Under the pieces are notes generated by a model. It was not told the origin of the DNA, did no database searches, and saw only the letters and a list, made by a program, of their open reading frames with translations. A DNA stretch of 64,000 nt, taken from Ensifer sp. LC163. GTDB taxonomy: Bacteria; Pseudomonadota; Alphaproteobacteria; Rhizobiales; Rhizobiaceae. The DNA is taken from assembly GCF_001695855.1 (NCBI RefSeq), contig NZ_MBSS01000002.1, positions 62,001 through 126,000 on the forward strand, read 5' to 3'. Below, piece after piece: positions 1-64,000 of this stretch (within the stretch, counting starts at the first letter, position 1; every line of letters starts with the position of its first letter). A program made the position numbers and the translations under genes.

Positions 1-1
1 C

Positions 2-580
2 AAGTATGACGCGGTGATCAGCAACGTGACCGTAACCGAAGAGCGCAAGGAAAAGTTCGATTTCTCCACCTACCGCCGCGACGTGCTCGGCTTCTTCGTC
101 AAGTCCGACAGCCCGATCACCTCGATCAAGGAGCCGAAGGACGTGGCGGGCCTCAAGGTGATCACCGGCGCCGGCACCAACCAGGAAAAGATCATCCTGG
201 AATGGGACAGGCAGAATGTCGCCGCCGGGCTGAAGCCGATCGAGGTGCAGTATTACGACGATCGCGCGGCTGGCGACCTGGCGCTGCAATCCGGTCGTGC
301 CGACGTCGAATTCAATCCCAATGCGACACGCGCCTATGCCGCTTCGATCCGCAACGATACCAAGGTCGTCGGCATCGCCAGCGGCGGCTGGCCGCTCACC
401 GCCGAGATCGCGGTGACGACCCGCAAGGGCGGCGGGCTTGCCGACGCGATTACCCTTGCCGTCAACGACCTCATCAAGAACGGCAAATACGGCGAAGTGC
501 TGAAGCGCTGGAGCCTGACCGACGAGGCTGTGGATGCGTCGCAGACCAACCCTCCGGGCCTGCCGAAGAGCGGCTCCTGA
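2..580 (+). CDS. Amino-acid-type ABC transporter binding protein, C-terminal part
   Basis: Periplasmic solute-binding protein of the amino-acid (family 3, SBP_bac_3) type. Only the last 192 codons are in the window; the start lies upstream. The visible part begins at the KYDAVISNVTVTEERKEKFDF segment, the usual first-to-second-lobe crossover of the family, continues through the GLKVITGAG and YYDDR segments, and ends with the ALAVNDLIKNGKYGEVLKRW-like terminal helix. A paralogue follows 76 bases downstream and is truncated. No permease gene is visible on this side, so the transporter is presumably upstream. The next intact genes (a flavin monooxygenase and a DsbA-like protein) suggest an organosulfur or unusual amine substrate, but that is inference. 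Confidence 0.9.
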   Translation, partial: KYDAVISNVTVTEERKEKFDFSTYRRDVLGFFVKSDSPITSIKEPKDVAGLKVITGAGTNQEKIILEWDRQNVAAGLKPIEVQYYDDRAAGDLALQSGRADVEFNPNATRAYAASIRNDTKVVGIASGGWPLTAEIAVTTRKGGGLADAITLAVNDLIKNGKYGEVLKRWSLTDEAVDASQTNPPGLPKSGS

Positions 581-656
581 CCGTAACCCTTTGCGGGCCG
601 GCATGTGCACGTGCCGCCGGCCCGCTCGTCCAACACCTCTTCCGGAGACGACAGAT

Positions 657-1178
657 ATGCTCGGTTTAGCCGCACTACGCCCCTCGTTCATCGCAGCATT
701 TGCGACGGCACTCGTCCATCTCGGCCCTGCGCTGGCAGCCGATGGCTTCGACTTCAGTCCGGAGCAACCTGGACGCATCCGTGCCGAGCGAAACGAAGCG
801 GCGATTGCGGTGATACCGCCAAGCTTCAAATTCGTGACCCCGGGTAAATTCACCGTCGCCGTCAGCCCCGGCGGGCCGCCGCTTGCGACCTACGCGACGG
901 ACGCAAGAACGGTGATCGGTGCGGATCCGGACTACGCCCAGGCGGTCGCCGACAGTCTCGGACTGACGCTGGAACTCGTGCCGATCGCCTGGATCGATTG
1001 GCCGCTCGGCCTGACGTCGGGCAAATACGATGCGGTGATTTCCAACGTCGGCGTGACGGAACAGCGCAAGGAGAAGTTCGACTTTTCGAGCTACCGCCAG
1101 GGATTGCACGGCTTCTTCGTGAGGGCTGACAGCGCGGTCACCTCGATCAAGGAGCCGAAGGAAGGCGTGCAACGATGA
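657..1178 (+). pseudogene. Truncated tandem paralogue of the binding protein
   Basis: ATG at 657 opens a 173-residue protein with an N-terminal signal segment (about residues 1-27, ending ALAA) and the first lobe of a family 3 binding protein. It matches the upstream gene closely over GKYDAVISNV, KEKFDFS and TSIKEPK, then stops with EGVQR. Family members run to about 280-300 residues, so the second lobe and the hinge return strand are missing and a working binding protein is unlikely. The TGA stop overlaps the ATG of the monooxygenase (ATGA at 1175-1178). The abrupt end exactly where the two copies are near-identical in DNA suggests a deletion that fused this gene to the leader of the next one. 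A short secreted product is still possible. Confidence 0.75.
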
Positions 1179-2236
1179 CGAACCACAAGATCTCGATCGA
1201 TCACATCGGCTTTCTGACGCCGGGAAACTATGCGAGCGACGATCCGTTGGCGGGTCTTGAGCAGACGCTGCGCCTGCTCGAATATGGCGAGACGATCGGT
1301 TTCGCCAGCGCCTGGGTGAGACAGCGCCATCTGGAACCCGGCATCTCGTCGGCGGCCGCCTTTCTGGCGGCGGCGACCCAGAGGACGGACCGCATTCAGC
1401 TCGGCACGGCGGTTATCCCGATCGGCTACGAAAACCCCTACCGTCTGGCAGAGGACCTTTCGACTGTTGACGTCCTGTCGCGTGGCCGCCTGAACGTTGG
1501 CTTGAGTGCGGGGCGCCCGCCGCATGTGGATCTCATCGGACCACTCGCCTTCGATGGGGACTGGTCCGCCTACGATTTCTCGCATCAGCGGGTTCTGCGT
1601 TTTGCCGGTAATCTGCGCGGGGAGTTTCTCGGCGATGAGTACACCGTCATCAAGACGCCGTTCGGCCCACAGCGTCCGCGGCTACAGCCCCATGCCAAGG
1701 GGCTTGCCGACAGGCTCTGGTACGGCGGGGGCTCCTTGCGCTCGGCCCGGTGGGCTGGCGAGAACGGTTTCAACCTGCTGATCGGCAACGTCACGACCGG
1801 CGAGCAGACGGACGACTTCTTTGAGGCACAGGCACGCCAACTCGAAACCTATCGGCAGGCTGGCGGGACAAGCAGGCGCGTTGCGCTTGGCCGCGTGATC
1901 GTCCCATTCGATGGCGCGGACGCCAGCACCCGCCGCCGGTATCTTGACTATGCCGCCGGCCGGCATGAGCGCACGCTGACGCCGCAGGGCGAGCGGCGCA
2001 CGCTGTTTGCCCGCGACCTCGTCGGCACGTCCGAGCAGATCCTTGAACGACTGCTGGCCGATCCAATCCTGCCGCATGTGCGCGAGCTCCGGCTCGAATT
2101 GCCCTACGAATTCGAGCAGGACGAGTATCGCCAGATCCTCGACGATGTCGTGGCGCGCATCGCGCCGGAGTTCGGATGGTCACGGACAAACGACGAGATC
2201 GGCAAGGCAGCCTCCACAAATCCGGCGGCCGCGTGA
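1175..2236 (+). CDS. Luciferase-like (LLM class) flavin-dependent monooxygenase
   Basis: 353-residue cytoplasmic oxidoreductase of the bacterial-luciferase superfamily (TIM barrel, uses reduced flavin and oxygen). Seen in the sequence: the N-terminal IDHIGFLTPG strand, the IQLGTAVIPIGYENPYRLAEDLSTVDVLSRGR region with the typical AE-D-x-LS-GR signature at about residues 90-110, and a C-terminal helix EYRQILDDVVARIAPEFG. The ATG overlaps the stop of the truncated binding-protein gene by four bases, so translation is probably coupled; AAGGAAGG at 1159-1166 is a usable ribosome site. Relatives next to binding proteins often oxidise sulfonates, sulfides or amines. The substrate here cannot be read from the sequence. 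Confidence 0.85.
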   Translation: MTNHKISIDHIGFLTPGNYASDDPLAGLEQTLRLLEYGETIGFASAWVRQRHLEPGISSAAAFLAAATQRTDRIQLGTAVIPIGYENPYRLAEDLSTVDVLSRGRLNVGLSAGRPPHVDLIGPLAFDGDWSAYDFSHQRVLRFAGNLRGEFLGDEYTVIKTPFGPQRPRLQPHAKGLADRLWYGGGSLRSARWAGENGFNLLIGNVTTGEQTDDFFEAQARQLETYRQAGGTSRRVALGRVIVPFDGADASTRRRYLDYAAGRHERTLTPQGERRTLFARDLVGTSEQILERLLADPILPHVRELRLELPYEFEQDEYRQILDDVVARIAPEFGWSRTNDEIGKAASTNPAAA

Positions 2237-2283
2237 GCCGTTCGGGCAACCTCAGATCTCAACGCGATAAGGCAATTCCTGCA

Positions 2284-2880
2284 GTGACAAAAAGAATCGA
2301 CTATTTCTTCTCGATCGGCTCACCCTGGTCGTTCATCGGACTTGAAGCCTTTGTCGCGCTTGCGCGCCAGCACGACGCCGAGATCAAACCCTATCTGGCG
2401 ACGGTGGTCGAAGAGAACGGCGGCATCTTTTCGCGCAACCGTCCGGACGTGCGGCGGGCATACGGGACGCGCGACCTGAAGCGCTGGAGCCGTGCCCGGG
2501 GCAAGAACCTTCTTCTCGACGGCCGCCCGCCGCTCGCCGATCCGTCGCCTGCGTCGCGGATGGTGATTGCCGCCTATCTCGACGGCAAGGATTGGCTCGC
2601 CTTGACGCTTGCTTTGCAGGAAGCCTTTTGGGTTGGGGCCGAGGATATCGGCAAGTCAGAGGTGCGCCAGGACGTGGCGACCCGTGCGGGCCTTGATGGT
2701 GGCGCACTGCTGGCGCGGGAAAATGCGACCGACGTCGCCGAGAAATGGGTCGCCGATCGGGAGCATGCGGTCAAGAGCGGCGTCTTCGGCTTCCCAACTT
2801 TCGGTTATGACGGCGAGATCTATTGGGGTCAGGACAACCTGCCGTTTCTGGAGCGGCATCTCGACGGAGAAACGCTTTAG
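2284..2880 (+). CDS. DsbA-like protein of the 2-hydroxychromene-2-carboxylate isomerase family
   Basis: 198-residue thioredoxin-fold protein. The GTG at 2284 is preferred because homology begins at once (TKRIDYFFSIGSPWSFIGLEAF) and AAGG lies about 10 bases upstream; the open frame reaches 36 codons further up without family sequence. The SPWSF motif replaces the CxxC of DsbA and is typical of HCCA isomerases and kappa-class glutathione transferases. The C-terminal FGFPTFGYDGEIYWGQDNLPFLERHL segment is the conserved cis-Pro and dimer region. It lies 47 bases after the monooxygenase on the same strand and probably acts on the same catabolic route, using glutathione. No signal peptide is seen, so it is cytoplasmic. 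Confidence 0.8.
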   Translation: MTKRIDYFFSIGSPWSFIGLEAFVALARQHDAEIKPYLATVVEENGGIFSRNRPDVRRAYGTRDLKRWSRARGKNLLLDGRPPLADPSPASRMVIAAYLDGKDWLALTLALQEAFWVGAEDIGKSEVRQDVATRAGLDGGALLARENATDVAEKWVADREHAVKSGVFGFPTFGYDGEIYWGQDNLPFLERHLDGETL

Positions 2881-2950
2881 GGGTGGCTGCGCCGGAGCGG
2901 CTCTGGGTGGATCTCTGGCTACCGGGGGGCGCTCGCACCGGATCACTTTT

Positions 2951-2972
2951 CCAAGATCGATACGATCTTTGG
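2951..2972. other. Short inverted repeat downstream of the isomerase gene
   Basis: CCAAGATCG and CGATCTTTGG face each other across three bases with one bulged T. It lies about 70 bases after the stop and has no T-run, so it may be an mRNA 3' end structure rather than a classic terminator. Confidence 0.3.
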
Positions 2973-3098
2973 GGCGAGGTTTCTTCAATCCACTATTTAA
3001 CTCGATAACTTCATGGTGCTTGATCTCGAGCAAACGAATGAAACCTTTCCCGTGGTTCATGCATTTCTAAATAACGTCGTTTCTTGACGAGGTGTGCC

Positions 3099-3302
3099 AT
3101 GAGTGTCCTGCGACAATATGAACGTCTGAGTGCGATCCGGGATGTTTTACAAGGCAAGCTCGAGCTCTACGAAGCCCGGGATTGTTTCGGAATAGACGAT
3201 TTCGAAGACGGAACGACCAACGAGCTTCGCGACCGCATAGCCGAACTTTCGGATGAGATCACCAACCTCAAACAGCGCCGCGAGCGCTACGAAAACTGGT
3301 GA
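3099..3302 (+). CDS. Small hypothetical protein with a C-terminal coiled coil
   Basis: 67 residues from the ATG at 3099. The start is set by ACGAGG at 3087-3092, six bases upstream; a TTG five codons earlier has no such site. The protein is charged and cytoplasmic, with no signal or membrane segment. Residues about 40-67 (NELRDRIAELSDEITNLKQR) have heptad spacing of Leu and Ile and should form a short coiled coil. It sits alone between the isomerase and the nitroreductase, all on the same strand. I do not recognise a named family. Confidence 0.6.
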   Translation: MSVLRQYERLSAIRDVLQGKLELYEARDCFGIDDFEDGTTNELRDRIAELSDEITNLKQRRERYENW

Positions 3303-3348
3303 TATCGACGGCGACCCAAAGCCGGATCAACCACGACATAGGAAAACC

Positions 3349-3951
3349 ATGACCATCGAAATCAATTCGCGTATCGCCGGCCACCCGATCAACCCGCTGT
3401 TCCTCGAGCGTTGGTCACCACGCGCCTATGCTGGAGCGGATATTTCCGAAGCCGAATTGTTCGGAATTCTGGAGGCGGCGCGCTGGGCGCCTTCGGCCTA
3501 TAACGCCCAACCCTGGCATTTCATCTATGCCCGCAGGGGCAGCGAGCATTGGGACAAGCTGTTCGGCATCCTCAACACGTTCAACCAAAGCTGGGCGAAG
3601 GACGCTTCGGCGCTGATCTTCGTGTTGTCGAAAACATCGCTGCTGCCACCGGGCGCCAGCGAGGAAGTCCCGTCCTACACGCACTCGTTCGATACCGGCG
3701 CCGCCTGGGGTGCGCTGGCGCTGCAGGCTGCCTATTCAGGCTGGCAGGCGCACGGCATGGCCGGCCTCGACTACGACAGGGCGCGGACCGACCTTGGCGT
3801 CCCGTCCGATTATCGCGTTGAAGCCGCCGTCGCGATTGGCAGGATCGGCGACAAGGCGCAACTGCCCGAGGGGCTGCGGGAGCGCGAAGTGCCGAGCCCA
3901 CGGAAATCCCTTTCGGAGATCTCGTCCGAAGGCCACTTCGAGCGGTCTTAA
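3349..3951 (+). CDS. Nitroreductase family protein
   Basis: 200-residue FMN-dependent NAD(P)H oxidoreductase. The ATG at 3349 follows AGGAAA at a good distance; homology starts immediately after (NPLFLERWSPRAYAG). Family signatures: RWSPRAY (FMN phosphate contacts, residues about 21-27), EAARWAPSAYNAQPWHF (residues about 42-58) and the GxAWGALALQA helix with YSGWQAHGMAGLD. The C-terminal LPEGLREREVPSPRKSLSEI tail is that of the subfamily in which the last Arg/Lys residues contact FMN. Likely role is reduction of nitro- or quinone-like compounds; the real substrate is unknown. It appears monocistronic and is followed by an intergenic palindromic repeat. Confidence 0.88.
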   Translation: MTIEINSRIAGHPINPLFLERWSPRAYAGADISEAELFGILEAARWAPSAYNAQPWHFIYARRGSEHWDKLFGILNTFNQSWAKDASALIFVLSKTSLLPPGASEEVPSYTHSFDTGAAWGALALQAAYSGWQAHGMAGLDYDRARTDLGVPSDYRVEAAVAIGRIGDKAQLPEGLREREVPSPRKSLSEISSEGHFERS

Positions 3952-4032
3952 CACGCCGACACCAGTGACCACGCCGAGGGCTAACCTTGTCCTCGGCGAA
4001 TGCATTCGGCAGGTCGCGATTGCAGTAAGTTT

Positions 4033-4081
4033 AAAGTGTTACAGCGTCCTTTGCGCGTCAGATTTGACGCGCGGCGCTGTA
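4033..4081. repeat. Rhizobiaceae intergenic palindrome, single module
   Basis: Begins AAAGTGTTACAGCG and contains the facing arms GCGCGTC and GACGCGC, closing with CGCTGTA. The same element recurs at 32899-32948 with only a few changes in the loop. It sits between the ends of the convergent nitroreductase and penicillin-binding-protein genes. The fold (TACAGCG with CGCTGTA outside, GCGCGTC with GACGCGC inside) could form at an mRNA 3' end on either strand. Confidence 0.75.
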
Positions 4082-4084
4082 ATC

Positions 4085-5824
4085 TCAAAGCGGCTCCTCG
4101 ACAGCGGCATCATGGCTGGGGGCATCGCGCAGGTTCACGCCGGAAAACAGCTCAGAACCATAGGCCCGTTGCGCGACAATCGACGGAAAGGTGACGTCGA
4201 GCAGGTCGAAGGTCGGCATCAGGTTCATCATCGGCAGGATGCGCTCGAACACCGCGCCGCCGAGCGGAGCGGCATTCCAGCCGGAGGTGCGAAAGCCATA
4301 GGTTTCCGGCAATCCCTTGGGTTCGTCCAGAATGGTCAGGAGCAGATAGCGCGGATTGTCGGCCGGCACGACGCCCATGAAGGACGTGAGATTGAGATCC
4401 TTGGCATAGCGCCCACCGACCACCTTTTCGGCTGTGCCGGTCTTGCCGCCAATGAAATAGCCTTTGACCTCGGCCCGTCGTGCCGATCCGGTCCTGGCAT
4501 TGAGGCGGAGCAGAAAGCGCATGGCTTCACCGGTTTCCGGCTTGACGAGATCTGTGGCAAGCACCCGGTCCTCGATCGCTGAACCCTTGATGAAAGTCGG
4601 CCTGATCAGGCGCCCGCCGTTGACGAGCGCGGCAACGGCAATGCTCGCCTGCAACGGCGTCACTGCAATGCCGTGGCCGTAGGATGCGGTTGCCGTGTCG
4701 ATCTCGTGCCAGGAGCGCGGCAGTTGCGGATGGGCGCTTTCCGGCAGTTCGGTCGTCAGCCGCGACATCTGGCCGAAACGGGAGAGAAAGGCGCGGAAAT
4801 TTTCTGGACCGAGCGCGATTGCCATCTTCGCCATCGAGATGTTGGAGGAATAGATGAAGGCTTCCGGCAGGCTGAGCGGCCGGTATTTGCCGCGATAGTC
4901 GCGGATGCGAAACCGGCCGAAGGCCAGCGGCTTGCTGGCATCGATGACGGAGCGGACGGTGAACTGTCCGGAATCGAGCGCCATCGCCGTCGTCAGCGCT
5001 TTGAAGGTGGAACCCATCTCGAAGGTGGCGGCGGCAATGCGGTTGATGCGATCGGGCTTGAGGGCATCGGCGGGGGTGTTGGGGTCGAAATCCGGAGCGG
5101 AGGCAAGGGCGAGCACTTCGCCGTTGGTGATATCGAGCACGAGCCCAGCGCCGGCCTTTGCCCCGAATTTTTCGATCGCCTTGGCAAGCTCGATCTGCAG
5201 CGCGTGCTGGATCCGGATATCGAGCGTCAGCGTGACAGGCTGCAGGTTCTGGTGCGAGAGATCCATTCCCGTCTGGCGCAGCACGTCCAGACCCTGGGTC
5301 TCGATCCATTTTTCAATTCCGGCAATACCGATATTGTCGATATCGACGGTGCCGAGCACGTGGGCGGCGAGCGAACCGTTGGGGTAGACACGTCGCTTCT
5401 CCCCCTGGAAGCCGACCGCGGGAATGCCGGCATCCCAGAGCGCCTGTTCTTCAGCCGGTGTGACCTGGCGCCTGATCCAGGCGAAGGGCGCCTTGCTCTT
5501 CAGGCGCTGGTGCAACTCGCGGGCATCGAGATCGGGAAAGATGACCGTCAGCTTTTCGACGGCCTCATCGACGTCGACGATGAAGCGCGGCTCGGCATAG
5601 ACGCCGGAGCTCGGCACGTCGATCGCGAGCAGATTGCCGTTCCGGTCAAGGATCGAAGGGCGGCCGACCGTCGGGCGCTTCGGCACATAGCCGGTGGTCT
5701 CGATTTCGGCGGTGCCCAGCTGGATCAATCGCGCGAGCATCGTCAGGAATACGACGATAAACACGGCGATCAGAAAGAGGATGCGCTTGCGGCGATCCGC
5801 GCGCGATGAAACGCGTTGAACCAT
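4085..5824 (-). CDS. Class B penicillin-binding protein (FtsI/PBP2-like transpeptidase)
   Basis: 579-residue bitopic inner-membrane D,D-transpeptidase that cross-links peptidoglycan in the periplasm. One membrane helix lies at residues about 14-36 after a basic tail (SSRADRRKR). The dimerisation domain has GRPSILDRNGNLLA, as in FtsI. All three penicilloyl-transferase motifs are intact: S272-T-F-K275, S326-S-N328 and K461-T-G-T464. The start is the ATG at 5824, one base after the stop of the class A PBP gene, so translation is coupled; an upstream in-frame extension lies inside that gene. It is outside any division/cell-wall cluster, so it is probably a second, accessory copy. Divergent AmpR suggests a role during cell-wall stress. 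Confidence 0.9.
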   Translation of the reverse strand: MVQRVSSRADRRKRILFLIAVFIVVFLTMLARLIQLGTAEIETTGYVPKRPTVGRPSILDRNGNLLAIDVPSSGVYAEPRFIVDVDEAVEKLTVIFPDLDARELHQRLKSKAPFAWIRRQVTPAEEQALWDAGIPAVGFQGEKRRVYPNGSLAAHVLGTVDIDNIGIAGIEKWIETQGLDVLRQTGMDLSHQNLQPVTLTLDIRIQHALQIELAKAIEKFGAKAGAGLVLDITNGEVLALASAPDFDPNTPADALKPDRINRIAAATFEMGSTFKALTTAMALDSGQFTVRSVIDASKPLAFGRFRIRDYRGKYRPLSLPEAFIYSSNISMAKMAIALGPENFRAFLSRFGQMSRLTTELPESAHPQLPRSWHEIDTATASYGHGIAVTPLQASIAVAALVNGGRLIRPTFIKGSAIEDRVLATDLVKPETGEAMRFLLRLNARTGSARRAEVKGYFIGGKTGTAEKVVGGRYAKDLNLTSFMGVVPADNPRYLLLTILDEPKGLPETYGFRTSGWNAAPLGGAVFERILPMMNLMPTFDLLDVTFPSIVAQRAYGSELFSGVNLRDAPSHDAAVEEPL

Positions 5825-5825
5825 A

Positions 5826-8279
5826 TCAGTAAAGCCCGCCGGTATTGCTGAGCAGTTTCTGCCGCAACTCAGGAGAGAGGCCCTTGTCGGCATCATCGGA
5901 GGGCAACTCGGCCATTTCGTTATCGTCGATGACGGTGCAGCTGCCCTCGCACGGGCCGGTCCCAGGCTTGAAGGCCTCGACGATGGCGCCGGGCGCGCCG
6001 TCCTCAGCCGGCCGTCCCGTCCTGCGGTCGACCGCCTGGAAGGTCATGCCGGGCGGCGGGTGAAACTCGGCTGCCGGTTTTCCCTGAAGCGCGACCTTCA
6101 TGAAGTCGATGAAGATCGGAGCGGCCAACCCGCCGCCGGTTTCGCCGTACCCCATCGGCTTCGGCGTGTCGTAGCCGAGGAAAACGCCGGTGACGACGTT
6201 GGGGGTGAAGCCCACGAACCAGACGTCCTTCTCGTCGTTGGTCGTTCCGGTCTTGCCGGCGATGGGGACGCCGAGGGTGGCGACATTTCTGGCGGTGCCT
6301 CGTTCCACCACGCCGCGCATCATCGAAGTGATCTGGTAGGCGGTCATCGGATCGAGCACGTAGTCGCGGTTGTCGACAAGCACCGGTTCTTGCTGGTTGT
6401 CCCAGGCAAGCGCGTTGCAGTCGGCGCACTGACGGCTGTCCTGCCGGTAGATCGTCCGGCCATATCGATCCTGGATGCGGTCGATCATCGACGGGGTGAT
6501 GGCCTTGCCACCGTTGGCGATGACGGCATAGGCGGAAACGAGCCGCAGCAGGGTCGTTTCGCCGGCGCCGAGCGCCATCGGCAGATAGGTGCGAAGCTCG
6601 TCGTAGATGCCGAAGCGCTTGCCGTAGTCGGCGACAAGATCCATTTCCAGATGGCGGGCAAGGCGCACGGTCATCAGGTTGCGGCTGTTTTCCAGCCCCG
6701 TGCGCAAGGTTGAAGGGCCGCTGAAGCGCCCATCGTAGTTTTTCGGCCGCCAGGTCTTGCCGGTACCATCAGGGATGGCGATCGGCGCGTCCATGACAAG
6801 CGTGGTCGGCGCATAGCCGGTATCGAGTGCGGCGGCGTAGACGAACGGTTTGAACGACGAGCCGGGCTGGCGGTAGGCCTGGGTCGCGCGATTGAATTCG
6901 GATTGCGCGTAGGAAAAGCCGCCAGCGACCGCAAGCACCCGCCCGGTGTTCGGCTCCATCGAGACCAGCGCTCCCTGCACCTGGGGCGGCTGGCGCAGGA
7001 CATAGCCGTTCCCCAGCTTCTCGACATAGACGACGTCGCCCGGCGACAGCATGCCGTTGAGGGATGAGCCGCAACGGCGCTTGCCGTCGGTGAGCCGGCA
7101 CAAAGCCCAGGCTGAGCCGTTGCGGTCGATCGTGACCGTCTGCGCGGGCGCTGTCGACGCGTCTGTCCCTGCTGGCCTGAGGCCAAGTGCGGCGCTGTCC
7201 TTGGCTGCAGAGAGGACGACGGCGAGCTGCCATTCCGGCACGTCCACGAGCGGCTGGCGCTTGGCGAGCGCTTGCCGCCATCCGCCAAGGGAGGGCAGGC
7301 GGGTGAGCGGGCCTCTATATCCATTCGCTTGATCGTAGGCGACGAGGCCCTTTCGCAACGCCTGCATGGCCGCCTGTTGCAACCGCGGATCGAGCGTCGT
7401 GCGCACCGAAAGCCCGGCCGTGTAAAGCGCGGCTTCGCCATAGCGGGTGCCCAGCTGGCGGCGCACTTCCTCGGTGAAGTAGTCCGCCTTGTCCGCCGAT
7501 GTCTCCTGTGGTTTCGGTTTGATGCCAAGCGGCGAGGCGGTCGCTGCTGCCGCAACTTCAGCATCGATGACGCCGTTGCGACGCATCTGTTCGATGACCC
7601 AGTCGCGCCGGGCGACGGCCCGGCCCGGATGCCGGTAGGGGTCATAATTGTTCGGAGCTTTCGGCAGACCGGCGAGGTACGCCGCTTCGGCCACCGTCAG
7701 CTGATCGACCGGCTTGTCGAAATAGGTCAGCGCCGCCTGTGCGACGCCATAGGCGCCAAGACCCAGATAGATGTCGTTGAGATAGAGCTCGAGGATTCGG
7801 TCCTTGGAATAGGTCTGGTCGATGCGGATCGAAAGGATCGCCTCGCGCAGCTTGCGCTCCACCGTGCGGTCGGAGGACAAAAGGAAGTTCTTGGCGATTT
7901 GCTGCGTGATCGTCGAGCCGCCGATCATCCGCCGCCCCGAGCCATAGTTGGCGACGTTCGACCAGAGCGCGGTGGCAAGGCTTGTGAGGTCGATGCCGGG
8001 ATGAAGGTAGAAGTTCTTGTCCTCGGCCGAAAGGAATGCCTGCTTGACCCGGACGGGCATCGCGCCGATCGGCAGGAACAGTCGGCGTTCGCGCGCATAT
8101 TGCGCGATCATGGCGCCGTCGCCGGCGTAAAGCCGGGTGGTGACCGCCGGCTCCCAGTTCGCCAGCGTCCGATGATCCGGCAGGTCTCGCGTCAGGGCCG
8201 CGGCACAGAACGCCAGCCCGATGCCGAGAAGCGTTGCCAGGTTGATCAGGGTCGCGAGCAGGTTTGCGATGAGCTTCAT
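5826..8279 (-). CDS. Class A penicillin-binding protein (PBP1a-type, bifunctional)
   Basis: 817-residue bifunctional murein synthase. One N-terminal membrane helix (residues about 5-28), then a GT51 glycosyltransferase domain with the catalytic E86-D87-K-N-F-Y-L-H-P-G motif and GGSTITQQ at about 120-127, then a transpeptidase domain with S474-S-F-K477, S532-R-N534 and K676-T-G-T679. It polymerises lipid II and cross-links the strands. ATG at 8279 is chosen; a GTG at 8294 is also in frame and neither has a clear ribosome site. The class B PBP follows one base after the stop. The first membrane segment and domain order match PBP1a rather than PBP1c, and there is no C-terminal lipoprotein or PASTA extension. 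Confidence 0.92.
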   Translation of the reverse strand: MKLIANLLATLINLATLLGIGLAFCAAALTRDLPDHRTLANWEPAVTTRLYAGDGAMIAQYARERRLFLPIGAMPVRVKQAFLSAEDKNFYLHPGIDLTSLATALWSNVANYGSGRRMIGGSTITQQIAKNFLLSSDRTVERKLREAILSIRIDQTYSKDRILELYLNDIYLGLGAYGVAQAALTYFDKPVDQLTVAEAAYLAGLPKAPNNYDPYRHPGRAVARRDWVIEQMRRNGVIDAEVAAAATASPLGIKPKPQETSADKADYFTEEVRRQLGTRYGEAALYTAGLSVRTTLDPRLQQAAMQALRKGLVAYDQANGYRGPLTRLPSLGGWRQALAKRQPLVDVPEWQLAVVLSAAKDSAALGLRPAGTDASTAPAQTVTIDRNGSAWALCRLTDGKRRCGSSLNGMLSPGDVVYVEKLGNGYVLRQPPQVQGALVSMEPNTGRVLAVAGGFSYAQSEFNRATQAYRQPGSSFKPFVYAAALDTGYAPTTLVMDAPIAIPDGTGKTWRPKNYDGRFSGPSTLRTGLENSRNLMTVRLARHLEMDLVADYGKRFGIYDELRTYLPMALGAGETTLLRLVSAYAVIANGGKAITPSMIDRIQDRYGRTIYRQDSRQCADCNALAWDNQQEPVLVDNRDYVLDPMTAYQITSMMRGVVERGTARNVATLGVPIAGKTGTTNDEKDVWFVGFTPNVVTGVFLGYDTPKPMGYGETGGGLAAPIFIDFMKVALQGKPAAEFHPPPGMTFQAVDRRTGRPAEDGAPGAIVEAFKPGTGPCEGSCTVIDDNEMAELPSDDADKGLSPELRQKLLSNTGGLY

Positions 8280-8510
8280 GCGGATGTCAGGCACTTTCGA
8301 GGTTGGGAGGACATGGCTTCGCCATCCGATCCGAGGGAGCGGCTGGCGCGCGTGGGTCTGTTGTGTGAAGGCGGTTTGCGGTGGCGGGCGAGGCTCAGGC
8401 GCCTGATGTTTCGCCTATGCAGCTAGGGGTAATCTGTCGCCTCCGTTTCGCCATCAAAGGCGGTGAAATGCGGCCGTGGCTCGCGGCTGCGGTGATCGCA
8501 GATGTGATGG

Positions 8511-8525
8511 CGCAAAATTTTTGCG
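8511..8525. promoter_or_regulatory. Perfect 15-base palindrome CGCAAAATTTTTGCG
   Basis: Two 7-base arms around a central T, lying between the divergent PBP operon and ampR. Symmetry and an A/T centre in a GC-rich spacer suggest a protein-binding site. It does not clearly match a known AmpR box. Confidence 0.4.
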
Positions 8526-8670
8526 GCACGTGCCAAAGGGCGTTCAGTCGAGACGACACATGGTTGGATCCTCCACAGGGACGTGTGTTTGAGCGGCCTG
8601 ATCCTCGATGCGTTTACGGCCTCGCCCCGACGAAACAGGGTACCGACGTGAGTTCACCGTAAAGGGGTTG

Positions 8671-8683
8671 TGCCGTAGCGGCA
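8671..8683. promoter_or_regulatory. Inverted repeat TGCCG-TAG-CGGCA upstream of ampR
   Basis: Perfect 5-base arms ending 44 bases before the ampR start, where an autoregulating LysR-type protein often binds. Short, so chance is possible. Confidence 0.3.
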
Positions 8684-8727
8684 AACCACGTTTATTTGCA
8701 GGACCCATTAGCTGAATTAGGGCATTC

Positions 8728-9645
8728 ATGGTCAGGCCGTATCTTCCTCTCAATGCGCTTCGGGCATTCGAGGCATCCGCACGACATCTGAGCTTCACCC
8801 GCGCGGCGATCGAGCTTTGCGTGACGCAGGCTGCCGTCAGCCACCAGGTGAAGTTGTTGGAGAGCCGGCTGAACGTGACGCTGTTCAAGCGCCTGCCGCG
8901 CGGCCTGATGATCACCGCCGAGGGCGAGGCGTTGCTGCCGGTGCTGCAGGATTCCTTCGATCGCATGGCCGATATGCTCGAGCGGTTCGAGGGCGGCCAT
9001 CTCCGGGAGGTCCTGATGATCGGCGCCGTCGGCACCTTTGCCGTCGGCTGGCTGTTGCCCCGCCTTGCGGACTTTCAGGAAAAATACCCCTTCATCGATG
9101 TCCGGCTGTCGACGAACAACAATCGTGTCGACATGGCTGCCGAAGGGCTCGACTACGCCGTTCGCTTCGGCAGTGGCTCGTGGCACAACATCGAGGCGAC
9201 GCGGCTGTTCGAGGCGCCGCTTTCGGTCCTGTGCGTGCCCGAGATTGCCGATACGCTGCGTCGTCCGGCCGACCTTCTCAGCCAGACGCTGCTCAGGTCC
9301 TACCGGGCGGATGAATGGGTGAACTGGTTCGCCGCTGCCGGCATCACCTATCCGGCGCCGCTTCTCAAAGGTGTCGTCTTCGATTCGTCGCTTGCGATGA
9401 TGGAGGCGGCCGCGCAGGGCATTGGCGTGGCTCTTGCGCCGCCACTGATGTTTTCCCGGCTGCTTTCGAACGGAACGGTGCGCCAACCCTTCGACGTCTA
9501 TACCTCGATGGGGAGCTACTGGCTGACGCGGCTGAAGTCGCGCGCGCCGACGCTGGCGATGTCAGCCTTCCACGACTGGCTGATGGCAGCGAAGGAAGAC
9601 CGCTCTGCTCAATTGCATGAGCCGGAGGCGAGCAACTCGGCATAG
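8728..9645 (+). CDS. ampR: AmpR-type LysR family transcriptional regulator
   Basis: 305-residue LysR regulator. The first 60 residues are the AmpR form of the DNA-binding domain: RPYLPLNALRAFEASARHLS, FTRAAIELCVTQAAVSHQVK and LFKRLPRGLM, followed by LLPVLQDSFDRM. The effector domain has GxxAVGWLLPRL and AAAQGIGVALAP, as in AmpR and GcvA relatives. AmpR normally senses muropeptides from cell-wall turnover and switches on an adjacent divergent ampC. Here the divergent neighbour is a class A/class B PBP operon and the downstream neighbour is a metallo-beta-lactamase; no serine class C gene is in view. AGGG lies six bases before the ATG. Regulation of the neighbours is inferred from position. Confidence 0.85.
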   Translation: MVRPYLPLNALRAFEASARHLSFTRAAIELCVTQAAVSHQVKLLESRLNVTLFKRLPRGLMITAEGEALLPVLQDSFDRMADMLERFEGGHLREVLMIGAVGTFAVGWLLPRLADFQEKYPFIDVRLSTNNNRVDMAAEGLDYAVRFGSGSWHNIEATRLFEAPLSVLCVPEIADTLRRPADLLSQTLLRSYRADEWVNWFAAAGITYPAPLLKGVVFDSSLAMMEAAAQGIGVALAPPLMFSRLLSNGTVRQPFDVYTSMGSYWLTRLKSRAPTLAMSAFHDWLMAAKEDRSAQLHEPEASNSA

Positions 9646-10058
9646 GCCGCACTGCGTCGGCGAGGGGCGCTGTCGTCAGCGGATGTCTGGGCTGGCTCGA
9701 TGGGGGCGGCCAAGTCGACACAGTCAGTTCGGAGCTATTCGCCGTAGCTGACGATCCATTCCGGCGGCTGCTTGCCGCAGGCACCGTGAAGCCCGGCTTC
9801 CTTCACTATCATTCCTCTTCTGCCGATCGAGATGAGAACGACCCTCGTGCGCAAGGGTTGCAGGAGCATTGCGTGCTCGAGATTTTCTCGCTCCCGTCAC
9901 GTCGAGCGGCAGGCCCCGGCTGATGGCCGTCTGTGTTGGTTGCCTTGCCGTTCGAAATGCAAATTATTCTAATGTCTGCTGCAAATTATCGTCGTTTGCC
10001 GACCGTGTCGCAGCTGCTTAGGCAAGGTGCATCCGAGGTTCGAGATGCGGAGGCTTAA
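9646..10058. other. Intergenic region upstream of the metallo-beta-lactamase
   Basis: 413 bases with no supported gene. The last 110 bases are AT-richer and hold a direct repeat (annotated) and a strong ribosome site (GGAGG at 10049-10053). I see no other structure. Confidence 0.6.
9958..9989 (+). promoter_or_regulatory. Direct repeat TGCAAATTAT x2, 22-base period, upstream of the lactamase
   Basis: Exact 10-base copies at 9958-9967 and 9980-9989. The 22-base period places both on the same DNA face (two helical turns). They end 69 bases before the lactamase start, a natural position for an activator or repressor. The A/T-rich word stands out in this GC-rich region. Confidence 0.5.
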
Positions 10059-10919
10059 ATGAGAAAGTTGATGCGGCGCGCTGTGGCGACGCTGGTCGCC
10101 ACGGTATGTCTGGCCAGTGTGGCAATGGCCGACAATGCCGAGTGGTCGCAGCCGACAAAGCCATTTCGCGTCGTCGGCAACATCTATTACGTCGGCACCA
10201 AGGGGCTGGCCGCTTACCTCATCACATCAGGCAAGCAGGCCATTCTGCTCGACGGCACGCTGACGAGCACCGCATCCCTTGTTGAGAGCAACATCACTGC
10301 GCTCGGCTTCAAGCTCTCCGATGTCAAGATCATCGTCACCAGCCATGCGCATTTCGATCACGTCGGTGGCGTGGCCCAAATCAAGCGTGACAGCGGCGCC
10401 AAGCTCTATGCCATCGCGACGGATCGCTGGTCGCTGGAAAACGGCCTGCATGATGGCGAGACCACCTATAAGCGCGGAAGGTTTCCGGCGGTGAAGGTCG
10501 ATCATGTGCTTGACGACGGCAACGTCGTCACACTCGGTGACGCCAGCCTGAAGGCGACGCTGACGCCCGGCCACACGCCCGGCTGCACCACCTGGTCAAC
10601 ATCGGTGACCGAGGCCGGACGCGCGCTCAAGGTGGTCTTTCCCTGCAGCGTCACCGTCGCCGGCAACAAGCTCTTCGGCAACCAGCGCTATCCCGGCATC
10701 GTTGCCGACTTCGAGACCAGCTTCGACCGGCTCGCAGGCATGAAGGCGGATGTGGTTCTGCCAGCTCATCCGGATATTGCCGACATTCTCGGCCGAGCCG
10801 CACGGCGGGATGCAGGCGACAAGGATGCCTTCGTCGATCCGGACCTGCTGGGGCAGATCCTCGAAAGGTCCAGCGCCGCCTTCGCGAAGGAGCTTGCAAC
10901 GCAGAAGGCAAGAAAATGA
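10059..10919 (+). CDS. bla: Subclass B3 metallo-beta-lactamase
   Basis: 286-residue secreted zinc hydrolase. Signal peptide at residues 1-24 (basic start, hydrophobic core, cleavage after AMA). Zinc ligands of the B3 type are in place: H96-A-H98-F-D100-H101, H172 in PGHTPG and H237 in LPAHPD. The stretch GNKLFGNQRYPGIVADFETSF with a following D-V-V-L-P-A-H-P is characteristic of B3 enzymes rather than glyoxalases, which also lack the same C-terminal spacing. It would hydrolyse penicillins, cephalosporins and carbapenems in the periplasm; the spectrum cannot be read from sequence. GGAGG lies five bases before the ATG. It is on the same strand as ampR with its own promoter region. Confidence 0.88.
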   Translation: MRKLMRRAVATLVATVCLASVAMADNAEWSQPTKPFRVVGNIYYVGTKGLAAYLITSGKQAILLDGTLTSTASLVESNITALGFKLSDVKIIVTSHAHFDHVGGVAQIKRDSGAKLYAIATDRWSLENGLHDGETTYKRGRFPAVKVDHVLDDGNVVTLGDASLKATLTPGHTPGCTTWSTSVTEAGRALKVVFPCSVTVAGNKLFGNQRYPGIVADFETSFDRLAGMKADVVLPAHPDIADILGRAARRDAGDKDAFVDPDLLGQILERSSAAFAKELATQKARK

Positions 10920-10928
10920 GAGAAAGGA

Positions 10929-10943
10929 CCGCGCTCGGCGCGG
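10929..10943. terminator. GC hairpin between convergent genes
   Basis: CCGCGC-TCG-GCGCGG, ten bases after the lactamase stop and before the end of the convergent small gene. There is no T-run, so termination would be weak or factor-assisted. Confidence 0.35.
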
Positions 10944-10961
10944 CCATCTGCGCTTGGCTCC

Positions 10962-11168
10962 TCAGTCGGCGACGAGGCCGTCGAACACTTCGAGCATGGC
11001 GTCGCTGATCGCCTTGCCGAGTGCCGTTGCCGCCGCAGTCAGGGCCCCATCGTCCATATCGCGTGCCGCCATGGCGAAAGACGCGCCTTCAGTCACGACG
11101 ATTTCCTGTGCGCGCTGGATTGCCCAAAGGGCAAATTCGCTGCGGTCTGCGATTTCGACGGTTTCCAT
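10962..11168 (-). CDS. Small hypothetical protein
   Basis: 68-residue acidic cytoplasmic protein. AGGAG lies at proper distance before the ATG at 11168, which is the best support that it is real. It is largely helical in appearance (EFALWAIQRAQEIV, ALTAAATALGKAISDAMLEVF) with no signal or membrane segment. It is convergent with the lactamase and divergent from the AraC regulator. I do not recognise the family. Confidence 0.55.
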   Translation of the reverse strand: METVEIADRSEFALWAIQRAQEIVVTEGASFAMAARDMDDGALTAAATALGKAISDAMLEVFDGLVAD

Positions 11169-11418
11169 GGCAGGCTCCTGATCTGTTCGAGTGAAGCCTT
11201 ATACCCATATCGGCCGCACAGGGGACCGTCCGCGTGCTCCTTTGGTGTGGAATCCCAGAAATAATCGCGCCGCGGTGCGATTTTTCACGGTCAGGACCGC
11301 TTGGTGACGCCTTTTCCGAAAGCAACGGTGGGGGACTTCCGTTGCGGTTTAAAGATGAGTATTGAAGGAGGGAATAAAATCCGGAAGACAGGCCGTCGCA
11401 AAGACGGGCAAAGCGATA

Positions 11419-12303
11419 ATGACGTTTCAGCCGCGGATGCAGAACAAGATTGCCGGTTTCAAGATCCTGGGCGAGCTGCATCGCCGGGAATGGAACGGGA
11501 TCATTGCCGATGTGTGGGACGTCGAGTGCGCCCCGCATGCCGGGGGCTACTACGTCTCGAATGATCCGCGGATGTTCATCGTTCTCGATGCGCAGGGCGG
11601 GAGCAGCTGCAACGTCAAGCTTTCTTCACAGGGAAACGGCACCGTCCAGAACTACCGGGAGCAGGCGATATCCTACATCCCGGCCGGCATGGAGATCTGG
11701 GCGGATGTGGTCGATGTTAAATATATCCGTCATCTCGATCTGCACTTCAACATCGACATCCTCAGCCGGCGGCTGATGGAGGATCTCGACGCAGACCGGT
11801 GCGACGTGCCGCGGCTGATGTTCCAGGATGAGCGGTTTCTCCAGCTCGCCCGGCTGATCGCCTCGGAGTGCCTCAATCCTGAGCCTCTCCACGATCTCTA
11901 CGGCGACGGCCTGACGCTCGCGCTGTTCATCGATCTGATGAAGCTCAACCGCGCAAGCACCCGCAAGCGCAGCCAGCTCGCGTCCTGGCAGCTGCGTCGG
12001 GCGGTGGAGTACATCGAGGAAAACAGCGTTCGCAACATCCGGCTCGAGGAACTGGCGAACCTGGCCGGCCTTTCGCAGTCCCATTTCAGCCACGCCTTCA
12101 AGGCATCGACGGGGGTGGCGCCGCATCAATGGCAGACGAACGCCCGGATCGAGCGGGCAAAGCATCTGCTCCTGAGGAATGAAGCGTCGCTGACCGCGAT
12201 CGCTGCCGAAACCGGCTTCTCGGACCAGGCACATTTAACCCGCGTCTTCCGCAAGGCGGTCGGAACAACGCCGGCGCTTTGGAAAAGAAGCCGTCTCGCC
12301 TGA
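11419..12303 (+). CDS. AraC family transcriptional regulator of the siderophore cluster
   Basis: 294-residue regulator. The N-terminal half is a cupin-like sensing domain. Residues about 190-290 carry two helix-turn-helix motifs typical of AraC (IRLEELANLAGLSQSHFSHAFK and LTAIAAETGFSDQAHLTRVFRK). It precedes a TonB receptor and ferric-hydroxamate ABC genes, as does RhrA in rhizobia, so it probably activates them when the siderophore is present. The ATG at 11419 starts the likely protein; an unusually strong AAGGAGGG at 11365-11372 is followed by no standard start codon within reach, so the true start is uncertain and a second ATG at 11437 is possible. Confidence 0.82.
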   Translation: MTFQPRMQNKIAGFKILGELHRREWNGIIADVWDVECAPHAGGYYVSNDPRMFIVLDAQGGSSCNVKLSSQGNGTVQNYREQAISYIPAGMEIWADVVDVKYIRHLDLHFNIDILSRRLMEDLDADRCDVPRLMFQDERFLQLARLIASECLNPEPLHDLYGDGLTLALFIDLMKLNRASTRKRSQLASWQLRRAVEYIEENSVRNIRLEELANLAGLSQSHFSHAFKASTGVAPHQWQTNARIERAKHLLLRNEASLTAIAAETGFSDQAHLTRVFRKAVGTTPALWKRSRLA

Positions 12304-12394
12304 GCAAATGCCCTCGGCTTTGAACAGTTGCCCGCACATATTTGCCCAAGAGCGTTCAATTTTCGGGGATCGAAACAAGCCTCGCCCCTATAGT

Positions 12395-12409
12395 TGATAT
12401 AAACGCTCA
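12395..12409. promoter_or_regulatory. Iron-responsive operator match (TGA-N9-TCA) before the TonB receptor
   Basis: TGATATAAACGCTCA fits the IRO consensus TGA-N9-TCA recognised by the rhizobial iron regulator RirA. It lies 74 bases before the chosen receptor start, inside an AT-rich patch that could hold the promoter. Repression under iron sufficiency is inferred. Confidence 0.55.
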
Positions 12410-12482
12410 TCTTATCAGCGGTCAGAAAGCCGGGCGGTACGCTGTCGGGATGGCGGGTCCGGCAAGCAGGGGCGACGATACG

Positions 12483-14681
12483 ATGCAGCGTGATGGTGAC
12501 AGGGTGCGTTTGAGAGAACTGCTTGCGAGCGGCGTCGCCGGTATCGCGTTGCTGGTGTCGACGGCGGCGGCTGCCGAGGATGGCAGCGCCACGAAGCTCG
12601 AAAAGATCGAAGTGCAGGCACAGGGCGCACGCGACGAAGCCACGGGGCCCGTTGACGGCTACGTCGCCAAGGCCACGACGACGGGCTCGAAGTCAGCCAC
12701 GCCAATCACCGAAATCCCGCAATCCGTCTCCGTCATCGGTCGCGACGAACTTGACGATCGCGGCGTGGTCAACAAGGTCGACGAGGCCCTGCGCTACACG
12801 CCCGGTGTCACCACTGAGCCTTTCGGCACCGATGCGGATACGGACTGGTTCTATATCCGCGGCTTCGATGCGACGCAGACCGGCGTGTTCCTCGACGGTC
12901 TGACGCTCTTCAGCTTTGGCTTCGGCGGTTTCCAGATCGATCCCTTCATGCTGGAGCGGGTCGAGGTGCTGAAGGGCCCCGCTTCGGTGCTCTACGGCGG
13001 CGCCAACCCCGGTGGTATCATCAACCTGATCAGCAAGCGGCCGCTCGATGAACCGCTCTACTACACCGAGATCGGCATCAACAGCGAAGGCAATGCCTTC
13101 ACCGGCTTCGACATCAACGACAGGCTGACCGACGATGGCACAATCCGGTACCGCGTCACCGGCAAGGTTTCGGGCGGGGACACCTACACCGACTTCTCGA
13201 ACGATCTGCGCGGCGTCATCATTCCGCAGATCACCTACGCCCCGGACGATGCGACGAGCCTGACGGTTTACGGCGTTCTGCAGGGCCTCGACCAGGTGCA
13301 TGTCGGCAACGGCTTTCTGCCCTATGTCGGCACGGTCGTCGATGCGCCCTTCGGCAAGATCGATCGCTATGCTTTTTATGGCGAACCGGATCTGGACACG
13401 GGCACCTATGTCCAGCAGATGATCGGCTACGAAGCCAAGCATGAGCTTGAAAGCGGCTGGAGCCTGACGCAGAACGCCCGCTACAGCCACCTCTACAAGC
13501 ACGAGGCAGGGCCCTATACCTTCGGCTGGGTGGGCGGTGCGCCGACCGGACCGGATTATCTGCTCAATCGGATCGGCTTCGAGGCGACGTCCAAGGTCGA
13601 CACCTTTGCGATCGACAATCGCGCCGAGAATGAATTCGACCTCGGCGGTGCGAACCATGCGTTCCTCGCCGGTCTCGATTACAAGTACTATCGCCTCGAC
13701 CATATTCAGGCCTGCTGCGGCGCAACGCCGATCAGCGCCACCGATCCGGTCTATGGCGTGCCGCAGAACCCGAACTTCGTCTATCTCGACCAGGTCGTCA
13801 GGCAGCAGCAGGTCGGTCTCTACGTCCAGGATCAGATCCGCTTCGGCGGCGGCTGGCTCGTCACCCTCAACGGTCGCTACGACTATGTCGATACGGTTTC
13901 GAAAGCGGCCATCGGAACGAGCTTCGATTCGAACGACGGCGCGCTTAGCGGCCGTGCCGGCCTTGCCTATGAGTTCGACAATGGCGTGACGCCCTACGTC
14001 AGCGTCGCGACCTTCTTCAGCCCTCTTGTCGGAACGCGAACGACCGATGCGAGCGATCCGTTGAATCCCGCCAAGCTTGCGCCCCTGCAGCCGGAAGAAG
14101 GCTATCAGTACGAGGCCGGGGTCAAGTACGAGCCGAGCTTCGTCGATGGCCTGTTCACTGCGTCGGTGTTCCAGATCACCAAGCAGAACGTCTCAGTCCC
14201 CGTGCCCGGCTTCTTCGTCAACGCGCAGCTTGGCGAGGTCCAGTCGACCGGCGTCGAGCTCGAGGGCAAGGTCAACATCGACAATGACTGGAAGGTGATC
14301 GGTGGGTTTTCCTATACGGATCTTGAGGTTACCGAAGAACTCGACGCCAGCCTGATCGGCAAGTCGCCGGTCATCGTGCCGGGAACGCAGGCGTCGCTAT
14401 GGCTCGACTACACCGTGCCCTCGAGCGCGCTTGAGGGACTGAGCGTTGGTGCCGGCGTCAGATACCAGGGTGAATCCTGGGCCGACGCAGCCAATACGCG
14501 GAAAGTACCCGCCGCCGCATTGATCGACGCGGCAATCCGCTACGAGAAGAACGATTGGGCGGCATCGCTCAACGTCTCCAACCTCTTCGACAAGGAATAT
14601 GTGAAGGGGTGCCAGGGGCTATCGGTTTGCGGATATGGCGAAAGCCGGACGCTGACCTTGAAGCTCAGCAAGAAATGGTAA
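12483..14681 (+). CDS. fhuA: TonB-dependent ferric-siderophore receptor (FhuA-like)
   Basis: Outer-membrane gated channel, 732 residues from the ATG at 12483, which puts a signal peptide at the start (cleavage after STAAAA). An earlier ATG at 12450 is possible. The plug domain shows EIPQSVSVIGRDEL, RGFDATQTGVFLDGL and LKGPASVLYGGANPGGIINLISKRP, the siderophore-receptor form. The barrel ends in a strand terminating with K-K-W. Near the end, N-V-S-N-L-F-D-K-E-Y followed by two nearby Cys (CQGLSVC) resembles FhuA-type receptors. With FhuC, FhuD and a fused FhuB downstream it should take up ferric hydroxamates such as ferrichrome. Substrate is inferred. Confidence 0.88.
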   Translation: MQRDGDRVRLRELLASGVAGIALLVSTAAAAEDGSATKLEKIEVQAQGARDEATGPVDGYVAKATTTGSKSATPITEIPQSVSVIGRDELDDRGVVNKVDEALRYTPGVTTEPFGTDADTDWFYIRGFDATQTGVFLDGLTLFSFGFGGFQIDPFMLERVEVLKGPASVLYGGANPGGIINLISKRPLDEPLYYTEIGINSEGNAFTGFDINDRLTDDGTIRYRVTGKVSGGDTYTDFSNDLRGVIIPQITYAPDDATSLTVYGVLQGLDQVHVGNGFLPYVGTVVDAPFGKIDRYAFYGEPDLDTGTYVQQMIGYEAKHELESGWSLTQNARYSHLYKHEAGPYTFGWVGGAPTGPDYLLNRIGFEATSKVDTFAIDNRAENEFDLGGANHAFLAGLDYKYYRLDHIQACCGATPISATDPVYGVPQNPNFVYLDQVVRQQQVGLYVQDQIRFGGGWLVTLNGRYDYVDTVSKAAIGTSFDSNDGALSGRAGLAYEFDNGVTPYVSVATFFSPLVGTRTTDASDPLNPAKLAPLQPEEGYQYEAGVKYEPSFVDGLFTASVFQITKQNVSVPVPGFFVNAQLGEVQSTGVELEGKVNIDNDWKVIGGFSYTDLEVTEELDASLIGKSPVIVPGTQASLWLDYTVPSSALEGLSVGAGVRYQGESWADAANTRKVPAAALIDAAIRYEKNDWAASLNVSNLFDKEYVKGCQGLSVCGYGESRTLTLKLSKKW

Positions 14682-14770
14682 TGCTGACTGAAACAGTATA
14701 GTTTATATGGACCGTTCGGGACCGGCCGTGGTCGGCCCGGATCCGCACTCAGCCCTCAGGAAACGAACCG

Positions 14771-15550
14771 TTGTCGTCACCGCTGCTTGCCCTTTCCGAT
14801 GTCCGCCATTCCATTGGTTCGAAGCGCATTCTGGCGGGGATCGATCTCTCGCTTGAAGCCGGCAGGATCTATGGACTGGTCGGTCCGAACGGATCGGGAA
14901 AGAGCACGCTGCTTAAGATCCTTGCCCGCCAGCTGACGGCGGAGAGTGGCCGCATCCTGCTGGAGGGCAAGGAATTTGGCGACTGGCCTGGGCGGGCCTT
15001 CGCCCGCAAGATCGCCTACATGCCGCAATTCACGCCCGCGACCGACGGGATGACGGTGCGCGAACTCATCTCGCTTGGCCGCTTCCCCTGGCACGGCACG
15101 CTTGGCCGTTTCACTGCGCATGACCGGTCTCTGGTCGACGCGGCGATTGCGCGCACCGAGCTCGGCGATTTTGCCGACCGCCCGGTCGCCAACATGTCCG
15201 GTGGCGAGAGGCAACGTGCTTGGATCGCGATGATGCTGGCGCAGGATGCCCGTTGCCTGCTGCTGGACGAACCGACGTCGGCGCTCGACCTCGCGCATCA
15301 GTCGTCGATGTTATCGCTTCTGCAATCGCTTGCGAGGGAACGGCAGCTCACCATCGTCATCGTGCTTCATGACATCAATCTCGCCGCGCGCCACTGCGAC
15401 GAACTCTTCGCGCTGAATGCGGGACGCATCGCCCATCGCGGCGGGCCGGATGCCATCATGCAGACCGATGTGCTGCAGGCGATCCTCGGTGTTCAGATGG
15501 GCGTATTTGCCCATCCGGTGACCGGCAGCCCCGTCAGTTACCTGCTTTGA
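14771..15550 (+). CDS. fhuC: Ferric-hydroxamate ABC transporter ATPase
   Basis: 259-residue ATPase energising the inner-membrane step. Walker A GPNGSGKST at about residues 38-46, signature MSGGERQRAW, Walker B CLLLDEPTSALDLAHQ and the switch His in IVLHDINLAARHC. These are the usual FhuC/FepC features. It starts with TTG at 14771 with AGGAAAC about eight bases upstream; no ATG fits. The TGA stop overlaps the ATG of fhuD by one base, so the two are coupled. Confidence 0.9.
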   Translation: MSSPLLALSDVRHSIGSKRILAGIDLSLEAGRIYGLVGPNGSGKSTLLKILARQLTAESGRILLEGKEFGDWPGRAFARKIAYMPQFTPATDGMTVRELISLGRFPWHGTLGRFTAHDRSLVDAAIARTELGDFADRPVANMSGGERQRAWIAMMLAQDARCLLLDEPTSALDLAHQSSMLSLLQSLARERQLTIVIVLHDINLAARHCDELFALNAGRIAHRGGPDAIMQTDVLQAILGVQMGVFAHPVTGSPVSYLL

Positions 15551-16437
15551 TGCGTATGACCGGTAGGCGACTTGCACGACGGGAGTTTCTCGCACTCGGT
15601 GCCGCGGCCACCCTGCTGCCGCGTAGCCTTCGCGCGCAAACGGGCGTCCGGGTGGCGACGCTCGACTGGGCGCTTCTGGAAACCCTGCTGGCGATCGGGG
15701 CCAATGTCGTCGCCGCGACGGAACTTTTGCAGTTTCGCGAGGTTGCCGTCAAACCTGATATCCCCGCAGGGGTCGCCGATCTCGGCCTGCGCGGCACGCC
15801 GAATTTCGAGGCCTTGCGGCTGGCGGCGCCCGATCTCATCGTCAACTCCAATTTCTATCAGTGGGCGAACGAACGCATGTCGCGGATCGCCCCGGTCGAG
15901 ACCCACTCGGTCTATGTCCCAGGGCAATCTCCCTATGCGCTGTCGGAAAGCGCCGCCCTCGCGCTCGGCCAACGGTTGAAGCTCGACAGCGCCAGGCGCT
16001 TCGTCGATGGGGCAAGGGCCGAGCTGGAACGGTTGCGTCATCGGCTCGGAGGCGGCGATGGCAGAGCCGTCATGCCGATCAATCTCGGCGACGCCCGACA
16101 CTTCCGCGCCTTTGGCGCCGACAGCGTCTTCGGCGATGTGCTGGCGCGGCTCGGCCTCCAAAATGCATGGAAGGAAGCAACCAGCTATTCCGCAAACGCT
16201 CCGGTCGGGATCGAGGCCCTGGCCGCCGCCCCGGACGCCTGGATCATTCTCATTCCGCCCCATCCGCTCGATGCGCTTCGAAGGCTTGAACAAAGCGCCT
16301 TCTGGAATGCCCTACCGGCGGTGGCGGGCGGGCGCGTGCTGACGCTCGGCCCGGTCAATCCCTATGGCGCACTTCCCGCCGCGTTGCGCTTTGCCAATCT
16401 GCTGGTCGAAGGAATGCTCGATGCACGGAACGGTTAG
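15550..16437 (+). CDS. fhuD: Ferric-hydroxamate periplasmic binding protein
   Basis: 295-residue type III binding protein. The N-terminus has a twin-arginine export signal (ARREFLALGAA), so it is probably exported folded. The body has GVRVATLDWALLETLLAIGANVVAA, RGTPNFEALRLAAPDLIV and a long backbone helix, as in FhuD. It delivers the ferric siderophore to the permease. The ATG overlaps the stop of fhuC, and its last 17 bases overlap fhuB. Confidence 0.88.
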   Translation: MRMTGRRLARREFLALGAAATLLPRSLRAQTGVRVATLDWALLETLLAIGANVVAATELLQFREVAVKPDIPAGVADLGLRGTPNFEALRLAAPDLIVNSNFYQWANERMSRIAPVETHSVYVPGQSPYALSESAALALGQRLKLDSARRFVDGARAELERLRHRLGGGDGRAVMPINLGDARHFRAFGADSVFGDVLARLGLQNAWKEATSYSANAPVGIEALAAAPDAWIILIPPHPLDALRRLEQSAFWNALPAVAGGRVLTLGPVNPYGALPAALRFANLLVEGMLDARNG

Positions 16438-18424
16438 GTGTGGCGCCGTCCTTCCGGGTCGGCCCCTGGCAAACTGGGCGCGCGCCGGCGTTGCACTCGT
16501 CTGCATCTGCGCGGTTGCCCTGGTTCTTCTGACGCGTCCGCAGGCGCCGGGGAGCACCGAGTTGGCCGCCAGGCTCGACCAGCTCTACCTCTGGCACAGC
16601 CTGCTGCCGCGCCTCGTCGTGGCGATCGTTGCCGGTGCTTCGCTCGGCCTTTCCGGCGTGCTGCTGCAACGTATCCTGCGCAATCCGATTGCCGATGCGT
16701 CGACGCTCGGGATAGCGTCGGGCTCCGAGCTCGCCCTGACGGCGGCGCTCGGCCTTGCGCCTGCCGCTCTGGACGTCTCGCGGGAGTGGGTCGCTTTCTC
16801 AGGCGGGATTGCCACCGTTGCCATCGTCGTCGGCCTCAACTGGCGACGTGGGCTCGACCCGGTGGCCGTTGCCTTGTCCGGCATGATGGTTGGCCTTATG
16901 GCATCGGCGCTTGCGGTCGCAATCATCCTGGCGCGGGGCGAATACGCCATGTCGATCTTCATCTGGGGGGCGGGATCACTTGCGCAACAGGACTGGAGCA
17001 CGGCGCTATCGCTTGCACCGCGGTTTGTTGTCGGCCTCGCCATCGCCTCTATGTTGCTGCGGCCGCTGACCTTGCTTGGCCTCGACGATGCCGGCGCCTC
17101 GAGCCTCGGGCTTTCTGTCAATTTCGCCCGTCTCGGCGTGCTGACCCTGGCCGTCTGGTTGTCGGCGTCCGTCACCGCGGAAGTCGGCGTCATCGGTTTC
17201 CTTGGTCTGGCCGCGCCCGCAATCGCCCGGATGCTGGGTGCCCGCACCATGAAGCAGATGATCTTCGCGGCGCCGCTGTCCGGTGCCGCACTATTGCTCG
17301 TCACCGACTGCGCGATGCAACTCCTGTCTCCGGGCTTTTCTGATCTCGCACCGGCAGGCGCTACCGTCGCCCTGCTCGGTGGACCCGTTCTGCTTTTCCT
17401 GTTGTCGCGCCTGCGCGGGGCTCTCGGAGCGCCTGGGCGCATTGCTGCCGCGCCTGCTCGCGAACTTCGCCGCCCTCATCTGGCGTTGGCGTTGCTTGCA
17501 GCAGGCGTCGTCCTTTTGGTGCTGGGCGCTGTCGTCATCGGCGGGGGTGCCGATGGCTGGATGGTCGCAACCGGCCGCCTGCTTGAGGACCTGCTTGTCT
17601 TTCGCGGTCCGCGCACGGTCGCAGCCGGCGCTGCGGGCGCCATGCTGGCCGCCGCCGGTTTCCTGATGCAGAAGATGACGGGAAACCCGGTCGCAAGCCC
17701 GGAGGTGCTGGGTGTCAGTGCCGGCACCGGCGCGGGACTGACGATCGCGCTGCTCTTTGTGCCATTTCCCGCACCGCCGATCATGCTCACGGGCATGGCG
17801 CTCGGCGGCCTTGCGGCCTTCCTCATGATGCTCGCCATCAGTGCACAGAGCCGCTTCAGCCCGGAGCGCTTGCTGCTGGCGGGTGTGGCGATCGGAGCCT
17901 TCTCGATGACGCTGGTGACGGTCGTGCTATCGAGCGGCGGTATGCGCGGCTTCGTCCTTTTGACCTGGCTTTCCGGGTCGACCAATCGCGTCGGCGCCTT
18001 CGAAGCCTGGATCGCCGTCGTCTCGGCGATCGCCCTCATCGCGCCGCTGCCGTTCTTCGCGCGCTGGCTCGCCATCCTGCCGCTTGACGACGACGCAGGT
18101 CGTGCGCTCGGTTTGGCGCTCGGCCGCTGCCGTTTGCTGATCGCGCTGTTCGCAGCGTTGCTGACGGCCATGTCCTGCTTCATCGTCGGCCCCCTCAGCC
18201 TGATCGGACTGGTGGCCCCGCATGTCGCCCGGCTGCTCGGGTTCCAGCGCGTCCTTCAGCATCTGGCCGCGAGCATCCTGCTGGGGGCAGGGCTGCTTGC
18301 CGGCGCCGACTGGCTGTCGCGGCTGATTATCTATCCCTACCAGCTGCCCGTCGGGCTCTTGGCCTCGCTGGTCGGCGGGCCATACCTCATCTGGCTGCTC
18401 AATCGCACGGAGAAACTCGCATGA
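16421..18424 (+). CDS. fhuB: Ferric-hydroxamate permease, fused double-domain
   Basis: 667-residue inner-membrane permease made of two FecCD-type halves in one chain, as in E. coli FhuB (about 660 residues). The first half runs to about residue 330 (SLGLSGVLLQRILRNPIADASTLGIASG, GFLGLAAPAIARMLG). The second repeats the same plan (AAAGFLMQKMTGNPVASPEVLGVSAG, LIGLVAPHVARLLG). About 20 membrane helices are expected. ATG at 16421 overlaps fhuD by 17 bases and has AAGGA seven bases upstream. The fused form is a good marker of hydroxamate, rather than catecholate or haem, uptake. Confidence 0.92.
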   Translation: MHGTVRCGAVLPGRPLANWARAGVALVCICAVALVLLTRPQAPGSTELAARLDQLYLWHSLLPRLVVAIVAGASLGLSGVLLQRILRNPIADASTLGIASGSELALTAALGLAPAALDVSREWVAFSGGIATVAIVVGLNWRRGLDPVAVALSGMMVGLMASALAVAIILARGEYAMSIFIWGAGSLAQQDWSTALSLAPRFVVGLAIASMLLRPLTLLGLDDAGASSLGLSVNFARLGVLTLAVWLSASVTAEVGVIGFLGLAAPAIARMLGARTMKQMIFAAPLSGAALLLVTDCAMQLLSPGFSDLAPAGATVALLGGPVLLFLLSRLRGALGAPGRIAAAPARELRRPHLALALLAAGVVLLVLGAVVIGGGADGWMVATGRLLEDLLVFRGPRTVAAGAAGAMLAAAGFLMQKMTGNPVASPEVLGVSAGTGAGLTIALLFVPFPAPPIMLTGMALGGLAAFLMMLAISAQSRFSPERLLLAGVAIGAFSMTLVTVVLSSGGMRGFVLLTWLSGSTNRVGAFEAWIAVVSAIALIAPLPFFARWLAILPLDDDAGRALGLALGRCRLLIALFAALLTAMSCFIVGPLSLIGLVAPHVARLLGFQRVLQHLAASILLGAGLLAGADWLSRLIIYPYQLPVGLLASLVGGPYLIWLLNRTEKLA

Positions 18425-18625
18425 CCGTCGGGGGCTGGGCATCCCCGTCGGGGATCGTCGCGTTTGATGACGTCGACTGCCCGGATGCGAAGACACTGGC
18501 CAGCGGACAAACGGCTTCCAGGGAGAGTTAGGGTCTAACGCCTACCGGTCTCTGAAGAAAACTGTCGCCAAAAGCAGACGAAGCGCTTAACCCGCTCGCA
18601 ATCGGCATCGGCTAGTGTTCATCCA

Positions 18626-20410
18626 ATGAGAATCAACGCGATTACAAACTGGGCCTACGGCGTCACGGTCCTCCTGACCGGACTATCCGGTGCGGCGTTC
18701 ATCCTGTCGACGAACAGCGCGATCGAGGAGCGGCAGGCGGCCGAGCAGCATCTTGTGCTCGATACGCTTGGCGAGGATCTCGCGCTCGGCGCGGAGGAGC
18801 GAAGCGATGCCGCCCGCCTTTACGTGATGCGTGGCGATCTGCGCCACCTCGAACGCTTCCATGGCAAGGAAGAGGCAGAGCGTACCCACGAGGCGGCGAT
18901 CAGAAACGTGCGGGAATTCGGAGCGTCACCGGCCGAACTCGCGGCGCTCCAGGAGGTCGAACGCGAGGCGGAGGCCCTCGACAAGATCGAGGTGGCGGCG
19001 ATCGCTGCCTATCAGAAGGGTGACCAGGCGGCCGCGCAACAGATGCTCTTCGGTCCGGAGCACGACCGTCTCCAGACCGCGTTGCTTGAAACGGTGGTCC
19101 GCTTCCGGGAACTGACCAAGGCCAGAACTGGTGCGGCGCTGGAACAGGCGAAGGAACGGAGCGACTGGTTCGGCATCGCCGCCAGGACCATGCTCGCCAT
19201 GACCGCGGCGCTCTTCCTCGGCGTCCTTTATTTCGTGCTCAAGCGGCGCGTCGCCATGCCGCTCGTGCGCATGACGGGCATCGTGACGCGGCTCGCCAAG
19301 CAGGATTACGCGGTGGAAGTCCCGCTCGACCGCCGTCGTGACGAGATCGGCGAGATGAACGAGGCGATCCATATCTTTCGTACGAACGGGCTTGAGCGGG
19401 ATCGGCTCGATGCCGAGCGGCGGCTGGACCAGCAGACCAAGGACTTGATCCTGCAGATGATGCACCGGCTGCAGGCGTGCCAGATCCAAGAGGAACTGGC
19501 CGAAGTCGTGGCACGGTTCGCGCCGCAGATCTTCCCCAACCTTGCCGGCCACCTCTATGTGCTGAACGACAACAGGATGTCGCTGACGCTTGTCGGCACC
19601 TGGCTCGACCCGCAGCATTCGGCCGATACCTTTCCGTCAAGTGCCTGCTGGGGGCTGCGCCGCGGCAGGCCGCATGTCAGCAATGGTGGGCTGAGCGATA
19701 TCGCCTGCCAGCATCTGGACGAGAGCGATGTCGCCGGGCTGTGTGTGCCGTTGACGGCGCAAGGCGACACGATCGGGCTGCTTTATTTCGAGGAGCGCTC
19801 GCCCGAGCAGCCGGCCGTCGAGACGTCACGGCTTTATCTCGAACTGATCGCGGAAAACATCGGTCTGGCCGTGGCCAACCTGCAGTTGCGGGAGAAGCTG
19901 ACCAACCTGGCGGTCCGCGATGCGCTGACGGGGCTCCTCAACCGCCGCTGCCTCGATGAGGCCTTGAACAAGCAATTGCGGGAACAGGCGGGCCGGCCGC
20001 TCGTCTGCCTCATGATCGATATCGATCATTTCAAGCGCTTCAACGACGAGTTCGGCCACGACGCCGGCGACGTGGTGATGCAGTATGTTGCCCAGATCAT
20101 GCTCGACGCGGCCCGCGAGCTGGGAACCACCTATCGTTTCGGTGGCGAGGAGTTCACGATGCTTCTGCCTGAAATGAGCGAGGCGGCAGGCTTCGAGTTC
20201 GCCGAACGCCTGCGCGACAAAATCGGCACGACGCCGCTTTCCCATCGCGGCCGCATCCTCGGCTCCGTGTCTGTGTCGATCGGCATTGCATCGTCGCCGC
20301 GCGAAGGCACGATGGCAACGCTTCTGACGCGGGCCGATGCCGCCTTGCTCGACGCCAAGGCGCGGGGGCGGAACATGACGGTGTGCTCGTCGGGCCTGGT
20401 CGTCACCTAA
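18626..20410 (+). CDS. Membrane diguanylate cyclase (4HB-HAMP-GAF-GGDEF)
   Basis: 594-residue inner-membrane enzyme making cyclic di-GMP from GTP. Order: membrane helix (about 8-30), a helical periplasmic sensing region rich in coiled-coil sequence (about 35-180), second membrane helix (about 187-207), HAMP (RVAMPLVRMTGIVTRLAKQDYAVEVP), a GAF-like domain (about 285-420) and a GGDEF domain whose active loop reads G506-G-E-E-F510. The preceding D-x-L-T-G-L-x-N-R-R and DIDHFKRFND motifs are intact, so it should be active. The product-inhibition site five residues before the loop reads R497-E-L-G500 instead of RxxD, so feedback inhibition is probably lost. It stands alone; a repeat element follows the stop. 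Confidence 0.9.
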   Translation: MRINAITNWAYGVTVLLTGLSGAAFILSTNSAIEERQAAEQHLVLDTLGEDLALGAEERSDAARLYVMRGDLRHLERFHGKEEAERTHEAAIRNVREFGASPAELAALQEVEREAEALDKIEVAAIAAYQKGDQAAAQQMLFGPEHDRLQTALLETVVRFRELTKARTGAALEQAKERSDWFGIAARTMLAMTAALFLGVLYFVLKRRVAMPLVRMTGIVTRLAKQDYAVEVPLDRRRDEIGEMNEAIHIFRTNGLERDRLDAERRLDQQTKDLILQMMHRLQACQIQEELAEVVARFAPQIFPNLAGHLYVLNDNRMSLTLVGTWLDPQHSADTFPSSACWGLRRGRPHVSNGGLSDIACQHLDESDVAGLCVPLTAQGDTIGLLYFEERSPEQPAVETSRLYLELIAENIGLAVANLQLREKLTNLAVRDALTGLLNRRCLDEALNKQLREQAGRPLVCLMIDIDHFKRFNDEFGHDAGDVVMQYVAQIMLDAARELGTTYRFGGEEFTMLLPEMSEAAGFEFAERLRDKIGTTPLSHRGRILGSVSVSIGIASSPREGTMATLLTRADAALLDAKARGRNMTVCSSGLVVT

Positions 20411-20480
20411 AGCATTTACTGGAAAAGTGCGAAGCGGATTCCGTGAGTAAATGCGTAAAAACAAAGAGATAGTGCGTTTC
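20411..20480. repeat. Rhizobiaceae intergenic palindrome (AAAGCATTT family)
   Basis: Perfect 9-base arms GCATTTACT (20412-20420) and AGTAAATGC (20446-20454) around AAAAGTGCGAAGCGG, then a tail with AAAAACAAAGAGATAG. A diverged copy lies in the opposite orientation at 41209-41257. It starts directly after the cyclase stop and may serve as that mRNA's 3' structure. Confidence 0.7.
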
Positions 20481-20554
20481 TGTGACGCCGTTCAGGACGG
20501 AATACTCCAGAAAGCGATTGCCGTGGCGGTTTTCTGCCGCCCTTGCTGAAAGAC

Positions 20555-20578
20555 GAACCCCGCCTGCCGGCGGGGTTC
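20555..20578 (-). terminator. Intrinsic-type terminator of the leftward AfuABC/phosphatase operon
   Basis: GAACCCCGCC and GGCGGGGTTC pair perfectly around a four-base loop, 28 bases after the phosphatase stop. Read leftward the stem is followed by a short T-rich stretch (GTCTTTC). It could also stop rightward reading from the cyclase. Confidence 0.65.
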
Positions 20579-20605
20579 GCTTTAGCTGGAATGGACCGTC
20601 ACTGT

Positions 20606-21265
20606 TTAGATCCAGACGGTTCGCCCTTCGCCTTCGCAGCCGAGCGCACGCAGAATGCTGAGTGGAATGCCGATCACGGTTTCCTTGCCGGCCGAAAGCA
20701 GGAACGAGGCAGTCTGCGGTTCGCGATAGGCAAGGATCTCTTCGCGGGAGGCTCTGGTATAGATGCCGCGCAGGGCGCGTACACAGCCGCTGTGGGTCAC
20801 CACCACGTGTGTGTTCTCGTGGTCGAGTGTCGCGAGCCAGGAGAGCAGGCGGGCGTCGAGCGTGGTCCGGCTTTCGCCGCCGGGCATGGCGTAATCCCAC
20901 GGGTCGGCGCTATGCGCCTCGTATTCATGCGCGAGCTCCCGCTCGATCTCGTCGTGCGAGCGACCCTCCCAGGAGCCGTAAGCCCTTTCCACCAGCGTCT
21001 CGTCATGGGTGAACTGCTCGAACGGAACCGACCACGTGTCGGCGAGGATCGATGCCGTCTGGCGGGCACGCCCGAGTGGACTGACCCAGAATTTGAGCCT
21101 CGTCTCGCCGGCTATTCTTTCGGCCAACCGCAACCCGACGGCAAGCGCCTGCCGGACGCCGTTTGCCGTCAGCGGCGTGTCCTTTCGGCCTTGCAGGCGA
21201 CCGGCGACATTCCATTGGGTTTCGCCGTGACGGATGAGGATGATGTTGGGCAGAGGAGAGGTCAT
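20606..21265 (-). CDS. Histidine phosphatase (phosphoglycerate-mutase-like)
   Basis: 219-residue cytoplasmic phosphatase of the histidine phosphatase superfamily. The catalytic LIRHGETQWN is near the N-terminus, with GRxxxTPLTxxGxxQA following, an acid pair near ERAYGSWEGRS, and the second catalytic His in VVVTHSGCVRALRGI. The start is ATG 21265; a longer frame upstream lacks family sequence. It is the last gene of the ABC operon, 91 bases after the ATPase stop with a hairpin between. Next to an Afu-type importer and Pgt-like regulators, it probably dephosphorylates the imported sugar phosphate or a derived metabolite. That role is inference. Confidence 0.82.
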   Translation of the reverse strand: MTSPLPNIILIRHGETQWNVAGRLQGRKDTPLTANGVRQALAVGLRLAERIAGETRLKFWVSPLGRARQTASILADTWSVPFEQFTHDETLVERAYGSWEGRSHDEIERELAHEYEAHSADPWDYAMPGGESRTTLDARLLSWLATLDHENTHVVVTHSGCVRALRGIYTRASREEILAYREPQTASFLLSAGKETVIGIPLSILRALGCEGEGRTVWI

Positions 21266-21317
21266 GACATGCTCGAGATTCTGCGGGCTGGCGTACCGGC
21301 CGGAATTGAAGAAGGAA

Positions 21318-21350
21318 GGGCACCCACCGGAGAATGGCCGGTGGATGCCC
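21318..21350. other. Intercistronic hairpin between ATPase and phosphatase genes
   Basis: GGGCACCCACCGG pairs with CCGGTGGATGCCC (two internal mismatches) across seven bases, starting 6 bases after the ATPase stop on the leftward transcript. There is no T-run, so it more likely protects or attenuates than terminates. Confidence 0.5.
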
Positions 21351-21356
21351 GGTTGC

Positions 21357-22457
21357 TCACTCGGCAAGCCAGAGCGCCGAGGACGGCTTGAGGCCGAGCG
21401 TCGTCGTCGCGCCGGTCTCGAGCAGGGCGTTGCCCGAATGGAACGGCGCGTCGATCAGTACCGTCGCCGTCCCGACCTGCACCCCATAGCGCACGGTGGC
21501 GCCCAGGAACTCGCGATGCGCGATCGTGCCGGTCAAGGCAACGGCACCTGGCTCCAGCGCACCGAGGGTCGCATATTGCGGCCGGAAGACGAGCTTGGCG
21601 CCCGCCGGTACCGTCGCACCCGCCGGGATCGGTATGGAGCCCGCTCCTGAAACCTCGAAGGTGCGCTGCGTACCGGAACCCGAGACGGTGCCGTCAAGGA
21701 TATTGGCCGTGCCGAGGAAGTTGGCGACGAACAGGTTGGCAGGCTTCTCGTAGAGCCCCATCGGCGTTCCCACCTGCTGGATGCGCCCTTCGTTGAAGAC
21801 GGCGATGCGATCGCAGACGGTGTTGGCTTCCTCCTGGTCGTGGGTGACGAAGATCGTCGTCAGCTTCAGCCGTTGCTGCAACTCGCGCAGCTCGCGCCGT
21901 ACTTCGACGCGCATCTTGGCGTCGAGGTTGGAGAGCGGCTCGTCGAGCAGCAGTACCTTCGGCTCGATGGCGATGGTGCGGGCGAGCGCGACACGCTGCT
22001 GCTGTCCACCGGAAAGCTGCGACGGGCGCCGGTCGGCGAGATGTTTCAACCCGACGAGTTCGAGTGCCGCCTGGACGCGGCGTTCGACCTCGGCGCGGGG
22101 CAGGCGACGCTCCTCCAGGCCGAAGGCGACATTGGCGGCAACAGTCATATGCGGCCAGAGCGCATAGGACTGGAAGACCATGCCGATGTCACGCTTCCAC
22201 GGCGGCATGTCGAGCACATCCTGGCCGCCGATGACGACTTTGCCCTGCCGGGCATTGTTGAAGCCGGCAATCAGCCTGAGAAGCGTGGTCTTGCCGCAGC
22301 CGGATGGGCCGAGAAAGGCGAAGAATTCGCCCGGCTGGATCTCGAGATTGATATCCTTCAGCACGTGAAGCGCGCCGTAGTAGAGATTGACGTCGCTGAT
22401 GCTGATCGCCTTGGCGGGGCCGACCGATAGCGCGGCGCTGTTGATGTTGACAGTCAT
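21357..22457 (-). CDS. afuC: AfuC-type ABC importer ATPase
   Basis: 366-residue ATPase. Walker A GPSGCGKTT, Q-loop VFQSYALWPH, signature LSGGQQQRVALAR, Walker B LLLDEPLSNLDAKMR, and switch H in FVTHDQEEA. A C-terminal TOBE-type regulatory domain covers residues about 265-366. It is of the ferric/sugar-phosphate (FbpC/AfuC/PotA) class. GGGAGGAAC lies six bases before the ATG. It follows the permease by 18 bases in a leftward operon of binding protein, permease, ATPase and phosphatase. Confidence 0.88.
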   Translation of the reverse strand: MTVNINSAALSVGPAKAISISDVNLYYGALHVLKDINLEIQPGEFFAFLGPSGCGKTTLLRLIAGFNNARQGKVVIGGQDVLDMPPWKRDIGMVFQSYALWPHMTVAANVAFGLEERRLPRAEVERRVQAALELVGLKHLADRRPSQLSGGQQQRVALARTIAIEPKVLLLDEPLSNLDAKMRVEVRRELRELQQRLKLTTIFVTHDQEEANTVCDRIAVFNEGRIQQVGTPMGLYEKPANLFVANFLGTANILDGTVSGSGTQRTFEVSGAGSIPIPAGATVPAGAKLVFRPQYATLGALEPGAVALTGTIAHREFLGATVRYGVQVGTATVLIDAPFHSGNALLETGATTTLGLKPSSALWLAE

Positions 22458-22475
22458 ATTGTTCCTCCCGAGTTT

Positions 22476-24185
22476 CTATTTCGCCACGCCAAGCGCCTTC
22501 TGGCGGCGCTCGATGACGTAGTGCGAAAGCAGGGTGCAGAGCGCGACCATGATCACGGCGATGACACCGAGGGCTGCACCCGGGCCACGACCCGCCGGCG
22601 ATTGCATGAAGACGTAAAGCCCGTAGGCGATCGGTGCGTCCGAGTTGCTCTGGATCAGCATCAGGGTTGCCGACAGCTCGACGGCGGCCGTCGAGAAGCT
22701 GGTGACGAAACCGGCGAGCAGGCCGCCGGTCATCAACGGCAGGACGATGCGCCGGATCGTTCGCTGCTTGGTGGCGCCGAGGTTTTCAGCCGCCTCTTCC
22801 AGCGATTCCGAAACCTGCTGCAGTGCCGCGTAGCAGGCCCTGAGGGCGTAGGGCAGCCGGCGGATGGCGAGTGCCAGCACGACCATGACCCAGAGGGTCG
22901 CAAGCGGTGTGCCGTCCGGCAGCGTGATGCCGTAGAAGGTGCGGAGATAACCGATGCCGAGCACGACGCCGGGGATTGCCAGAGCGGCGGTCGCCGCCCA
23001 GTCGAGCCAGCGGCGGCCGACGACCTTGGTGCGCAGCACGAGATAGGCGATGGCGCCCCCGATGACGACGTCAATCAGGCCCGCAAGGCTGGCATAGATC
23101 AGCGTGTTCTTGATGTAGAGCGAGCTTTCGCCGAACACCCGTCCGTAGTGGGCGACGGTGTAGGCGTCGGGAAGCGGGCTGAAGGACCACACCGTCGCAA
23201 GCGACAGCAGCAGGAGGCCGATATGCGGCGACAGCACGAGCAGCAGGATCAGGCCGACGACACCATAGGCGATGACGCTTTCGCCGCGGCTGAGCTTGCG
23301 GCGGGAAAGACCGCCGCCACCACGCTGCGTCGTCGAATAGTCCTTGCCGCGCATGGCGACCGCTGAAAGCCACATGGCGAAGATCGAGACGGCGATCAGG
23401 ATGACCGAGATGACGTAGCCCATCGGATCGGTGAGCCCGACCGACGTGACGCGCAGGTAAGCCTGGGGCGCCAGCATGTCCTTGACGTTGAGAAGCAGTG
23501 GCGTTGCCAGGTCGTCGAAGACCTTGACGAAGACCAGCGACGCGCCGGCGAGATAGCCAGGCATCGCCAGCGGGAAGACGATGCGGCGGAACAGCCGGAA
23601 GCCCGACGAGCCGAGGTTCTGGGCAGCTTCTTCCATCGAGCGGTCGATGTTGCGCAGGCTGGTCGACAGATTGATGAGGATGAAGGGGAAATAGTGCAGC
23701 GACTGCACGAAGATGACGCCGTTCAGCCCTTCCATGAAGGGAATGCGGATGCTGAACCAGTCATTCAGGATGAGGTTGACGGTGCCGTTGCGGCCGAACA
23801 GCAGCTGCATGGCGACCGCGCCGACGAAAGGCGGCATGATCAGCGGTACGAAACCGAGCGTCTGGATGATCAGCGAGCCGCGGAAGTCGAAGCGCGTGGT
23901 CAAAACCGCGAGCGGCAGTGCGATGGCGCTCGCCCATACGACCGACATCCCGGAGACGTAGACGGAGTTGAAGAACGACCGCCGGAAGAGGTCTGTGTTG
24001 AAGAAATCGACGAAGTTGACGATCGTCAGCGCGCCGGTGCCCTTCTCGGTGAAGGCCGTGTAGATCACCGTACCGGCCGGAATGACCAGAAAGATGGCGA
24101 GGAAAAGCGCGATCAGGGAGATCGCAAAGATCTGTCCGGGCTTGGCCGAAACGCGTCTTATGGGAATGGATTGAACGAGCGCCAT
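22476..24185 (-). CDS. afuB: AfuB-type ABC permease, fused double-domain
   Basis: 569-residue inner-membrane permease with two BPD-type domains in one chain, as in FbpB and AfuB. Both EAA loops are visible: SMEEAAQNLGSSGFRLFRRIVFPLAMPG (about 195-225) and SLEEAAENLGATKQRTIRRIVLPLMTGG (about 470-500). About 12 membrane helices are expected. ATG 24185 has GGAGTC seven bases upstream; an ATG nine codons earlier has no site. It is separated from the binding-protein gene by about 220 bases that contain a strong hairpin. Confidence 0.88.
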   Translation of the reverse strand: MALVQSIPIRRVSAKPGQIFAISLIALFLAIFLVIPAGTVIYTAFTEKGTGALTIVNFVDFFNTDLFRRSFFNSVYVSGMSVVWASAIALPLAVLTTRFDFRGSLIIQTLGFVPLIMPPFVGAVAMQLLFGRNGTVNLILNDWFSIRIPFMEGLNGVIFVQSLHYFPFILINLSTSLRNIDRSMEEAAQNLGSSGFRLFRRIVFPLAMPGYLAGASLVFVKVFDDLATPLLLNVKDMLAPQAYLRVTSVGLTDPMGYVISVILIAVSIFAMWLSAVAMRGKDYSTTQRGGGGLSRRKLSRGESVIAYGVVGLILLLVLSPHIGLLLLSLATVWSFSPLPDAYTVAHYGRVFGESSLYIKNTLIYASLAGLIDVVIGGAIAYLVLRTKVVGRRWLDWAATAALAIPGVVLGIGYLRTFYGITLPDGTPLATLWVMVVLALAIRRLPYALRACYAALQQVSESLEEAAENLGATKQRTIRRIVLPLMTGGLLAGFVTSFSTAAVELSATLMLIQSNSDAPIAYGLYVFMQSPAGRGPGAALGVIAVIMVALCTLLSHYVIERRQKALGVAK

Positions 24186-24365
24186 GGGCAGACTCCGAAT
24201 TGTGGTCGGCAAGCCTGACGCGTTTACAGAGCCGCGTACCGCTCGATCACGAGGGTCGCAACAACGCTTTCGACTGCTGGACGGCGTGCCTCCGGATCGA
24301 TTCCGATCTCCGGGGGCTCGCCTGCAGGCGCGTCAGGCTTGGCGATGACATGAGTTTTCGGGGAT

Positions 24366-24391
24366 GGCCGCCCGCCCCGGGGCAGGCGGCC
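24366..24391. other. Intercistronic stem-loop after the AfuA-type binding-protein gene
   Basis: GGCCGCCCGCCCC faces GGGGCAGGCGGCC with a single mismatch and virtually no loop, 15 bases after the binding-protein stop. No T-run follows. This position, between a binding-protein gene and its permease, is that of stabilising or attenuating structures such as the one in malE-malF. Confidence 0.65.
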
Positions 24392-24405
24392 TCTTGGATC
24401 CGATG

Positions 24406-25725
24406 TCAGTCGACGAGGGCCAGCGCTTCTTCGGCCTTGGCCTTGGCAGCGGCGTACTTCTCGGTCGCAAAGGCGGCCCATTTCTGCTCGAGTTCCGCCT
24501 GGCGGGCGGTCTTTTCCTCACCACCGGTAAAGGCGTCACGGACCTGCTGGCTGGCAGCCTCTTCCGCCGTGATCGGCATGGCGGCGATCAGGGCGTGGGC
24601 TTCCGTCAGGAGCGCGCGGGCCGGCTGCTGCTCGTTGGCGGCAACGGCCTTTTCCGCTTCATGGATCGCCTTGGTGGCGCCCTTGATGTTGTCGAGCTGG
24701 AACGAGATCAGCTGGTCGTAGAGGGTATCGACGACATCGGTGCGCTTCTTCGATACGTCGGAATCAAACGTGATCATCGACTGGAAGCGCGGATCCTTGA
24801 ACGGGTTCGGGAAGCCTTCCGGTGCCTTCTCGTAAAGCGCGGGGTTGATCGGCAGGCGACGGATCGCCGGTTCGAGCAGAACGGCCTGGCCTTTTTCCGA
24901 GAGCAGGTAGTTGACGAAGGCTTCGGCGCCGGCCTGGTTCGGCGCATTGGCGACGATGCCGATGTTGGCCGGAACGACTGTTGTGACCGAGGGATAGGCG
25001 AAGCTGACCGGGAAGCCGCTCGCCTGCGCCGAGAAGGCGAAGAAGTCGATGACGATGCCGATACCGGTCTGGCCGGAGTTAACGGCGTCAGGCACGCCGA
25101 AGGAGCGCTCGGTCACCTGCTGCAGGTTGCCGCCGATCCCCTTCAGCGTCGCCCAGCCCTTGTCCCAGCCTTCGCCCTGCAGGATCGTTTCGATCGTCAG
25201 ATGGGTCGTGCCCGAACGCGAGGGCGCGGCAATCGCGATGTGATCGTGGTATTCCGGCTTGGTCAGGTCGCTCCACTCGACCGGCTTCGGCAGGTCGTTG
25301 GCTTCAAGGTAGCGGTCGTTCGACATGATGCCGTAACCCGACGCGGCAAAGCCGAAGTAGTAACCGTCCTTGTCGTTGACCGGATAGGAGCCGACCTTTT
25401 CGGGAAGGCCGGTGACCGAAGGGCTGAACTTGGCGAGCAGTTCGCGGCTCTTGAGGCTGTCAAACGCATCCGGGGCCGATGCCCAGAACAGATCGACCTG
25501 GTTGTTCGCCTTGGTCTCATCGATGTACTTGACGCCCGAGCTCGTGCTCTTGTTCTGGACGTCGAGGGTGAAGCCGGGGTTGGCGGCCTCAAAACCCGCC
25601 TTGAACGGATCGGTCACGTCTTTGGAAAACGACGTCACGATCGTGACTTTCCCGCCGTCCTGGGCGTGGACCGTCACAACGAAGGCAGCCGACATCAACA
25701 TCGCCGCAGCAATGGTCTTCAACAT
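24406..25725 (-). CDS. afuA: AfuA-type periplasmic binding protein (probable sugar phosphate)
   Basis: 439-residue binding protein of the ferric/sugar-phosphate class (SBP_bac_1/6 fold). Signal peptide residues 1-21 (cleavage after VHA). GGAGGAG six bases before the ATG at 25725 sets the start. It keeps DLFWASAPDAF, GYPVN-like SYPVNDKDGYYFGF, PSRSGTTHL and GGNLQQVTERSFGV, all shared with the PgtC-like protein downstream of the regulator genes. The last about 90 residues are a charged helical tail (AEKAVAANEQQPARALLTEAHALI). AfuA relatives bind hexose phosphates rather than iron. That and the Pgt-like regulators favour a phosphorylated sugar or glycerate; a ferric ion is the alternative. Confidence 0.85.
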   Translation of the reverse strand: MLKTIAAAMLMSAAFVVTVHAQDGGKVTIVTSFSKDVTDPFKAGFEAANPGFTLDVQNKSTSSGVKYIDETKANNQVDLFWASAPDAFDSLKSRELLAKFSPSVTGLPEKVGSYPVNDKDGYYFGFAASGYGIMSNDRYLEANDLPKPVEWSDLTKPEYHDHIAIAAPSRSGTTHLTIETILQGEGWDKGWATLKGIGGNLQQVTERSFGVPDAVNSGQTGIGIVIDFFAFSAQASGFPVSFAYPSVTTVVPANIGIVANAPNQAGAEAFVNYLLSEKGQAVLLEPAIRRLPINPALYEKAPEGFPNPFKDPRFQSMITFDSDVSKKRTDVVDTLYDQLISFQLDNIKGATKAIHEAEKAVAANEQQPARALLTEAHALIAAMPITAEEAASQQVRDAFTGGEEKTARQAELEQKWAAFATEKYAAAKAKAEEALALVD

Positions 25726-25744
25726 AGGTATCTCCTCCCAATAG

Positions 25745-25766
25745 GGACACCGAGCGTTTGGTGTCC
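25745..25766 (-). promoter_or_regulatory. 5'-terminal hairpin of the afuA mRNA
   Basis: GGACACC and GGTGTCC form perfect 7-base arms around eight bases. From the sigma-54 site the transcript should begin at about 25767, so the hairpin would be the first structure of the mRNA, 19 bases before the start codon region. It may protect the 5' end or bind a regulator. Confidence 0.5.
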
Positions 25767-25778
25767 GATCTATCGAGA

Positions 25779-25793
25779 GCAAGCGCCGTGCCA
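25779..25793 (-). promoter_or_regulatory. Sigma-54 promoter of the afuABC-phosphatase operon
   Basis: Leftward strand reads TGGCAC-GGCGC-TTGC, an exact match to the sigma-54 consensus with correct -24/-12 spacing. It lies 54 bases before the afuA start. The adjacent regulator gene encodes a sigma-54 activator (GAFTGA motif), the protein needed to open such a promoter. Confidence 0.85.
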
Positions 25794-25844
25794 GACTGAA
25801 AACAGCAGGAGGTCAGGGGTTCATGGCTGCCTGATGGGTAGAGA

Positions 25845-25885
25845 CGGTAACAATCTAGCAGAATGGCCGGGTCAAATCGGTAACA
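25845..25885. promoter_or_regulatory. Paired upstream activator repeats CGGTAACA
   Basis: Exact 8-base copies at 25845-25852 and 25878-25885, 33 bases apart (about three turns), 52 and 85 bases upstream of the sigma-54 -24 element. This is the distance range of enhancer sites for sigma-54 activators. The second copy abuts the end of the regulator gene. Confidence 0.55.
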
Positions 25886-27226
25886 TCAGCCGGCCTCGCC
25901 ATCGTTCTGGGCGGCGATATCGAACTTGCGCATCTTGAGGTAAAGCGTCTTGCGGGAGATGCCGAGCGCATCGGCGGTTGCCCCGACGCGGCCGTCGTGC
26001 CTGGCCAGGCTGTCGAGAAGGATGGCGCGCTCAAGCCGGTCCATCTGCACCTCCAGAGTCTCGCGGCTTTGCGCTGCCCGGTCGCTATCGCGGTGGTCTT
26101 CAAGCCCGAGCACGAAGCGTTCCGCGACGTTGCGCAGCTCGCGAACGTTGCCCGGCCATGGCCTGCCATTGAGTTCGGCCAGCAGCTCGGCGCTCACCCG
26201 TGGCGGCGTCCGGCCCTGCCGCTTGGCGGCGAGCCCAAGGAAATGCTGGAACAAGAGGCCGACGTCGCCCTTGCGTTGGGCGAGCGGCGGCAGCTCCACA
26301 CGGGCGATGTCGAGGCGATAGGCGAGGTCTTCCCGGAAATCGCCCTTCTTCGCGGCCTCGTGCAGATCCGCTTTCGTCGCCGCCACGACGCGCATGTCGA
26401 CCGGCAGCTCGACGTTGGAGCCGAGCCGTTCGATGACGCGCTCCTGCAGCACACGCAGCAGCCGCACCTGGGCTGCAAGCGGCATCGATTCGATCTCGTC
26501 GAGAAACAGCGTGCCGCCGTCGGCGTATTCGATCTTGCCGATGCGCTTTTCGCGTGCGCCGGTAAAGGCGCCGGCTTCATGGCCGAAGAGTTCCGATTCC
26601 AGCATGGTTTCCGGAATGGCGCCGCAATTGACGGCGACGAACCGCCCCTTGCGTCCGCTGAAATCGTGGAGCGCACGTGCCGTCACTTCCTTGCCGGTGC
26701 CGGTATCGCCGATAATCAGCGCGTCGGTCGCCGCCGCAGCGATGCGCTTCAATTTCTCCCGCAGTGCAACCATCGGCGTGGAATGTCCGATCAGGCGCGT
26801 TTCCCAGCCGTCGTCTTCCACCGACAACCGCAGTCGTCGGTTCTCGAGCAGCAGGCGGCGATGGTCCCGGGCGCGGCGCACCGTCTCGATCAGATGCACG
26901 GGATCTGCGGGCTTCTCCAGAAAATCCCAGGCGCCGTCGCGCATGGCGCGAAGGGCCATAGGGATGTCGCCGTGGCCTGACATGAGGATGATCGGGATTT
27001 CCTGGTCGATCTTGCGCACGGCGGCAACCAGATCGAAGCCATCGTGATCCGGCATCCGCACGTCGGAAACGATGACGGCGCGGCTGTCGGCGCGAAGGCC
27101 GGCGAGCACCGATGTCACCGAACCGTGCGGCGATACGCTGAGGTCTTCCAGTTCGAGCACCTGACAGCAGGCTTCAAGCACGCTGGCATCGTCGTCGATG
27201 AGGATGATATCCGGGTCCAACGTCAT
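25886..27226 (-). CDS. pgtA: PgtA-like NtrC-family response regulator
   Basis: 446-residue sigma-54 activator. Receiver domain residues 1-120 with the phosphoacceptor D55 in VIVSDVRMPDHDG. AAA+ domain about 145-380 with Walker A GDTGTGKE, the GAFTGA loop that contacts sigma-54, and Walker B GGTLFLDEIESM. A Fis-type helix-turn-helix ends the protein (GATADALGISRKTLYLKMRKF). ATG 27226 overlaps the kinase stop by four bases. It is divergent in function but not in direction from the afu operon: its stop abuts the afu promoter, which it probably activates through the CGGTAACA repeats. Similar to PgtA of the Salmonella phosphoglycerate system. Confidence 0.88.
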   Translation of the reverse strand: MTLDPDIILIDDDASVLEACCQVLELEDLSVSPHGSVTSVLAGLRADSRAVIVSDVRMPDHDGFDLVAAVRKIDQEIPIILMSGHGDIPMALRAMRDGAWDFLEKPADPVHLIETVRRARDHRRLLLENRRLRLSVEDDGWETRLIGHSTPMVALREKLKRIAAAATDALIIGDTGTGKEVTARALHDFSGRKGRFVAVNCGAIPETMLESELFGHEAGAFTGAREKRIGKIEYADGGTLFLDEIESMPLAAQVRLLRVLQERVIERLGSNVELPVDMRVVAATKADLHEAAKKGDFREDLAYRLDIARVELPPLAQRKGDVGLLFQHFLGLAAKRQGRTPPRVSAELLAELNGRPWPGNVRELRNVAERFVLGLEDHRDSDRAAQSRETLEVQMDRLERAILLDSLARHDGRVGATADALGISRKTLYLKMRKFDIAAQNDGEAG

Positions 27227-29127
27227 TGCGGGCCTTTCAGGGATACGAGGAATTGCGTGCCGTGCGCACTGGTTTCGAGGATCGAGATCTCGCCGCCGAA
27301 GTCCTTGACGATGTTGTAGGAAATGGAGAGGCCGAGCCCGAGGCCGGAACCAACCGGCTTGGTGGTGAAGAATGGGTCGAAAACCGCGCCGATGTCGGCA
27401 ACAGCAATGCCGTTTCCGGTATCGCCGACGATCAACCGGGCATCGGTGCCGACCTGTCCTATCGTTGCGCTCACCTGCCGCACCGGCCTGCCTTTGACGG
27501 CGTCTAACGCGTTGCCGATGAGATTGACCGCCACCTGTTCGAGCCGCACCGGCTCGGCCATTACCATGACGGTGGCGTCCCCCTGCAGGCGCAGTTGCAT
27601 CTCGACAGCTTCTTCCTCGAAGCGGTGCTCTAGCAGGCTGAGCGCGTCGCGCACGGCGGCTGCAAGGTCGACGGGCCGCAACTGCGCGTCGGGCCGGCGC
27701 GCAAAGCGACGGATATGGCTGATCTGGTCGGCCATGCGTCCGGTCAATCCCTTCATCTTGTCGAGATTGAGCAACGCCTGCTCGCCTTTGCTACGCCCGA
27801 TCAGGGTCGTGGCACTGTGGATGTGTGCCCGAAGGGCTGCCAGCGGTTGGTTGAGTTCGTGGCCGATGCCGGCTGCCATCTGCCCGAGAGCCGCGAGCTT
27901 TGCCGACTGTATCAACTCGTCGCGCGTCTGGCGGAACAGGACCAGGGCATGGGCAAGATCGCCGAGTTCATCTGCTTCGGGTGAGGGGATCGCGGTTGCC
28001 GGGCGCCCGCTGCTGATCGCGCCCGCCGCTGCCGACAGAAGCCGGATGCGCGCCAGAAGATTGCGGTAGACGTAGAAGAAGCCGATCGCGGTTGCGAGCA
28101 GCACCGAAAGAATGGCGATGGCGACGAGCAGGCTGCGTCCGGTTTCGATCGCGGCGGCAGCGCGCTGTGCAGCTGCGGCGGCGCTGGCCTCTATCGCCAC
28201 CACTTCGGTTTCGATCCGGCGTCCGAGGTCGTCCACCAGGCGGCCGTTCTGGCTGGCGAGCTCGGAGAGTTTTGCCGCCTCGATCATTTCCGAGCGCTTG
28301 CGATTGGGGATGCCCGTCAGCACGTCTGACTGGTCGAGAATACGGCGCGCCAGTTGCCGAACGGTGATGCTGTCCGGCCAGTTTTCGAGACTGGCAATGC
28401 GGCTTGCGAGTTCGTCGGCACTGTCGCCGAGGAAGGCGTTGGTTTCCTGGATTTCCTCTTGCGTGGCGGCGTTGACGAGCCGGCCGATCAGCCCCGTCGC
28501 CAGGTTCGCCTGCGATACGGCCGTCAGCAACGCCTCGCTCTTTTGTTGTTCCGCGAGCGCTGCCGCCTCGTGCCCGTTGCGCGTCTCGGCTTCGATGTTG
28601 AAGCGAATGTCGTCGACGAGCGGGTCTGCCTCCTCAAGCAGGTCTGCCTGGACCCACCGCAGTTCGTCGATGTCGGAGCGCATCGCCTCGCGAAGGGTGA
28701 AGCGCTTGCCGGCAGCAAGGTCGATCTTGTCGAGGTTCTCGCCGATCGCTTCTGCCAGCGGCAGCAGATCGGTCGCATCCGACTTCGCGCCGCCTTCCCC
28801 AAGTAGCGAGCGCAACGTGGTGAGGCGAGCCGCGTAGCTGCTGCGGATCTCGTTATACTCGGAACGCGTCTCGGCACCGGCGAGAACCGTCGTAACCGAA
28901 CCGATGTCGGCGCCCGCCTTCGACAGCCGGGAGGCGAAAGCGAGTTGCGGCATCTGGTCTTCCGCGATCCGCGACAGTTCGCCGGACAGCCGCTCATAGG
29001 ACAGCCAGCCGACAAGGCAGGCGCCGACGGCGAGCCCGACGATCGCGACGAAGGCCAGGACGAGCCGCGCACCGATGCCGAACCGCCAGCGGCGCGCGGC
29101 GGAAGCAGGGGCCATGGCTGGGTTCAT
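27223..29127 (-). CDS. pgtB: PgtB-like membrane sensor histidine kinase
   Basis: 634-residue kinase. First membrane helix about 17-45, a long helical periplasmic domain (about 46-335) rather than a small PAS, second helix about 338-362, HAMP, then the phosphoacceptor H423 in GIGHELNQPLAALRAH and an ATPase domain with N-box LIGNALDAV, DTGNGI and GSGLGLGLS. The H-box form is that of the DctB/PgtB group. ATG 29127 overlaps the TAA of the pgtC-like gene by one base (TAATG), which fixes the start; the open frame continues further upstream inside pgtC. It should receive the signal from the PgtC-like periplasmic protein. Confidence 0.87.
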   Translation of the reverse strand: MNPAMAPASAARRWRFGIGARLVLAFVAIVGLAVGACLVGWLSYERLSGELSRIAEDQMPQLAFASRLSKAGADIGSVTTVLAGAETRSEYNEIRSSYAARLTTLRSLLGEGGAKSDATDLLPLAEAIGENLDKIDLAAGKRFTLREAMRSDIDELRWVQADLLEEADPLVDDIRFNIEAETRNGHEAAALAEQQKSEALLTAVSQANLATGLIGRLVNAATQEEIQETNAFLGDSADELASRIASLENWPDSITVRQLARRILDQSDVLTGIPNRKRSEMIEAAKLSELASQNGRLVDDLGRRIETEVVAIEASAAAAAQRAAAAIETGRSLLVAIAILSVLLATAIGFFYVYRNLLARIRLLSAAAGAISSGRPATAIPSPEADELGDLAHALVLFRQTRDELIQSAKLAALGQMAAGIGHELNQPLAALRAHIHSATTLIGRSKGEQALLNLDKMKGLTGRMADQISHIRRFARRPDAQLRPVDLAAAVRDALSLLEHRFEEEAVEMQLRLQGDATVMVMAEPVRLEQVAVNLIGNALDAVKGRPVRQVSATIGQVGTDARLIVGDTGNGIAVADIGAVFDPFFTTKPVGSGLGLGLSISYNIVKDFGGEISILETSAHGTQFLVSLKGPQ

Positions 29128-30518
29128 TATTGCCGCCATGGCTGCAGGTTTGCCGCCGGTCGTCCGACGGAGGACAGAAGCATTTCGGCTGTCGCCAGAT
29201 TCCGCTCGATCGTGGCGCGCAACCTCTGCGTCAGCGCGGTATGCGCCGGCGAGCGGGCAATGCTGCGCGGCCACTCGGCCTTGAGGGATTCGTCCGCGTT
29301 TTCGACGTCGCTTGCCGAAAGCGGCGGCGTGCCCAGCAGACGCCGGGCTCTCGCAAGCATGCTGCGCTGCTGCGCATCCTCGATCTCGGTTGCTTCCAGG
29401 TCCGCTACCCTCTTCCAAAGCCGGGCAAGCGTCGCCCGGCGGCGCACGATATAGTCGTCGAAGATCAGGTTGACGAGACCATAACGTCGTGCCGACAGCG
29501 CCGCGTCGAAACCGCTGTATTTCAACAGGCCGTCACCGCTTTCCTGCGGTAGCAGGCCCTTGTTGAGCGCCGGGTTGAGGGGAATGCGGGCCACGGCCGG
29601 CAGCAACAGCACCCTCTGGCCGTCTTCCGACAGAACGAAATCGATGAACCGCTCGGCAGCTCGAACATTGCGCGCCCGTGAGAGGATCGCGATGCTGGCC
29701 GGTACGAACACGGTGTCGGGCGGCAGGATGAACACGTTGCCCGCATCGGCGAAATCAGGCGCATTGGCGAGGAAGTCGATGGTGATGCCGATGCTGAAGC
29801 GCCTTTGGGCGACACCGGATGCAACACCGAAACTGCGGGCCGTGACGGTCGACAGATTGCCGCCGAGCTGGGACAGCATCGCCCAGCCTTTTTCCCATCC
29901 ATAGGTCTGCAGCAAGGCTTCGACGATCAGATGCGTCGTGCCCGACCGCGAGGGGGTGGTGATGCCGATCTGACCGGAATAGACGGGCTTCAGCAGGTCC
30001 TGCCAGTCTCGTGGCACCGGCAGCTTGTTCTGAGCGAGATAGGACTGATTGTAGACGAAGCCGTATCCGGAGAGAGCAAAGCCCAGGTAATAGCCCTCGG
30101 GATCGTTGACCGGATAGCCGAAGACTTTTTCGGCAGCCCCGGTGTGGCGCGGCGCAATCGGGCGCAGATCGCCGCTGCGCTTCAACAGCTCGAAAGCATC
30201 GGCGGCCGAGGCCCAGAATATGTCGGCCGGGACATCGGCTTTTTCCATGACGAAGCGCGTCGCGCTTGCCGTGTTGCGCTGAACGATCGACATGCGGATA
30301 TCAGGGTTCGCGGTCTCGAACGCCTGCCGAAACGGCTCGAAGAACGACGGCGGATACGAGGTGACGACCACCAGATCCTGTTTTTCGGCCGCCTGCGCAG
30401 CGGACACGAGCATGGTGACGCAGGCAAGAGCCAGCAGCCGCAATGCCGCAAGAATGACGAACCGGACCTTCAACACTTCACGCCACCACGACCAGCGCCT
30501 GCTCCCTTTGGGAAGCAT
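29127..30518 (-). CDS. pgtC: PgtC-like periplasmic signal-sensing protein
   Basis: 463-residue exported protein of the binding-protein fold. Hydrophobic signal at residues about 20-43 (cleavage after AAQA) after a long basic start; GGGAGGG lies about 11 bases before the ATG, somewhat far, so a GTG 14 codons downstream is an alternative. The body parallels the AfuA-type protein: DIFWASAADAFELL, GYPVNDPEGYYLGF, SRSGTTHLIVEALLQ, GGNLSTVTARSFGV, LNPALN. The tail has a helical region (ADLEATEIEDAQQRSMLARARRLL). It is coupled to a sensor kinase, not a permease, so it most likely binds the substrate and signals to PgtB. It appears to be a duplicated and re-used binding protein. Confidence 0.8.
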   Translation of the reverse strand: MLPKGSRRWSWWREVLKVRFVILAALRLLALACVTMLVSAAQAAEKQDLVVVTSYPPSFFEPFRQAFETANPDIRMSIVQRNTASATRFVMEKADVPADIFWASAADAFELLKRSGDLRPIAPRHTGAAEKVFGYPVNDPEGYYLGFALSGYGFVYNQSYLAQNKLPVPRDWQDLLKPVYSGQIGITTPSRSGTTHLIVEALLQTYGWEKGWAMLSQLGGNLSTVTARSFGVASGVAQRRFSIGITIDFLANAPDFADAGNVFILPPDTVFVPASIAILSRARNVRAAERFIDFVLSEDGQRVLLLPAVARIPLNPALNKGLLPQESGDGLLKYSGFDAALSARRYGLVNLIFDDYIVRRRATLARLWKRVADLEATEIEDAQQRSMLARARRLLGTPPLSASDVENADESLKAEWPRSIARSPAHTALTQRLRATIERNLATAEMLLSSVGRPAANLQPWRQ

Positions 30519-30687
30519 GCGCGCGCGGTCCCTCCCTCGTTGCCGTCATCCCGCGGGTTGATCCCGCCATCGGCCGACGGTTTACTCTGCTATGAAGACC
30601 GTGTCGCCGTAAACCCTGACGCGGCCTGTACACTGTTGCAAACGAGCCGCACCGGTTGTGCTTTGGCGGCATGGCTAGATTTCCTCG

Positions 30688-30716
30688 CTTGGCGGTTGCG
30701 GGCGATTCGCCTATAA
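30688..30716 (+). promoter_or_regulatory. Sigma-70-type promoter of the ABC exporter leader
   Basis: CTTGGC (30688-30693), 17 bases, CTATAA (30711-30716). This is near the S. meliloti housekeeping consensus CTTGAC-N17-CTATAT. Transcription would begin at about 30723, 28 bases before a short leader ORF. Confidence 0.65.
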
Positions 30717-30750
30717 CCCGACTTCCGGCAACAGATCAGGGAGGTTTCAG

Positions 30751-30795
30751 ATGCCAGCTTATTCTTTCTCCCTACGGGGCGGCGTGCAGTTCTGA
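30751..30795 (+). CDS. 14-residue leader peptide ORF upstream of the ABC exporter
   Basis: Reads MPAYSFSLRGGVQF then TGA. The ribosome site is strong (GGGAGG at 30739-30744, six bases before the ATG), much better than that of the exporter gene itself. It lies just after a good promoter and 186 bases before the exporter, with three stem-loops between. The peptide resembles the start of the exporter (FSLRGG here, FALRGG there), so it may be a partial duplication of that 5' end. Too short for family recognition; a regulatory leader is inferred from layout. Confidence 0.5.
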   Translation: MPAYSFSLRGGVQF

Positions 30796-30981
30796 AGTAG
30801 ACGCTTGAGAGCATTCGCGCTCTTTAGCTGTTCAAGTCAGGACCTGTTTCGCTGACTTTGGTCTTCCCTTGATGCGGAAGCTACCAATCCATTGATGCCG
30901 ATAGGAAAACCGTTTCCCTTTCTCGGCATGTTTCATTGATTAGAATTTTGAGGCCAGTGCTTTTGGCATTGGGCAATCGTT
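30796..30981 (+). promoter_or_regulatory. Structured 5' leader with three stem-loops
   Basis: Stem 1: AGAGC (30808-30812) with GCTCT (30819-30823), extendable by CTTGA (30804-30808) with TCAAG (30832-30836). Stem 2: AAGTCAG (30834-30840) with CTGACTT (30852-30858). Stem 3: ATGCCGA (30895-30901) with TCGGCAT (30923-30929), with an inner GGAAA/TTTCC helix. The extended form of stem 1 and stem 2 share bases 30834-30836 and so exclude each other. The exporter start has only a weak ribosome site (TTGGGC). Together with the leader ORF this looks like an attenuation or translation-control region. Confidence 0.5.
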
Positions 30982-32796
30982 ATGGCTTTTACTCGTTTCG
31001 CCTTGCGCGGCGGTGCGTTCCGCAGCGTTCTCGGTTTCACCTGGGTCCATTGGAAGCGCCAGCCGCTTCGCCTTTGCTTCATCCTCGGCGCCGTTCTGTT
31101 TTCGACGCTCGCGGATGTCTTGACGCCGCTTTACTCCGGTCGGCTTGTCGACGCGGTCGTGACCGGTGCTGCCTCGGACCAGGTGGCCTGGGATGCGGCA
31201 CTTGCAGCATTCTGGATGATGACGGCCCTGTCGCTCGGTGCCATCATTTTCCGGCATTTTACCTTCATGGGTGTCGTCGATCTGACGCTCAAGATGATGT
31301 CCGACATCGCCTCGGCGGCCTTCTTCCGCATTCAGCGGTTCTCGTCTGATTGGCATGCCAACAGCTTTGCCGGCTCGACGGTGCGTAAGGTGACGCGCGG
31401 CATGTGGGCGCTGGATCTGTTGAACGATACGCTGCTGATCGCGCTGTTTCCGTCGGTCATCATGCTGGTCGGCTCGACCACTCTGATGGCGTGGTACTGG
31501 CCGATGATGGGTGTCATCATCGGCGTGGGCTCGCTCATCTTCATCGCTGCAACGGTCACGTTGTCGCTGGGCTACGTCGCGCCTATGGCGCGCCTGGCCA
31601 ACAGCTGGGACACCAAGCTCGGCGGTTCGCTTGCCGATGCCGTCAGCTGCAACAACGTCGTGAAGGGCTTCGGGGCGGAAAAGCGCGAGGATGCCCGGCT
31701 GGTCAAGGTGCTGGCCAAATGGCGGGACCGCACGGGCCGGACCTGGGTCCGCGGAACGGTGAACGGAACGACGCAGGGCGCGCTGTTGCTCGTACTGCGG
31801 GCGGCGGTCATCGGCTTTGCGCTGTTCCTCTGGTCGCGCGGACAGGCAACTGCGGGCGATATCACCTTCGTGCTGACCTCCTTCTTCATCCTGCAGGGTT
31901 ACCTGCGTGAAGTGGGCATGCACATCCGCAACCTGCAGCGATCCGTCAACGATATGGAAGAGCTGGTGGACATCCACGCCCAGCCGCTCGGTATCGAAGA
32001 CAAGGCCGATGCAAAGCCGATCCGCATCACCGATGGCCGCGTCGAATTCAACGATGTGACCTTCCACTACGGCGCGCATCGCAAGCCGCTCTACGATCGG
32101 TTCTCGGTGACGATACCGGCGGGGGAACGTGTCGGTCTTGTTGGACACTCCGGCTCGGGCAAGACGACCTTCGTCAAGCTGATCCAGCGCCTGCACGACC
32201 TGAAGTCCGGCCAGATCCGGATCGACGGTCAGGATATCGCCGGCGTTGCCCAGGCTTCGCTGCGCCAGCAGATCGCGATCGTCCAGCAGGAGCCGATCCT
32301 GTTCCACCGGTCGCTTGCGGAGAACATCGCCTATGCCAGGCCGACGGCCACGCAAGCGGAGATCGAGAAGGCGGCAAAGCTTGCGAGCGCCCACGACTTC
32401 ATCACCGCGCTGCCGAAAGGTTACGGCACGCTGGTCGGCGAACGTGGGGTCAAGCTTTCGGGCGGCGAGCGCCAGCGCATCGCCATCGCCCGGGCCTTCC
32501 TGGCAGATGCACCGATCCTCATTCTGGACGAGGCGACCTCGAGCCTCGATTCGGAATCGGAAGTACTGATCCAGCAGGCGATGGAGCGGTTGATGTTGGG
32601 GCGCACAACCCTGGTGATCGCGCACCGGCTGTCGACCGTGCGCGCGCTCGACCGGTTGCTGGTGTTCAGCCACGGCCGCATCGCCGAGGAGGGCACGCAC
32701 GAGGCGCTGATCCGCCTCGACGGCGGCATCTACCGGGGGCTGTTCGAGCGGCAGGCGCTGGAACTGACCAAGGGCCTCGTGCTCAACGACAGCTGA
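30982..32796 (+). CDS. ABC exporter, fused membrane and ATPase domains
   Basis: 604-residue half-transporter that should work as a homodimer in the inner membrane. Six membrane helices lie in residues about 35-320; the ATPase follows with Walker A GHSGSGKTT at about 393-401, signature LSGGERQRIAIARAFL, Walker B ILILDEATSSLDSES and H-loop IAHRLSTV. It belongs to the MsbA/multidrug/Atm1 class; the exact substrate is not evident. ATG 30982 begins MAFTRFALRGG. Preceding DNA is an unusual structured leader with a short ORF, so expression is probably regulated after initiation. A composite palindromic repeat follows the stop. Confidence 0.88.
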   Translation: MAFTRFALRGGAFRSVLGFTWVHWKRQPLRLCFILGAVLFSTLADVLTPLYSGRLVDAVVTGAASDQVAWDAALAAFWMMTALSLGAIIFRHFTFMGVVDLTLKMMSDIASAAFFRIQRFSSDWHANSFAGSTVRKVTRGMWALDLLNDTLLIALFPSVIMLVGSTTLMAWYWPMMGVIIGVGSLIFIAATVTLSLGYVAPMARLANSWDTKLGGSLADAVSCNNVVKGFGAEKREDARLVKVLAKWRDRTGRTWVRGTVNGTTQGALLLVLRAAVIGFALFLWSRGQATAGDITFVLTSFFILQGYLREVGMHIRNLQRSVNDMEELVDIHAQPLGIEDKADAKPIRITDGRVEFNDVTFHYGAHRKPLYDRFSVTIPAGERVGLVGHSGSGKTTFVKLIQRLHDLKSGQIRIDGQDIAGVAQASLRQQIAIVQQEPILFHRSLAENIAYARPTATQAEIEKAAKLASAHDFITALPKGYGTLVGERGVKLSGGERQRIAIARAFLADAPILILDEATSSLDSESEVLIQQAMERLMLGRTTLVIAHRLSTVRALDRLLVFSHGRIAEEGTHEALIRLDGGIYRGLFERQALELTKGLVLNDS

Positions 32797-32843
32797 GGTC
32801 AGGCGCAAGCCGCAAACGGTGAAATGCACGGACGCCGGTACCT

Positions 32844-32948
32844 ACTGCATAATTCCTTAAATCGGAATCGATTTAAGGACAAAATTATGCAGCAGCTCAA
32901 AGTGTTACAGCGACCTTTGCGCGTCTAGATAGACGCGCGGCGCTGTAA
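32844..32948. repeat. Composite Rhizobiaceae intergenic repeat, two modules
   Basis: First module: CTGCATAATT and AATTATGCAG outer arms with CCTTAAATCG and CGATTTAAGG inner arms (32845-32892). Second module (32899-32948) is the AAAGTGTTACAGCG element also found alone at 4033-4081. It lies between the convergent ends of the exporter and flavoprotein genes. Confidence 0.75.
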
Positions 32949-33018
32949 GTGTGCCGGCGTCTTGCGTTTCGCTTTCCTTGGCCGGGGCGCCATCGATGCC
33001 GCCTTGTGAATGCGACAC

Positions 33019-34227
33019 CTACCGGCGCAGCCATGCGTTGATGCCGCGCGCCGCGGCGCGGCCGGTGGCGAAACAGGCGGTGAGCAGATAGCCGCCGGTC
33101 GGCGCTTCCCAGTCGATCATCTCGCCGGCGACGAAAATGCCCGGCAGCGCCTTCAGCATGTAGGCGTCATCCATGGTGCTCCAACGCACACCGCCTGCCG
33201 ATGAAATCGCCTCGGCGATGGGGCGGGGACGAAGAACGGCAATTGGCAGTGACTTGATGAGTTCGGCAAGCGCCTTCGGATCGGCGCGTGGCGCCTCGGG
33301 GGCAATCTCGCGCAGCAGTGCCGACTTGACCCCCGCGAGCCCAGCGCCTTTGCGCAGGCGATTGGAAAAGCTCATCTTGCTGTCCTGGCGCGCAAGGTCC
33401 TTGGCCAGCCGGTCGCCGGTTCGTCCGGGGACGAGATCGATCTGCAACGCAGCAGTCCCCTGCGTCTGCAGGGGGTCGCGCAAATGTGCCGCATGGGCAT
33501 AGACGAGGCTGCCCTCGATGCCGTGACGGGTGATGACGAATTCGCCGGGGATCGTCCCCGCCTTTGAAGTGGCGGTTACGGATTTCAGCGCTTCGCCGCC
33601 AAAACGTTCGCTAAACGGAGCGCTCCAGTCGACATCGAAACCGCAATTGGCGGGGCGGAACTCGGCGACGTCGGCACCCACGTCATTCAAAACCGCCAGC
33701 CAGCCGGCATCGGACCCCAGCCGCGGATAGCTGGCGCCGCCGAGCGCTAGAAGCGTGGCATCGCTGTGCACGACCTTACGCCCATCCGGTGTGTCGAAGA
33801 CCAGTGCTCGGCCGTCAAAGCCCGTCCATCGATGCCGTGTCAGGATCCGGACGCCCTGCGCATCCAGCCGCCTGATCCAGGCGCGCAGCAGCGGCGACGC
33901 CTTCATCGCCTTTGGAAATACGCGGCCGGACGAGCCGACAAAGGTTTCCGTCCCGAGACCCTCCGCCCAGGCGCACACATCCGCGGGCGTGAAGGCGTCG
34001 AGTGCCGCGCGCAATCGCTCCGATGAGGCTCCGAAGCGATCGGCAAAGCGCTGGAAATCTTCGGAATGGGTGATGTTGAGACCCGATTTTCCGGCCAGCA
34101 GAAACTTGCGCGCAACGGTCGGCATGCTGTCGTAAACCGTCACCGAATGGTTCTGCAGAGACAGGATCTCCGCCGCCATCAGCCCGCTCGGCCCGCCGCC
34201 GATGATCGCGATTTCGCTTCGTTTCAT
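33019..34227 (-). CDS. HI0933/YhiN-family flavoprotein
   Basis: 402-residue FAD-binding protein. The N-terminal dinucleotide fold reads IAIIGGGPSGLMAAEIL; then KFLLAGKSGLNITHSE, typical of the family, and near the end GIFVAGEMIDWEAPTGGYLLTACFATGRAAA, which closes the FAD site. It belongs to the branch of somewhat shorter members with a TIGR03862-like pattern. The biochemical role of this family is not established. ATG 34227 is chosen because the family sequence begins there; no clear ribosome site is seen. It is the most downstream gene after the Aap-like permease genes on the same strand, but an 81-base gap makes operon membership uncertain. Confidence 0.82.
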   Translation of the reverse strand: MKRSEIAIIGGGPSGLMAAEILSLQNHSVTVYDSMPTVARKFLLAGKSGLNITHSEDFQRFADRFGASSERLRAALDAFTPADVCAWAEGLGTETFVGSSGRVFPKAMKASPLLRAWIRRLDAQGVRILTRHRWTGFDGRALVFDTPDGRKVVHSDATLLALGGASYPRLGSDAGWLAVLNDVGADVAEFRPANCGFDVDWSAPFSERFGGEALKSVTATSKAGTIPGEFVITRHGIEGSLVYAHAAHLRDPLQTQGTAALQIDLVPGRTGDRLAKDLARQDSKMSFSNRLRKGAGLAGVKSALLREIAPEAPRADPKALAELIKSLPIAVLRPRPIAEAISSAGGVRWSTMDDAYMLKALPGIFVAGEMIDWEAPTGGYLLTACFATGRAAARGINAWLRR

Positions 34228-34308
34228 GCGCCCGTCCGGCATCCGATTCCGTTGCGGCCACTCTTGGCCCGTCAGGACGTCTCGCGCAAGGCGGCGTGAG
34301 CGGCCACT

Positions 34309-35382
34309 TCAATGCCGGGTGGCGGCATTCAGGCGTTTCTCGAGCCAGATGCTGTAGCGCGAGCCGGTGAAACAGATGACGAAATAGACGGCCGCGGCAA
34401 AGACATAGGCCTCGGTATGGAAGCCGAGCCATGTCGGATCCGTGGCCGAGGTCTTGGCCGCATTCAGGAGGTCGTAGATGCCGATCACCGCCAGCAGCGA
34501 TGTGTTGAGAACGATGCCGATCGAAAGATTGACGATCGCCGGGATGACGGCGCGAAGCGCCTGGGGGAGGACGATGAGGCGGATCGTCTGGATATAGCCA
34601 AGGCCAAGGGAAAGCGCTGCTTCCCGCTGTCCCCAGGGCACAACCTGCAGCCCGGCGCGAATGACTTCGGCGAGATAGGCCGAGAAGAACAGCGTCACGC
34701 CGATCTGCGCGCGCAACAGCTTGTCGATGGCGGCACCACTCGGCAAGGCGAGCGGAACGATCAGCATGGCGACATAAAGCACGGCGATCATCGGTACGCC
34801 GCGCAGCGTCTCGATGAATGTGATCGCCAGCGTTCGGACGACGCCCATGTTCGATTGCCGGGCAAGCGCCAGTAAAAGCGCGATCGGGAACGCAAAGGCC
34901 AGGCCGGCGATCGAGACGACCAGTGTGATCGGCAGTCCGCCCCAGTTGTTGGTCGATACCTGAGGCGGCGTCAGCGTGCCCGCCATCAGCAGCCAGCTCA
35001 AGACGAGGGCCGCGATCCACAGCGGCACCAGCCTGAAACTCCAGAAGCGAGGAAGCGCGGATAGCACCAGCAAAGCGAGCACCGTTGCAACGACCAGGGC
35101 GGGGCGCCATTGCAGGTCCGGTGGAAAGAACGCGAAGAGGATGAAACGCAGCTTGGCGCCGATGAAGGCCCAGCAGGCACCGGCGCCGTCAACCGCGCAA
35201 TCCTTTGCCGTTCCCGTCCAGACGGCGTCGATGACCGCCCAGCGCAAGAGCGGATGGAATAGCCAGGCAAAGGCGCCGAGAGCGGCAAGCGTGATGAGGC
35301 TGTTGCCCCAGCCGCCGAAAAGACCGCTCCGCCAGCGATGCCAATCCGGCGCGACCGGTGGCGGCAATTCGATGTGGCTCAT
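34309..35382 (-). CDS. aapM: Amino-acid ABC permease, AapM/BztC-like
   Basis: 357-residue inner-membrane permease of the general L-amino-acid (Aap/Bzt) type, which is longer than ordinary His/Glu permeases owing to an N-terminal extension with extra helices (about 25-140). The HisM-type domain follows, with the EAA loop QREAALSLGLGYIQTIRLIVLPQALR at about 275-300. It starts in a four-base overlap (ATGA) with aapQ. The pair forms the membrane channel for polar amino acids bound by AapJ. Confidence 0.85.
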   Translation of the reverse strand: MSHIELPPPVAPDWHRWRSGLFGGWGNSLITLAALGAFAWLFHPLLRWAVIDAVWTGTAKDCAVDGAGACWAFIGAKLRFILFAFFPPDLQWRPALVVATVLALLVLSALPRFWSFRLVPLWIAALVLSWLLMAGTLTPPQVSTNNWGGLPITLVVSIAGLAFAFPIALLLALARQSNMGVVRTLAITFIETLRGVPMIAVLYVAMLIVPLALPSGAAIDKLLRAQIGVTLFFSAYLAEVIRAGLQVVPWGQREAALSLGLGYIQTIRLIVLPQALRAVIPAIVNLSIGIVLNTSLLAVIGIYDLLNAAKTSATDPTWLGFHTEAYVFAAAVYFVICFTGSRYSIWLEKRLNAATRH

Positions 35383-36569
35383 CGCCGTGCCTCCCCGCGC
35401 AGGACGATGCGCCGGTTATAGAGGTTCATCAGTGCGGAGACCGAAAGGCTCAGTGTGAGATAGACGGCGGCGATGATGCAGATCGCTTCGAGTGCCTGGC
35501 CGGTGGTGTTCGCGGTGGTATTGGCGACGCTGACGATATCGGGATAGCCGATCGCGACGGCGAGGCTGGAGTTCTTCGTGAGGTCGAGAAAGCTGGAGAT
35601 CATCAGTGGCGTGATGACACGCAACGCCTGCGGCAGGACGACGAGGCGCATGATCTGCGCGGGTTTCAAGCCCAGCGCACGTGCCGCTTCCCATTGGCCC
35701 GATTTCACCGATTGGATGCCGCTGCGGACGATATCGGAAATCGAGGCGGATGCGTTGACGACCAGGCCGATCAAAAGCGCGAAGAATTCCGGCGTCAGCG
35801 AGAGGCCGCCTTTGATGTTGAAGCCGCCTTTGGCCGGCAAATCGATGGTGGCGGCAAGGCCGAAAGAGGTGAGCGCGAGGTAGCAGACGACAAGCGAACC
35901 GAGCACGGTCATGGCGGCCTTCGGTATATAGAAGGTGGAACCTGTCAGAAGACGCCGGGCAAGCGACAGCGAAGCATAGGCTGTCAGCAGGATTGCGGGC
36001 AGCCAGATCGCCCAGGATAGCCCTTGCAGCGAAACGGACGGGACATGGACGCCGCGATTGCTGAGATAGACGCTTTCGAGGAAGACATAGGCGCCGCGTG
36101 GCGGCGGCAGCGCGTGGATGATCGCGCTCCAGAGGAAGAGCTGCAGCAGCAGCGGCGTGTTGCGCAGCAACTCGACATAGGTGTGCACGAAAGTTGCCAG
36201 CAGCAGGTTGCCCGACAACCGGGCGATGCCGAGCGCAACGCCGAGAACAGTCGCGAGTACGCAGCCGACGATGGCGACCTTGATGGTGTTGGCAAGGCCC
36301 GCCGCAAGCGCGCGGGCGTAGGTGTCTCCCGCCGAATAGGGCAGTACCGTCTCGCCGATTTCGAAATTCGCCTGATGGAAGAGGAAACCGAAACCCGGAG
36401 AGAGACCCGTGCGTTGCATGCTGTCGACGGTGTTGGAGCCGAAAAGCGCGAAGATCGCAAGCACGCCGGCAAACAGGAAGATCTGCCCAAAGGGCAAGGG
36501 GCCGAGCCAGGTGCTTAAGCGGGAGGGCAATCCGGGCCCTTGTGGGCCCGGTCGAAAAGTGGATGTCAT
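35379..36569 (-). CDS. aapQ: Amino-acid ABC permease, AapQ/BztB-like
   Basis: 396-residue permease paralogous to AapM. It shows TYARALAAGLANTIKVAIVG, YVELLRNTPLLLQLFLW and the EAA loop QWEAARALGLKPAQIMRLVVLPQALR (about 305-330). About eight membrane helices. The start at 36569 gives the expected short N-terminal tail before the first helix; the open frame continues upstream into the binding-protein gene in another frame, without family sequence. A perfect GC hairpin lies in codons 7-13. The stop overlaps aapM by four bases. Confidence 0.85.
   Translation of the reverse strand: MTSTFRPGPQGPGLPSRLSTWLGPLPFGQIFLFAGVLAIFALFGSNTVDSMQRTGLSPGFGFLFHQANFEIGETVLPYSAGDTYARALAAGLANTIKVAIVGCVLATVLGVALGIARLSGNLLLATFVHTYVELLRNTPLLLQLFLWSAIIHALPPPRGAYVFLESVYLSNRGVHVPSVSLQGLSWAIWLPAILLTAYASLSLARRLLTGSTFYIPKAAMTVLGSLVVCYLALTSFGLAATIDLPAKGGFNIKGGLSLTPEFFALLIGLVVNASASISDIVRSGIQSVKSGQWEAARALGLKPAQIMRLVVLPQALRVITPLMISSFLDLTKNSSLAVAIGYPDIVSVANTTANTTGQALEAICIIAAVYLTLSLSVSALMNLYNRRIVLRGEARR
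36532..36551. other. Perfect GC stem-loop at the 5' end of aapQ
   Basis: CCGGGCCC-TTGT-GGGCCCGG, 37 bases after the aapJ stop and just inside aapQ. It can act like the intercistronic stems found between binding-protein and permease genes elsewhere in this window. Confidence 0.5.
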
Positions 36570-36588
36570 CGCAGGTACCGGCAAAGGC

Positions 36589-37632
36589 TCAACGGAACGG
36601 CGGCGAATAGAGAAGGCCGCCGGCGGTCCAGGGCTGGTTGTAGCCGCGGTCGAAGTTGAGCGGCGTGCCTTTGCCGACGTTGCGGTCGAAGATCTCGCCG
36701 TAGTTTCCGACCGCCTTGACGATGTTATAGGCGAACTTCGGATCAAGCCCGATGGCTTCGCCGAGTGATGGATCGACGCCGAGGAAGCGCTTGATGCCCG
36801 GATCCTCGCTGGTGAGGAAACTGTCGACGTTCTTCTGGGTGATGCCGAATTCTTCCGCCTGGATCGTGGCGTAGACGGTCCAGTTGACGATCTCCAGCCA
36901 TTGGTCGTCGCCGGCGCGGATGGCCGGTGCCAGCGGCTCCTTCGACAGGCGCTCGGGCAGAAGGACGTAGTCATCCGGCTTCGATAGCTGCGTGCGTTTG
37001 GCGGCAAGGTCGGTGGCGTCCTGGGTGAGCGCGTCGACACGGCCGGAATCGAGTGCCTTCAGGAATTCGCCCGTTTCCTCGATCGTCACAGGCGTGAAGG
37101 CCTTACCGGTCTTGCGGAAGAAATCGGCGATGTTCAGTTCGCCGGTCGTGCCGCTCTGCACACCGATCGTTGCGCCGTCGAGCTCCTCGCCCTTGGCGAC
37201 GCCGAGATCCTTGCGCACCAGCAGGCCCTGGCCGTCGTAGAAGACCACCGGACCGAAATGGAAGCCGAGCTTGAACGCTCTGGTCACCGTCTGGGTGACG
37301 CCGGAGAGCAGAATGTCGAACTCACCCGATTGCAGGGCGGGCAGTCGCTGCTGCGGCGAAGAGTTGGTGAACTCGACCTTCTCGGCATCGTTGAAGACGG
37401 TGACCGCCAGCGCCCGACCGAAATCGACGAAGAAACCCTGCCAGCGGCCGCTGCTATCGGGCGTGAAGTAGCCCGGAGTCGTGCCGACGCCCACCTTGAT
37501 GAGCCCGCGCGCCTTGATCTTGTCGAGGGTTTCGCCCGCAAGTGCTGAAGAGGCGATCAGGGCGGCGGTCAGGGCTGCCGTTACCGCAAATGCCTTTGTG
37601 AAAAATCTGCTTCCGATAGAATTTCGCTGCAT
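36589..37632 (-). CDS. aapJ: General L-amino-acid binding protein, AapJ-like
   Basis: 347-residue periplasmic protein with signal peptide residues 1-32 (cleavage after ALA). The body has TLDKIKARGLIKVGVGTTPGYF, QGFFVDFGRALAVTVFND, IGVQSGTTGELNIADFF and ALTQDATDLAAKR, all as in AapJ/BztA. AGGAG lies seven bases before the ATG. It precedes AapQ and AapM. The fourth component, the AapP ATPase, is not found after AapM or elsewhere nearby, so the transporter may borrow one. An AT-rich perfect inverted repeat lies 78 bases upstream. Confidence 0.88.
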   Translation of the reverse strand: MQRNSIGSRFFTKAFAVTAALTAALIASSALAGETLDKIKARGLIKVGVGTTPGYFTPDSSGRWQGFFVDFGRALAVTVFNDAEKVEFTNSSPQQRLPALQSGEFDILLSGVTQTVTRAFKLGFHFGPVVFYDGQGLLVRKDLGVAKGEELDGATIGVQSGTTGELNIADFFRKTGKAFTPVTIEETGEFLKALDSGRVDALTQDATDLAAKRTQLSKPDDYVLLPERLSKEPLAPAIRAGDDQWLEIVNWTVYATIQAEEFGITQKNVDSFLTSEDPGIKRFLGVDPSLGEAIGLDPKFAYNIVKAVGNYGEIFDRNVGKGTPLNFDRGYNQPWTAGGLLYSPPFR

Positions 37633-38005
37633 GAAGAGGCTCCTGGCCGTGATGTTCGTCCGTCGCGCCGCCCGTCAAACTCAAGGCCGCAACTAAGTTA
37701 TGTTTTAAATCTATAGAAAATATAGAATAGAGATGTTCGTGCGGAATTTCTGCCGTTGCGGGAAGAAATTTCTCGCCTTTCAGCGTCAGCGGAATGACCG
37801 CGGTGGCTTGGAGCCGTCGCCCCATCAGCCATTCACAACCCATTGGCTGCGCGGTCAGCTCGGATTAGCCTGCATCGGCTCTTCGGGTGACGAACGTTTC
37901 TTCGCTCGTCGCAATGCGGACCTTGGCCAAGACATAGTGCGCCCCCTTGTTGAGACGTGCTCAAGCACCTAGCTTCCGCCCATGTGGTCCATTATCTCGT
38001 AGGCG
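37633..38005. other. Divergent intergenic region between aapJ and the DUF930 gene
   Basis: 373 bases. The aapJ side is AT-rich with one inverted repeat (annotated). The only open frame (37733-37972) has no ribosome site and no resemblance to a family. I see nothing else. Confidence 0.6.
37710..37726. promoter_or_regulatory. AT-rich inverted repeat TCTATA-GAAAA-TATAGA
   Basis: Perfect 6-base arms, 78 bases upstream of the aapJ start, in the most AT-rich patch of the area. It could be an operator for amino-acid importer control. Confidence 0.4.
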
Positions 38006-39022
38006 ATGCAGCTGTTTTCCGAAAAGTGGTGGGAGAAGATCAGATGGGGCACGCCGACCTCGGTCGCGCTGCACCTGCTCGTGATCTTCCTCGTGCTGTT
38101 TCGCTTGCCGCATGAAACGCCCAAGCCGCAGGGCGAACAGAGCATCAGCGTCGAGATCGTGTCTCCGCCACAGCCGAAGCAGGAGGAGAAACCCAAGCAG
38201 GAGGCTCAGCCGAAGAAGGAACAGCCGAAGCCACAGCCGGCGCCTGCCCGTCAACAGCCGCAGGCCTTCGAATCGGCCGCCGCCAAGACCAAGCAGGAGG
38301 CCAAGGTCGCTCAGCTTCCGCCGACTGCGAAAGCCGAGAAGAAGGATGTGGTGAACGAGCCGAAGAAGGCGGCCGCGGCTAATGCCGCGGAGAAGCTGGA
38401 AAAAGACGAGGCGAAGGCGCAGAAGCAGCCGCAGACCGAAGAGCGCGCGCCGCAGCAGCTTGCCGTCCTGTCGAGCACCGCCAACGGCGAGAAAAACGCT
38501 GCTGAAAAGAAGCCGGCTGCCGAGGCGGATGCCAACAAGGCGCTGCCGAAATCCGATCCGGTGCCGGTGCGCAAACCCGCCGATGGCAAGGAAAAAAGCG
38601 AAGAAGCCGAAGGCAGGGCCGAGGCAAAGGCGAAATTGCCGTCCGACAGGTTCGTCGAGGCCGAGGAGCTTTTCTCGGCCAAATCGATAGCCGATCCGCG
38701 CGTCAAGCAGGCGATGAGCCAGCTGCCGGTCAAGAAGCGTATCCTCCAGCTCTGCAGCATCGAAGCCCTGGAGCAGATCCGCCACCAGCGGCCAAAGGAT
38801 TTTCCGGATATGCTCGTGCCCTTCGGGCCATCAGGCGGGTTTATCGGCAAAGATCAGATCGATGCGAGCGGCGGCGCCTATCGCAGCAAGGGCAACTGGT
38901 ACGACGTTAACTTCAAGTGCGAGGTCGATCTCGAGACGGTCGAGGTTATCTCGTTCAGCTACGCGATCGGCGGCATCGTGCCGGAAATGGCCTGGAAGAG
39001 CCGCAAGCTGCCGACAAACTAG
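38006..39022 (+). CDS. DUF930 domain protein with a Lys/Pro/Glu-rich linker
   Basis: 338 residues. One membrane helix near the start (about 18-36, SVALHLLVIFLVLF) after a short basic tail, then about 160 residues of low-complexity K/P/E/Q/A sequence resembling TonB or TolA linkers, then a compact C-terminal domain (about 225-335) with RVKQAMSQLPVKKRILQLCSIEALEQI and a Cys pair, which is the DUF930 pattern. The linker could span the periplasm so the C-domain acts far from the membrane. Function is unknown. The ATG at 38006 has only a weak AGG upstream. Codon use in the linker is biased to AAG and GAG/GCC. Confidence 0.75.
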   Translation: MQLFSEKWWEKIRWGTPTSVALHLLVIFLVLFRLPHETPKPQGEQSISVEIVSPPQPKQEEKPKQEAQPKKEQPKPQPAPARQQPQAFESAAAKTKQEAKVAQLPPTAKAEKKDVVNEPKKAAAANAAEKLEKDEAKAQKQPQTEERAPQQLAVLSSTANGEKNAAEKKPAAEADANKALPKSDPVPVRKPADGKEKSEEAEGRAEAKAKLPSDRFVEAEELFSAKSIADPRVKQAMSQLPVKKRILQLCSIEALEQIRHQRPKDFPDMLVPFGPSGGFIGKDQIDASGGAYRSKGNWYDVNFKCEVDLETVEVISFSYAIGGIVPEMAWKSRKLPTN

Positions 39023-39214
39023 ACCTGCTTTGTCGGGGCGTCGGAGGTCTGCGGCCACGATGAGCAAAGACGTATCCCACCGTCTTGCGGACTTCTCATA
39101 GAACTATTCCATTTTTGAGATGCCGTTTTGTCGCGGGGAAGAGTAGCTTCCAGCCAAATAGGGCGACGGTCGTTTGCGGCGGATCGCCACCTGGCAGCAC
39201 GGGGAAAAGGCTAC

Positions 39215-40273
39215 ATGTCGGCAAACACGCGTCAAAGGCTTCGCGATCTCGGATTCCACCCCGGCGTTTACGAGACCGGTTCGTTGAACGCGATCACCGA
39301 TGTTGCCGGCGTTGCCGTTGGCCACGCGACCGTCATCGAGGGCGACAGGATCCGCACTGGTGCCACCGCCATCCTTCCCCACCCGGGCAATCTGTTCCAG
39401 GACAAGGTGCCGGCGGCGCTCGCGGTGCTGAACGGCTTCGGCAAGTTCGTCGGTTCGACCCAGATCGCCGAGTTGGGCGAGCTCGAAACCCCTGTCGTTC
39501 TCACCAACACGCTGGCGACCGGGCGGGCGATCGAGGCGATCAACCGCTTTACGCTGGCCCAGCCGGGCAACGAAAAGGTCGTGTCGCTCAACGCGGTCGT
39601 CGGCGAGACCAATGATTCCAGGCTGAACGATATCCGCGCCGGTCGCCCGACGATCGATGAGATCGGCAAGGCGCTTGCCGCCGCAACGCCCGGCCCGGTC
39701 GAGGAGGGTGCCGTCGGCGCCGGCACCGGCACGGTCGCCTTCGGTCTCAAGGGCGGGATCGGCACCAGTTCGCGCCGCGTCAAGACCGCAGGCGAAACCT
39801 TCACCGTCGGCGTGCTGGTACAGTCCAATTATGGCGGCCGCCTGCTCATCTGCGGCCAGCCCTACGATGCGCCTTCCGGCCATGACCGAGACGGTTCCAT
39901 CGTCATCGTCGTTGCCACCGACGCGCCGTTGTCGTCGCGCAACCTCAAGCGTCTGGCCGAGCGCGCCTTCGGCGGCCTTGCCCGCACCGGTGCCGCCCTC
40001 AGCAACGGTTCCGGCGACTATGCGCTGGCATTCTCGACTGCGGAAACCGTCCGTCGCACCCGCGAACGGCGCGCAGCGATCGCCAGCTATCCTGACCTCC
40101 CGAACGACCTGATGTCGCCGCTGTTCGAAGCGACGATCGAGGCGACCGAAGAGGCGATCCTCAATTCGCTGGTCGCGGCGCAATCCACGAGCGGCTTCAA
40201 TGCCGCCACCGGCAAGGCCAGTTCGGTGGAAGCGATCTCGCTCGACCGGCTCGCTGTCCACAAAGCCTCCTGA
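39215..40273 (+). CDS. dmpA: DmpA-type aminopeptidase/D-esterase (P1 family)
   Basis: 352-residue self-cleaving peptidase that removes N-terminal L- or D-residues from small peptides and amides. Family pattern: AITDVAGVAVGHATVIEG near the N-terminus, VVLTNTLATGRAIEAI, VVGETNDSRLNDIR, and VLVQSNYGGRLLICG. The autocleavage site is probably G227-S228 in RDGSIVIVVATDAPL, where the beta chain would begin with the catalytic Ser. ATG 39215 has AAGG six bases upstream. It is 26 bases before a D-amino-acid transaminase on the same strand, so the pair probably degrades D-containing peptides. Confidence 0.88.
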   Translation: MSANTRQRLRDLGFHPGVYETGSLNAITDVAGVAVGHATVIEGDRIRTGATAILPHPGNLFQDKVPAALAVLNGFGKFVGSTQIAELGELETPVVLTNTLATGRAIEAINRFTLAQPGNEKVVSLNAVVGETNDSRLNDIRAGRPTIDEIGKALAAATPGPVEEGAVGAGTGTVAFGLKGGIGTSSRRVKTAGETFTVGVLVQSNYGGRLLICGQPYDAPSGHDRDGSIVIVVATDAPLSSRNLKRLAERAFGGLARTGAALSNGSGDYALAFSTAETVRRTRERRAAIASYPDLPNDLMSPLFEATIEATEEAILNSLVAAQSTSGFNAATGKASSVEAISLDRLAVHKAS

Positions 40274-40299
40274 ATTCTTTTCCCTCAGACGGAGTTACC

Positions 40300-41166
40300 A
40301 TGCCCAACCCGACCGGCCGTATCGTTTATCTGAACGGCGAGTTCGTTTCCGAGAACGCGGCGCATCTCTCGATTTTCGACCGCGGTTTCCTGTTCGGCGA
40401 CGGGATCTATGAAGTGACCGCCGTGCTTGAAGGCAAGCTCATCGACAGCGCGCTGCACATGGCGCGGCTCGAACGCTCCGCCCGCGAGATCGACGTGCCG
40501 CTTCCGGTGTCCGTTTCCGAGATCGTCGAGATCGAGCGCCGACTGGTGCGCGAAAACAACCTCGTCGAGGGCGTGGTCTATCTGCAGCTGACACGGGGCG
40601 CCGAGGATCGCAACTTCCTGTTTTCAGGCGAGATCAAGCCGACGCTGCTCCTCTTCACCCAGGTCAAGACTCTTGAGCATGTGGCGGCGGTCGACAGGGG
40701 TGTTTCCGTCAAGTCGGTCGCCGACCAGCGCTGGGCGCGACGCGATATCAAGAGCGTGTGTCTCTTGCCGCAGGTGATGGCGAAGCGTATCGCCAAGGCC
40801 GAAGGCTGCGACGAAGCCTGGATGATCGAGGACGGCTTTGTGACCGAAGGCGCATCTTCGACTGCCTATATCGTCACCGACGACGGCAGAATCGTTACCC
40901 GCGGCAACAGCAATGCGACGCTGCCCGGCTGCACGCGACTTGCCGCATTGGAACTGGCGCGGGAGCAGGGGCTTACGATCGAGGAACGGCCGTTCTCGCT
41001 CGATGAGGCGCTCGGCGCCCGCGAGGCCTGCCTGACGAGCGCGTCGAACTTTATCGTTTCGGTGACGCGCATCGACGGCAAGCCTGTCGGCGACGGCATG
41101 CCCGGGCCGATGGTCAAGCGATTGCGTGAACTCTACCTGGAGAATGCTCGCCGCACCGCGATCTAG
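40300..41166 (+). CDS. dat: D-amino acid transaminase
   Basis: 288-residue fold-type IV PLP enzyme. The start has YLNGEFVSENAAHLSIFDRGFLFGDGIYEV, the D-alanine aminotransferase form. The PLP lysine is K151 in RRDIKSVCLLPQV. EDGFVTEGASSTAYIV and LPGCTRLAALELA complete the site. It converts D-amino acids with 2-oxoglutarate or pyruvate into oxo acids and D-Glu or D-Ala. GGAG lies six bases before the ATG. It shares an operon with the DmpA-type peptidase. Branched-chain or aminodeoxychorismate relatives differ at these motifs, so D-specificity is fairly likely. Confidence 0.85.
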   Translation: MPNPTGRIVYLNGEFVSENAAHLSIFDRGFLFGDGIYEVTAVLEGKLIDSALHMARLERSAREIDVPLPVSVSEIVEIERRLVRENNLVEGVVYLQLTRGAEDRNFLFSGEIKPTLLLFTQVKTLEHVAAVDRGVSVKSVADQRWARRDIKSVCLLPQVMAKRIAKAEGCDEAWMIEDGFVTEGASSTAYIVTDDGRIVTRGNSNATLPGCTRLAALELAREQGLTIEERPFSLDEALGAREACLTSASNFIVSVTRIDGKPVGDGMPGPMVKRLRELYLENARRTAI

Positions 41167-41208
41167 CGGCCGGTTTGTGTGAGCGCTGGTCGGTGGCATA
41201 CGAGCCTG

Positions 41209-41257
41209 AAGCGCTTCCTGACGAAAACCGCGTCGCACCTTTCCCGAAGATGCTTTA
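41209..41257. repeat. Diverged AAAGCATTT-family palindrome, reversed
   Basis: Read leftward: TAAAGCATCTTCGGGAAAGG then GTGCGACGCGGTTTTCG, matching the element at 20411-20480 with changes in the arms. It lies between convergent genes and its end supplies the TAA stop of the LysR gene. Confidence 0.6.
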
Positions 41258-42154
41258 GGCAACCGCCTCCTGCGATTGCCAGATGCGCCCGACGACGGGG
41301 CGCCGGTTGTCCTTGGCGCGGTAGAGCCGGATTTCCACGCTGATATCCCAGCGTGGGTCGGCGGCACGCACCAGCGCCCCGGTCGCAAGCTCCGTGGTCA
41401 TCAGGCTTTCCGGCACCCAGGCGATGCCCCAGCCGGCCTGCGCCATCGCCTTCAGGCCGACAGACATGCTGCCTTCATGCACACGCTGAAAAGGCGGCAG
41501 GTCAGCGCCGACCAACTCCCCCAGCAGCTGGCCGAAGAAAGACGATTTCTCGTAGCTGATATGGGGGAAGGGCTTTGCGCCGCCTTCCAGCAGGTGCGCG
41601 GCCGCCCCGGCTTCATCAGGTGCCGAAACCGGAATGATCTTTTCGTGGCCGAGCGAGCGGTGTTCGAACGCCTGTGGATCCAGGAGCAGCGGCACCTGGG
41701 TGTGGGCATAGGTCAGGAGGAAATCGCATGAGCCGTCGACCAGCGAATTGAGGTTCTCCTCCATGCTGCCGGAATCCGGGCGCAGCCGCGAGAAGACCGG
41801 GCCGGCCTTTTTGTTGATCCGGTTCATCCAGTCGGGAAAGAAGGTGAAGGAGAGCGTGTGGAGCGCGGTCACCTTGATCGTCTTGGCGTCGGAGCCTTCT
41901 TCCTTCTGCAGGTTGCGCCGGGATTGGTAGAGGTGCTTGAGGGTCTCCTGCGCCACCGGCACGAATTTCTGACCCGCCTCGGTCAGCCGCGAGGGGTAGG
42001 TGGCGCGGTCGACGAGGCTCGCGCCAACCCAGGCCTCTAGCTGCTTGATCCGGCGGCTGAAGGCGGATTGGGTGACGTGCCGTTCGTCGGCTGCCTTTGA
42101 AAAATTGAGCGTGCTCGCCAGCGCCAGAAAGTCTTCGAGCCACTTGATTTCCAA
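41255..42154 (-). CDS. LysR family regulator of the D-peptide region
   Basis: 299 residues from a TTG at 42154, chosen because GGAG lies seven bases upstream; a GTG three codons earlier (42163) sits directly against the same GGAG and is less likely. N-terminal helix-turn-helix: WLEDFLALASTLNFSKAADERHVTQSAFSRRIKQLE, close to the HypT/YjiE type. The effector domain follows (about 90-295). It lies between the D-amino-acid transaminase and the D-aminopeptidase genes and probably regulates one or both; the effector is unknown. Its stop codon is part of a repeat element. Confidence 0.82.
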   Translation of the reverse strand: MEIKWLEDFLALASTLNFSKAADERHVTQSAFSRRIKQLEAWVGASLVDRATYPSRLTEAGQKFVPVAQETLKHLYQSRRNLQKEEGSDAKTIKVTALHTLSFTFFPDWMNRINKKAGPVFSRLRPDSGSMEENLNSLVDGSCDFLLTYAHTQVPLLLDPQAFEHRSLGHEKIIPVSAPDEAGAAAHLLEGGAKPFPHISYEKSSFFGQLLGELVGADLPPFQRVHEGSMSVGLKAMAQAGWGIAWVPESLMTTELATGALVRAADPRWDISVEIRLYRAKDNRRPVVGRIWQSQEAVA

Positions 42155-42242
42155 AGCATGCACTCCTGAAAAGCGTCACTTACCGCCTTGCAGCGGCAAC
42201 CTGACCCCCTTTTAGGCACAGTTCGACCGGCTTCAAGAAAAA

Positions 42243-43757
42243 TCAGGCCCGACGGCGGTATTCCATCATCCGCGCGCGGCTGAGCACGAGTTCCACCCTG
42301 TTGTCGCCGAGGGCATGAAGGCAGACACGTTTCGTCCACGGCCCGTCATGGAGCGTGAAAAGGAAGCGGCCGTTGCCGAGCGCCGTCAGCGGCATCGCAT
42401 GGCGCACCGGACCAACCCCCATCAGCACCGCCCCATCGCGGATCTCGAACTCGGCCCCCTCCGGGGATTGCCACGTTCCAGCAAACGATGCCGGCACCGC
42501 GTGTTCCTTGGTGACGGGCAGGAAGCGCCGCGCTGCATGGCCCGCCTCGCCGACGAGCGCCGACCCCTCCAGTCGCAACCGCATCGGCGAGGAGGCCGAG
42601 CGCGAGGAAACCCAGTCGTCGCCGTCATCGTAGAGCGTGTCATCGGCATCGAGATAGGTGCAGGCGCTGCCCTTGATCTCGAGCCACCACGGACCTTGCT
42701 CCGTGGCATAGAGGCCGTCGGGAATGCCGGTCGCCGGTTTCGGCAGCGGCAAGCCGGTGAGCGCCGCCATACTTTCGAGCGCGATCTTGTTGCCGTTCGT
42801 GTCCTCGCGGTTGGAGACGACGACGAAGCCTGACCGGCTTTCCGGATCGAGCAGGAGGTAGGTCTTGTAGCCTGGATGCGAACCGCCATGGCCGACGAAG
42901 CTGCGCTCGCCGAGCGCCGACAGGCGCAGCCCAAGGCTGTAGCCGCTTGGCCGTCCGTCCGCCAGGAAACGCGTTGCCCGCAGCCTCTCCAGCACACCTT
43001 CGTAACGGCCTTGTCTTCTCATCAATGCCTGCAGCCAGGCAACCAGCGCGTTGGCGCTTCCCGTCAGGCTGCCGGAGGCGGAAATATGCAGGCCGGCGGC
43101 GGACAGCTGCCAGCGCTCGCCGTTATGCCAATAGCCCGGCACCAGACCCACGACCGGATCGTTCCAGACATCGGGCGCCTTGAACGTGACCCCAAGTGGT
43201 CCGGCAACGTCACACTGGATGAAGTCGTCGAAGACAAGGCCCTTACGCTCCAGTGCCGCCTCGACGAGGCGATAGCCGCTGTTGGAGTAGGAGACTTCGC
43301 TGCCGGCATCGAAATTCAGCCGGCGCAAACGCGCGAGAAACGCCAGGAGCGGTGCGGCCTGGGTTTCCGTGTAGACGGAAAGGCCGAGCAGCGACAGGCA
43401 TTCGCGCGTGTCCGGCAGGCCGCCGCTCATGTCGAGCGCCTGGCCGACCGTCACGTCGGCAAGCGGCGAGGCAAGTTCGGGCAGATGTTGCCCAAGCCGG
43501 TCGTCGAGCTTGATGATGTCGTCATGGCCGAGAACCATTGCGCAGAAGAAATGCTTGGTGACCGAGGCATAGCGAACGACGCTTTCGGCCGAGAACGGCG
43601 CGAGCGTCGCCAGGCTTTCGACGCCGCGCGCATGCGAAAAGCGGATGCCGCTCTCATCGAAACCGACGATGGCGCCGCCCGGTTCGTTCTCGGCCCACTG
43701 CTTGGCGAAACCTTCGGCGGTGGCGGATGCGGCGTGCCAATCGAAATGTACCGGCAT
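42243..43757 (-). CDS. dap: D-aminopeptidase (beta-lactamase fold)
   Basis: 504-residue penicillin-recognising hydrolase close in length to the D-aminopeptidase of Ochrobactrum anthropi (about 520). The nucleophile is S65 in S65-V-T-K68; the second motif is Y-S-N in VSYSNSGYR and the third H-G-G in FVGHGGSHPG. Two C-terminal lipocalin-like barrel domains follow from about residue 330 and cap the active site in that family, giving preference for N-terminal D-residues. No signal peptide, so cytoplasmic. ATG 43757 has GGAAG six bases upstream. It is the last gene after a dipeptide importer, 40 bases from dppF, so peptides would be imported and then cut. Confidence 0.87.
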   Translation of the reverse strand: MPVHFDWHAASATAEGFAKQWAENEPGGAIVGFDESGIRFSHARGVESLATLAPFSAESVVRYASVTKHFFCAMVLGHDDIIKLDDRLGQHLPELASPLADVTVGQALDMSGGLPDTRECLSLLGLSVYTETQAAPLLAFLARLRRLNFDAGSEVSYSNSGYRLVEAALERKGLVFDDFIQCDVAGPLGVTFKAPDVWNDPVVGLVPGYWHNGERWQLSAAGLHISASGSLTGSANALVAWLQALMRRQGRYEGVLERLRATRFLADGRPSGYSLGLRLSALGERSFVGHGGSHPGYKTYLLLDPESRSGFVVVSNREDTNGNKIALESMAALTGLPLPKPATGIPDGLYATEQGPWWLEIKGSACTYLDADDTLYDDGDDWVSSRSASSPMRLRLEGSALVGEAGHAARRFLPVTKEHAVPASFAGTWQSPEGAEFEIRDGAVLMGVGPVRHAMPLTALGNGRFLFTLHDGPWTKRVCLHALGDNRVELVLSRARMMEYRRRA

Positions 43758-43797
43758 GTTGTCTTCCATTGTGTTTGTTGTCACGACAGGGACGAGG

Positions 43798-44538
43798 TCA
43801 GGCGGGCTCTTCCAGCCCGACGCTCAGCATACGCAGTTCCGTCGTATGGGCATGGCTTGTCTTGCCCGCTCGAAGGTCCTGTGCACTCAGTTGCTCCACC
43901 ATTTCGCCATTCAGCATGACGCCGACCTGACCACAGAGATGGGCGATCACGGCGAGGTTGTGGCTGACGAGAATGTAGGTGAGGTTTCGCGCTTCGCGAA
44001 GGTCGGACAAAAGGTTGAGGATTTCCGCCTGCACCGAAACGTCGAGCGCGCTCGTCGGTTCGTCGAGCAGCAGCACCTGCGGATCGGCGATCAGCGCCCG
44101 GGCGATCGCCACCCGCTGGCGCTGGCCGCCGGAAAGCTGGTGGGGAAACCGGAACCGGGCCGCCTGCGGCAGCGCCACGTCGGAAAGCGCCTGGACGATG
44201 CGCTTGTCGATGTTGTCCATGCGGTGCACCAGCGGCAATTCGCTGAGAATGCGGTCGATCGTCTGGCGCGGGTGCAAAGAGCCGTAAGGGTCCTGGAATA
44301 CCATCTGCACCCGGCGGAAGAATCCCGACGGACGCTTCAGCGCAGCCGCCTCTCCACCAAAGGCGATGCGGCCTTCCCAACTTTCGTTGAGTCCGGCCAT
44401 TGCCCTGAGGATCGTGGACTTGCCCGAGCCGCTTTCGCCGACGATGCCGAAGCTGTCGCCCTTCCTCACCGAAAACGACACACCTTTGACGACCTCGCGG
44501 TCGCCGAATTTGATGCGGAGATTTTCAACGTCGATCAT
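43798..44538 (-). CDS. dppF: Peptide ABC importer ATPase, DppF-like
   Basis: 246-residue ATPase of the oligopeptide type. Walker A GESGSGKST, Q-loop VFQDPYGSLHPRQ, signature LSGGQRQRVAIARAL, Walker B LLLDEPTSALDVSVQ, and switch His. ATG 44538 overlaps the dppD stop (ATGA), which fixes the start; a GTG upstream is not needed. The C-terminal iron-sulfur cysteine tail of some DppF/DppD proteins is absent. Confidence 0.9.
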   Translation of the reverse strand: MIDVENLRIKFGDREVVKGVSFSVRKGDSFGIVGESGSGKSTILRAMAGLNESWEGRIAFGGEAAALKRPSGFFRRVQMVFQDPYGSLHPRQTIDRILSELPLVHRMDNIDKRIVQALSDVALPQAARFRFPHQLSGGQRQRVAIARALIADPQVLLLDEPTSALDVSVQAEILNLLSDLREARNLTYILVSHNLAVIAHLCGQVGVMLNGEMVEQLSAQDLRAGKTSHAHTTELRMLSVGLEEPA

Positions 44539-45365
44539 GCGGTGAGCCACGATGCATCGCGGTTGAGAACAGGCAGCCGGTCCCTGGGATGCGTAAGGGA
44601 AGGCATGCAGTTGAGGAGCCCCTTCGTGTAGGGGTGACGGGCGTTCAGCAGGTCCGAGGCTTTCAGTTCTTCCATGACCCGCCCGGAATACATCACCGCG
44701 ACGCGATCGCAGAAATGCGAAACGAGCGGCAGGTCGTGGCTGATCAGAATGAGGCCCATGTTGCGCTCGGAGACCAGCTCCTCGATCAGCCGCAGGATTT
44801 CTGCCTGCACGGTCGCGTCGAGCGCACTCGTCGGTTCGTCGGCGATCAGGAGTTCCGGATCAGGCGCCAGCATCATTGCGATCATCACCCGCTGGCCCAT
44901 GCCGCCCGAGACCTCGTGCGGGTAGGCGGCGGCGACATCGCGCGGGTTGCGGATCTTGACCTGGTCGAGAAGATGGATCGCTGCTTCCAGCGCTTGCCTC
45001 TTGCTGCCGCCCTTGTGGGCGCGCCAGGCTTCCGCCACCTGCCGGCCGATGTTCATCACCGGGTTCAGCGAGTACTTCGGATCCTGCAGAATGAAGCCGG
45101 CCCGCTTGCCGCGGATCTGGCGCATCTGTTTTTCCGAAGCGCTCAGCACGTCGATGCCGTTGAAGGAAAGCCGATCGGCTGTGATGGCGGCATTGGAAGG
45201 CAGCAGCTTCATCAGCGCCCGCGCCGTCAGGCTCTTGCCCGAGCCGGATTCACCGACGATGCCGAGTTTCTCCGCACCGAGCGACAGCGATATGCCGCGG
45301 ACCGCCTCGAACCGGGACGAGCGGTTCTCGAAGGCGATGCGAAGGTTCTGGATATCGACCAGCAT
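44535..45365 (-). CDS. dppD: Peptide ABC importer ATPase, DppD-like
   Basis: 276-residue partner ATPase. Walker A GESGSGKS, Q-loop ILQDPKYSLNPV, signature VSGGMGQRVMIAMM (the M-G-Q-R variant common in DppD), Walker B LLIADEPTSALDATVQ and ISHDLPLVSHFC. It ends with HPYTKGLLNCMPSL, the usual substrate-side C-terminal segment. ATG 45365 follows dppC by three bases. Forms a heterodimer with DppF. Confidence 0.9.
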   Translation of the reverse strand: MLVDIQNLRIAFENRSSRFEAVRGISLSLGAEKLGIVGESGSGKSLTARALMKLLPSNAAITADRLSFNGIDVLSASEKQMRQIRGKRAGFILQDPKYSLNPVMNIGRQVAEAWRAHKGGSKRQALEAAIHLLDQVKIRNPRDVAAAYPHEVSGGMGQRVMIAMMLAPDPELLIADEPTSALDATVQAEILRLIEELVSERNMGLILISHDLPLVSHFCDRVAVMYSGRVMEELKASDLLNARHPYTKGLLNCMPSLTHPRDRLPVLNRDASWLTA

Positions 45366-45368
45366 GGC

Positions 45369-46271
45369 TCAGTCCCCCTTCGGATCGAGCACATCGCGCA
45401 ATCCGTCGCCGAGGAAGTTGAAGGCCAGCGACACCAGGAAGATCGCGATGCCAGGGACGGTTGCGACCCACCATTGCTCGAAGATGAAGCGCTTGGCCGT
45501 GGCGATCATCGCGCCCCATTCCGGCGACGGCGGCTGTGCGCCCATGCCGAGGAAGCCGAGGCTTGCGGCGGTGATGATGATCGAGCTCATGTCGAGCGTG
45601 ATGCGCACGATCAGGCTCGGCACGCAGAGCGGCGCTGCATGGCGCATGATGATGCGCCAGGGCGAAGCACCGGTCAGCCGGCAGGCGGCGATGAAATCGC
45701 TGCGGCGCACGGTCATGGTCTCGGCGCGGGCAAGGCGGGCATAGGGCGGCCAGGCGGTGAGCGCGATGGCGAGAACCGCGCTTTCGACGCCCGGCTTCAG
45801 CGCCGCGACGAAGGCAAGTGCCAGAATGAGCCGCGGGAAGGCGAGGAACACGTCGGTTACCCGCATGAGCACCGTATCGACGATGCCGCCGAAATAGCCG
45901 GCGATGCAGCCGACGGCAAGGCCGATCGGTGCAACCAGGACAACCACCGCGACGACCATGCCGAGCGTCACGCGGCCGCCGTAGAGGATGCGCGAGAAGA
46001 TGTCACGGCCGAGTTCGTCTGTGCCGAGCCAATGCGCCGCACTCGGAGCAGCCAGCCGGTTTGCCAGATCCTGGATTGCCGGGTCGTGCGGCGCGAGCAC
46101 CGGCGCAAGCACGGCGAGCAGGGCGAAGACGAGGATGATCGTCAGTCCGATCATCGCCAGCGGGTTGGACTTGAGCTTCAGCCAGATGTGGTAGCGATGG
46201 CCCCAGGAGGCCTGGGTGCGCGAGGCGGGCGTTTCGTCGAGCGCCCAGTTTCGAAAGGTCGTAAGCATCAT
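45369..46271 (-). CDS. dppC: Peptide ABC importer permease, DppC-like
   Basis: 300-residue inner-membrane permease. N-terminal tail then a first helix (about 38-62), the OppC-type HWLGTDELGRDIFSRILYGGRVTL segment, and the EAA loop RLTGASPWRIIMRHAAPLC. About six membrane helices. ATG 46271 overlaps the dppB stop by four bases. Confidence 0.9.
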   Translation of the reverse strand: MMLTTFRNWALDETPASRTQASWGHRYHIWLKLKSNPLAMIGLTIILVFALLAVLAPVLAPHDPAIQDLANRLAAPSAAHWLGTDELGRDIFSRILYGGRVTLGMVVAVVVLVAPIGLAVGCIAGYFGGIVDTVLMRVTDVFLAFPRLILALAFVAALKPGVESAVLAIALTAWPPYARLARAETMTVRRSDFIAACRLTGASPWRIIMRHAAPLCVPSLIVRITLDMSSIIITAASLGFLGMGAQPPSPEWGAMIATAKRFIFEQWWVATVPGIAIFLVSLAFNFLGDGLRDVLDPKGD

Positions 46272-47281
46272 CGGACGCGGGGATCCAGTACACGATAGAG
46301 AAGGTCGGCGATGAGGTTGAGGCCGACATAGATGAGGCCGATCAGCAGCGTTGCTCCGACCACCGGGTTCATGTCGGCGTTCATCAGCGACACCGTTAGA
46401 TACTGGCCGAGGCCCGGCCAGCTGAACACCGTTTCGGTGACGACGGCACCTTCGAGAAGCCCGGCATAGGTCAGCGCCAGCACCGTCACCAGTTGTACGG
46501 CAACCGTCGGGAAGGCGTGGCTCCAGATGACTGTCGAAGCCGACAACCCCTTGGCGCGCGCCGTGATGACGAACTCGCCCTTCAGCGCATCGACCACGAA
46601 GGCCCGGGTCATGCGGGTGATATAGGCCATGCTGAAATAGGCGAGGATACAGACCGGCTGCGCCATATGCGCGACGGCGTCACGGAAGGCATCCCAGTCG
46701 CCTGATATCAGCGTGTCGATTGTCAAAAGGCCGGTGACCGGATCGATCATGCCGTCGAAGATTATATCCTGACGGCCGGGTCCCGGCGCCAGGCCAAGCG
46801 TGGCGTAGAAGATCAAGAGCGAGATCAGCGACAGCATGAAGACCGGAACGGAGTGACCGGCAAGGCAGACGACGCGGATCGCCTGGTCGACGAGCTTGCC
46901 CTGCCGGACGGCAGCCCAGACGCCGAGCGGAATGCCGATGACAGCCGACAAAAGCAGCGCCGCCGTTGCCAACTCCAGCGTCGCTGGGAAGAACCGGGCG
47001 ATATCGGTCGAGACAGGGTTGCGCGTCAGGATCGACATGCCGAGATCGCCGTGCAGCAACTGCCAGAGATAGCGGATGAACTGCATGATCAGCGGCTGGT
47101 CCAGACCCATCTCGATGCGGGCGCGGGTGATGACGGCTTCGGAGGCGTTGTCGCCGACCGCGGCGATCACCGGGTCGACCGGCATGACGCGCCCGATCAT
47201 GAACGTGACGATCGTCAGGCCGAGCAGCGTCAGGAAGACGCTGCTCAACGTGGCGGAAAAGCTTCTGATACGCTTGTTCAA
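46268..47281 (-). CDS. dppB: Peptide ABC importer permease, DppB-like
   Basis: 337-residue permease. TTG 47281 overlaps the dppA stop (TTGA) and gives the normal DppB N-terminus, a helix at once (FSATLSSVFLTLLGLTIVTFMIG). An in-frame open stretch upstream is the dppA shadow. The family segment GLDQPLIMQFIRYLWQLLHGDLG, the EAA loop ARAKGLSASTVIWSHAFPTVA and the C-terminal YVGLNLIADLLYRVLDPRVR are present. Confidence 0.87.
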   Translation of the reverse strand: MNKRIRSFSATLSSVFLTLLGLTIVTFMIGRVMPVDPVIAAVGDNASEAVITRARIEMGLDQPLIMQFIRYLWQLLHGDLGMSILTRNPVSTDIARFFPATLELATAALLLSAVIGIPLGVWAAVRQGKLVDQAIRVVCLAGHSVPVFMLSLISLLIFYATLGLAPGPGRQDIIFDGMIDPVTGLLTIDTLISGDWDAFRDAVAHMAQPVCILAYFSMAYITRMTRAFVVDALKGEFVITARAKGLSASTVIWSHAFPTVAVQLVTVLALTYAGLLEGAVVTETVFSWPGLGQYLTVSLMNADMNPVVGATLLIGLIYVGLNLIADLLYRVLDPRVR

Positions 47282-48876
47282 GCCTTGGACGCCTCTGCAT
47301 AGGAGTGGGAGTCCGACAGCGTGCCGAGCCGGATGCCGGCAACGGCCTTGCGGCAGGCGGCCGTGGTCGTTGTCTGCAGCATGAAGGCGAAGGGGCTGTG
47401 CGCCATATGGGCGCGCTGCAGCTCCTCGTAAAGCGCGATGCGCTTTGCCGGGTCCTTCTCGTCGCGGGCGGCCTCGGCCTTCTTCGCCATCTCGGCATCC
47501 TGCCAGGACGAGCGCCACAGGAAGGGCCGCGACTTGGCGTCATCGGAATTGTCGGGGTTGATGTTGAACACGTCGGCATTGGCGTGCGGGTCGAAATAGT
47601 CCGATCCCCAGGCCGAGAGCGCCATCTGGTGCTCGCGGGCGCGCATCTTGGTCAGCACCTGGCGGTTTTCGGCCGCCTGCAGCTGCACGCGGATGCCGAT
47701 TTCGGCGAGGTTTGCCTGGATCGCCTGCGCCAGATCCGGATAGGGCTGTGCCGAATAATGATCCATGACGATCTCGAAACCGGCTTCGAGGCCAGCCTCG
47801 GCCATCAGCGCCTTGGCCTTGGCCACGTCCTTTACGAACGGCGTATCGTTGACAACGCCCGGATAGCCTTCGGGCAGGAAGCTCTGGTGGATCTTGTGGG
47901 TGAGGGGCACGATGTTTTCCTGCATGCCCTTGTAGTCGAGTGCATGCTTGATGGCCTGCCAGACCTCAGGCTTTGCGAGGTTCGCCTGCTTCTGGTTGAG
48001 CGAGATCAGCACGAGCGAGGCGACGCCCTTGCGAACGAGCGTGTAGTTCTCGTCGCCCTGCAGGGTGCGCAGCTGTTCGGAGCTGAGGTTGCGGGCGATG
48101 TCGACGTCGCCCTTCTGCAGCATCAGGAGCTGCGACGACGGGTCGGCGACGTGGCGCAGGATGATGCGCTTGATGTTGCCCTTGTAGGGGCCGTTCGGAT
48201 TGACCGTCAGCGCGACGCTCTCGCTCGGCTTCCAGGACTGCAGCGCGAACTCGCCCGAACCGGCGGTGTTCTTCTGCAGCCAGGCGTTGCCGAGGTCGCC
48301 ATCGACTTCGTTTTTGAGCGCGACCTTCTTTTCGACGATGCTGCCGACGTTGGCCGAGAGGCAGTAGAGCAGGAAGGCAAGCGATGCCGGCTGCTCGAGC
48401 GTGAGCCGAAGGGTCGAGCCGTCGACGGCGACGATGCGCTCCTCGACATTTTCGGGCGTGAAGCCGAACTGGGCGACGATGAAAGCCGGGCCCTTGTTCA
48501 TCTTGATGGCGCGCTGCAGCGAGAAGGCCGCATCTTCCGCCGTCACCGGCGCGCCGCTGGCAAAGGTGGCGCCGGTGCGAAGCTTGAAGGTGAAGACCTT
48601 GCTGTCGGCATCCGCTTCCCAGGATTCGGCCAGGATCGGATCGACCTTGTTGGCGTCGTCCAGGTTGGGGTGAACCAGCTTCTGGTAGATATTGCCGCAG
48701 ATTTCGCTGCCGACCGCCTCGAAGCTCTCATGTGGATCGAGGCTCGTCATGTTGTCGAGCTGTTGAGCGACAACCAGTATGTCCTTCGGTGTTTCGGCGA
48801 GGGCCGGCACCAGGCTGACATAGGACAGAAACGGTACGGCAGCGCCGCCGATCAACAGGTTGCGTCTGGAAATCAT
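47278..48876 (-). CDS. dppA: Peptide ABC importer binding protein, DppA-like
   Basis: 532-residue periplasmic binding protein of SBP family 5. The signal has a twin-arginine-like start (SRRNLLIGGAAVPF), so Tat export is possible, with cleavage near ALA. The mature part shows SLDPHESFEAVGSEICGNIYQKL, TFKLRTGATFASGAPVTAEDAAFSL and the long third-domain sequence. Five genes dppABCDF and dap run leftward with overlaps. With the flanking D-peptidases the substrate is likely small D-containing peptides, perhaps from cell walls. AAGGGGA precedes the ATG. Confidence 0.9.
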   Translation of the reverse strand: MISRRNLLIGGAAVPFLSYVSLVPALAETPKDILVVAQQLDNMTSLDPHESFEAVGSEICGNIYQKLVHPNLDDANKVDPILAESWEADADSKVFTFKLRTGATFASGAPVTAEDAAFSLQRAIKMNKGPAFIVAQFGFTPENVEERIVAVDGSTLRLTLEQPASLAFLLYCLSANVGSIVEKKVALKNEVDGDLGNAWLQKNTAGSGEFALQSWKPSESVALTVNPNGPYKGNIKRIILRHVADPSSQLLMLQKGDVDIARNLSSEQLRTLQGDENYTLVRKGVASLVLISLNQKQANLAKPEVWQAIKHALDYKGMQENIVPLTHKIHQSFLPEGYPGVVNDTPFVKDVAKAKALMAEAGLEAGFEIVMDHYSAQPYPDLAQAIQANLAEIGIRVQLQAAENRQVLTKMRAREHQMALSAWGSDYFDPHANADVFNINPDNSDDAKSRPFLWRSSWQDAEMAKKAEAARDEKDPAKRIALYEELQRAHMAHSPFAFMLQTTTTAACRKAVAGIRLGTLSDSHSYAEASKA

Positions 48877-48980
48877 CGGAAATATCCCCTTCTCGGACTT
48901 AACGTCATGCGAACGGCCGTTGTGAGGTTTTTTGACTTCACCTCACCGTCAGCCGTGTTCCCTTGTTAGGGCCCGGATTA

Positions 48981-49001
48981 AGCACAACATGGCTTGGTGC
49001 T
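48981..49001. promoter_or_regulatory. Inverted repeat AGCAC-N11-GTGCT between divergent peptide genes
   Basis: Perfect 5-base arms between dppA (leftward) and the dipeptidase (rightward). The rest of the 286-base gap shows no gene. Could be a shared operator; short arms leave chance open. Confidence 0.3.
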
Positions 49002-49162
49002 ACCAATTCCGATTTCGGCAGGGCCTATGCATGGTTTGCATTTGCGCCGATGGACGACTTTCCCCTAGGGCTGTCAGGTGATTATGGTCGCGCGCGGCGG
49101 CGAGCTGAGTCGTGCGCAGCCGGCCGCCATGGTCGGCAAAAAGATTGAAAGGCGATCCCCAG

Positions 49163-50203
49163 TTGACAACACAGGCGAAAATTCCGGTCTTCGATGGGCA
49201 TAATGATGTGCTGTCGCGCTTGTGGCACTCGCAGCAGGCAGATGCAGAGGCCGGCTTCATAGACGGCGGCGGCAGCGGCCATATCGATCTCGTCAAGGCG
49301 GAGAATGGCGGGCTCGCCGGCGGTCTTTGCGCCGTCTATGTCGCGTCGCCCAACATGCAGAAGGATGCCAATGGCGATTTCGCAACGCCGGATCAACAGG
49401 ATGCGCTAAAGAGCACGCTCGGCATGGCGAGCCTGCTCATGCGTCTGGAGCGGCAGGCAGGCGACCGTTTGAAGATCTGCCGCTCGGCAGCCGATATCCG
49501 TCAGGCGATCGCCGACGGCGTGTTCGCGTCGGTGCTGCACATCGAAGGTGTGGAAGCATTAGCCGCCGATCTTGATGCGCTTTACGTGCTGCACGCCGCC
49601 GGCCTGCGCACGCTTGGCCCGGTCTGGAGCCGGCCGAACATCTTTGCTTATGGGGTGCCGTTCCGTTTCCCGTCGTCGCCGGATATCGGTCCGGGCCTCA
49701 CTGAAAGCGGCAAGGATCTGATCCGGGCCTGCAATGAGCTGCGCATCATGGTCGACCTGTCGCACATGAACGAACAGGGCTTCTGGGACATTGCGTCTCT
49801 TTCCAACGCGCCGCTGGTCGCCTCCCATTCCAATGTGCATGCGCTCTGCCCGCACAGCCGCAACCTCACGGATCGCCAGCTCGACGCGATCAAGGATACG
49901 GGCGGTCTCGCCGGCATCAATTTCGGTGTCTTGTTCCTGCGTTCGGACGGCATCAAGAACCCGGATACCAGCCTTGACCTTTTGGCTGACCATATCGACT
50001 ACATCGCCAACCGCATCGGCATCGATCATGTCGCGCTCGGCTCGGACTTCGACGGCACCACGATCCCCGCGGCGATGCGAGACGCAGCCGACCTGCAGCT
50101 ACTGGTCGACCTGCTCCTGGAGCGCGGCTACGACGAGGCATCGCTGGCGAAAATCTGCCACGGCAACTGGATCCGGGTGCTCGAAACGACCTGGGGCGCG
50201 TAA
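49163..50203 (+). CDS. Membrane dipeptidase (M19 family)
   Basis: 346-residue zinc dipeptidase. Metal ligands of the family are visible: H-N-D in FDGHNDVLSRLWH near the start, E in VLHIEGVEAL (about 128), H in VDLSHMNEQ (about 200) and H in VASHSNVHAL (about 222); GSDFDG is near 298. The TTG at 49163 starts the family sequence; AAAGG is about 10 bases upstream. M19 enzymes often hydrolyse dipeptides with a C-terminal D-residue. Divergent from dppA, it fits the D-peptide use region. Despite the name, no signal or anchor is seen, so it is probably cytoplasmic. Confidence 0.87.
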   Translation: MTTQAKIPVFDGHNDVLSRLWHSQQADAEAGFIDGGGSGHIDLVKAENGGLAGGLCAVYVASPNMQKDANGDFATPDQQDALKSTLGMASLLMRLERQAGDRLKICRSAADIRQAIADGVFASVLHIEGVEALAADLDALYVLHAAGLRTLGPVWSRPNIFAYGVPFRFPSSPDIGPGLTESGKDLIRACNELRIMVDLSHMNEQGFWDIASLSNAPLVASHSNVHALCPHSRNLTDRQLDAIKDTGGLAGINFGVLFLRSDGIKNPDTSLDLLADHIDYIANRIGIDHVALGSDFDGTTIPAAMRDAADLQLLVDLLLERGYDEASLAKICHGNWIRVLETTWGA

Positions 50204-50223
50204 GGCAGATCACGCAGCGAGCC

Positions 50224-51288
<1,065 letters not shown>

Positions 51289-51309
51289 GGTTCTCTCCGA
51301 AATATGGGG

Positions 51310-52131
51310 TCAGCCCTTGACCGCGCCTGCTGTCATCGAGCCGCTGATCTGGCGATACATGATGAGGCCGAGCAGAACAGGCGGGAGTGCGCCGACGATC
51401 ATGACGGCGGACGCCATGCCCCATTGAACGCCGCCGCCGCTGGCGGCGAAGAAGAACGAGGCGCCGACGGTGATCGGCACGGCCTTGGAGGTCGTCAGCA
51501 TCAGGCCGAACAGGAACTCGTTCCAGGCCGTGATGAAGCCGAAGATCAGGCTGGTGACGATGGCCGGTCGGCAGACGGGGGCAATCACCCTGAAAAGGAT
51601 CTGCGTCCGGCTGGCGCCATCCATGAGGGCTGCCTCGTCGAGTTCGGCCGGCAGGTCGTGGATGGCGTTGACGAGGATGACGAGCGCCAGAGGCAGGTTG
51701 ACGATGGTCAGGATCAGCCCGAGGCCGAGGCGGGTGTCGAGCAGCGCCAGCCACTGAAACATCATGTAGAGCGGGATCGCGAAGATGATGAGCGGAACGG
51801 CGCGCAGATTGACGATGAACGGCAGCAGCGTTCGCTCGCCGAGCCGGCCACGGGCAATCGCGTAAGCCGCGGGAAGGGCGAGCGCCACGGCCAGCACGGT
51901 GCCGATCAGAGCGACCGAGAGGCTGTTGAACAGATAGAGGAAGATGTTCAACCGGTCCGTCACCTGGAAGACCGCGAGATAGTTGTCGAGCGTCGGCGCC
52001 TGGACCCAAAGGCCCGGATTGGTCGACAGCTCGCGGGTGCTCTTGAGCGAGGTCGAAAGCGTCACCAGGATCGGGAAGTTCATGGCGAATGCGGCGGTCG
52101 CAAACGCCAACCAACGAAGAGCGGTGATCAT
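51310..52131 (-). CDS. Sugar ABC importer permease (MalG type)
   Basis: 273-residue permease, six membrane helices. First helix at about 8-28; EAA loop ELDEAALMDGASRTQILFRVIAPVCRP at about 165-190. ATG 52131 overlaps the stop of the partner permease by four bases. Confidence 0.9.
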   Translation of the reverse strand: MITALRWLAFATAAFAMNFPILVTLSTSLKSTRELSTNPGLWVQAPTLDNYLAVFQVTDRLNIFLYLFNSLSVALIGTVLAVALALPAAYAIARGRLGERTLLPFIVNLRAVPLIIFAIPLYMMFQWLALLDTRLGLGLILTIVNLPLALVILVNAIHDLPAELDEAALMDGASRTQILFRVIAPVCRPAIVTSLIFGFITAWNEFLFGLMLTTSKAVPITVGASFFFAASGGGVQWGMASAVMIVGALPPVLLGLIMYRQISGSMTAGAVKG

Positions 52132-53015
52132 CGGATGGCTCCCTTTCGCCGGCTGGCAATGAAATTAAGGCCGTAGAGCACGGCAAAGGAAACGACGAAC
52201 AGGATCACTGAGGCGGCGACCGCCTTGCCGATGGCGCCCTGCTTGAAGAACGCCTCGTAGATGTAGATTGACAGCGATGCTGTCGAGCCGCCCGGGCCGC
52301 TGCCGGTCAGCACATAGACGTTGTCAAACACGCGGAAGCCGTCGATGAAACGGATGAGCAGGGCGACGACGATCGTCGGCAGCATCAAGGGCAGCTCGAT
52401 GTACCACAGCCGATGGTGGCTCTTGGCGCCGTCCATGGCCGAGGCTTCGGCGATCTCGGATGGGATTGCCTGGTAGGCCATGTAGAACAGCAATAGCGCA
52501 AAGGGCGTCCACTGCAGGGTCTCGACGACGACGAGCGTCCAGAAGGCGGAACCGGGGCCGAGAAACGACAGGCTCGCACCGAAATAGGTCCAGAGATAGT
52601 AGGGTACGGGGCCGACGAATTCGTGCAGCACCAGCCGGTACATCAGGCCGACCAGCGCCGGCGCCACCATCAACGGCAGCATCAGGATTGCCATCAGCCA
52701 GCTGCGTCGCTCGATCAGCGGCGACAGGAAGATGGCGAGGAAAAGCCCGAGCGTGCATTCGAGCACGGCGGTCAGAAGGCCGAAGCGGAACGAGAACCAG
52801 CTTGCCTGCCAGAAGGCGCTGTCGCTCCACACGGCGGCGAAGTTCTTGAGGCCGGACAATTCGGGCTGGCGCAACGTCTCGAACGAGACGTCGGAGACCG
52901 AATAGATCAGGTTGACGATCGCGGGAAAGCCGAGAAAGACCAGGAGAAACAGCACCACCGGCGTGGCGAGAAGCCTGAATTCCTGGATAAGGGGGCGTTG
53001 CTGGGCTTTCGTCAT
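52128..53015 (-). CDS. Sugar ABC importer permease (MalF/UgpA type)
   Basis: 295-residue permease, six membrane helices, with EAA loop EIAEASAMDGAKSHHRLWYIELPLMLP (about 190-215). A short basic N-terminal tail precedes the first helix (about 14-36). The ribosome site is weak, and a strong stem-loop lies between this gene and the binding-protein gene upstream, so it is probably made at a lower level. Confidence 0.88.
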   Translation of the reverse strand: MTKAQQRPLIQEFRLLATPVVLFLLVFLGFPAIVNLIYSVSDVSFETLRQPELSGLKNFAAVWSDSAFWQASWFSFRFGLLTAVLECTLGLFLAIFLSPLIERRSWLMAILMLPLMVAPALVGLMYRLVLHEFVGPVPYYLWTYFGASLSFLGPGSAFWTLVVVETLQWTPFALLLFYMAYQAIPSEIAEASAMDGAKSHHRLWYIELPLMLPTIVVALLIRFIDGFRVFDNVYVLTGSGPGGSTASLSIYIYEAFFKQGAIGKAVAASVILFVVSFAVLYGLNFIASRRKGAIR

Positions 53016-53112
53016 CGGACCAATCTGTATCTGGCTTTCCTATGATCATCGACGGCTCCGCGATGGGTCGGACGCCCGGGGGCGTCTCAATCGCATGGCT
53101 GTCGATCTCGCC

Positions 53113-53150
53113 GAAATGCACCGGCGGCAGTCCTGCCGCCGGTGCATTTC
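53113..53150. other. Perfect 17-base-pair stem-loop between binding-protein and permease genes
   Basis: Arms start GAAATGCACCGG and end CCGGTGCATTTC with only a four-base loop; it begins two bases after the binding-protein stop on the leftward transcript. No T-run follows. Such stems stabilise the upstream message and reduce downstream expression. Confidence 0.75.
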
Positions 53151-53152
53151 GC

Positions 53153-54481
53153 TCATTTCAGCAATTCGGCCATGCCCTTTTCGGTATTGGCCAGCGCATC
53201 GTCGATCGATTGCTGGCCGGACCAATAGCCGGTGAACTCCTTGGCCTGCAGTTCGTAGACCGAGAGCGCCTTTGCCGAGGTGCCGCCGTTCATGACGTAA
53301 CCGTACTTGCCGGCGAATTCTCCGAGCTTGACGAGATCCGGCCGTGCGTCGGCGACTTCGGCGACCACCTCGGGCGTCAACGCCGGTGCGCCGTTGTTAC
53401 TGGCGTAGATCAACGCCGCTTCCTTCGAAGACAGCCACTTGAGGAACAGTGCGGCCCCTTCCTTGTTCTCGGCATTCTTGTTGAGACCGAAACCGAGGCC
53501 GTGGATATGGGTGAAGCGACCTTCCGAGCCGGCGGGAGGTGCGACGGTGTCGGTGACCTCGGCAACGGCCGGGGACTTTTCCTTGCTGGTCAGATCGCCA
53601 GCGGCAGCGTTCCATTGCAGCATCGCGGCCACCTGGCCGGAAGCAAAGGCGGCGTTAGCTTCCGCAAACTCGTAGGAGAGGGAATCGCGCGGCGTCGCGC
53701 CGTTGTCGTAGAGCAGCTTGTAGATTTCGAGGCCCTTGCGATAGGCGTCGGAATTGACGGTGATCTTGCCGCTGTCGTCCATCCAGTTGGCACCGTAGGC
53801 ACGCGGCACCGACTGCCAGATCATGACGTTGAACAAGAGGTTCTTGAGCTGCAGCACGGTGCCGTAGCGGGTCGGACTATCAGGATTGACGGCTTGCGTG
53901 AAGTAGAGCGCGGTTGCGGCATAATCGTCCCAGGTCCATTCGCCCGGAGCCTTCGGCTCGAGCTTCTTGCCCAGATGCTTCTCCGAAATCTCCGCATACT
54001 TCGTCTTTGCCGCGTCATCCTTCATCAGGGCGTCGACCAGGTCCTTGCGGAAGTACATGAAATGCAGCGACAGGTCGGTCGGCACGCCGTACTGCTTGCC
54101 TTCATATTGCATCGTCGAAAGCACGGAGTCGCCATAGACGGCCTTGGCCTCGCCTGACAATTCGACCGGCTCCATGAACGGCGCGTAACGGCCGATCGAG
54201 TAGGTGGCGAGCAGGTTGAGGTCGAATGCCTTCGAGCGTGCGGCAAGATCGGCCTGCAGCTTGTCCCAGAAGCCGTCACGGTTGAAGAACAGCAGCTCGA
54301 CCTTGTCCTTGTCGGCAACGTCGGACTTGGCATTGTAGGCATCGGCTGCAGCGCGCAGCGCCACTTCCTCCGGGCCGCCGGGCCAGCCGAGCACGGTGAC
54401 TTCCGCAAGTGCCGGGCTTGCCAGAAGGCCGGCGATACCGGCTGCGAGCAGCGCTCCTCGTTTCATGGTCGCAAGTGTCAT
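53153..54481 (-). CDS. Sugar ABC importer binding protein (amino-sugar operon)
   Basis: 442-residue SBP family 1 protein. Signal peptide residues about 1-26 (cleavage after ALA). The mature part starts EVTVLGWPGGPEEVALRAAADAYNAK and carries YGVPTDLSLHFMYFRKDLVDAL, typical of sugar binders. GAGGGAG eight bases before the ATG at 54481 sets the start; an upstream in-frame ATG lies in nanK. It follows nanK by 13 bases. Together with NanE and NanK, N-acetylmannosamine or a related amino sugar is the likely ligand. Confidence 0.87.
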   Translation of the reverse strand: MTLATMKRGALLAAGIAGLLASPALAEVTVLGWPGGPEEVALRAAADAYNAKSDVADKDKVELLFFNRDGFWDKLQADLAARSKAFDLNLLATYSIGRYAPFMEPVELSGEAKAVYGDSVLSTMQYEGKQYGVPTDLSLHFMYFRKDLVDALMKDDAAKTKYAEISEKHLGKKLEPKAPGEWTWDDYAATALYFTQAVNPDSPTRYGTVLQLKNLLFNVMIWQSVPRAYGANWMDDSGKITVNSDAYRKGLEIYKLLYDNGATPRDSLSYEFAEANAAFASGQVAAMLQWNAAAGDLTSKEKSPAVAEVTDTVAPPAGSEGRFTHIHGLGFGLNKNAENKEGAALFLKWLSSKEAALIYASNNGAPALTPEVVAEVADARPDLVKLGEFAGKYGYVMNGGTSAKALSVYELQAKEFTGYWSGQQSIDDALANTEKGMAELLK

Positions 54482-54494
54482 CTTTGGTTCTCCC

Positions 54495-55352
54495 TCAAAG
54501 TTGTTGTTGACGCTCTGCAAGATCTGCGATGCCGACCACGCCGGCGTTCTCCCCGAGTTCGGCGGCGTGGATCGATGGCTTGAGGCGCGGCGGAAGGTCG
54601 CTCAGCGCGCGCTCGATGGATGTGAGGTAGCCCGGCGCCAGCCCGATGCTGCCGCCGATGACGATGCGCTTGGGATCGAGCGCGAGTTGCACGTTGCGGC
54701 AAAGAAGTGCCGTCCGGCGCGCCGAGGTCTCGACGATCCGTCGCGCCCAATCCTGTCCGGCGTTCGCCGCCGCAAAGACCTCGCGGGCGGTGGCGCCCTC
54801 TTGATGGGGGCTGGCCTCGCTTGCGATCCAATGGCCGGAAACCTGGTCTTCGAGCATATGGCGCGATGCCTCGTCGAGGCGAAACTGGCCGAAATGGCCG
54901 GCAAGGCCGCCGAGCAGACGGCCGCCCACGACGATGCCGCCACCGATCCCGGTCGAGACCGTGAGGAAGACCATGTCCTCGCGCCGGCCGGCGCCGAAGC
55001 TGAACTCGCCCCAGGCTGCCGCCTGTGCGTCGTTTGCTGCGAAAGCAGGTGAACCGGACAGCCGGGCGATCGTGTCGGTCAGCGGGAAACGCTCGGGGAC
55101 GTCGAGTGTGTTGCGGTTGAGCGCCGACCAATGGCCATCATCGACGATGCCGGTGACGGCGGCGCCGACCTTGTCATAGCGTCCCTTCCACGGGGCTATG
55201 GTGTCGAACAAGGCCTGCAGCCATTCGGCCGGATTGCCGCCCCGGGGTGTCGCCATCTTGTGCGTGTCCAGCACGGTTCGGTCGCGCACCAGCGCCGCCA
55301 GCATCTTCGTGCCGCCAAGATCGATGGAAAGGGTGGCCTGCGCCTGCGCCAT
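54495..55352 (-). CDS. nanK: ROK-family kinase, probable N-acetylmannosamine kinase
   Basis: 285-residue cytoplasmic sugar kinase. ATP-binding DLGGTKMLAAL at the start, AANDAQAAAWGE with the catalytic Asp (about 119), and STGIGGGIVVGGRLLGG. The ROK zinc signature (G-H-x9-C-x-C-G-x2-G-C-x-E) is degenerate: H is present in GLAGHFGQFRLDEA but the cysteines are missing, as in NanK proteins of some proteobacteria. It follows nanE by five bases. It would make ManNAc-6-phosphate for NanE. Confidence 0.85.
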   Translation of the reverse strand: MAQAQATLSIDLGGTKMLAALVRDRTVLDTHKMATPRGGNPAEWLQALFDTIAPWKGRYDKVGAAVTGIVDDGHWSALNRNTLDVPERFPLTDTIARLSGSPAFAANDAQAAAWGEFSFGAGRREDMVFLTVSTGIGGGIVVGGRLLGGLAGHFGQFRLDEASRHMLEDQVSGHWIASEASPHQEGATAREVFAAANAGQDWARRIVETSARRTALLCRNVQLALDPKRIVIGGSIGLAPGYLTSIERALSDLPPRLKPSIHAAELGENAGVVGIADLAERQQQL

Positions 55353-55357
55353 CACCG

Positions 55358-56044
55358 TCACGCCCCGCTTGATGCCAGCGTTTCGTCGAGCGCTGCGCGG
55401 AACCACGAAGTCACATGCTCCGGCCGCGTAATGGCGGAGCCGACGACCACCGTGAAGGCGCCGGCCCGCAAGGCGCGTGATGCCTGTTCCGGCGTCCGCA
55501 CGCAGCCTTCCGCCACGACGAAGGGCGTAAGTTTGCGCATCGCCGCAATGAGTGCGAAGTCCGGTTCGGTCGGCTCAATCGGTCCGGTGTAGCCGGCGAG
55601 TGTCGAGCCGACGATTTCGGCGCCTTCACGCAATGCCTGTTCGGCGTCGCTGCTGATCGAGCAATCGGCCATGGCGATTTTTCCCGCCGCGTGGATGTGT
55701 TCGATCAGGCTCCTGGTCTCGACCGGGCGCGTCCGCTGGGTTGCGTCATAGGCGATGACATCCGCGCCGGCTGTGGCCAAAGCGTCGACATCCTCGATCA
55801 GGGGCGTGATGCGAACGGGTGAGGTCGTCAGATCGCGTTTGACGAGCCCGATGATCGGCCGGTTCGTCGCCTGGCGAACGGCACGCACGTAGTCGGCGGA
55901 TTCGATGCGCAGCGCCGCGGCGCCGCCATCGAGGGCCGCCAGGGCGAAGCCGACGACCATGCCCGCGTTGTCCATGACGCCGCCCTTGACCGGCTGGCAG
56001 GAAACGATCAGTCCGTTCTTCAGGCTTTGGATTTCGAATGTCAC
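55358..56044 (-). CDS. nanE: N-acetylmannosamine-6-phosphate 2-epimerase
   Basis: 228-residue TIM-barrel enzyme turning ManNAc-6-P into GlcNAc-6-P. Pattern: LKNGLIVSCQPVKGG near the start, ALRIESADYVRAVR, IIGLVKRDLTTSPVRITP, GADVIAYDATQRTRP, ADCSISSDAEQALREGAEIVGSTLAGYT and VAEGCVRTPEQASRAL. These are strong NanE signatures. GTG 56044 is set by GAGGAG six bases upstream. The lyase NanA, needed to release ManNAc from sialic acid, is not in the window, so the imported sugar may be ManNAc itself. Confidence 0.9.
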   Translation of the reverse strand: MTFEIQSLKNGLIVSCQPVKGGVMDNAGMVVGFALAALDGGAAALRIESADYVRAVRQATNRPIIGLVKRDLTTSPVRITPLIEDVDALATAGADVIAYDATQRTRPVETRSLIEHIHAAGKIAMADCSISSDAEQALREGAEIVGSTLAGYTGPIEPTEPDFALIAAMRKLTPFVVAEGCVRTPEQASRALRAGAFTVVVGSAITRPEHVTSWFRAALDETLASSGA

Positions 56045-56207
56045 GCCGGCTCCTCTAGCGCGGGTGAGACACCAATGGCGAAGTCCGCCTCTTCCCGCAC
56101 GCACTTACAACTCGGTCGCGTCATGGCTGTGGGCTGGCTCAGCCCTGCATCGTTGCGATCCGATCTGACCACTACGGTACCAGGGCAAGACCAGATTGCA
56201 ACAGGAA

Positions 56208-56220
56208 TTAAACTGGTATT
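56208..56220. promoter_or_regulatory. Operator-like repeat TTAAACTGGTATT before nanE (copy 1)
   Basis: Exact 13-base copy of the sequence at 57014-57026, lying between the regulator gene and nanE. A related inverted word (GGTACCAG at 56177-56184) lies 24 bases away on the nanE side. TGGTAT is common in sites of GntR/HutC regulators. Confidence 0.55.
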
Positions 56221-56965
56221 ATCTCATCAATTCGATGACGAAGTCGTAGACGTCGCCGCGATATTTGGTCTGGGTAAACTCGACGATCTGGCCGTCAGCG
56301 AGGAAGCAGCGCCGCTCCATGATCAAAAGGCTGGTGCCTTCGGGTGTCGCCAGCAGGCGGCGCTCCTCCTCGCTTGCCGGCTTTGCCTGCATGCGCTGCA
56401 GCGCCCGGACGGGAAGGGCGCCGTGGGCGGCCAGATATTCGTAGAGCGAGGCGCCGATCGCTTCCGGTTGCGGCACGAAACGGGCGGGGAGCGCCGCGGT
56501 TTCGATCGCAATCGGGGTGTTGTCGGCGGTGCGCAATCGCCGCAGGCGCACGATCTTTTCGCTGCCGGCAATGCCGAGCGCCATCATCTCGGCCGGCGAA
56601 GGGCGGCTGATTTCCCGAGAAATCCAGACGCAGCCGGGCTCAAGGCCGCGCGACCGCATGTCCTCGGAAAAGCTGGTCATTGTTGCCAGGGATTTTTCGA
56701 CCCGGGATGAGACAACGGTCTTTGCGCCCTGCCGTCGATCCAGCAGCCCTTCGGCAACCAGGCCCTCGATGGCTTTCCTTACCGTCACCCGCGATATCGC
56801 GAGACCATCGCTCAGGTCCCGCTCGCTCGGAATGACGGCACCATGCCGCAGAACGGACGCGCCGATCGCCGCCTTGATCGCCTCCCCAAGTCGGCGGTAG
56901 AGCGGCTCGCCGCTCTCGCCGGACATCGTCTGCAACAGAAAGTCGAGAGTTGCCTGATCGCTCAT
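56219..56965 (-). CDS. GntR/HutC-family regulator of the amino-sugar operon
   Basis: 248 residues from ATG 56965. Winged helix: PLYRRLGEAIKAAI, VIPSERDLSDGLAISRVTVRKAIEGLVAEGLLDRRQGAKT. The UTRA effector domain follows (SFSEDMRSRGLEPGCVWIS to VIELMR), which usually binds a phosphorylated sugar. A TTG 11 codons earlier is an alternative start. It lies upstream of nanE in the same direction. The exact repeat TTAAACTGGTATT occurs on both sides of the gene, so it probably represses itself and nanE-nanK-ABC, released by an amino-sugar phosphate. Confidence 0.85.
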   Translation of the reverse strand: MSDQATLDFLLQTMSGESGEPLYRRLGEAIKAAIGASVLRHGAVIPSERDLSDGLAISRVTVRKAIEGLVAEGLLDRRQGAKTVVSSRVEKSLATMTSFSEDMRSRGLEPGCVWISREISRPSPAEMMALGIAGSEKIVRLRRLRTADNTPIAIETAALPARFVPQPEAIGASLYEYLAAHGALPVRALQRMQAKPASEEERRLLATPEGTSLLIMERRCFLADGQIVEFTQTKYRGDVYDFVIELMR

Positions 56966-57013
56966 GGAGACACCTGCTTGAGAAGTCTCCTTATGCAATA
57001 TTTTTTTCCGGTG

Positions 57014-57026
57014 TTAAACTGGTATT
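57014..57026. promoter_or_regulatory. Operator-like repeat TTAAACTGGTATT before the GntR gene (copy 2)
   Basis: Second exact copy, 49 bases upstream of the regulator start. It is followed by TGGTCTTG, a word also found (inverted) near copy 1. Position fits autoregulation. Confidence 0.55.
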
Positions 57027-57096
57027 GGTCTTGCGGTGTGATTTTGCGGTTTTCCCGGGGCCAGTCGGTCCGGCTTGGCCATCAATGATACCAGAG

Positions 57097-57327
57097 TCAG
57101 CGCCTGGCTTGCGGTGACTGCACTATTGCCGCGACGATGACGCGCACCAGCGGCAGCACGAGCAGCAGGCTTGGAAACGCCACCAGCCACGAGATGCCCC
57201 AGGCTTTCATCCACAGGGAGAACAGATCTGCCCTGAAGCCGGAGTTTGCTGCCGCCGAGACGGCCGAGACGAGGCTGGACATTTGGCGAGAAGGCAGGGC
57301 ACCCACCGCCAAGATCCGCACATTCAA
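57097..57327 (-). CDS. DUF2798 small membrane protein
   Basis: 76 residues from a TTG at 57327 (AAGG four bases upstream). Two hydrophobic segments (about 3-25 and 48-70) with WMKAWGISWLVAFPSLLLVLPLVRVIV, close to the DUF2798 pattern (W-x4-S/T-W-x-V-A-F-P). The first helix (ILAVGALPSRQMSSLVSAVS) is less hydrophobic than usual and the start is uncertain, so the gene may be slightly decayed. It lies after the EamA-type exporter gene on the same strand. Function unknown. Confidence 0.55.
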   Translation of the reverse strand: MNVRILAVGALPSRQMSSLVSAVSAAANSGFRADLFSLWMKAWGISWLVAFPSLLLVLPLVRVIVAAIVQSPQARR

Positions 57328-57382
57328 CGACCTTCTGAGCAAAGGGCTCAAGCTCGACCACCTCTGACGACGGCAGGGTCGG

Positions 57383-58246
57383 CTACTTTGCGAACCTCTT
57401 GGCGCCAGCCACACACAGGACGATGGCGCCGGTAACAGTGAGCATGGCCCAGCTGACCGGTTCGTGGAGAAGTGCTGCCGCCAGCGCCAGGCCGAAGAAC
57501 GGCTGCAGCAGTTGCAGCTGTCCGACGCCGGCGACGCCGCCGAGCGCCAGTCCGCGATACCAGAAGATGAAACCGATCAGCATGCTGAAGACGGAGACAT
57601 AGGCAAGTCCGGTCCAGGCGGCGCCATTCACCATCTCGAAGGACGGCAGGTTGGTGAAGAGGCCGATGCCGACCATGATCGGCAGCGACAGCACCAGCGC
57701 CCAGCAGATCACCTGCCAGCCGCCGAGCTTGCGCGACAGGCTCGCTCCTTCGGCATAGCCGAGACCGCAGACGATGACTGCGGCAAGCATCAGGAGGTCG
57801 CCGACGGGCGAGGCCGAGAAGCCCTGCATCAGCGCAAAACCGGCAACCAGCGCACTGCCGAGGCAGGAAAACAGCCAGAATGCCGGATGCGGCCGCTCGC
57901 CACCGCGAAGCACGCCAAAGACCGCGGTGGCCAAAGGCAGCAACCCGATGAAGACGATCGAATGGGCCGATGTCACATGCTCGAGTGCCAGCGCGGTCAG
58001 CAGCGGGAAGCCGAGAACAACGCCGAATGCGACGATCGCCAGCGACACGAGATCGGCGCGCGTCGGCCTGGGCTGGCGAAAGACAAGGAGCAGGCAGAGT
58101 GCAAGCGCACCGGCAATCGCCGCCCGTGCGACCGTCAGGAATACCGGGTCGAAGTCCATGACGGCTGCGCGTGTCGCCGGCAGCGAGCCGCTGAAAATCA
58201 ACACACCCAGAAAGCCGTTCATCCAGCCGCTCGTCGTTCTGTCCAT
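57383..58246 (-). CDS. EamA/DMT family exporter
   Basis: 287-residue inner-membrane transporter with ten predicted helices in two EamA repeats (about 10-135 and 150-285). It has FSGSLPATRAAV, ALEHVTSAHSIVFIGLLPLATAVFGVLRGGERP, and LQLLQPFFGLALAAALLHEPVSW, typical of drug/metabolite exporters. AAGGAG six bases before the ATG at 58246. It is divergent from a MocR regulator 101 bases away, which probably controls it. Substrate unknown; amino-acid derivatives are common for such pairs. Confidence 0.87.
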   Translation of the reverse strand: MDRTTSGWMNGFLGVLIFSGSLPATRAAVMDFDPVFLTVARAAIAGALALCLLLVFRQPRPTRADLVSLAIVAFGVVLGFPLLTALALEHVTSAHSIVFIGLLPLATAVFGVLRGGERPHPAFWLFSCLGSALVAGFALMQGFSASPVGDLLMLAAVIVCGLGYAEGASLSRKLGGWQVICWALVLSLPIMVGIGLFTNLPSFEMVNGAAWTGLAYVSVFSMLIGFIFWYRGLALGGVAGVGQLQLLQPFFGLALAAALLHEPVSWAMLTVTGAIVLCVAGAKRFAK

Positions 58247-58307
58247 TGTCGTCTCCTTTTCCACCTGTATCGGCTGGAGACGATGGCTCTTCCAGAGACA
58301 ATACGGT

Positions 58308-58325
58308 ACAGTTGCGCCAAACTGT
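58308..58325. promoter_or_regulatory. Inverted repeat ACAGTT-N6-AACTGT between exporter and MocR regulator
   Basis: Perfect 6-base arms in the 101-base divergent spacer. GTACAG recurs at 58342, directly before the regulator start. It is well placed for control of both genes by the MocR protein. Confidence 0.5.
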
Positions 58326-58347
58326 CTCGTATAAGGATCCAGTACAG

Positions 58348-59745
58348 ATGGCGTTTCAGCAAACGGAGATCGGTGGCGAGACCCTGCTCGACGGGGTCAT
58401 GGGCACCATCCGGCAACGCATTGCCGGACGGTCGTTGACGCCGGGCGCCAAGCTTCCCTCCATTCGGGCGCTTGCCAAGACGCTGCACGTTTCCAAGTCG
58501 ACGGTGGTCGAGGCCTATGAGCGTCTTGCCGCGGAAGGCGTGATCCGGTCACGCCCCGGTTCGGGCTTTTTCGTGTCTGCCCCCCTGGCGCCGTTGTCGC
58601 TGACGGAGGTCGGGCCCCGGCTCGACCGTGCGGTCGATCCGCTCTGGGTTTCGCGCCAGGCGCTTGAAACGGACACCAAAGTTCTGAAGCCCGGCTGCGG
58701 CTGGCTGCCGGCGTCCTGGATGCCCGAGGCGGCGCTGCGTCGCGCGCTGCGCTCGATCGCGCGCGCGGATACCGCCGGTCTGACGGATTACGGCACGCCG
58801 CTCGGCCTGCGACCGCTGCGGCAGTTGCTGGCGCGACGGCTGGCCGAGCATGGGGTCGAGGCATCGCCCGACCAAATTATCCTCACCGAGTCAGGCACCC
58901 AGGCGATCGATCTTCTCTGCCGGTTCCTGCTGGAGCCCGGCGACACCGTTATCGTCGACGATCCCTGTTACTTCAATTTCCAGGCGCTGTTGCGGGCGCA
59001 CCGCGTCAATATCGTCAGCGTGCCCTATACGCCTGTTGGTCCCGATCTCGATCGCTTCGCCGAGGCGCTGGAGACCCACCGTCCTCGCCTCTACATCACC
59101 AATTCCGCCGTTCATAATCCGACGGGCGCCATGCTTTCTCCCGTGATTGCGCATCGCCTGCTGCGGCTTGCCGATCAGGCAGGGTTGACTGTTGTCGAGG
59201 ACGACATCTTTGCCGATTTCGAGCATGTGCCGGCGCCGCGGCTTGCCGCCTTCGACGGCCTCGACCGTGTCGTGCAGATCGGCAGCTTCTCCAAAACGCT
59301 CTCCGCGTCTGTCCGCTGCGGCTACATCGCCGCGCCGAGAGGCTGGATCGAGGGGCTGACCGACCTCAAGATCGCGACCACATTCGGCGGTCCGAGCCTT
59401 GCCGCGGAACTGGTGCTGACGCTGCTTCGGGACGGCAGCTATCGAAAGCATATGGAAGCGCTTCGCCTGCGTCTTACGCGGACAATGACCGAGACGACCG
59501 CGCGCCTGGCGGCGGTCGGGATCACGCCCTGGATCGAACCGCAGGCCGGCATGTTCCTCTGGTGTCGGCTTCCGGAAGGCCTCGATGCGTCGGAGTTGGC
59601 GCAGAAAGCGCTGGCGCACGATATCGTTCTTGCGCCCGGCAATGCCTTCAGCCATTCCGGTTCGGCGGCAGGATTTCTGCGCTTCAACGTCGCCCAGTCG
59701 ACCGATGAGCGGCTTTATCGCGTGCTGGCAACGATTGCCCGATAA
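58348..59745 (+). CDS. MocR/PdxR-type regulator (GntR helix-turn-helix with aminotransferase domain)
   Basis: 465 residues from ATG 58348. N-terminal GntR winged helix (residues about 10-75: LTPGAKLPSIRALAKTLHVSKSTVVEAYERLAAEGVIRSRPGSGFFV), a linker, and a fold-type I aminotransferase domain with LTESGTQAIDLLCRFLLEPGD, VHNPTGAML, VEDDIFADF and the PLP lysine in IGSFSKTLSASVRCGY. MocR proteins use PLP or an amine adduct as effector. The open frame reaches 34 codons further upstream but the family sequence begins here. It probably regulates the divergent exporter and itself. Confidence 0.88.
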   Translation: MAFQQTEIGGETLLDGVMGTIRQRIAGRSLTPGAKLPSIRALAKTLHVSKSTVVEAYERLAAEGVIRSRPGSGFFVSAPLAPLSLTEVGPRLDRAVDPLWVSRQALETDTKVLKPGCGWLPASWMPEAALRRALRSIARADTAGLTDYGTPLGLRPLRQLLARRLAEHGVEASPDQIILTESGTQAIDLLCRFLLEPGDTVIVDDPCYFNFQALLRAHRVNIVSVPYTPVGPDLDRFAEALETHRPRLYITNSAVHNPTGAMLSPVIAHRLLRLADQAGLTVVEDDIFADFEHVPAPRLAAFDGLDRVVQIGSFSKTLSASVRCGYIAAPRGWIEGLTDLKIATTFGGPSLAAELVLTLLRDGSYRKHMEALRLRLTRTMTETTARLAAVGITPWIEPQAGMFLWCRLPEGLDASELAQKALAHDIVLAPGNAFSHSGSAAGFLRFNVAQSTDERLYRVLATIAR

Positions 59746-60032
59746 TCACTCATGTCCATAGGGGCCGTTTTGACGGAGCCGTGAGGTGCTGCTTGTTTTT
59801 CGAGCAGCCTTTCGGATGCCTGCCGCTGTCGAGCCGGCAAGGCCGCCGCAATTGCGTCGCCGCTATTCACCAGCGTCTAAAGCACCTGAGCCGGCCAGTG
59901 CCTCAAAGCTCGGCTGCCTGTGCCTATTTTGTGTGCAATCCGCTTCATCCTTAGTCTCTGCCTGCCGTTCGATCCGTTGCCGGGAATGCGGCGGGCATTG
60001 ATTTTTCAATCTCCGGCGACGCAAACGCGAAC
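59746..60032. other. Intergenic region upstream of glnII
   Basis: 287 bases without a supported gene. The two short open frames here do not resemble GstI (the small translational inhibitor reported near glnII in R. leguminosarum) and lack ribosome sites. NtrC sites may lie here but no clear dyad was found by eye. Confidence 0.5.
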
Positions 60033-60048
60033 TGGCACGATTAATGCT
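60033..60048 (+). promoter_or_regulatory. Sigma-54 promoter of glnII
   Basis: TGGCACGATTAATGCT fits TGGCACG-N4-TTGCT with one change (A for T in the -12 box), with GG and GC 12 bases apart. Transcription would begin at about 60060. NtrC control under nitrogen limitation is known for rhizobial glnII. Confidence 0.8.
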
Positions 60049-60116
60049 TTCTTATGGCTACCGGTTGTTGGGCAGCTGAATTGGGTTGCCGGGCCGCTTC
60101 GGAACTTAGCCAGATC

Positions 60117-60143
60117 ATGGCGCCATGTGAGAGAACGCAATGA
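60117..60143 (+). CDS. Eight-residue upstream ORF overlapping the glnII start
   Basis: ATG at 60117 reads MAPCERTQ and its TGA overlaps the glnII ATG (ATGA at 60140-60143). Its own ribosome site is weak (GGAAC, 11 bases away). The ATG lies in the palindrome CATGGCGCCATG (60116-60127). Translation may couple to glnII; chance cannot be excluded. Confidence 0.3.
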   Translation: MAPCERTQ

Positions 60144-61183
60144 CAAAGTATAAGCTCGAGTATATTTGGCTCGATGGGTACACACCGGCCCCGAACCTCC
60201 GCGGAAAAACCCTGATCAAGGAATTCGATGCCTTCCCGAAGCTGGAGCAGCTTCCTTTCTGGGGCTTCGATGGAAGCTCGACGATGCAGGCTGAAGGCAA
60301 GAGCTCGGACTGTGTCCTGAAGCCTGTCGCCGTTTATCCCGACAGCGAACGCAAGAACGGCGTTCTGGTGCTGTGCGAAGTCATGATGCCCGATGGCAAG
60401 ACGCCGCATCCGTCCAACACCCGCGCCACCGTGCTTGACGATGAAGGCGCCTGGTTCGGCTTCGAGCAGGAATACTTCTTCTACAAGAACGGCCGCCCGC
60501 TCGGCTTCCCGGAAACCGGCTTCCCCGCACCGCAGGGCCCGTATTACACCGGCGTCGGCTACAGCAATGTCGGCGACATCGCCCGCAAGATCGTCGAAGA
60601 ACATCTCGACATCTGCCTGGCCGCCGGCATCAACCACGAAGGCATCAATGCCGAAGTGGCCAAGGGCCAGTGGGAATTCCAGGTCTTCGGCAAGGGCTCC
60701 AAGAAGGCCGCCGACGAAATCTGGCTGGCGCGCTACCTGCTGCAGCGCCTGACTGAAAAATACGGCATCGATATCGAGTATCACTGCAAGCCGCTCGGCG
60801 ACACCGACTGGAACGGCTCGGGCATGCATGCCAACTTCTCGACCGCTCACATGCGCGACGTCGGCGGCAAGGACTATTTCGAAAATCTAATGTCGGCCTT
60901 CGAAGAAGCCCGCGCCGACCACATCGCCGTCTACGGCCCTGACAACCACATGCGCCTGACCGGCAAACACGAGACGCAGTCGATCCACCAGTTCAGCTAC
61001 GGCGTGGCCGACCGCGGTGCCTCGATCCGCGTTCCGCACAGCTTCGTCAACAATGACTACCGCGGTTACCTCGAAGATCGTCGTCCGAACTCGCAAGGCG
61101 ACCCCTACCAGATCGCCTCGCAGATCCTGAAGACGATCTCGACGGTGCCGACGGATGCCGAAAACCAGATGAAGGCGGCCTGA
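60140..61183 (+). CDS. glnII: Glutamine synthetase type II
   Basis: 347-residue cytoplasmic enzyme joining ammonia to glutamate with ATP. It is the short eukaryote-like type (about 330-370), not the 470-residue GlnA. Pattern: KLEYIWLDGY, LPFWGFDGSSTMQAEG, FGFEQEYFFYKNG, GINHEGINAEVAKGQWEFQVF, WNGSGMHANFST, and GVADRGASIRVPHSF. No adenylylation Tyr region of type I is present. GAGAG about six bases upstream. A sigma-54 promoter precedes it and two hairpins follow. It is monocistronic. Confidence 0.95.
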   Translation: MTKYKLEYIWLDGYTPAPNLRGKTLIKEFDAFPKLEQLPFWGFDGSSTMQAEGKSSDCVLKPVAVYPDSERKNGVLVLCEVMMPDGKTPHPSNTRATVLDDEGAWFGFEQEYFFYKNGRPLGFPETGFPAPQGPYYTGVGYSNVGDIARKIVEEHLDICLAAGINHEGINAEVAKGQWEFQVFGKGSKKAADEIWLARYLLQRLTEKYGIDIEYHCKPLGDTDWNGSGMHANFSTAHMRDVGGKDYFENLMSAFEEARADHIAVYGPDNHMRLTGKHETQSIHQFSYGVADRGASIRVPHSFVNNDYRGYLEDRRPNSQGDPYQIASQILKTISTVPTDAENQMKAA

Positions 61184-61191
61184 GCATGTGT

Positions 61192-61218
61192 CGTGGCGTG
61201 CTTTAACAGCACGCCACG
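61192..61218 (+). terminator. First stem-loop after glnII
   Basis: CGTGGCGTGC and GCACGCCACG pair perfectly across seven bases, nine bases after the stop. No T-run, so it may protect the 3' end. Confidence 0.55.
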
Positions 61219-61265
61219 CACGCTCTGTCTCCAAGCACACGCGATCGGCGACGATTGCAAAACAA

Positions 61266-61300
61266 AACGCCCTGCTCTCATGTGGGGCGTTTTGCTTTCG
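61266..61300. terminator. Bidirectional intrinsic terminator between glnII and the peptide importer
   Basis: AAAACGCCC and GGGCGTTTT form a 9-base stem with TTTT plus GCTTT on the glnII side and an A-run giving T's in the other direction. Convergent genes end on both sides. Confidence 0.75.
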
Positions 61301-61345
61301 GCCATCCTGGGAGGATAGCTTTGCGGATGCCGGCCGGGTGAAGGT

Positions 61346-62254
61346 TCAGGCGGCGCGAACGAAGTGATCGGTGTCCACTTCGACGATCTTGTCCTGCGTC
61401 AACGCCGATTTGCGCCTGATCTCTTCCGCATCCTCAGGACGCAGCCGAACGCTCGGGTCGTCGAAGCGGATATCCGGATCGGGCACGGCGGAAAGCAGCA
61501 GTTTCGTGTAGGGATGGGCGGGATTGTCGATCACCTTGCCGACATTGCCCCATTCGACGATCTGGCCGGCATACATCACGGCGATATCCTCGGCGACATA
61601 GCGGGCCGTGGCGATATCGTGGGTGATGTAGAGCAGGCCGAGCTTCATCTGCTGCTTCATCTCGCTCAAGAGATTGAGCACGCCGAGGCGAACGGAGACG
61701 TCGAGCATCGACGTCGGTTCGTCAGCGACGATCACTTCCGGCTTGGCGGCAAGCGCGCGGGCGATGTTGACGCGTTGACGCTGGCCGCCGGAAAGCTCGT
61801 GCGGATATTTGGGCGTAACGATGTCAGGGTCGAGCTTCACCTGTTGCAGCAGCGCCCGCACCGTCGCGTCGATCTCCGCACGCTTGATGTCCGGGCGGTG
61901 CAGCAGCAGCGGCCGTTTCAGGTGATAGGCGATCGTATGGGCGGGATTGAGCGAGGCGAACGGATCCTGGAAGATCATCTGCACCGCGCGGCGATAACGG
62001 GCCGTCTCGGTGGGGCTGGCGCGGTCGACCGGTTCGCCCTTGAACAGGATCTTGCCTTCCGTCGGCATGTATTCGCGCATCGCCATGCGGGCGCAGGTGG
62101 TCTTGCCGCTGCCGGACTCGCCGACAAGCGCCAGCGCCCGGCCGGCATGGAGCGAGAACGAGATCGAGCGGGCGGCATGAACGGCACCTGGCCCATGGCC
62201 GAATGTCTTGGTGACCCTGTCAAGGGCAAGGATCGGGGTTGGCTGGCCGGTCAT
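61346..62254 (-). CDS. Peptide-type ABC importer ATPase, second set (DppF-like)
   Basis: 302-residue ATPase. Walker A GESGSGKTT, Q-loop IFQDPFASLNPAHT, signature LSGGQRQRVNIARAL, Walker B IVADEPTSMLDVSVR, switch His in YITHDIATARY. It has the HPYTKLLLSAVPDPD C-terminal segment. ATG 62254 overlaps the partner ATPase stop by four bases. R-F-D-D and R-K-x-A near the end match the group found with oligosaccharide or peptide systems. Confidence 0.88.
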   Translation of the reverse strand: MTGQPTPILALDRVTKTFGHGPGAVHAARSISFSLHAGRALALVGESGSGKTTCARMAMREYMPTEGKILFKGEPVDRASPTETARYRRAVQMIFQDPFASLNPAHTIAYHLKRPLLLHRPDIKRAEIDATVRALLQQVKLDPDIVTPKYPHELSGGQRQRVNIARALAAKPEVIVADEPTSMLDVSVRLGVLNLLSEMKQQMKLGLLYITHDIATARYVAEDIAVMYAGQIVEWGNVGKVIDNPAHPYTKLLLSAVPDPDIRFDDPSVRLRPEDAEEIRRKSALTQDKIVEVDTDHFVRAA

Positions 62255-63054
62255 AGCAGGACACCTCCATGGAGCGACGGGAAGGAGGCCCAGAGTTGTT
62301 TGGTGTAGTCGTGCTGCGGCGATCCGTAGGTCGCCTCCGCCGTGTTCTGCTCGACGAGCTTGCCGGCGAGCATGATGCCGATGCGGTCGCAGAACTGCAC
62401 CATCAGGCCGAGATCGTGGGTGATGAACAGGACTGCAAAGCCGAGGCTGCGCCGCAACTCGTTGATCCGCTGCAGGATTTCGCGCTGGACGACGACGTCG
62501 AGCGCCGTCGTCGGTTCATCCATGACCACGAGCCGCGGGTCGAGCGCCAGGCAGATGGCGATGACGATGCGCTGGCGCATGCCGCCGGAAAACTGATGCG
62601 GGTAGTCGCGCATGCGGTCCGGCGCGATATCGACGAGCTTCAGCATTTCGGCGGTGCGGTCGCGCGCCTGCGCGCGGCTCATGCCCTTGTGGGTCTTCAG
62701 CACGTCATAGAATTGCTGCTCGATACGCAGCACTGGATTGAGCGAGTTCATCGCGCTCTGGAACACCATGGCGACCTCGCGCCAGCGAAAATCCCGCAGG
62801 CCCTTGTCATCGAGGTCGAGCACGTTGCGGCCGTTGAGCAGAATGGTGCTTTCGCGCCGGATCAGCGCCGGCGGTTTGTGCAACCGGCTGATGGCAAAGG
62901 CGATGGTGCTCTTGCCGCAGCCGGATTCGCCGGCAAGGCCGAAGACCTCGCCGGGTGCGACGTCGAAGCTGACATCGTCGACGGCGCGAAAGTCCTTCTC
63001 CTCGCCGATATAGTCGATCGTGAGGTTTTTCACCGATAGCAGTGGCGCGGTCAC
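62251..63054 (-). CDS. Peptide-type ABC importer ATPase, second set (DppD-like)
   Basis: 267-residue ATPase beginning with GTG at 63054, which overlaps the permease stop (GTGA) and has GGGGAGGG six bases upstream. Walker A GESGCGKST, Q-loop VFQSAMNSLNPVLR, signature FSGGMRQRIVIAICLAL, Walker B VVMDEPTTALDVVVQ and FITHDLGLMVQFCD. A longer open frame upstream is in the permease gene and has no family sequence. Confidence 0.88.
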   Translation of the reverse strand: MTAPLLSVKNLTIDYIGEEKDFRAVDDVSFDVAPGEVFGLAGESGCGKSTIAFAISRLHKPPALIRRESTILLNGRNVLDLDDKGLRDFRWREVAMVFQSAMNSLNPVLRIEQQFYDVLKTHKGMSRAQARDRTAEMLKLVDIAPDRMRDYPHQFSGGMRQRIVIAICLALDPRLVVMDEPTTALDVVVQREILQRINELRRSLGFAVLFITHDLGLMVQFCDRIGIMLAGKLVEQNTAEATYGSPQHDYTKQLWASFPSLHGGVLL

Positions 63055-63941
63055 AGGCGGCCCTCCCCGGAACGGATGAGAGCGGACCAGCGCCCGAGGC
63101 GATTGCCGGTGCGCAGCCGCGGATTGGCGATCTCGTCGACGGCAAAGTTTAGCAGCGACAGGCCGATGCCGAGGAAGGCGAGCGCGAAGCAGGGCGTGAG
63201 GATGTCCCACCAGGCGCCGACCGAAAGCGCCGACGCCTTCTGCGCGGCATAGAGCATGGTGCCCCAGGAGACGACCTTCGGGTCGCCAAGGCCGAGAAAC
63301 TCGAGCGTCGCCTGTGTAATGATCGCGAAGATGACGCTGCCGATGAAGTTGATGCCGACGATCGAGATCAGGTTGGGGAAAATCTCGAAGGTCATGATGC
63401 GCCAGCGCGGCTCGCCCATCATCTCAGCGGATTTGACATAGTCCTTCTGCTTGACGGAAAGCGTTTCGGCGCGGGTCACGCGGGCGCCCCAGGCCCAGGA
63501 GGTTCCGCCGAGGATCAGCGCGATCACCCAGGGGCTCGCCTGGCCGATGAAAGCGGCGAGAACCAGGAGCAGCGGCAGGTTGGGAACGACCAGTACCATG
63601 TTGGTGAAGAAGCTGATGACCTCATCGACCTTGCCGCCGCGGTAGCCGGCAAGAATGCCGAGCGCCGTGCCGACGAGGGTGATCAGCAGTCCGGCCCCAA
63701 AGCCGACGGCAAGCGAGGTGCGGGCGCCGTAGATCAGCCGCGTAAACACATCCTGGCCGATACGGGTAGTGCCGAGCCAATGGGCAAGCGACGGCGCCTG
63801 ATGCGGCCGGCCAACGCGGGCGCCAGGATCATAAGGGGTCAGCAGCGGTGCCGCGATCGCCACAAGGAGGATGAAGGCGATGATCGCGACGCCGACCAGA
63901 GCCTTGCGGTTGCGGATCAATCCGAAGGGTTGGGACTTCAT
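63051..63941 (-). CDS. Peptide-type ABC importer permease, second set (DppC-like)
   Basis: 296-residue permease. First helix about 13-33; HWLGTTRIGQDVFTRLIYGARTSLAVGFGAG; EAA loop KSAEMMGEPRWRIMTFEIFPNL at about 185-205. About six helices. ATG 63941 is one base after the stop of the upstream permease gene. The G-T-T-R-I-G-Q-D variant (not GTDxLGRD) is often seen in importers for oligosaccharides. Confidence 0.88.
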   Translation of the reverse strand: MKSQPFGLIRNRKALVGVAIIAFILLVAIAAPLLTPYDPGARVGRPHQAPSLAHWLGTTRIGQDVFTRLIYGARTSLAVGFGAGLLITLVGTALGILAGYRGGKVDEVISFFTNMVLVVPNLPLLLVLAAFIGQASPWVIALILGGTSWAWGARVTRAETLSVKQKDYVKSAEMMGEPRWRIMTFEIFPNLISIVGINFIGSVIFAIITQATLEFLGLGDPKVVSWGTMLYAAQKASALSVGAWWDILTPCFALAFLGIGLSLLNFAVDEIANPRLRTGNRLGRWSALIRSGEGRL

Positions 63942-63942
63942 C

Positions 63943-64000
63943 TCACGCCCTCTTCAGTCGCGGGTCGAGCAGCACATAGCTGACATCGACGATGAAATTG
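63943..64000 (-). CDS. Peptide-type ABC importer permease, second set (DppB-like), 3' end only
   Basis: The last 18 codons before the edge of the window read NFIVDVSYVLLDPRLKRA and a TGA. The Y-x-L-L-D-P-R-L motif is the standard C-terminus of DppB-type permeases. The rest, and presumably the binding-protein gene, lie beyond 64000. Confidence 0.75.
   Translation of the reverse strand, partial: NFIVDVSYVLLDPRLKRA

Follow-up and report, generated by a model that had tools for sequence, protein, structure and literature searches.

A conserved short reading frame and a split ribosome site ahead of an ABC exporter gene in Ensifer: a possible translation-sensing leader

Related leaders and ribosome sites

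In the duf1127-1 leader of Sinorhizobium meliloti, translation of an upstream open reading frame (uORF) is needed for attenuation, and the ribosome-binding site of the uORF is able to pair with C-rich codons early in the same frame (PMC12218461). In that work the leader is induced by tetracycline; an intrinsic terminator was looked for and not detected, and termination is presumed to involve Rho (PMC12218461). The leader described here precedes an ABC exporter gene in a 64,000-nt stretch of Ensifer sp. LC163 DNA (the window; features are on its forward strand unless stated otherwise). It resembles the duf1127-1 leader in being long and in carrying a short uORF with a strong Shine-Dalgarno sequence (SD) (PMC12218461). 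The ribosome-binding site of the uORF is likewise able to pair with an early C-rich element, except in the uORFs of the Mesorhizobium type. Gene and leader sequence are different, and the uORF of duf1127-1 is longer (codons up to 24). Furthermore, the present exporter has a split ribosome site, and the window shows no bias of C over G.

At phage T4 genes 38 and 25, a hairpin shortens the distance between SD and AUG from 22 to 5 nt and from 27 to 11 nt, respectively, in the available text of PMC3014915. The exporter start is similar to these, with a sequence-predicted shortening from about 28 to 8 nt. Unlike in T4, the split site belongs to a family of cellular genes spread over Alphaproteobacteria, and it is joined to a uORF.

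In drug-inducible attenuators of the ermC type, a short ORF is followed by hairpins and then by a gene of the resistance type. The exporter leader has this order as well. It differs in that neither an arrest peptide nor alternative stems are conserved and the release of a hidden SD is not predicted.

ROSE-like thermometers at ABC transporter genes resemble the exporter start in having a hairpin where the ribosome binds. In the available description of those elements the SD lies within the stem, opposite U(U/C)GCU, whereas here it is located mainly 5' of the stem (PMC11342760). A thermometer of this kind was rejected, as U(U/C)GCU occurs in the last 60 nt of only 8 of 52 leaders and the SD is mainly outside the stem.

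The window has no Rfam match at gathering score; two sub-threshold matches fall in the leader (E up to 5). We know of no described case in which a split ribosome site is widely conserved in cellular genes and accompanied by a uORF, and none was found among the literature titles and beginnings of abstracts that were searched.

uORF conservation and peptide drift

Both the near-consensus promoter and the 14-codon ORF with a strong ribosome site proposed in the initial annotation hold. The promoter (30689–30717) was read from the sequence as TTGGCG (30689–30694) and TATAAC (30712–30717) separated by a 17-nt spacer, and TTGGCG and TATA are aligned in 16 of 16 genus members. A strict promoter scan of the window, which requires a final T in the second hexamer, lists none at this place. 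The SD of the uORF, AGGGAGG (30738–30744), is invariant in 23 Ensifer and Sinorhizobium leaders. The uORF itself (30751–30795) encodes MPAYSFSLRGGVQF, with 14 codons plus stop from the ATG at 30751 to the TGA ending at 30795.

Leader DNA and uORF are present in all 16 genomes of the genus. The uORF nucleotides are 96.3% identical on average and the 20 nt before them 93.5%, compared with 67.4% and 69.2% for two 45-nt stretches 3' of the uORF. For family-level and named genomes, 118 distinct leaders were obtained from 128 loci, ten being dropped as duplicates before counting. A uORF, defined by an ATG, a 5-base SD and 9–40 codons, is found in 112 of these leaders and in 5.1% of dinucleotide shuffles. 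Its length is 11–20 codons in 105 of the 112 (16.9% with shuffled downstream sequence); in a few loci (L070, L075, L130) the automatic rule takes a wrong or longer ORF. In six leaders the rule finds no uORF (L042, L105, L124, L126, L128, L129). Of these, L124 has a candidate started by TTG and L126 a candidate with a weaker SD, and L129 belongs to a second exporter copy in a Mesorhizobium strain whose first copy is L099. The leader of L105 (Mesorhizobium erdmanii) matches its relatives only near the exporter start; the part with promoter and uORF appears to be replaced by unrelated sequence.

An evenly drawn order sample has a match (E ≤ 1e-50) in 47 of its 249 genomes, and an evenly drawn phylum sample in 38 of 398. 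Of the 50 loci kept from both samples, which include some family members already counted in the other set, 43 have the uORF; outside the same family, to which 11 of the 50 belong, it is present in 32 of 39. Among 14 named plasmid loci the rule finds it in 10, including Skermanella, Caballeronia and Burkholderia arboris. The Pseudochrobactrum plasmid locus has a uORF only under a wider rule, that of S. fredii 83666 is doubtful, and none was found in the plasmid copies of R. gallicum, Pandoraea and Bradyrhizobium. Within its own genome the uORF core has one exact site. A search for a second copy gave four sites with 3 mismatches, compared with three for a reversed control pattern.

Shuffle controls ignore shared descent, an effect that tests on 52 clusters reduce and do not remove. 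The uORF is conserved far beyond chance, and this short, strongly initiated, promoter-proximal ORF in the structured leader of an ABC exporter is therefore, judged by its sequence, very probably regulatory.

The encoded peptide is not preserved in the same way. From 182 loci, 165 uORFs were collected, which yield 110 distinct peptides in 52 divergent clusters; this set includes a probably spurious uORF at −86 (L149) and five loci with uncertain exporter starts (L102, L128, L186, L189, L192). The stretch TCTCCCTACGGGG begins at nucleotide 16 of the uORF in S. meliloti and at nucleotide 17 in the window, so that conserved nucleotides are read in another frame. The resulting peptides are MKAFSSPYGADPRS in S. 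meliloti and MPAYSFSLRGGVQF in the window, and the uORF of S. medicae has the same frame shift as that of S. meliloti. Comparison of the leader in relatives, as suggested by the initial annotation, thus confirms the ORF, whereas the peptide is not kept beyond the genus. Because of the 52 divergent clusters and the other frame in S. meliloti, the specific drug-sensing peptide of that annotation is not supported, and on sequence grounds an arrest peptide specific for a drug is unlikely. As leader elements are kept while the peptide changes freely, the comparison suggests that the amount of exporter would be set by the act of translating the uORF and not by its peptide.

Two further properties of the peptide were considered. 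A run of three equal residues, as expected for trp-like control codons, does not occur in the 16 Ensifer peptides, and an amino-acid attenuator was rejected. The leader peptide of the window resembles the N-terminus of the exporter (MAFTRFALRGGAF, 30982–31023; p = 0.0095 compared with shuffles). A leader peptide that copies the exporter N-terminus was rejected as not general over the 52 clusters (permutation p = 0.60).

Leader devices, proposed mechanism and alternatives

The tetranucleotide UCCC is complementary to GGGA of the uORF SD. Counted with one uORF per cluster, it is the 4-mer with the largest excess and is present in 38 of 52 clusters. Dinucleotide shuffles give 19.0 clusters (s.d. 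3.1, maximum of 100 runs 27) and random synonymous recoding gives 17.5 (s.d. 2.6, maximum 26). In 29 of the 38 it lies at positions 17–26, with zero at the A of AUG, and 38 of 143 stretches of 45 nt behind the uORF contain it. Sequence comparison thus indicates that UCCC is under constraint at the RNA level. In the window it is part of the CUCCCUACGGGG element (30768–30779), which is complementary to the SD of its own uORF and is read in a different frame in S. meliloti; the Ensifer pairing is AGGGAG/CUCCCU. Over all 165 uORFs, a set dominated by the Mesorhizobium type, whose uORFs are without UCCC, it is found in 89. Inside the uORF or just upstream it is present in 43 of 52 clusters, and only 5 of the 14 clusters without an internal UCCC have one upstream.

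The uORF SD is predicted to be unpaired at an average level of 0.12, compared with 0.21 when its flanks are shuffled, and the value is lower in 41 of 52 clusters. Compared with shuffles, its predicted pairing with the uORF body is stronger for Ensifer (z = −1.79), for Sinorhizobium (−0.89) and for the other leaders (−0.66), and not for Phyllobacterium (+0.44) or the Mesorhizobium type (+1.11). In the latter two groups the pairing of the SD leans to the 5' side (z = −0.96 and −0.52, respectively).

The second device is located at the exporter start. The initial annotation regarded the exporter's ribosome site as poor. An SD is indeed missing in the usual place, but a displaced GAGG (30950–30953) is found 5' of a hairpin, P5 (CCAGUGC/GCAUUGG, 30954–30972), which lies between this SD and the AUG and splits the ribosome site. 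Of the 118 leaders, 3 have an SD 4-mer at the usual position, or 4 by a slightly wider pattern. A hairpin of at least 6 bp that ends 3–16 nt before the exporter AUG occurs in 99 of 118 (shuffles 19.5%). These hairpins have 44 different stem sequences, for example UCGGGC/GCCCGA, CCGGGC/GCCCGG, CCGAUGC/GCAUCGG and CCAACGC/GCGUUGG. In 95 of the 99 an SD-like 4-mer directly precedes the stem and shares with it at most the first 3 nt. The complete arrangement of SD, hairpin and 3–12 nt to the AUG is present in 96 of 118 leaders (shuffles 1.1%), in 25 of the 50 wider loci (2.3%) and in 6 of the 14 plasmid loci (1.1%). In the 124 loci with both devices the median distance from SD to AUG is 28 nt (23–34), which becomes 8 nt (3–14) after subtraction of the hairpin. 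We infer from this arrangement that P5 may help translation of the exporter.

Both devices are conserved and the peptide is not. On account of the sequence logic in common with the duf1127-1 leader, a peptide-independent, translation-sensing leader joined to the split ribosome site of the exporter is rated most likely, and this reading is preferred tentatively. In the first device, the very strong SD of the short uORF would be partly masked by pairing with the UCCC element. This element usually falls at codons 6–9 of the uORF; certain clades have it immediately 5' of the SD. Initiation and translation of the uORF would be decisive, whatever peptide they yield. In healthy cells ribosomes would open the SD/UCCC hairpin, and transcription could then end prematurely, with Rho as the probable factor, in the untranslated stretch 3' of the uORF, which most lineages have rich in C and poor in G. 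If translation inhibitors or a shortage of ribosomes made initiation or early elongation fail, the element would be hidden, by the SD/UCCC hairpin or by a halted ribosome, and transcription would continue into the exporter gene. In the second device, the hairpin of the split site would move the distant SD to a working distance. Translation of the uORF, the direction of regulation and the part of Rho are what we infer from these features. Drug induction could follow from translation sensing.

The base composition bears on the part of Rho. In 49 of 51 clusters C outnumbers G between uORF and exporter (on average 0.357 for C and 0.251 for G), compared with 27 of 51 for a control stretch before the promoter, which is not a sample of other 5' UTRs; one cluster (L149) was left out as its stretch is too short. 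The window is an exception among the clusters. Its stretch has C 0.24 and G 0.23 and therefore no rut-like bias, and the 16 Ensifer leaders average C 0.28 and G 0.24.

More tentatively still, the leader may combine a peptide-independent gauge of translation capacity with an SD-hairpin-AUG start that shows compensating stem changes, all within one ABC exporter family. This combination would be kept across Hyphomicrobiales, other Alphaproteobacteria and some Burkholderiaceae. If this holds, the family would offer a clear comparative case in genetically tractable rhizobia, with a published mechanism in the same group. The conserved split site would show a start of the T4 type in use, and retained, in a family of cellular genes, and it offers natural compensating stem changes. 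Searches for conserved peptides miss uORFs that keep position, SD and length while the peptide drifts.

The uORF could instead be a constant damper, a stabilizer or a ribosome-loading site, with exporter output set by the split site only. Peptide drift fits this. So does the lack of predicted coupling between occupancy of the uORF and the exporter start: for those 32 of the 52 cluster leaders that have a split site, masking of the uORF start, its stop or the whole uORF, in imitation of a bound ribosome, leaves the predicted accessibility of the exporter SD at 0.20–0.21 in all four states. P5 is predicted at 0.61–0.67 under uORF masking; for S. meliloti, none of the states is predicted to form P5 in the register that the rule selects. 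A plain loading site, on the other hand, would need neither the enrichment of UCCC nor the masking of the SD, and a constant role of the uORF is considered improbable.

The remaining hairpins of the leader are relevant to the next alternative. P1 (30807–30824) follows the uORF stop and is present in 16 of 16 Ensifer leaders (shuffles 0.40). P2 (AAGUCAG/CUGACUU, 30834–30858) shows paired changes by eye in the 16 Ensifer leaders and cannot be aligned in 7 Sinorhizobium leaders. P3 (30858–30887), with UUGG/CCAA as outer and CUUCC/GGAAG as inner stem, was assigned by eye and is less well supported. P4 (AUGCCGA/UCGGCAU, 30895–30929) has a weak U-rich tail. The fold of the whole leader is not better than that of shuffles (z = −0.86; 46 of 200 shuffles are as stable). 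A phylogeny-aware covariation scan of 48 Mesorhizobium-type leaders gave no significant pair (best E 3.6), and the hairpins therefore rest on the comparison with shuffles and on compensating stem sequences. The compensating changes anticipated by the initial annotation are seen by eye in P2 of Ensifer and in the 44 stems at the exporter start, but not in the covariation scan. Its extended first stem (CUUGA/UUCAAG), which would exclude the second, exists in the window, but by eye in only 2 of 16 genus members (L001, L002).

P4 might be an intrinsic terminator, with uORF translation choosing between P4 and an antiterminator. A pattern rule (a stem with 5 bp or more, then 5 or more U within 9 nt) is enriched in Ensifer (15/16, shuffles 0.28), Phyllobacterium (9/9, 0.16) and Sinorhizobium (6/7, 0.27). 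It is not enriched in Mesorhizobium-type (20/48, 0.46) or other leaders (10/32, 0.28). By an energy rule (−6 kcal/mol) 11 of 16 Ensifer leaders have a candidate, compared with 0.38 of shuffles; yet no group exceeds its shuffles by much, and the window lacks a candidate. An antiterminator formed by CGGCGU of the uORF and AUGCCG of P4 fits Ensifer and is missing in S. meliloti, both by eye, and was rejected. An intrinsic terminator is thus not clearly supported, P4 was not confirmed as one, and a choice between P4 and an antiterminator seems rather unlikely.

According to the initial annotation, a drug would stall the ribosome on an arrest peptide, the leader would refold and the exporter SD would be freed. 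The short ORF, the hairpins and an exporter with a weak-looking ribosome site agree with this mechanism, as does the near fixation of the peptide in the genus. The +X+ pattern, which favours macrolide arrest, is present in 43 of 48 Mesorhizobium-type peptides, there as R-G-R, in 2 of 32 other peptides and in none of the Ensifer (0/16), Phyllobacterium (0/9) and Sinorhizobium (0/7) peptides. However, the loss of the peptide beyond the genus, the frame change in S. meliloti and the rarity of the long first stem in the genus speak against it. Moreover, the exporter SD is predicted to be neither hidden nor released. Over 97 leaders taken together, it does not pair more strongly with the leader 5' of it than shuffles do (mean z = −0.39; Ensifer +0.52, Mesorhizobium type −0.95), so that sequestering is not clearly supported by the models, and neither this pairing nor the masking states described above show the release of the exporter SD that stalling was thought to bring about. 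An arrest-peptide attenuator is therefore very unlikely. The layout of the leader reported by the initial annotation is confirmed and its regulatory interpretation is partly supported.

In the Mesorhizobium-type leaders (L076–L131), a near-invariant GAGGCCGCGARGCCUAG extends across the uORF end and stop codon. It resembles a GNRA-capped hairpin, and the peptide at this place includes R-G-R.

AbcR-kind sRNAs carry anti-SD loops. Regulation by Hfq and a trans-acting sRNA of this kind, directed at the uORF SD region, would suit the near-invariance of that region and the uORF at the nucleotide level in the genus and the action of such sRNAs in S. meliloti (available part of PMC8844928), but GGGAGG is expected in any strong SD, and this is the least probable of the explanations considered.

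The exporter gene and its surroundings

The exporter gene (30982–32796, start ATG 30982) encodes 604 amino acids with the domains ABC_membrane and ABC_tran. Among the best 25 of 187 NCBIfam families, the exporter is below every curated cut-off. In the plasmid collection, Ensifer canadensis has the most similar exporter (97.8%). The ortholog in S. meliloti 1021 is encoded on pSymB and is 83.4% identical. In strain Ak57, the neighbours of the ortholog are exoF, an O-antigen ligase gene, exoZ, galE, queD and queE; those of the exporter gene in the window are different. The available part of PMC3568095 equates exsBCD with queCDE and cites Becker 1995, a title naming the ABC transporter gene exsA of the cluster. 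By sequence and synteny, the S. meliloti ortholog is identified as ExsA, and the exporter of the window as an ExsA ortholog. ExsA is described, in the available text of PMC3233446, as important in secretion of high-molecular-weight EPS I and not as a drug exporter.

Within the titles and beginnings of abstracts covered, neither a uORF nor a split site was found described for exsA or this exporter. A word search of the main texts of PMC10117765 and PMC2873474 found no exs gene named. An earlier record as an unnamed S. meliloti sORF or leader transcript may exist, for example in sORF tables such as those of PMC10117765. In S. meliloti, SM2011_RS23660 is induced by tetracycline and has two sORFs in front of it (PMC12218461). 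Locus tags quoted in PMC10117765 favour a chromosomal location, and SM2011_RS23660 is therefore more likely a gene other than exsA.

The divergent neighbours of the exporter gene (25886–30518, minus strand) resemble a sensing set of the PgtABC type. They comprise a periplasmic binding protein, a histidine kinase similar to PgtB and a response regulator of the sigma-54 type, none of which reaches the NCBIfam cut-offs shown. The first 30 nt of the exporter gene (30982–31011) are 91.7% identical in the genus, although the preceding leader drifts. Additionally, a palindromic element of 131 nt is located 3' of the exporter gene (32835–32965). It is a dispersed repeat with at least 62 matches in its own genome, a minimum because scoring covered 40 of 378 first-look candidates, and about 40 of the matches are nearly full length at 93–98% identity.
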